Shown here: positions 1-16,467 of the stretch, piece after piece
Layout: each line of letters starts with the position of its first letter
Numbering within the stretch: position 1 is the first letter of the stretch
From: Candidatus Zixiibacteriota bacterium
GTDB lineage: Bacteria > Zixibacteria > MSB-5A5 > SM23-73-2
Length of the DNA: 16,467 nucleotides
Direction of reading: 5' to 3'
Assembly: GCA_030615745.1 (NCBI GenBank)
Contig: JAUWYR010000050.1
Span: forward strand, 1-16,467
Translations under genes and position numbers: made by a program
Notes under the pieces: generated by a model
The model's input: only the letters and a program-made list of their open reading frames with translations
What the model was told of the DNA's origin: nothing
Database searches by the model: none

Positions 1-183
1 GATGATCACTATCTTCTTAACCTTATTGAACTTATTAACTTTTATTCAGAGAAGGTAAATTCGGCTAGCTAGATCATTCCCTCTTTTATCTTTGCTGTTC
101 CAATAGACTTCTTTATTTTCGGCTGTTTGTGTTTCATCGGGTGATGTCTTAACTTTCTGACCAAGAAGATGATAGATAGTTAC
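1..183 (-). pseudogene. Remnant of a T9SS type-A C-terminal sorting domain
   Basis: Reading the minus strand from 183 down gives a frame opening with VTIYHLLGQKVKT, then YWNSKDKRGNDLASRIYLL, a TGA stop at 46-48, and then in the same frame IKVNKFNKVKKIVII up to the window edge. This matches, in order, the hallmarks of type IX secretion type-A sorting domains: the IYNLLGQKVKTL strand, the YWDGKDDKGN turn, the ASGIYFYRIK strand and a KKMVLIK-like end. The frame is closed upstream by a TGA at 184-186, right at the end of the neighbouring kinase gene, so the body of the cargo protein is gone. The Gly of ASGIY is Arg and the stop falls just after it, so this is a decayed fragment and not a functional gene. 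The motif match is seen directly; the family assignment is from memory of CTD consensus sequences. Confidence 0.75.
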
Positions 184-1877
184 TCAGATTGAGCAGGATG
201 GCAAGGCAACTTAATCATAAAGTTGGTTCCTTGTCCAATCTCGCTTTTCACTTCTATTTTTCCTCCATGATTTTGAACGATTTTATGGCAGGCTAACAAA
301 CCTAATCCATGACCATTTTCTTTTGTGGTAAATCTTGTTTTGAATGCTTCTCTTAACTCCTCTTCAGACATACCCTTTCCTGAGTCGATGATACATATTT
401 CGAAAAGATTTTCCTCTTTATTATATGTTGTCTCTATATTTATGTTCCCATGTCTTTTGCCGAGGCAGTTGATAGCATCGACTGCATTATTCAAAAGATT
501 ATATAATAATTGCTGTATCTGATTTGAATCTAGGTGAATTGGAGGAGCGCCCCTGTCTAACTCCTTTCGAAAGGTGATATCTTGAAATCTTTTTTGCGGC
601 TTTAAGAAGGAAATGACTTTTTCTATGATATCATTTATGTCAGATTGTGCCTTCTCTCCTTTTATTGACCGGAAGTCCATAAGACTTTCTACGAACGTTT
701 CAGCTTTTACTAAATGTTCTTCAATAGCTTTAAGGCACTTATTAATTTTGGCTTTATCATCCCTTTCCATGTGCACTGGTAGCAACTGAAAATTGCCCTT
801 AATGATCATCAGGAAGTTATTTAGGTCATGACCAATTTGAGCTGACCTATGAGCTTCGATAGCACCTTTTTCCAATGCTACTATCTGGTCTTGTAGCTCC
901 TGGAGCTTTAAATAAGATTCGTGAGCTTTCTGGAATAGACGTAAGTTTTCAAGGGATATCGCCGTCTGAGTAGCAACGATAGTAAGTAGCTTTATTGTAG
1001 TAGCATCCGGAGGCTTTTCTTCAGGTCTTTGATTTAAGTTCAATAATCCAACAAGCTTTCCACCCTTTTCTATAGGAATAGAAATGACATGATCATCTCT
1101 TGGAAAGATATCATTGAACAAAGAGGGTTCTATGGTTAGATTGCTAAAAGATTCAAATATCGGATACTGGGAAATATCTCCTTTTTTTACAGATTTCGAC
1201 ATTTTAGACCAGGTATCAATAATATGTTTTGATACTTTTAATTTATCTTCTTTAAACTCTCCGCCTCTTAAGTCTTTGCTAACATATATTTCTAACTCCT
1301 CTGTGGGTTGATCCCAGATGAAGATAGACCCCTTGGTCAATTTGCAGTGTGACAGGGCAAGTCCAAGCAAAAGCTTAAGCAGACCTTTCCGATCAGCTGT
1401 TGAAGATAGAAATTTATTGAGTTCATATAACCAAGCCAAATCTCCAGTTTTCACTCTGCCCAGTTGCTCTTTTCTTTTATCCAAGGCTTTAGCTACGGCG
1501 CCTTTCACTTCTTCCAAGTCAAAGGGCTTCAATATATAATCGTAGGCGCCTTCTTTGACCGCCTCTTTTGCAGTTTCCACACTAGCGTATCCTGTCATGA
1601 ATAATGCACCCAGATCCGGACATAATTGATGAGCTCTTTTAACCAACTCTATGCCATCCATCTCTGGCATCTTTATGTCAGCAACTACCAAATCAAATTC
1701 ATCTTCTTGAATCCTTTTTAAAGCTTCTTTGGACTTTAAAAACGAAGATATTTGGTATCCTTCATCCTGAAGAACCTTGCTGACCAACTTCAACATAACT
1801 TCCTCGTCATCCACCACCACAATTTTTGGAGCATTCTGTGGTCTTTTTTCATCTGACTCCAACTTTTTCTCTACCAT
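180..1877 (-). CDS. Soluble REC-GAF-histidine kinase (hybrid sensor kinase)
   Basis: A cytoplasmic 565-residue signalling protein without membrane segments or signal peptide. Residues about 18-133 are a receiver domain with acidic pocket D23/D24, phospho-acceptor D67, T95 and K117. Residues about 160-312 look like a GAF domain. A coiled linker follows, then the phosphorylation helix with GHDLNN (H350) and a catalytic ATPase domain with N-box N463/N464, G1 box DSGKG (498-502) and GHGLGL (522-527). The receiver at the N-terminus suggests it is fed by an upstream kinase and then drives its own histidine phosphotransfer. The ATG at 1875-1877 is the only usable start, because an in-frame TGA lies 15 nt upstream; a GAGGG ribosome site precedes it. 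The gene overlaps the preceding response regulator by 29 nt and is the last gene of the operon. Its ligand is unknown. Confidence 0.93.
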   Translation of the reverse strand: MVEKKLESDEKRPQNAPKIVVVDDEEVMLKLVSKVLQDEGYQISSFLKSKEALKRIQEDEFDLVVADIKMPEMDGIELVKRAHQLCPDLGALFMTGYASVETAKEAVKEGAYDYILKPFDLEEVKGAVAKALDKRKEQLGRVKTGDLAWLYELNKFLSSTADRKGLLKLLLGLALSHCKLTKGSIFIWDQPTEELEIYVSKDLRGGEFKEDKLKVSKHIIDTWSKMSKSVKKGDISQYPIFESFSNLTIEPSLFNDIFPRDDHVISIPIEKGGKLVGLLNLNQRPEEKPPDATTIKLLTIVATQTAISLENLRLFQKAHESYLKLQELQDQIVALEKGAIEAHRSAQIGHDLNNFLMIIKGNFQLLPVHMERDDKAKINKCLKAIEEHLVKAETFVESLMDFRSIKGEKAQSDINDIIEKVISFLKPQKRFQDITFRKELDRGAPPIHLDSNQIQQLLYNLLNNAVDAINCLGKRHGNINIETTYNKEENLFEICIIDSGKGMSEEELREAFKTRFTTKENGHGLGLLACHKIVQNHGGKIEVKSEIGQGTNFMIKLPCHPAQSE

Positions 1878-2232
1878 AGACTCCCTCTTTCACTCCTTTA
1901 ATAATTTCTTTGATTTCATCCAAGTCGAAAGGTTTGTGAACGCAGGTAATAGCTCCCTTCTCTTTGGCTAATTCGCTCAAGGAATCAGGATAACTATCCA
2001 TCATCACAATGGTTACTTTTTGATCAAATTTTCTTATTAAAGTCACCACCTCCAGTCCGGTCATCTCCGGCATATGAACATCCGAGAAAATGATGTCAAA
2101 AGAGGTCTTCTTCGCCATCCGGACAGCTTCATATCCATTATCAACCACAGTCACTTGGTGTCCCCAATCATTTAGCACTTCGCTCAAAAGACGTCGGATG
2201 ATATACTCATCATCTACAACAAGGATCTTCAT
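1849..2232 (-). CDS. Single-domain response regulator (CheY-like) with Thr-to-Asp switch substitution
   Basis: A 127-residue stand-alone receiver. The acidic pocket D7/D8, phospho-acceptor D51 and the conserved K100 followed by PF are all present. The beta4 switch position, normally Thr or Ser in an MTGY-like stretch, reads VMMDSYPD, so Asp79 replaces the Thr. That residue normally contacts the phosphoryl group, so signalling output may be altered. There is no effector domain, so it probably acts as a phosphorelay intermediate or through protein contacts. The ATG at 2230-2232 has only a purine-rich leader and no strong Shine-Dalgarno; no other start is in frame before a stop. The 3' end overlaps the following REC-GAF-kinase gene by 29 nt, which suggests coupled translation and a direct partnership. 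Confidence 0.93.
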   Translation of the reverse strand: MKILVVDDEYIIRRLLSEVLNDWGHQVTVVDNGYEAVRMAKKTSFDIIFSDVHMPEMTGLEVVTLIRKFDQKVTIVMMDSYPDSLSELAKEKGAITCVHKPFDLDEIKEIIKGVKEGVYGREKVGVR

Positions 2233-2303
2233 TTTTCTGTATCTTTTTTTCTTTTAAAACAGATGCTTCATTTTTCCAAAGTTAAGACACCATTCTGATA
2301 TGC

Positions 2304-2681
2304 TCAAACAGGCTTTTTGGATTTCAAAGCACGTCCAACTAATAGCTTGATTTGATTAATCTGAAACGGTTTTACTATATAACCTGCGGCACCAAAGTTT
2401 TTACACTCAGCCTCTGTGTCCAAAGAAGGATAACCAGTGATGATGATTACTTCTGTATTAGAATTTTTTCGCTTCACTTTTTTGAGCACCTCTATTCCGT
2501 CAGCGTTAGGCATTTTTATGTCAGTAATGACTAAATCATAATTCGATCTTTTTATCTTATCTAAGGCTTCTTTTCCGTCTGTGGCTAAATCGGTTTCATA
2601 GCCCTGGTCAGAGAGAAAATCCCTTAGAAACTCTCTTATGACCTTTTCATCATCTACTACCAGAATTCGATAGTTTTCCAT
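2304..2681 (-). CDS. Single-domain response regulator (CheY-like)
   Basis: A 125-residue receiver domain with all canonical residues: D10/D11, phospho-acceptor D54, T82 and K104 followed by PF. It has no DNA-binding or enzymatic output domain and ends shortly after helix alpha5 with a basic tail. It lies 41 nt downstream of the HAMP histidine kinase gene and is the likely first phospho-acceptor of that kinase. The ATG at 2679-2681 has no good Shine-Dalgarno, and there is no alternative start codon between it and the end of the kinase gene. A 71-nt gap separates it from the next receiver gene; no terminator hairpin is apparent there, so read-through into the downstream genes is likely. Its substitution pattern differs from the neighbouring receiver, which has an unusual switch residue. 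Confidence 0.93.
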   Translation of the reverse strand: MENYRILVVDDEKVIREFLRDFLSDQGYETDLATDGKEALDKIKRSNYDLVITDIKMPNADGIEVLKKVKRKNSNTEVIIITGYPSLDTEAECKNFGAAGYIVKPFQINQIKLLVGRALKSKKPV

Positions 2682-2722
2682 CTTTAAAAGAGTATTTCGG
2701 GTTTTTATTAAACTACTCCTAC

Positions 2723-4405
2723 CTATATATTACTTTTCTCGGCAAAAGACTCTGCTTCTTTTTCCGATTGAACTCTCTCTAAAACTTCGACCCCGGGTAG
2801 AAAAATAATAAATGTAGTTCCTTTTCCAACCTCGCTTTTAACCTTTATTTCTCCTTTATGTTCCTTAATTATACCATAGCTTACTGAAAGACCCAAACCG
2901 GTCCCTTGACCAACTTTTTTCGTTGTAAAGAAAGGCTCAAAAATCTTATCAAGATTTTCACTTGGTATTCCAAAGCCGGTGTCAGTAAAAGATACCTCTA
3001 CTCCTTTTTTTCGTTCTCCGAAATAGCTGGTTACTCTTGTCGAAACAGTCAAATCACCCCCTTGAGGCATAACCTGTAAGGCATTAAGAATTATGTTAGT
3101 GAAAACTTGTTGTAGCATTCCTGCGTTTCCATTCACTTTTGGTAGGGATGGCTCTAAGTTCTTTAACAACCTAACCTTGCTCATAGATAGTTGATGTTGA
3201 ACAAACATTAAGGTATCGTCTAAAATAGCATTCAGGTTTAAAACTTCAAAGTCAACTTTTGTAGATGATCTTGAAAACTTCAAAAGATTCTGCACAATTT
3301 TTTTACACCTTATTGATTGCTGTTCAATGTCTTTCAGATATGCGGAATAAGTGGAGATCTCTTCATCGGTTAAATCCTGTGCTTTTTTATTCCTCATCTT
3401 TGAATAAGTATATTGAGCAAAACCCAGAATGCCTCCTAAAGGGTTATTCAATTCATGAGCAACCCCTGCGGCCAGTTGACCCGCAGCAGCCATTTTTTCT
3501 GTCTGAATCAGCTTGGCTTGTGCCTCCTTTAACTCCCTAGTCCTTTCCTCTACCTTCTGTTCTAAGGTTCTGCTGTAGTTTTCAATTTCCCCCCTGGACT
3601 CTTTTAAAGAGACGGTCATCTGGTTGAAGGCAAAAGCTAATTTCCCCAGCTCATCCTTGCGGTTTATCTCCACCGAAAGAGAGAGGTCTCCACAAGCGAT
3701 TCTTCCTGTGGCATAAACCAGTTTCTCCACCGGCTTAATGATCAGATTCACCAGTCCGAAAGTTAGTAGTATGGCTATACCTACGATCAGACAGGTCAGA
3801 AGGACTATGATGTTTTTCATCCGGGCAATTTGTTCTCTCATGGGATGCAAGGATATCCCAACTTTTGCCACCCCTATTTTTTCCTGATGCAGTAGCAGGT
3901 TCAAATCCTTACCAATGATGATCCCTAGCTCCTCTTTGGGCATCTGGACTTTGGTGGTCATTATAGGGTAAGTTAACTCGTAAAGGTCAGACTTATCATC
4001 AAGGGTGACCTGGGACTGACCCTGCGAACCTTTTTCGTTTAGGTCATTTGGGATTACACTTTCATCTATTTTTTTCTTTTTTTGATAGTGTTTTTTCTGA
4101 ACTAACTGGGCCAAAAGTCTATCATTCTTATCGTAAATTTCAGCATACATCACATCTTCTTCTCTAAGCACCCCTTTGATCAAATTAGCTAAAAGCTGTT
4201 GGTTTTCAATCAACACCCCATATTCGCTATTGTAAGCTAAATTTTTAGCTAAGGATTTCACCCTTTTCTCCAACTCCCTTTCGATCAATTGGCTTTGTTC
4301 TTTAATCAAAAATCCGCTTAAAATTACCGAGGTGAAAAGGATGAGAAATGAAATCATCAACACAAACTTAATTTTAAGTCCTAATTGAATTTTGGGGAGT
4401 TTCAT
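2723..4405 (-). CDS. Membrane-bound HAMP sensor histidine kinase
   Basis: A 560-residue inner-membrane kinase. A first membrane helix spans about residues 13-34. A periplasmic sensor region of about 160 residues follows (35-196), then a second helix (about 197-223), a HAMP domain (to about 275), a coiled coil, a HisKA helix with AHELNNP (H317), and a HATPase domain with N-box N437/N441, G1 DTGFG (475-479), F-box FEPFFTTK and G2 GQGTGLGL. The sensor region resembles PDC/CHASE-like extracytoplasmic domains in its opening (LAKNLAYNSEYGVL) but cannot be assigned firmly. It contains a lysine-rich, probably exposed segment around residues 104-114. The start codon overlaps the stop of the upstream binding-protein gene as ATGA, so the two are translationally coupled and the kinase probably senses the state of that protein. 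Confidence 0.95.
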   Translation of the reverse strand: MKLPKIQLGLKIKFVLMISFLILFTSVILSGFLIKEQSQLIERELEKRVKSLAKNLAYNSEYGVLIENQQLLANLIKGVLREEDVMYAEIYDKNDRLLAQLVQKKHYQKKKKIDESVIPNDLNEKGSQGQSQVTLDDKSDLYELTYPIMTTKVQMPKEELGIIIGKDLNLLLHQEKIGVAKVGISLHPMREQIARMKNIIVLLTCLIVGIAILLTFGLVNLIIKPVEKLVYATGRIACGDLSLSVEINRKDELGKLAFAFNQMTVSLKESRGEIENYSRTLEQKVEERTRELKEAQAKLIQTEKMAAAGQLAAGVAHELNNPLGGILGFAQYTYSKMRNKKAQDLTDEEISTYSAYLKDIEQQSIRCKKIVQNLLKFSRSSTKVDFEVLNLNAILDDTLMFVQHQLSMSKVRLLKNLEPSLPKVNGNAGMLQQVFTNIILNALQVMPQGGDLTVSTRVTSYFGERKKGVEVSFTDTGFGIPSENLDKIFEPFFTTKKVGQGTGLGLSVSYGIIKEHKGEIKVKSEVGKGTTFIIFLPGVEVLERVQSEKEAESFAEKSNI

Positions 4406-5355
4406 CTGAAAATCTCCTTGGCTATACTAATTAAATCGGATGAAATCTCTAAATCTATATGTTCTGATGTTTTTAAATTCAAGTATAAATAGATTATCCT
4501 GGGCACTAAGACAGGAATGAGTTTAGGATCTTTGCCCAAAAGTATCTCCAATGCTACCTCCCCGGATTGTCTACCTATATCTTTATAATCACAAGCCAGA
4601 GTAAAAAGAGCTCCGTTCTCTACAAAAGAGGGATTAACCCCCATCACCGGGAGACGATTTCTCAAGGCGTATAGAAGAATGAATTGAGTGGTTTGAGGGG
4701 TGTAAATATTTGGGTCTGCTATGGCCCACAATCCTTGAGTTTTTTTTTGCAACTGTTCTAAAGCCTCGGGCACCTCTCTCTCCGAGAAAACCAAAAAAGG
4801 GACTATCTCTAAGTTTAGGTTCTCTGCTACGACTTTCGCTTCCTTTATTAATTCTTCAGTTTCTGAAGTATGAAGCGCCCCGATTTTTCTCAGATTGGGA
4901 ACAACTAATTTAAACTTTTCAAGCTGTATTCTAATGGGGATGTCCAAGGATGCTCCGGTAAGGTTGTTTCCCGAAGATTGCATGCTTTTCACGAAACCGC
5001 TTATAACCGGGTTCAGGACTACAGAGAAAACTAAGGGCGTGTCTTTGATTTTTTTGGAAACGATTCCTGTTGCCTTAGAGCCAATGGTTATGATTAAATC
5101 CGGTTTTTCAAGCACCAATTTCTCCAGAGAACGTTTTCTCTCCTCAGGCTCGTCTGGTATTATGTATTCGGTTACCCTGATATCTAGATCGCTATCCTCA
5201 AGCACAGTCTTAATTCCTTTAAGAGCTCTTTTGTATGAAGCAAACTCCTCACACTTAGCTATAACAACTTTCTTCTGGCTGGCAAAAGAAAAAGAAAAAG
5301 CCAAAAAGAAAATGATGATAAAAAGTCCTTTTATCAACCCTATTTGCTTAATCAA
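4402..5355 (-). CDS. Periplasmic ABC-type substrate-binding protein (COG2984-like), TTG start
   Basis: A 317-residue exported binding protein. A hydrophobic signal peptide covers residues 1 to about 25, with likely cleavage after SFSFA; there is no lipobox Cys. The mature part shows two alternating alpha/beta lobes, with segments such as KPDLIITIGSKAT and TPLVFSVVLNPV that are typical of the ABC substrate-binding family related to TrpX/COG2984. The start codon is TTG (minus strand, 5353-5355): a GAGGG site lies 9 nt upstream and a TGA closes the frame just beyond, leaving no alternative. No permease or ATPase gene is present in the window, and the gene overlaps a sensor kinase by 4 nt. Its role is therefore inferred to be a periplasmic sensing partner and not a transport component. 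The ligand is unknown; aromatic amino acids are one possibility within the family. Confidence 0.88.
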   Translation of the reverse strand: MIKQIGLIKGLFIIIFFLAFSFSFASQKKVVIAKCEEFASYKRALKGIKTVLEDSDLDIRVTEYIIPDEPEERKRSLEKLVLEKPDLIITIGSKATGIVSKKIKDTPLVFSVVLNPVISGFVKSMQSSGNNLTGASLDIPIRIQLEKFKLVVPNLRKIGALHTSETEELIKEAKVVAENLNLEIVPFLVFSEREVPEALEQLQKKTQGLWAIADPNIYTPQTTQFILLYALRNRLPVMGVNPSFVENGALFTLACDYKDIGRQSGEVALEILLGKDPKLIPVLVPRIIYLYLNLKTSEHIDLEISSDLISIAKEIFR

Positions 5356-5400
5356 AGACTTAAACCCTCAAGTTGAGACTTCAATTTGAACTATTTATAA

Positions 5401-5630
5401 ATGTCGAAAAAATGCTTCTCTTTATTTATCCTCCAACCCTTATTCAAGATCAGAACAGGACAATTCAGATGTCCTGTTTGCAATAAGTTGATCCATTCTT
5501 CGAGGTTACTTTTGTATTTTTTATCGGTTTTTTAGCCCAAACCTTTATTTCTAATCAGCATTTGGCTTGGTTTACTACAAGCATATTTTTTTGAAGTGAT
5601 TCACCAGATTTTTCATTTTTTTAGGCTAAA
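5401..5630 (+). pseudogene. Possible ghost of a small CxxC membrane protein
   Basis: From the ATG at 5401 the plus strand reads 44 codons containing FKIRTGQFRCPVCNKLI and then a hydrophobic stretch (LLLYFLSVF) up to a TAG at 5533-5535. The same frame stays open after the TAG for another hydrophobic run (IWLGLLQAYFF) to a TAA near 5629-5631. The arrangement, a CPxC zinc-ribbon-like piece followed by membrane segments, resembles small CxxC membrane proteins. There is no Shine-Dalgarno, and T-rich DNA readily encodes hydrophobic residues, so this could be coincidence. If real, it is a nonsense-mutated relic. Confidence 0.25.
5454..5478. promoter_or_regulatory. Inverted repeat, candidate operator
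   Basis: AACAGGACA and TGTCCTGTT form a perfect 9-bp dyad around a 7-nt centre. No T-tract follows on either strand, so it does not look like a terminator. Its place between two divergent operons fits an operator for a dimeric regulator. The caveat is that it also falls inside a possible degenerate reading frame, so the symmetry could be fortuitous. Confidence 0.4.
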
Positions 5631-5737
5631 GTAATTTCTCCAGACGTCGATTTCATTAGTAAGGTTAGAGCATCCATAGTCACATTATAGAAATGAAACA
5701 TTTTTAACGATGAACTTTTTTGAAACAAGAACTTCTT

Positions 5738-5745
5738 AAGGAGGG
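5738..5745 (+). promoter_or_regulatory. Shine-Dalgarno that fixes the TonB receptor start
   Basis: AAGGAGGG lies 7 nt before the TTG at 5753-5755. The earlier in-frame TTG at 5720 has no ribosome site. Starting at 5753 also gives a clean signal peptide, so 5753 is the preferred start. Confidence 0.8.
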
Positions 5746-5752
5746 ACAAAAA

Positions 5753-8419
5753 TTGTCAGCTAAATTAGATTTTAAGGGTGTTTTATGGGGCTGTCTTTTC
5801 TTTTTGATTTTAGCTTCGTTGGCACAGGCAGCAACAACCGGCAAAATAGCCGGGGTAGTGAAAGACAAACAAACGGGTGAGCCTTTGGCTGGAGCCACCA
5901 TTAAAGTTGAAGAGACAACAATAGGCACATCAACGGATGAGGATGGAGATTTTTTCTTGATAAATCTTCCAGTGGGTACTTACACTGTAGAAGCCTCCTT
6001 AATAGGTCACGAATCGGTCAAGAAGACTCAGGTAAAGGTTCTATTGGATTTAACCACTCCGGTTGATTTTGAATTGAAGACCTCTCCCATCATCTTGGCA
6101 GAGGTGCTAACAGTGGTAGCCCAGCGCCCCCTCATTCAGAAGGATTTAACCGCATCGACTGAGATAGTGACCAGGGAACAAATAGCAAATCTCCCGAATG
6201 CAGTCTCAATCCACAATGTGATCTCAAACACGGCTGGAACAGTAGAAGATAAGGATGGACTCTTACATATGCGTGGTGGGCGTAGTGGAACCATTAGCTA
6301 TTTTTTCGATGGAGTCTCGGTTCAAGATCCTTTCGTGGGTCACGCAGGAACTCGGATTCCACCTGATGCTTTGGAGGAACTGAACATAACCACAGGAGGC
6401 ATTGCTGCTGAATATGGGGAAGCTTTATCCGGTGTGGTTAATGCGCTAACACGACAGGGGACTAACAGATTCACTGGGAAGATCAAACTCTATGACGGAG
6501 CCACTCGATCATATGATGTAAATACAGGCGAGTATGGAGATATAAAAAGGAGTTACAATCAATTCGTCGTTATAAATTTAGGGGGCCCTCTTACCTTCAA
6601 CGCCAGTGATAGAGCCACTTTTTTTTGGTGTGGTGAGTATCTGAGAAACAATGGGCATCTCCCTCATAATAGGGTTGAGCTGACTTCCCAAACAGGGAAA
6701 ATAACAATTAAGCCCGCTAACAATTTGAGCGTGGTCTTAAATGGCAACTATTACCGAAGGGAACTTCAGAGATACAGACATCGTGATGTCAACAATATCT
6801 CATACGATTTCAACTTAAAAGGCTTAGGGAAAGTGAGAAATATCTCTCGCCTTTTAGGAGTCAAAATAGCTTATCCCACCTCGAAGAATAGCATCTACTT
6901 TTTGAAATTCAGCCATTTCGATGCCGAATATAAACTTGCACCTGAGCATCTTTTTGACCGGTATTGGGATCAGTGGCCTGGCTATGCTGAGGATTCAAGC
7001 GGAACCTACATTGGGACTATCGACGATAATAATTATATGCCTGCTGACACCTTCTTCTGGACTGGATTTACTGCGGCTCCAGATTTCTTTCCAGTATATC
7101 ACTATCGCAGAACTAAATACAACTCAATCGGTTTTGACATACTGGGTCAGGTAAATAAGTATAACCAGATAAAAATTGGGGGAGAGTATCGAGCCTACCG
7201 ACTCAAATGGGATGACAAGCAGTTTTTCAATGTTAGACCTTACGGGGAGAAATATAATGTAAATCCTAAATATGCTGCCGGATATATTCAGGACAAAATC
7301 GAGCTAAAAGACATGATAATTAATGCTGGGCTCAGAGTTGATTATCTTAAAGCGGATATTGACTTCTGGGAAGATCCTGTGACCAAGAATAAAAAAGTTT
7401 CAGCTAATCCTAAGGTCCAGTTAAGTCCCAGGTTGGGCATTTCCCATCCTATCACTGACCAAACGGTGATTCACTTCAATTATGGATATTATTTTCAAGT
7501 TCCCCAGTACATGTATCTTTTTACCAATCTTGAAGCGGATTTGAGCACCGGCTTCCCCTTGGTGGGCAATCCTGACATGGAACCTGAAAAAACAGTCTCT
7601 TATGAGCTTGGTTTCGACCATCTGTTGACTAAGGATATAAAATTGGATGTCACCATCTACTATAAGGATCTAACCAACTTGGCTACTACTCGACAGGTGG
7701 TCTATGCTGGTGGGTCCTATACTCAATACACCAACGCAGATTACGGGAGTGTGAAGGGAGTTGACCTGACTTTAACCAAAATACCGGTTGGTAATTTGTC
7801 AGGCAAGGTGGCTTATACCTATTCTATTGCCAAAGGAAATGCTTCCTCGGTGACCGAGGGTTATTATGATTACTTCACTCGTGGAACCAACGCCCCTGTC
7901 TGGCCGGTCAAGGAGTATCCTTTAGCTTTTGATCAAAGACATACTCTTACTGCCGATTTGGACTACAGGGTTCCGAGGAATTGGCACGGAAAGTTCATGG
8001 GCATCGGGATTCCTGGAGCTTGGGGTGTCAACATATTAACCAAGTACGGTAGCGGGCTCCCTTATACCAAGACCGATGAACAAGGAAATCGGATCGGGAT
8101 GTTAAACCAGGGAAGAATGCCGCCGACTTATAGGGTTGATTTAAAGTTCAACAAGGACTTTTACTTTTCCAAAAAAAGCGACATAAGGTTCACCTTTTTT
8201 ACCGAGGTGGAAAATCTATTTGATCGGAGAAATGTCAAAAATGTCTACTCCAACACTGGCAAACCGGATGACGACGGCAGGGATTATAGTGCTACCACTG
8301 ATCCAGAAGGACCCTTTACTGCTGAAGATGTTAATCGCTACTATAGACTTTTAGCTAAGGATCCTCAAAATTATGATGCCCCAAGAACAATTAGATGGGG
8401 ATTGGAATTAGTTTTTTAA
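5753..8419 (+). CDS. TonB-dependent outer-membrane receptor with carboxypeptidase-regulatory-like N-domain
   Basis: An 888-residue outer-membrane receptor, counted from the TTG at 5753, which is chosen because a strong AAGGAGG precedes it. Signal peptide residues 1-26 end in LAQA. A carboxypeptidase-regulatory-like beta-sandwich follows (about 28-108, GKIAGVVKDKQTGEPLAGAT). Next come a TonB-box-like stretch (EVLTVVA, about 117-123), a plug domain (about 133-242, containing LHMRGGRSG and FFDGVSVQDPF) and a 22-strand-type barrel to the terminal aromatic residue (ELVF). The family imports large or scarce ligands using TonB energy; the substrate cannot be told from the sequence. No SusD-like lipoprotein is adjacent. 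The next gene begins 12 nt downstream with a ribosome site overlapping the stop codon, so the three plus-strand genes are one operon. Confidence 0.93.
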   Translation: MSAKLDFKGVLWGCLFFLILASLAQAATTGKIAGVVKDKQTGEPLAGATIKVEETTIGTSTDEDGDFFLINLPVGTYTVEASLIGHESVKKTQVKVLLDLTTPVDFELKTSPIILAEVLTVVAQRPLIQKDLTASTEIVTREQIANLPNAVSIHNVISNTAGTVEDKDGLLHMRGGRSGTISYFFDGVSVQDPFVGHAGTRIPPDALEELNITTGGIAAEYGEALSGVVNALTRQGTNRFTGKIKLYDGATRSYDVNTGEYGDIKRSYNQFVVINLGGPLTFNASDRATFFWCGEYLRNNGHLPHNRVELTSQTGKITIKPANNLSVVLNGNYYRRELQRYRHRDVNNISYDFNLKGLGKVRNISRLLGVKIAYPTSKNSIYFLKFSHFDAEYKLAPEHLFDRYWDQWPGYAEDSSGTYIGTIDDNNYMPADTFFWTGFTAAPDFFPVYHYRRTKYNSIGFDILGQVNKYNQIKIGGEYRAYRLKWDDKQFFNVRPYGEKYNVNPKYAAGYIQDKIELKDMIINAGLRVDYLKADIDFWEDPVTKNKKVSANPKVQLSPRLGISHPITDQTVIHFNYGYYFQVPQYMYLFTNLEADLSTGFPLVGNPDMEPEKTVSYELGFDHLLTKDIKLDVTIYYKDLTNLATTRQVVYAGGSYTQYTNADYGSVKGVDLTLTKIPVGNLSGKVAYTYSIAKGNASSVTEGYYDYFTRGTNAPVWPVKEYPLAFDQRHTLTADLDYRVPRNWHGKFMGIGIPGAWGVNILTKYGSGLPYTKTDEQGNRIGMLNQGRMPPTYRVDLKFNKDFYFSKKSDIRFTFFTEVENLFDRRNVKNVYSNTGKPDDDGRDYSATTDPEGPFTAEDVNRYYRLLAKDPQNYDAPRTIRWGLELVF

Positions 8420-8431
8420 GGAGGAAGAAAT

Positions 8432-11101
8432 ATGCGGAAAGAAAGATTTTTCAAAAAAGTGGTTTTCACTTTGGTGATTTTGATTCTCCTTTTAATCACA
8501 ACTAACAACACCAATGCAAAACTAACGAAATTTATGGATCCACCCACCCCGATGCAGGATCAGATTATCCATAACAAGGGGAATATCGCCACTAGTATCC
8601 AGAACTGGGGTCAGATCGGAGGTCAAAGCCATTTGGGCATACCTTCTGGAGAGTGGCCCAAGGGGTCTGAACATAATTACTTGGCTGAGATCAAATATTG
8701 GATGGGCGCAATCACATCTTCTGGAGACACTGTTGTGGCAAATTCCGAGGATGATTTCATGCCTATTTCTATCCCCTTAGCTGGAGAACAATCTTATAAA
8801 ATACGCCTCTCTACAGATCCTGAAACCTATAATTATGACCCTTCCGACACTGTAGGCTTGGGTGTTGGCAAACCAGCCTACGGCTGGAGCATATGGGATA
8901 GCCAGACTGAGAGCTGGGTTTATAATAGAGTTTGGAATTCACAAGAAAGCCTTTATGTCGAGGCTGGTCCTGTCTCTCTTCAGGAGAGTCACTACCGCTT
9001 TAACGATGCTAACAGCGGAATCAGCATTCTGGGATTGGAACTAACCCAGACAATCTATCAGTGGAATTACAGTTATAATGAAGATTTTCTTTTTGTGGTA
9101 TTAGAGATTAAAAACAAAAGTTCTTTTGGTTACCAAGATTTCGCCTTTGGACTTTATTGTGACTTCGATGTGGGAGGACTTAATCCTCAGGGTGGTAATG
9201 GTCGCTTAGGAGACTTGGTGGCTTTTGATTCGAGTATGAACTTAGCCTGGACCTATGATGAGGATGGATATGACCCTGGCTGGGGTCCTCTGGTTAAATG
9301 CGGGATGATGGGCACCAAGTATATTGAGACCCCGGATAATATTGGAATGACAGCCTTTAGGACCGGTCAATGGGAACATCTACCGCAAACCGATGGGGGA
9401 AAGTATGAATTCATAAACAGCCAGCAGTTCGACCAAAGTCTTCCGCCTACAGATCAATACTATATTCAGTGTACCCGAAGGATCAATTTAGAAGCGGGAA
9501 AGACTATTAGAGTGGTTTTTGCCTTAGTTGCCGGTCAGGATGAAGCTGAACTTAAAGCTAATGCTTCAATGGCTCAAATGGTGTATGATAATCATTTCAT
9601 TGGGCCAGAGCCACCAAAACCTGCTAAGTTGGTCGCTACACCTGGTTACGCTTTAGCAAAGCTTTCCTGGGATAACTCATCAGAGAACTCCGTTGATCCT
9701 TTGTCCGGGAAAAAAGACTTTAAAGGATATAAGATTTACCGGAGCACCGATATGGGGTTAACTTGGGGTGATCTGGTAAAAAATCCAGATGGAAGTTTAG
9801 GACCAGACTATGTTCCTGTAGCTATTTTTCAGAAAGAAAATGAGGGTGATATTTTGCCCCATACTTATATTGACAAAGACCTTACTAATGGAATGGAATA
9901 TTGGTACTCAGTGGTCTCTTATGACTCAGGCGATTCGACCGTTCCTATCCAGGCTTTGCAAACAGCTTATGGTAGGCCCGGCGAGGATCCGAATTGTGCC
10001 TTTGCTATACCTCGAACTGACCCGGCTGGTTTTTACCCTGCAGAAAAAACGGTTAAGCACAATTATTACGGCTCCGAGGAAAAAAGCGATGGAAAGGTGA
10101 TCCCGATTACTTTTGACCCCTTCGCTTTGACCGGTCATGAGTATAAGGTGGTTTTTTCAGAGGATCCATTGCAGACTTTTTGGCATGTAGTTGATATTCA
10201 AACCAATGACACAGTCTTGAAAAATCAAACCAGACAGGAAGGAGACACAGAAAGTTATCCGGTGGTGGATGGGATTCAGGTAATAGTAACCAACGGCTTG
10301 AGAGAGCCTGATTACTATCATCAAACCGGCCTTGCCACCGCTTTAGATACCACCTTGCATATGGGATATTTCTATGGAGCGATGGGGGAGACCTTCGGTA
10401 TTCCCACTGGTGGAGATATACATTTCCGATCAACCTATGAGATCAGATTTACCCAGAATGGTTCTGTGGGCTATAGTTTCTATGATGATGTTACTCCGAT
10501 ACAACTACCTTTTGAGGTATGGAACATCTCTTTAGGCTATCAGGTTATCGCGGAGATATATGATTGGGGGAACGACGGGGTGTGGAATCCTGAAAACAAA
10601 GACTATATTGATATTGTAAATATTCCCTATGATGGGAATCCTCATCCTGAGGCTTTCCCTTATCATCACTCTTGGTTTTTCAGATTTGGGATCTCAGACA
10701 CCAATTACGCGGTAGGAGATGTTTACAAAATAGGTGGGGCTAAACTTAATACTCCAGAAGATGAATTTGTTTTCAGTGCTTCCGGGATAGATTTCCATCA
10801 GGCTGAAAGTGAACTGTCCGAGATCAAAGTGGTTCCCAATCCCTATATAGCTCATGCTCAATGGGAAAACACCGAAGGGATCAGAAAGATTCAATTCACC
10901 CATCTACCCGATGTTTGTAAGATCCGCATTTATACCTTAGCTGGTGATCTGATACAAACTATAGATCACAACAACGACACCGGCACCGAGGAGTGGGATA
11001 TGTTGACGGTAAATCAGCAAGGTGTCGCACCAGGTATTTATTATTATCACATAGAATCGAAATATGGAGAAAAATTAGGTAAATTTGTGGTTATAAAGTG
11101 A
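8432..11101 (+). CDS. Large exported protein with fibronectin III-like domain and T9SS type-A-like sorting domain
   Basis: An 889-residue secreted or surface protein. The N-terminal signal peptide covers about residues 1-29 (basic start, long hydrophobic core, ending NTNA). The first 390 residues form an unrecognised beta-rich region. Residues about 396-500 look like a fibronectin type III domain (AKLSWDNS, FKGYKIYRS, GMEYWYSVVSYD). The last 96 residues are a CTD: EIKVVPNPY, FTHLPDVCKIRIYTLAGDL, VAPGIYYYHIES and a terminal KFVVIK. This layout is standard for type IX-like secretion cargo in FCB-group bacteria. The ATG at 8432 has AAGGAGG that overlaps the TAA of the receptor gene. Its position between a TonB receptor and a PorV-like gene suggests a surface partner of the receptor. 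No catalytic motif is visible, so a binding or structural role is inferred. Confidence 0.88.
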   Translation: MRKERFFKKVVFTLVILILLLITTNNTNAKLTKFMDPPTPMQDQIIHNKGNIATSIQNWGQIGGQSHLGIPSGEWPKGSEHNYLAEIKYWMGAITSSGDTVVANSEDDFMPISIPLAGEQSYKIRLSTDPETYNYDPSDTVGLGVGKPAYGWSIWDSQTESWVYNRVWNSQESLYVEAGPVSLQESHYRFNDANSGISILGLELTQTIYQWNYSYNEDFLFVVLEIKNKSSFGYQDFAFGLYCDFDVGGLNPQGGNGRLGDLVAFDSSMNLAWTYDEDGYDPGWGPLVKCGMMGTKYIETPDNIGMTAFRTGQWEHLPQTDGGKYEFINSQQFDQSLPPTDQYYIQCTRRINLEAGKTIRVVFALVAGQDEAELKANASMAQMVYDNHFIGPEPPKPAKLVATPGYALAKLSWDNSSENSVDPLSGKKDFKGYKIYRSTDMGLTWGDLVKNPDGSLGPDYVPVAIFQKENEGDILPHTYIDKDLTNGMEYWYSVVSYDSGDSTVPIQALQTAYGRPGEDPNCAFAIPRTDPAGFYPAEKTVKHNYYGSEEKSDGKVIPITFDPFALTGHEYKVVFSEDPLQTFWHVVDIQTNDTVLKNQTRQEGDTESYPVVDGIQVIVTNGLREPDYYHQTGLATALDTTLHMGYFYGAMGETFGIPTGGDIHFRSTYEIRFTQNGSVGYSFYDDVTPIQLPFEVWNISLGYQVIAEIYDWGNDGVWNPENKDYIDIVNIPYDGNPHPEAFPYHHSWFFRFGISDTNYAVGDVYKIGGAKLNTPEDEFVFSASGIDFHQAESELSEIKVVPNPYIAHAQWENTEGIRKIQFTHLPDVCKIRIYTLAGDLIQTIDHNNDTGTEEWDMLTVNQQGVAPGIYYYHIESKYGEKLGKFVVIK

Positions 11102-11125
11102 ACTTAATCATAAGGGGAAGAAAAG

Positions 11126-12136
11126 ATGAGAAAAAAAATTATCTTGATCCTGTTCTGCTTCTTAATTTTGACAGCAGCATCAATTGAAGCCAAGGAGTTC
11201 TCCAAGGTTGGAACAGTGGGAGCTCAATTTCTAAAAATCGGAGTGGGAGCCAGATATGTGGGTATGGGGGAGGCTTCGGTTGCTTGCGTGGATGATGCCT
11301 ATGCTATGTATTGGAATCCGGCTAGTCTAACTCTGCTTTCCAGTTCAAACCTTTTGTTTACTAATGTTGATTGGATAGATGATGTGCAGCTAAACTATGT
11401 TGCTTTTGGAAAGCCAATTGGAAATAGTTCCGCTTTTGGGATAAGTTTGACCGTCTTGACCATGGGGGAGATGGAAGTCACAACTGTAGATGAACCTGAG
11501 GGAACCGGGGAAACCTTCACCGCTTCAGACTACGCTTTGAGTTTGGGGTATGCCAGAAAATTAACGGACAGGTTCTCCCTGGGATTATCTGCCAAATACA
11601 TACATGAGAGACTTTCAGAGGAGAGAGCTTCCGGGGTTGGATTTGATTTTGGCACTTTGTTTTATACCGGCTTCAACAGCTTAAGAATAGGAATGAGCAT
11701 TTCCAATTTGGGACCGGAGCTGAAGCTGGATGGGCCAGAGTTAGACATAGGTTACCATCCTAGCCCAGGTAATACCAACTACGATGAGGTCAAAGCCAAA
11801 ATATCAGTTGAGCATTATGATCTCCCCTTAACCTTCAGATTTGGAGTAGCATATGACCTTGCGGTCTCGCCTAATTCTCAGATGACCATCTCATTAGAAG
11901 CAAAACATCCAAATGATAATGTGCAGCAGGTGAGCATAGGTTCAGAATATATCTGGAAAGACATGGTCTTTTTAAGGGGAGGATACAAGTTAAATTATGA
12001 AGAGGAAGGATTAGCTTTGGGAGGAGGTCTAAAGTTCCAAGTTGGTAAAAATGCTGAGATGAAACTAAATTATGCCTGGGTTGATTTCAACAGATTGCAG
12101 AGTATCCATCGTTTTTCTTTGGGCTTTCTTTTCTGA
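11126..12136 (+). CDS. PorV/PorQ-like outer-membrane beta-barrel protein
   Basis: A 336-residue protein with a signal peptide (about 1-22, ending IEA) and the family signature at residues 41-68, GARYVGMGEASVA then DDAYAMYWNPASL. Alternating amphipathic strands continue to a C-terminal aromatic residue (GFLF), as expected of a FadL-like barrel. In type IX secretion, PorV is the outer-membrane protein that accepts cargo from the translocon and hands it to the attachment complex; related PorQ-type proteins have similar roles. It starts 24 nt after the sorted-protein gene, with an AAGGGGAAG ribosome site, and is the last gene of the operon. Co-transcription with a CTD-bearing protein fits a dedicated delivery role, but genomes of this type usually have several paralogues, so a specific symbol is not given. 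Confidence 0.87.
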   Translation: MRKKIILILFCFLILTAASIEAKEFSKVGTVGAQFLKIGVGARYVGMGEASVACVDDAYAMYWNPASLTLLSSSNLLFTNVDWIDDVQLNYVAFGKPIGNSSAFGISLTVLTMGEMEVTTVDEPEGTGETFTASDYALSLGYARKLTDRFSLGLSAKYIHERLSEERASGVGFDFGTLFYTGFNSLRIGMSISNLGPELKLDGPELDIGYHPSPGNTNYDEVKAKISVEHYDLPLTFRFGVAYDLAVSPNSQMTISLEAKHPNDNVQQVSIGSEYIWKDMVFLRGGYKLNYEEEGLALGGGLKFQVGKNAEMKLNYAWVDFNRLQSIHRFSLGFLF

Positions 12137-12330
12137 TGCCAAAGAATAGTTGAATTTGCTACGTTGAGTGTGTAAATCTTCCTCAAGCCTTTGAGTATTC
12201 CCGAAACATGGTCGTCATTCAAAAGCATAGACATTTTCCCACTTCTGACAAAAATCTATGCAATTATTTGCGTTAAGTGCTTAAGTTGAATTAGGGATAA
12301 ATAGCCGCGTCTACTTCAGGAACGTTTAGA

Positions 12331-12600
12331 CTATCTTTTTGATTGTAGAGCAACGACCTCAGCAGATGTTGATTGATTGTTTGTATCTGTAATTTTTTCA
12401 ATTTTCCTTATCAACATTTCTTTAAACTCACAATCCTTTGTCAACTCATCCAACCATCTATCAGCCTCCTTTCTTTGTAAATCCTTTTCCACAATATTTA
12501 CTATTGTTTCTTTATCCAATGGCATCCCACATTTGAAACAAAACTTGTTTGTGGCTTGATTGGTTTCATCACATCTCAGGCAGCTACAGGAAACTGCGGA
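12331..12600 (-). pseudogene. Zinc-ribbon C-terminal tail of a probable tyrosine integrase, 5'-truncated
   Basis: The frame contains an ATG at 12523-12525 (64 codons), but it is open further upstream to a TAA at 12601-12603. The extended part reads CSCLRCDETNQATNKFCFKCG, a CxxC-x10-CxxC zinc ribbon, followed by MPLDKETIVNIVEKDLQRKE and a charged helical tail. A zinc ribbon followed by a PLD(K/E)-type helix is typical of the C-terminus of some archaeal and bacterial site-specific tyrosine recombinases, as I recall the family. The catalytic domain is absent and no start codon precedes the ribbon, so this is a truncated relic. It could alternatively be the tail of another zinc-ribbon protein. 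Confidence 0.55.
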
Positions 12601-12699
12601 TTATGCCTATGAGGAAAAAAGGAGAAGCAAGGCGGTTCAGAGTTAGGCTTATAAACTGCAACTTCAATATTGGGTATGGCAGGGAGATTCGTCAGATAA

Positions 12700-12948
12700 T
12701 CAGTTAGGACATGTGTAACCTGTCTTGCTCTCCTTACCATCTCCGGCTTTAATTACAACTTCTTTGGATAAAAGCCCGTGCTTGATGGCATTCCATTTGA
12801 CGATACTTTTACCTTCAGATGTTTTTGGTCCTGTCGATTTTAGATCATTTTTTCTGTTTGCCTTAATTTTGGCTCGAGGTCTTGTCTCTTTCTCTTCATC
12901 TTTATGATTCCCATTTCTACAGTCTGAGAAAGTTTCGATTATATAACC
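12700..12948 (-). pseudogene. Fragment of the STGPKTxEGK...NAxKHG accessory protein family
   Basis: Minus-strand frame closed by TGA at both ends (12949-12951 upstream, 12700-12702 downstream) and without an ATG, GTG or TTG. It reads AKIKANRKNDLKSTGPKTSEGK, then VKWNAIKHGLLSKEVV and IKAGDGKES. This is the recognisable N-terminal signature of a widespread uncharacterised family (NRRNAxxSTGPKTPEGKAxxxxNAxKHG) that is often multicopy and found in accessory DNA. The normal family continues well past GDGKES, but here the match stops and a stop follows within about ten codons, so the gene is truncated at both ends. The motif match is by recollection of the family; function is unknown. Confidence 0.65.
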
Positions 12949-13310
12949 TCATACTTCTTTTGCTCTTGAGGTGTAAAAATTTTTGACACCATGTGAGTTA
13001 ATCTGGAAAAGTCTTGAGTATTTTCAAAAACGTTAATTCGGATCTGTCAAAAAACTGTTTCGATTTTGTTTCAATTCGACTTGTATTTTCTTAGGTTTTT
13101 ATGGGTTATGATGGATCATCTAAATAGTCCCTAACTTATTGTCTATCTTTCTAATAACAAGCAGTTCAACAAATTAAAAGACCCCCCCTTAATTGTAAAG
13201 TCTAAATTAAAAATCAAGTAAAAATTGCGAAAAGAAGCTCCACTGCTAAAGAAGAAAATAGTAGAATTATCCTCAAAATCGCCTTTGGTAAATCTAATAA
13301 TTAGATATAC

Positions 13311-13361
13311 AAAAGGATTCCTTAATTCCCTTTGAAAGGGGTATCGGGTGGACTACCCCCC
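13311..13361 (+). repeat. Imperfect direct repeat, copy A, hairpin-forming
   Basis: Begins AAAAGGATTCCTTAATTCCC and ends GGTGGACTACCCCC. It matches copy B at 13500-13550 at roughly 80% without gaps. A GGGGTA/TACCCC stem (13338-13343 with 13354-13359) and the near-perfect palindrome CCCTTTGAAAGGG (13328-13340) lie within it. Confidence 0.65.
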
Positions 13362-13387
13362 CCGTCTCTATCCAACCACCTCTCTCC

Positions 13388-13400
13388 AAAAGGATTCCTT
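13388..13400 (+). repeat. Short partial copy of the same repeat
   Basis: AAAAGGATTCCTT is identical to the first 13 nt of copy A, but the match does not continue into the rest of the unit. Confidence 0.5.
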
Positions 13401-13499
13401 ATAGCTAATGCCACCCAAATTAGGGACAGGGGTTGACCTCTGTAACCTACTTTAAACTCTCATTAAGTTACTTTGACTAAACTGTGGATTATACTGACG

Positions 13500-13550
13500 A
13501 AGGGATTCCTTAATTTCACTTGATAAGGGTAGGCGGTGGACTACTCCCCC
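13500..13550 (+). repeat. Imperfect direct repeat, copy B
   Basis: AAGGGATTCCTTAATTTCAC at the start and GGTGGACTACTCCCCC at the end align with copy A. The GGGTAG...CTAC stem is retained with one bulge, while the inner CCCTTTGAAAGGG palindrome of copy A is not. Confidence 0.65.
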
Positions 13551-13642
13551 TTTTGTCGATTGAGATTATTTTGATGCCAATAGCTGCGAAGCATCAGGTA
13601 TCGGTTCTTCTAAATTTATCAAAAAAGTTCTAAAATCGTCCA

Positions 13643-14239
13643 CTACCCCCAGCTTAGTGCTATAAAATATCCGATTTTTAAAAAATCACTCCTTTTTTTA
13701 TTTTCTAAAAAAGACAGACAATTTTTACAAAAGTTTATTGATTTGAAATCGATCTCCTCCGCATAGGTGGAGGTATACATAACGCACTCTGGTTTTTGAC
13801 AATGTATCAAACCAAAGGTGTGCCCTAATTCGTGAACTGCTTCCTTTTGTAAACGCTCTTTTAACCTTTGAGGGTTTTCTGGCAATCCATACAATTCATC
13901 TCTTAATCTGTGGGTGGAAACTAAAGCTGCTTTCCCCTCTAATTGTGCCTCGCCAAAAACATAGGTTAAAACAGGGACATATAAATCCACTGTGGTTACT
14001 GCTAAAACTTTACAAGACTTTTCAGGAATTTTTTTTAAAATCTGTGACAGGATCCAAGTTGAGTTGTATTGATTGCGGATAAAATCTTTTCCCCCATCCA
14101 GAGGGAACGGTTTGTTCAAAAAGCTTACCGGGAGTTTGAAAATCGTTTTAAGAACAGATAAAAGTTCAGTTAAAAGTTTATAATCTGAAAAACTGAGTGG
14201 AAGTATGTATATGTGTAGTTCTTTTTGTGTAGTGTGCAC
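13643..14239 (-). CDS. amzA: Archaemetzincin-type zinc metalloprotease, GTG start
   Basis: A 198-residue protein, without signal peptide, of the archaemetzincin family (peptidase family M54). The zinc site HELGHTFGLIHC is at residues 136-147 (ligands H136, H140, H146; catalytic E137), followed by C152, M154 and a CKNC pair (C171, C174). The four cysteines form the family's second, structural zinc site. The N-terminal half also fits the family: an ILPL strand near the start and RNQYNS (55-60). The start is GTG (14237-14239), 2 nt after the stop of the sigma-54 activator gene. No correctly spaced ribosome site exists and the frame is closed upstream, so translation probably depends on re-initiation. 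The substrate is unknown. The last codons (SWG then stop) lie beside sequence resembling the end of the nearby repeat unit, so the extreme C-terminus may be altered. Confidence 0.93.
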   Translation of the reverse strand: MHTTQKELHIYILPLSFSDYKLLTELLSVLKTIFKLPVSFLNKPFPLDGGKDFIRNQYNSTWILSQILKKIPEKSCKVLAVTTVDLYVPVLTYVFGEAQLEGKAALVSTHRLRDELYGLPENPQRLKERLQKEAVHELGHTFGLIHCQKPECVMYTSTYAEEIDFKSINFCKNCLSFLENKKRSDFLKIGYFIALSWG

Positions 14240-14241
14240 CT

Positions 14242-15597
14242 TTATTTTCGCAAACCATATTTTTCAATTTTATTATAAAGTGTGGTTCTATCGATTTTCA
14301 AACTCTCAGCTGCGCGGGTTATATTCCATCCCATCTCCTCCAGGATGCTTTGGATATGCGCTTTCTCAACAGCTTCCAGGCTTTTGTCCTCAGGAGAAAT
14401 CTTAGGAAAACTTGGAATTGGAAGGTCTGAGACTGTAATGTAGTTTCCCTTTCCAACCACGATTGCTCTTTCAATAGCGTTTCTAAGCTCACGCACATTT
14501 CCAGGCCAATCATATTTTTTTAGAAGTTCCATAGCTTCAGAGGTGAATCCTTTAATCGGCTTATTCATCGAGGCTGACAGTCTTTTTAAAAAATAATCTG
14601 TTAGAAGAGGAATATCTGTGCTTCTTTCTCTTAAAGGAGCGATGAAAACGGAGAAGACATTTAACCGGTAATACAGATCTTCTCTGAAACTTCTCTCTTT
14701 GACCGCAAGTTCTAAATCTTGGTTAGTAGCGCATATAAGCCTGAAGTCAACTTTAATGACCTCATTCCCGCCAACTCTGGTAAACTGCTTGGTTTCAATA
14801 ACTCGAAGAAGGTCCATCTGAGTTTTAGCACCGATGTTGCCCACCTCATCTAAAAAGATAGTCCCTCCATCAGCCATCTCAAATTTCCCTTTTCGCCGAT
14901 ACAATGCTCCGGTGAAGGCTCCTTTCTCATGCCCGAAAAACTCAGATTCCAGAAGTCCTTCACTCAAGCCACCGCAGTTGATGGTGATTATAGGATGATA
15001 TCGCCTCGAACTGTTGGAATGAATAGCTCTTGCTATAAGCTCTTTCCCTGTTCCGCTTTCACCTCTGATCATCACTGTGGTATCAGTTGGTGCTACAGCT
15101 TTGATTAGCTCAAAGACCTTTAAAATTGCAGGACTCTCACCTACGATCTGGTCCACTTCGTAAAGCTCCTGAATCCTTTCCTTTAACTGGATGTTTTCAG
15201 ATAAGATACGCCTCTGAACAGTGATCTTGTTCAATAGATGACTGAGGTAATCGGGATCAACAGGCTTGGTCACATAATCGTAGGCGCCTTCCTTGAGCGA
15301 CTTGACCGCGGTCTCAACAGAGGCGTATGCTGTGATCATAATGATCACTATGTTCGGTTCAATGCTTTTGATTCTCTGTTGAAGCTCCATTCCATCCATA
15401 CCTGGTAGCTTGATATCCAAAAAGACTACGTCCCATCTTTTTTTCTGGAACTTCTTCAAAGCATCTTTTGCATCGCAAGCTGAATCAGCTTTGTACCCAT
15501 CTTCCACAAACCACTTGGTCAAAGAGTCCCTGACGCTTAGCTCATCGTCAACAACTAAGATACTCAATGGTTTTTCAGCTTTTTTCAAATTGTTCAT
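14242..15597 (-). CDS. NtrC-family sigma-54-dependent response regulator
   Basis: A 451-residue transcription activator. The receiver domain (residues about 12-125) carries D17/D18, phospho-acceptor D61, T89 and K111. The AAA+ domain (about 148-385) has Walker A GESGTGKE (179-186), the sigma-54-contacting GAFTGA loop (226-231), Walker B FLDE (248-251) and the arginine-finger region REDLYYRLNVF. A Fis-type helix-turn-helix closes the protein (about 405-450, NITRAAESLKIDRTTLYNKI). All functional residues are intact, so it should activate sigma-54 promoters when phosphorylated. The ATG at 15597 is preceded by AAAGGG. It sits 32 nt after the kinase gene, its probable cognate partner, and 2 nt before the archaemetzincin gene. 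Its targets are unknown; I found no convincing -24/-12 promoter in this window. Confidence 0.97.
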   Translation of the reverse strand: MNNLKKAEKPLSILVVDDELSVRDSLTKWFVEDGYKADSACDAKDALKKFQKKRWDVVFLDIKLPGMDGMELQQRIKSIEPNIVIIMITAYASVETAVKSLKEGAYDYVTKPVDPDYLSHLLNKITVQRRILSENIQLKERIQELYEVDQIVGESPAILKVFELIKAVAPTDTTVMIRGESGTGKELIARAIHSNSSRRYHPIITINCGGLSEGLLESEFFGHEKGAFTGALYRRKGKFEMADGGTIFLDEVGNIGAKTQMDLLRVIETKQFTRVGGNEVIKVDFRLICATNQDLELAVKERSFREDLYYRLNVFSVFIAPLRERSTDIPLLTDYFLKRLSASMNKPIKGFTSEAMELLKKYDWPGNVRELRNAIERAIVVGKGNYITVSDLPIPSFPKISPEDKSLEAVEKAHIQSILEEMGWNITRAAESLKIDRTTLYNKIEKYGLRK

Positions 15598-15629
15598 TTT
15601 TTACCCTTTTTTTAAATCATTTTGAGGTT

Positions 15630-16467
15630 CTAAAAAGGAGTTATGTTCATCACTAAGTCACGATAAAGCTTTATTATAAATGTTGAGCCCTCACCCACCT
15701 TGGATTTCACATCGACCTCACCCCTATGAGCTTCTAAGATTCCATACACCACTGATAGACCCAACCCAACCCCTTTCCCCTCTTTTTTTGTAGTGAAGAA
15801 TGGCTCGAAGATATGAGGAATATCTTCTTTGAGAATACCTATTCCTGTATCTTGAAATTCAACTAAAACAGTCATTTCGTCCGTGTTATCTTTTGTCTTA
15901 ATAGTCAAAGTGCCTCCATTGGGCATAGCCTCAACTGCGTTCATCAAAATAGCTAAAAAAGCTTGTTGAATCTGGTTTTTATCGCACATAATCTCTGGAT
16001 TTTTGCTCTGGTAAGATTTGACCAATTGTATATTATTCAAATCCAGATGATGTTCCACCAACTGCGTACAGCGATCTAAGATCTCATGCAGGTCTACCAC
16101 CGCAAATTCTTCTATCTCCCTTTTGGAGAAAAGCAAAAGGTTTTTCACTACGTTTCCACAACGCATAGTTTCCTCAGTAACTATGGAGAGGTCCTCTTGA
16201 ATTGACAGGAGTTTCTCTTTGGTCAAATTTTTAGAGTTTAACTTCTTTTGCACAAGCTTAGAATAGGTTAAAATCCCCTCCAAAGGGTTGTTCAGCTCAT
16301 GCACAACAGTTGCGGAAAGCTTTCCCAAAGAAGCCATCTTTTCCACCTGAATCAAGTGACCTTGAATACGCTTTAACTCCTCTGTTTTCTCATCAACTCT
16401 TTTTTGTAAAGTCTCTGACCACTGGGTGATCTCCTCCTGTGCTTTTTTCAACTCTTTAGTCATAGTA
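15630..16467 (-). CDS. Sensor histidine kinase, N-terminus outside the window
   Basis: The visible 278 residues begin in a coiled-coil linker of the kind that follows HAMP domains (MTKELKKAQEEITQW, then VDEKTEELKRIQ). A HisKA helix with VHELNNP follows (H55 counted from the ATG at 16461-16463), then an ATPase domain with N-box N175, G1 DTGIG (205-209), F-box FEPFFTTK and G2 GKGVGLGL. The ATG at 16463 is probably internal: the codon before it is open (CTA, Leu) and a HAMP linker normally has an upstream HAMP and membrane sensor part, which must lie beyond the right edge. It is the first visible gene of the operon with the sigma-54 activator and the archaemetzincin, and is the likely phosphodonor of the activator. 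Its sensor domain cannot be judged here. Confidence 0.93.
   Translation of the reverse strand, partial: TMTKELKKAQEEITQWSETLQKRVDEKTEELKRIQGHLIQVEKMASLGKLSATVVHELNNPLEGILTYSKLVQKKLNSKNLTKEKLLSIQEDLSIVTEETMRCGNVVKNLLLFSKREIEEFAVVDLHEILDRCTQLVEHHLDLNNIQLVKSYQSKNPEIMCDKNQIQQAFLAILMNAVEAMPNGGTLTIKTKDNTDEMTVLVEFQDTGIGILKEDIPHIFEPFFTTKKEGKGVGLGLSVVYGILEAHRGEVDVKSKVGEGSTFIIKLYRDLVMNITPF

Follow-up and report, generated by a model that had tools for sequence, protein, structure and literature searches.

Gene neighborhoods and phylogenies indicate that a predicted zinc protease, archaemetzincin (AMZ), and an NtrC-type sigma-54 activator are co-inherited as a pair across many bacterial phyla. In a Zixibacteria metagenome-assembled genome (MAG), the pair lies at the end of a 16,467-nucleotide stretch of DNA, hereafter the window. 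Joined to a second contig, the window appears to hold the distal end of one operon, with AMZ as the last gene of a respiratory-complex operon. Archaemetzincins span archaea, bacteria, and mammals. The literature consulted assigns catalytically intact members neither a pathway nor a natural substrate, and the linkage to NtrC and to Hmc-like genes provides a concrete, testable bacterial context for this little-understood family.

The kinase, activator, and archaemetzincin genes

Three genes run head to tail on the minus strand of the window. They encode the C-terminal 278 amino acids of a histidine kinase with HisKA and HATPase_c domains (positions 15630 to 16466), a 451-amino-acid NtrC-type sigma-54 activator with a receiver, an AAA+ domain carrying GAFTGA, and a Fis HTH (14242 to 15597), and a 198-amino-acid AMZ (Peptidase_M54) with a GTG start and intact HExxHxxGxxHC and Cys4 sites (13643 to 14239). 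All three assignments made in the sequence-only reading were borne out by Pfam matches above the cut-offs, and the GAFTGA is present as noted there; the kinase, however, is only partial in the window, its N terminus being cut by the contig end. The activator matches Sigma54_activat at 229 bits, has the receiver Asp, Walker A and B motifs, GAFTGA, and Fis-type HTH of NtrC-type proteins, and falls inside the AMZ-adjacent clade of the NtrC tree.

AMZ scores 77.8 bits against Pfam Peptidase_M54 (cut-off, 24.4) and 159.7 bits against the NCBIfam archmetzin model (cut-off, 145). Its active site, HELGHTFGLIHC, has the HEXXHXXGXXHC signature of M54, and alignment gives a four-Cys pattern of C-X4-C-X-M-X16-C-X2-C, with X16 from the Met to the third Cys in place of the X17 of the published archaemetzincin fingerprint. 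The residues of the second zinc site and Met-turn (C147, C152, M154, C171, and C174) are invariant across 15 aligned sequences. The AlphaFold2 model (pLDDT, 89.6) has an M54 fold, with the archaemetzincins 3lmc, 2x7m, and 3zvs as its top PDB matches and TM-scores of 0.74 to 0.76 by query length and 0.78 to 0.92 by target length against AmzA of Archaeoglobus, Methanopyrus, and Methanocorpusculum (MEROPS M54). AMZ shares the catalytic and Cys4 zinc motifs with AmzA, which is archaeal and has no assigned pathway in the literature consulted, whereas the window protein belongs to a bacterial clade located next to a single NtrC lineage. Archaeal AfAmzA was inactive on many substrates tried (PMC3427221). 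The genome has not one but four M54 genes, AMZ of the window among them.

As originally read, AMZ starts 2 nt past the activator stop, at a TAA-AG-GTG junction (14237 to 14244, minus strand). The GTG is the only plausible start, and no AGGAGG-like or Shine-Dalgarno-like site was found nearby upstream of it. An identical GTG and 2-nt spacing occur in nine more loci (L036, L037, L040, L042, L044, L046, L047, L049, and L052), and the orthologues with this conserved junction, drawn from three families of the order, are only 61 to 74% identical. Given the missing Shine-Dalgarno site in the window and the recurrence of the GTG and 2-nt spacing in these nine loci, translational coupling of AMZ to NtrC is likely. 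The junction described earlier is thus real, but the term “obligate co-translation” overstates what it suggests.

Linkage of M54 genes to one NtrC lineage

M54 neighborhoods were taken from 59 genomes, including that of the window. A profile of NtrC-linked M54 genes was also run on named genomes, and the best 80 of 518 relatives were kept; this set, having been retrieved by similarity to the window's AMZ, is biased toward that protein. Extra M54 copies came from an evenly drawn 118-genome phylum sample selected independently of similarity. Most surveyed loci are from MAGs, whose taxon labels can be wrong.

In a set partly chosen by similarity, 96 of 160 M54 genes adjoin NtrC, 61 do not, and 3 are undecidable. 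The HExxHx5H motif is kept in 96/96 NtrC-adjacent proteins and lost in 51 of the 61 nonadjacent ones (intact in 10/61), and on these counts the catalytic integrity of bacterial M54 proteins largely tracks NtrC linkage. Intact M54 genes with a readable neighborhood adjoin a sigma-54 activator in 96/106 cases (the set again being partly chosen by similarity). The window genome encodes only about 12 such activators, and with so large a share of intact genes adjoining one, the adjacency is beyond chance. Among the best 80 of 518 relatives in the named-genome scan, NtrC lies ≤350 bp upstream in 75 loci, with a spacing of −60 to +10 nt in 54 of those 75. In the 118-genome phylum sample, NtrC precedes 9/9 extra intact M54 genes examined and 0/5 degenerate ones.

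On each tree the linkage forms a single split and requires one change, with support of 92 for M54 and 99 for NtrC. Linked loci span deep divergence and more than ten phylum labels as given in the named-genome scan (Zixibacteria, Gemmatimonadota, Ignavibacteriae, Bacteroidetes, Kryptonia, KSB1, Planctomycetota, Acidobacteria, Deltaproteobacteria, Latescibacterota, Wallbacteria, and Stahlbacteria). Four loci (L161, L170, L183, and L102) have the reversed order AMZ-NtrC with direct adjacency retained, which makes passive conservation less likely. Since ten intact M54 genes lack linkage to NtrC, two of them (L001 and L002) in the window genome, the linkage belongs to one clade and not to all bacterial M54 proteins.

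The sequence-only reading had placed the protease in the pathway of the kinase and activator, had called for a gene-neighborhood survey, and had named unrelated neighbors in all relatives as the result that would count against it. That result is ruled out by the recurrence of NtrC beside M54 in relatives, and a role in the pathway is strongly supported by the single split on both trees, the range of phylum labels, and an adjacency that outlasts changes in gene order. A comparison of lineage-specific residues among AMZ-adjacent NtrC proteins yielded scattered positions and no obvious cleavage motif. Separately, L106 and L166 both derive from CP070758.1, titled Gemmatimonadota, whose AMZ shares 70% identity with the AMZ of the Zixibacteria window and which has a second triad at L166; either a recent transfer or a mislabeled MAG would explain this likeness.

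The Hmc-like cassette, its sensor kinase, and sigma-54 sites

The last 141 bp of the window (16327 to 16467, unstranded) are identical to the opening 141 bp of contig C35; within the genome, a 120-nt probe taken from the overlap matches solely these two contig ends. From there C35 encodes the N-terminal part of the kinase, an HmcC-like protein, HmcB, a 382-amino-acid protein that contains CxxCH 13 times, and a GcvH-like protein. Our first impression that the triad is separate from this cassette in the window's order was overturned by the unique overlap; none of the end overlaps among the remaining cassette and triad contigs joined a cassette to a triad. The kinase frame is shifted near the first helix on C35, which points to an imperfection in either the assembly or the gene. 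The joined contigs indicate an operon order of GcvH-like membrane protein, 13-CxxCH cytochrome c, HmcB-like Fe-S protein, HmcC/NrfD, kinase, NtrC, and AMZ.

HmcB (L189:2537-3466) scores 423.9 bits, above the curated cut-off of 420. The HmcC-like NrfD protein of the window genome reaches 457 bits against a cut-off of 550, and its CxxCH-rich cytochrome matches HmcA weakly (51.8 versus 400); we therefore describe the cassette as Hmc-like and do not file it as Hmc. HmcB-, HmcC-, and, weakly, HmcA-like proteins are common to the window cassette and the Hmc of sulfate reducers (HmcA, HmcB, HmcC, and HmcD), but the former adds GcvH-like subunits, the kinase, NtrC, and the archaemetzincin, and its cytochrome has 13 CxxCH motifs compared with the 16 hemes of HmcA (NCBIfam description).

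Neighbor clustering recovered a recurrent order of membrane-anchored GcvH-like protein, HmcB-like Fe-S protein, HmcC-like NrfD protein, Cys-rich GcvH-like protein, kinase, NtrC, and AMZ. The Cys-rich GcvH-like protein carries the motif CxWxxAGxxxYKLC..CxxCPFD, the membrane-anchored GcvH-like proteins lack the lipoyl-Lys motif (alignment A3), and the gcvH score of 44.6 falls below the equivalog cut-off of 115.85. Where more than 7 kb of upstream sequence was available (n = 52), a GcvH-like gene was found in 46 loci and an HmcB/C-like gene in 40, making GcvH-like proteins at least as regular a neighbor of AMZ as Hmc genes. Over the 59 genomes, the HmcD-GcvH gene is associated with linked AMZ (10/4/1/44; Fisher P = 1.6e-7, uncorrected for phylogeny). 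The components also occur apart: GcvH-like genes flank AMZ although HmcB/C are absent (L200 and L202), HK-NtrC-GcvH-Hmc cassettes exist without AMZ (L190, L191, and L198), and some AMZ-NtrC pairs have no Hmc nearby (L108, L111, L130, L136, and L151). In the open-access literature, we found no paper joining GcvH, NrfD, and a histidine kinase and no description of the system.

The extracytoplasmic domain contains CxxCH in 61/64 full-length linked kinases, and both CxxCH and CX4CHxH are invariant in ten aligned kinases; the continuation of the window kinase on C35 (L189) has CQVCH and CYGSGCHLH. Based on these motifs, the natural reading is that the kinase is a putative c-type heme redox sensor. 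A sequence search of the sensor against the PDB returned no significant relative, and for a related kinase (L190) the Pfam MCP sensor match was subthreshold (20.1 versus a cut-off of 27). The best NCBIfam matches of the window pair were the NtrC-family pairs AtoSC and ZraSR, with which it has a common domain architecture. It scores below their equivalog cut-offs, however, and differs in its sensor with CxxCH and CX4CHxH and in the co-inherited protease gene.

Sigma-54-type −24/−12 sites were counted at ≥10/11 matches, with expectations taken from shuffles. Such sites were found upstream of 6/55 cassettes (0.1 expected), 5/70 kinases (0.2 expected), and 2/344 other genes (1.0 expected). Perfect consensus sites number only eight in the window genome, which encodes RpoN (sigma-54); one site, TGGCACATCTATTGCT, lies ∼57 bp before the second Hmc/GcvH cassette of this genome (L190). 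The first gene of that cassette (L190:6647-7519, G000:C1) encodes a receiver fused to a GcvH-like domain; a receiver-GcvH-like fusion also occurs in an Hmc-type operon at L163:1921-3105. A strict sigma-54 scan of the window gave no site, and the site upstream of the window operon, TGGTATCCTCTTTGTA, is a poor match that has lost the GC at −12; the equivalent site of a sister species is TGGTATCATCTTTGCA.

Possible roles of the archaemetzincin

We slightly favor a model in which a redox-responsive kinase and NtrC drive sigma-54-dependent expression of the Hmc-like complex, with AMZ as the dedicated cytosolic protease of the module. Judging from the protein families, the kinase would sense periplasmic redox or electron-carrier state via the domain with c-type heme motifs and phosphorylate NtrC, which in turn would activate the sigma-54 promoters of the redox complex and of its own operon. 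AMZ, presumably produced together with NtrC by translational coupling, would then act as a cytosolic zinc protease that resets or quality-controls the module by cutting one cognate protein, most likely NtrC or a GcvH-like subunit; this is the least certain step. The Cys4 zinc site could render AMZ redox sensitive. NtrC is a candidate substrate because AMZ is co-inherited with a single lineage of it and the two are probably coupled in translation, and the GcvH-like protein is a candidate given its presence beside AMZ in the loci without HmcB/C (L200 and L202) and the HmcD-GcvH co-occurrence. More tentatively, AMZ may be the dedicated effector of a widespread signaling-respiration module, in which the heme-motif kinase and NtrC would govern a membrane redox complex of the Hmc/GcvH type and the co-translated zinc protease would reset this switch through cleavage of the activator or of a GcvH-like signaling subunit. 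If true, M54 would gain its first assigned role in regulatory proteolysis, as far as the literature searched shows, and sigma-54 activators would have a new kind of off switch. With AMZ tied to a single NtrC lineage and one named kind of redox complex, only a few proteins, all open to expression and testing, are left as candidate substrates.

Loci with decayed activators bear on the choice of substrate. Genus g2 has no kinase beside AMZ, and GAFTGA of its NtrC is replaced by GALAEA (L044:3125-4540 and L047:2121-3473), although this NtrC remains constrained (dN/dS, 0.12). We had considered this genus unlinked but rejected that view, as the NtrC genes of L044 and L047 adjoin AMZ at 2 nt. They possibly encode a sigma-54-independent NtrC. 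The AMZ genes of g2 have dN/dS values of 0.05 to 0.17, indicating purifying selection after NtrC lost GAFTGA. Also in g2, an NtrC remnant with stops lies beside NiFe-hydrogenase-type genes at L037:713-1030. In G002, NtrC is a pseudogene (a remnant with stops), a loss that may be recent, and AMZ is intact (dN/dS, 0.05 versus L044). Since AMZ stays intact where NtrC has decayed, it is not merely accessory for clearing active NtrC; the constraint on g2 AMZ, together with the regularity of GcvH-like genes, cautions against activator proteolysis as the whole story.

The same persistence of AMZ in g2 would fit a protease that matures or quality-controls the Hmc-like complex, for example by trimming a GcvH-like or Fe-S subunit, and that sits near the regulator through shared operon regulation only. 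Hmc/GcvH genes occur near most loci with enough flank, and GcvH-like genes remain by AMZ in the two loci without HmcB/C. Nevertheless, the three Hmc/GcvH cassettes without AMZ, the five AMZ-NtrC pairs without Hmc nearby, and the fact that the tightest association of AMZ is with one NtrC lineage make this explanation doubtful, though worth keeping in view. Far less credible is passive operon conservation, that is, a single capture of AMZ behind NtrC with no functional tie. One capture would fit the single split on both trees, and many loci are vertically inherited within phyla. Against this, the pair has remained adjacent over deep divergence and more than ten phylum labels and in the four loci ordered HK-AMZ-NtrC or AMZ-NtrC, and every linked gene retains the catalytic ligands, which most unlinked ones have lost.

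A nonproteolytic role has a precedent in CarG of Myxococcus xanthus, an M54 protein with an E-to-Q change that acts as a binding partner of CarD in ECF-sigma transcription and is required by every CarD-dependent process. The sequence-only reading had stated that archaemetzincins have no well-established bacterial function, which needs correcting because CarG serves transcription without proteolysis. Both CarG and the window's AMZ are bacterial M54 proteins tied to a transcription regulator, but CarG has lost the catalytic Glu and partners CarD, whereas AMZ keeps all ligands and adjoins a sigma-54 activator. Against NCBIfam NF033824, which covers nonproteolytic archaemetzincin-like proteins such as CarG, AMZ scores 89.9 bits (cut-off, 250) and has an intact HE, which sets it apart from the CarG type. 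We think it improbable that AMZ, like CarG with CarD, is a zinc-stabilized binding partner of NtrC or the kinase. The near-universal degenerate M54 paralogue in the same phylum adds to the CarG precedent, but binding alone is not expected to preserve all catalytic ligands, as they are in every NtrC-adjacent M54 protein while most nonadjacent ones have lost them. The open-access literature contained no paper joining an archaemetzincin with sigma-54 or with two-component systems.

Several observations are peripheral to the proposed protease role of AMZ. Nearly every genome of the class has a single-copy M54 paralogue with a degenerate catalytic motif, ranging from HQLGHLLGLKHC to complete loss, and a mostly retained Cys4 site (e.g., L056:3931-4500 on C18 of the window's own genome, L035, L045, L048, L057, and L060 to L062). 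By sequence, it seems to be a non-myxobacterial relative of CarG; in 2015, orthologues of CarG outside the myxobacteria were called unknown (PMC4374960). An 889-amino-acid protein (window positions 8432 to 11101), flanked by a TonB-dependent receptor on one side and a PorV-like protein on the other, had zero matches in Pfam. At 180 to 5355, the window has a second signaling run of overlapping or tightly spaced genes for an ABC-type substrate-binding protein, a HAMP kinase, two lone receivers, and a receiver-kinase hybrid. The noncoding region downstream of AMZ (13283 to 13550) contains a direct repeat of 80 bp, imperfect at 71%, along with a CAAAAGGATTCCTTA-like 15-mer that occurs three times.
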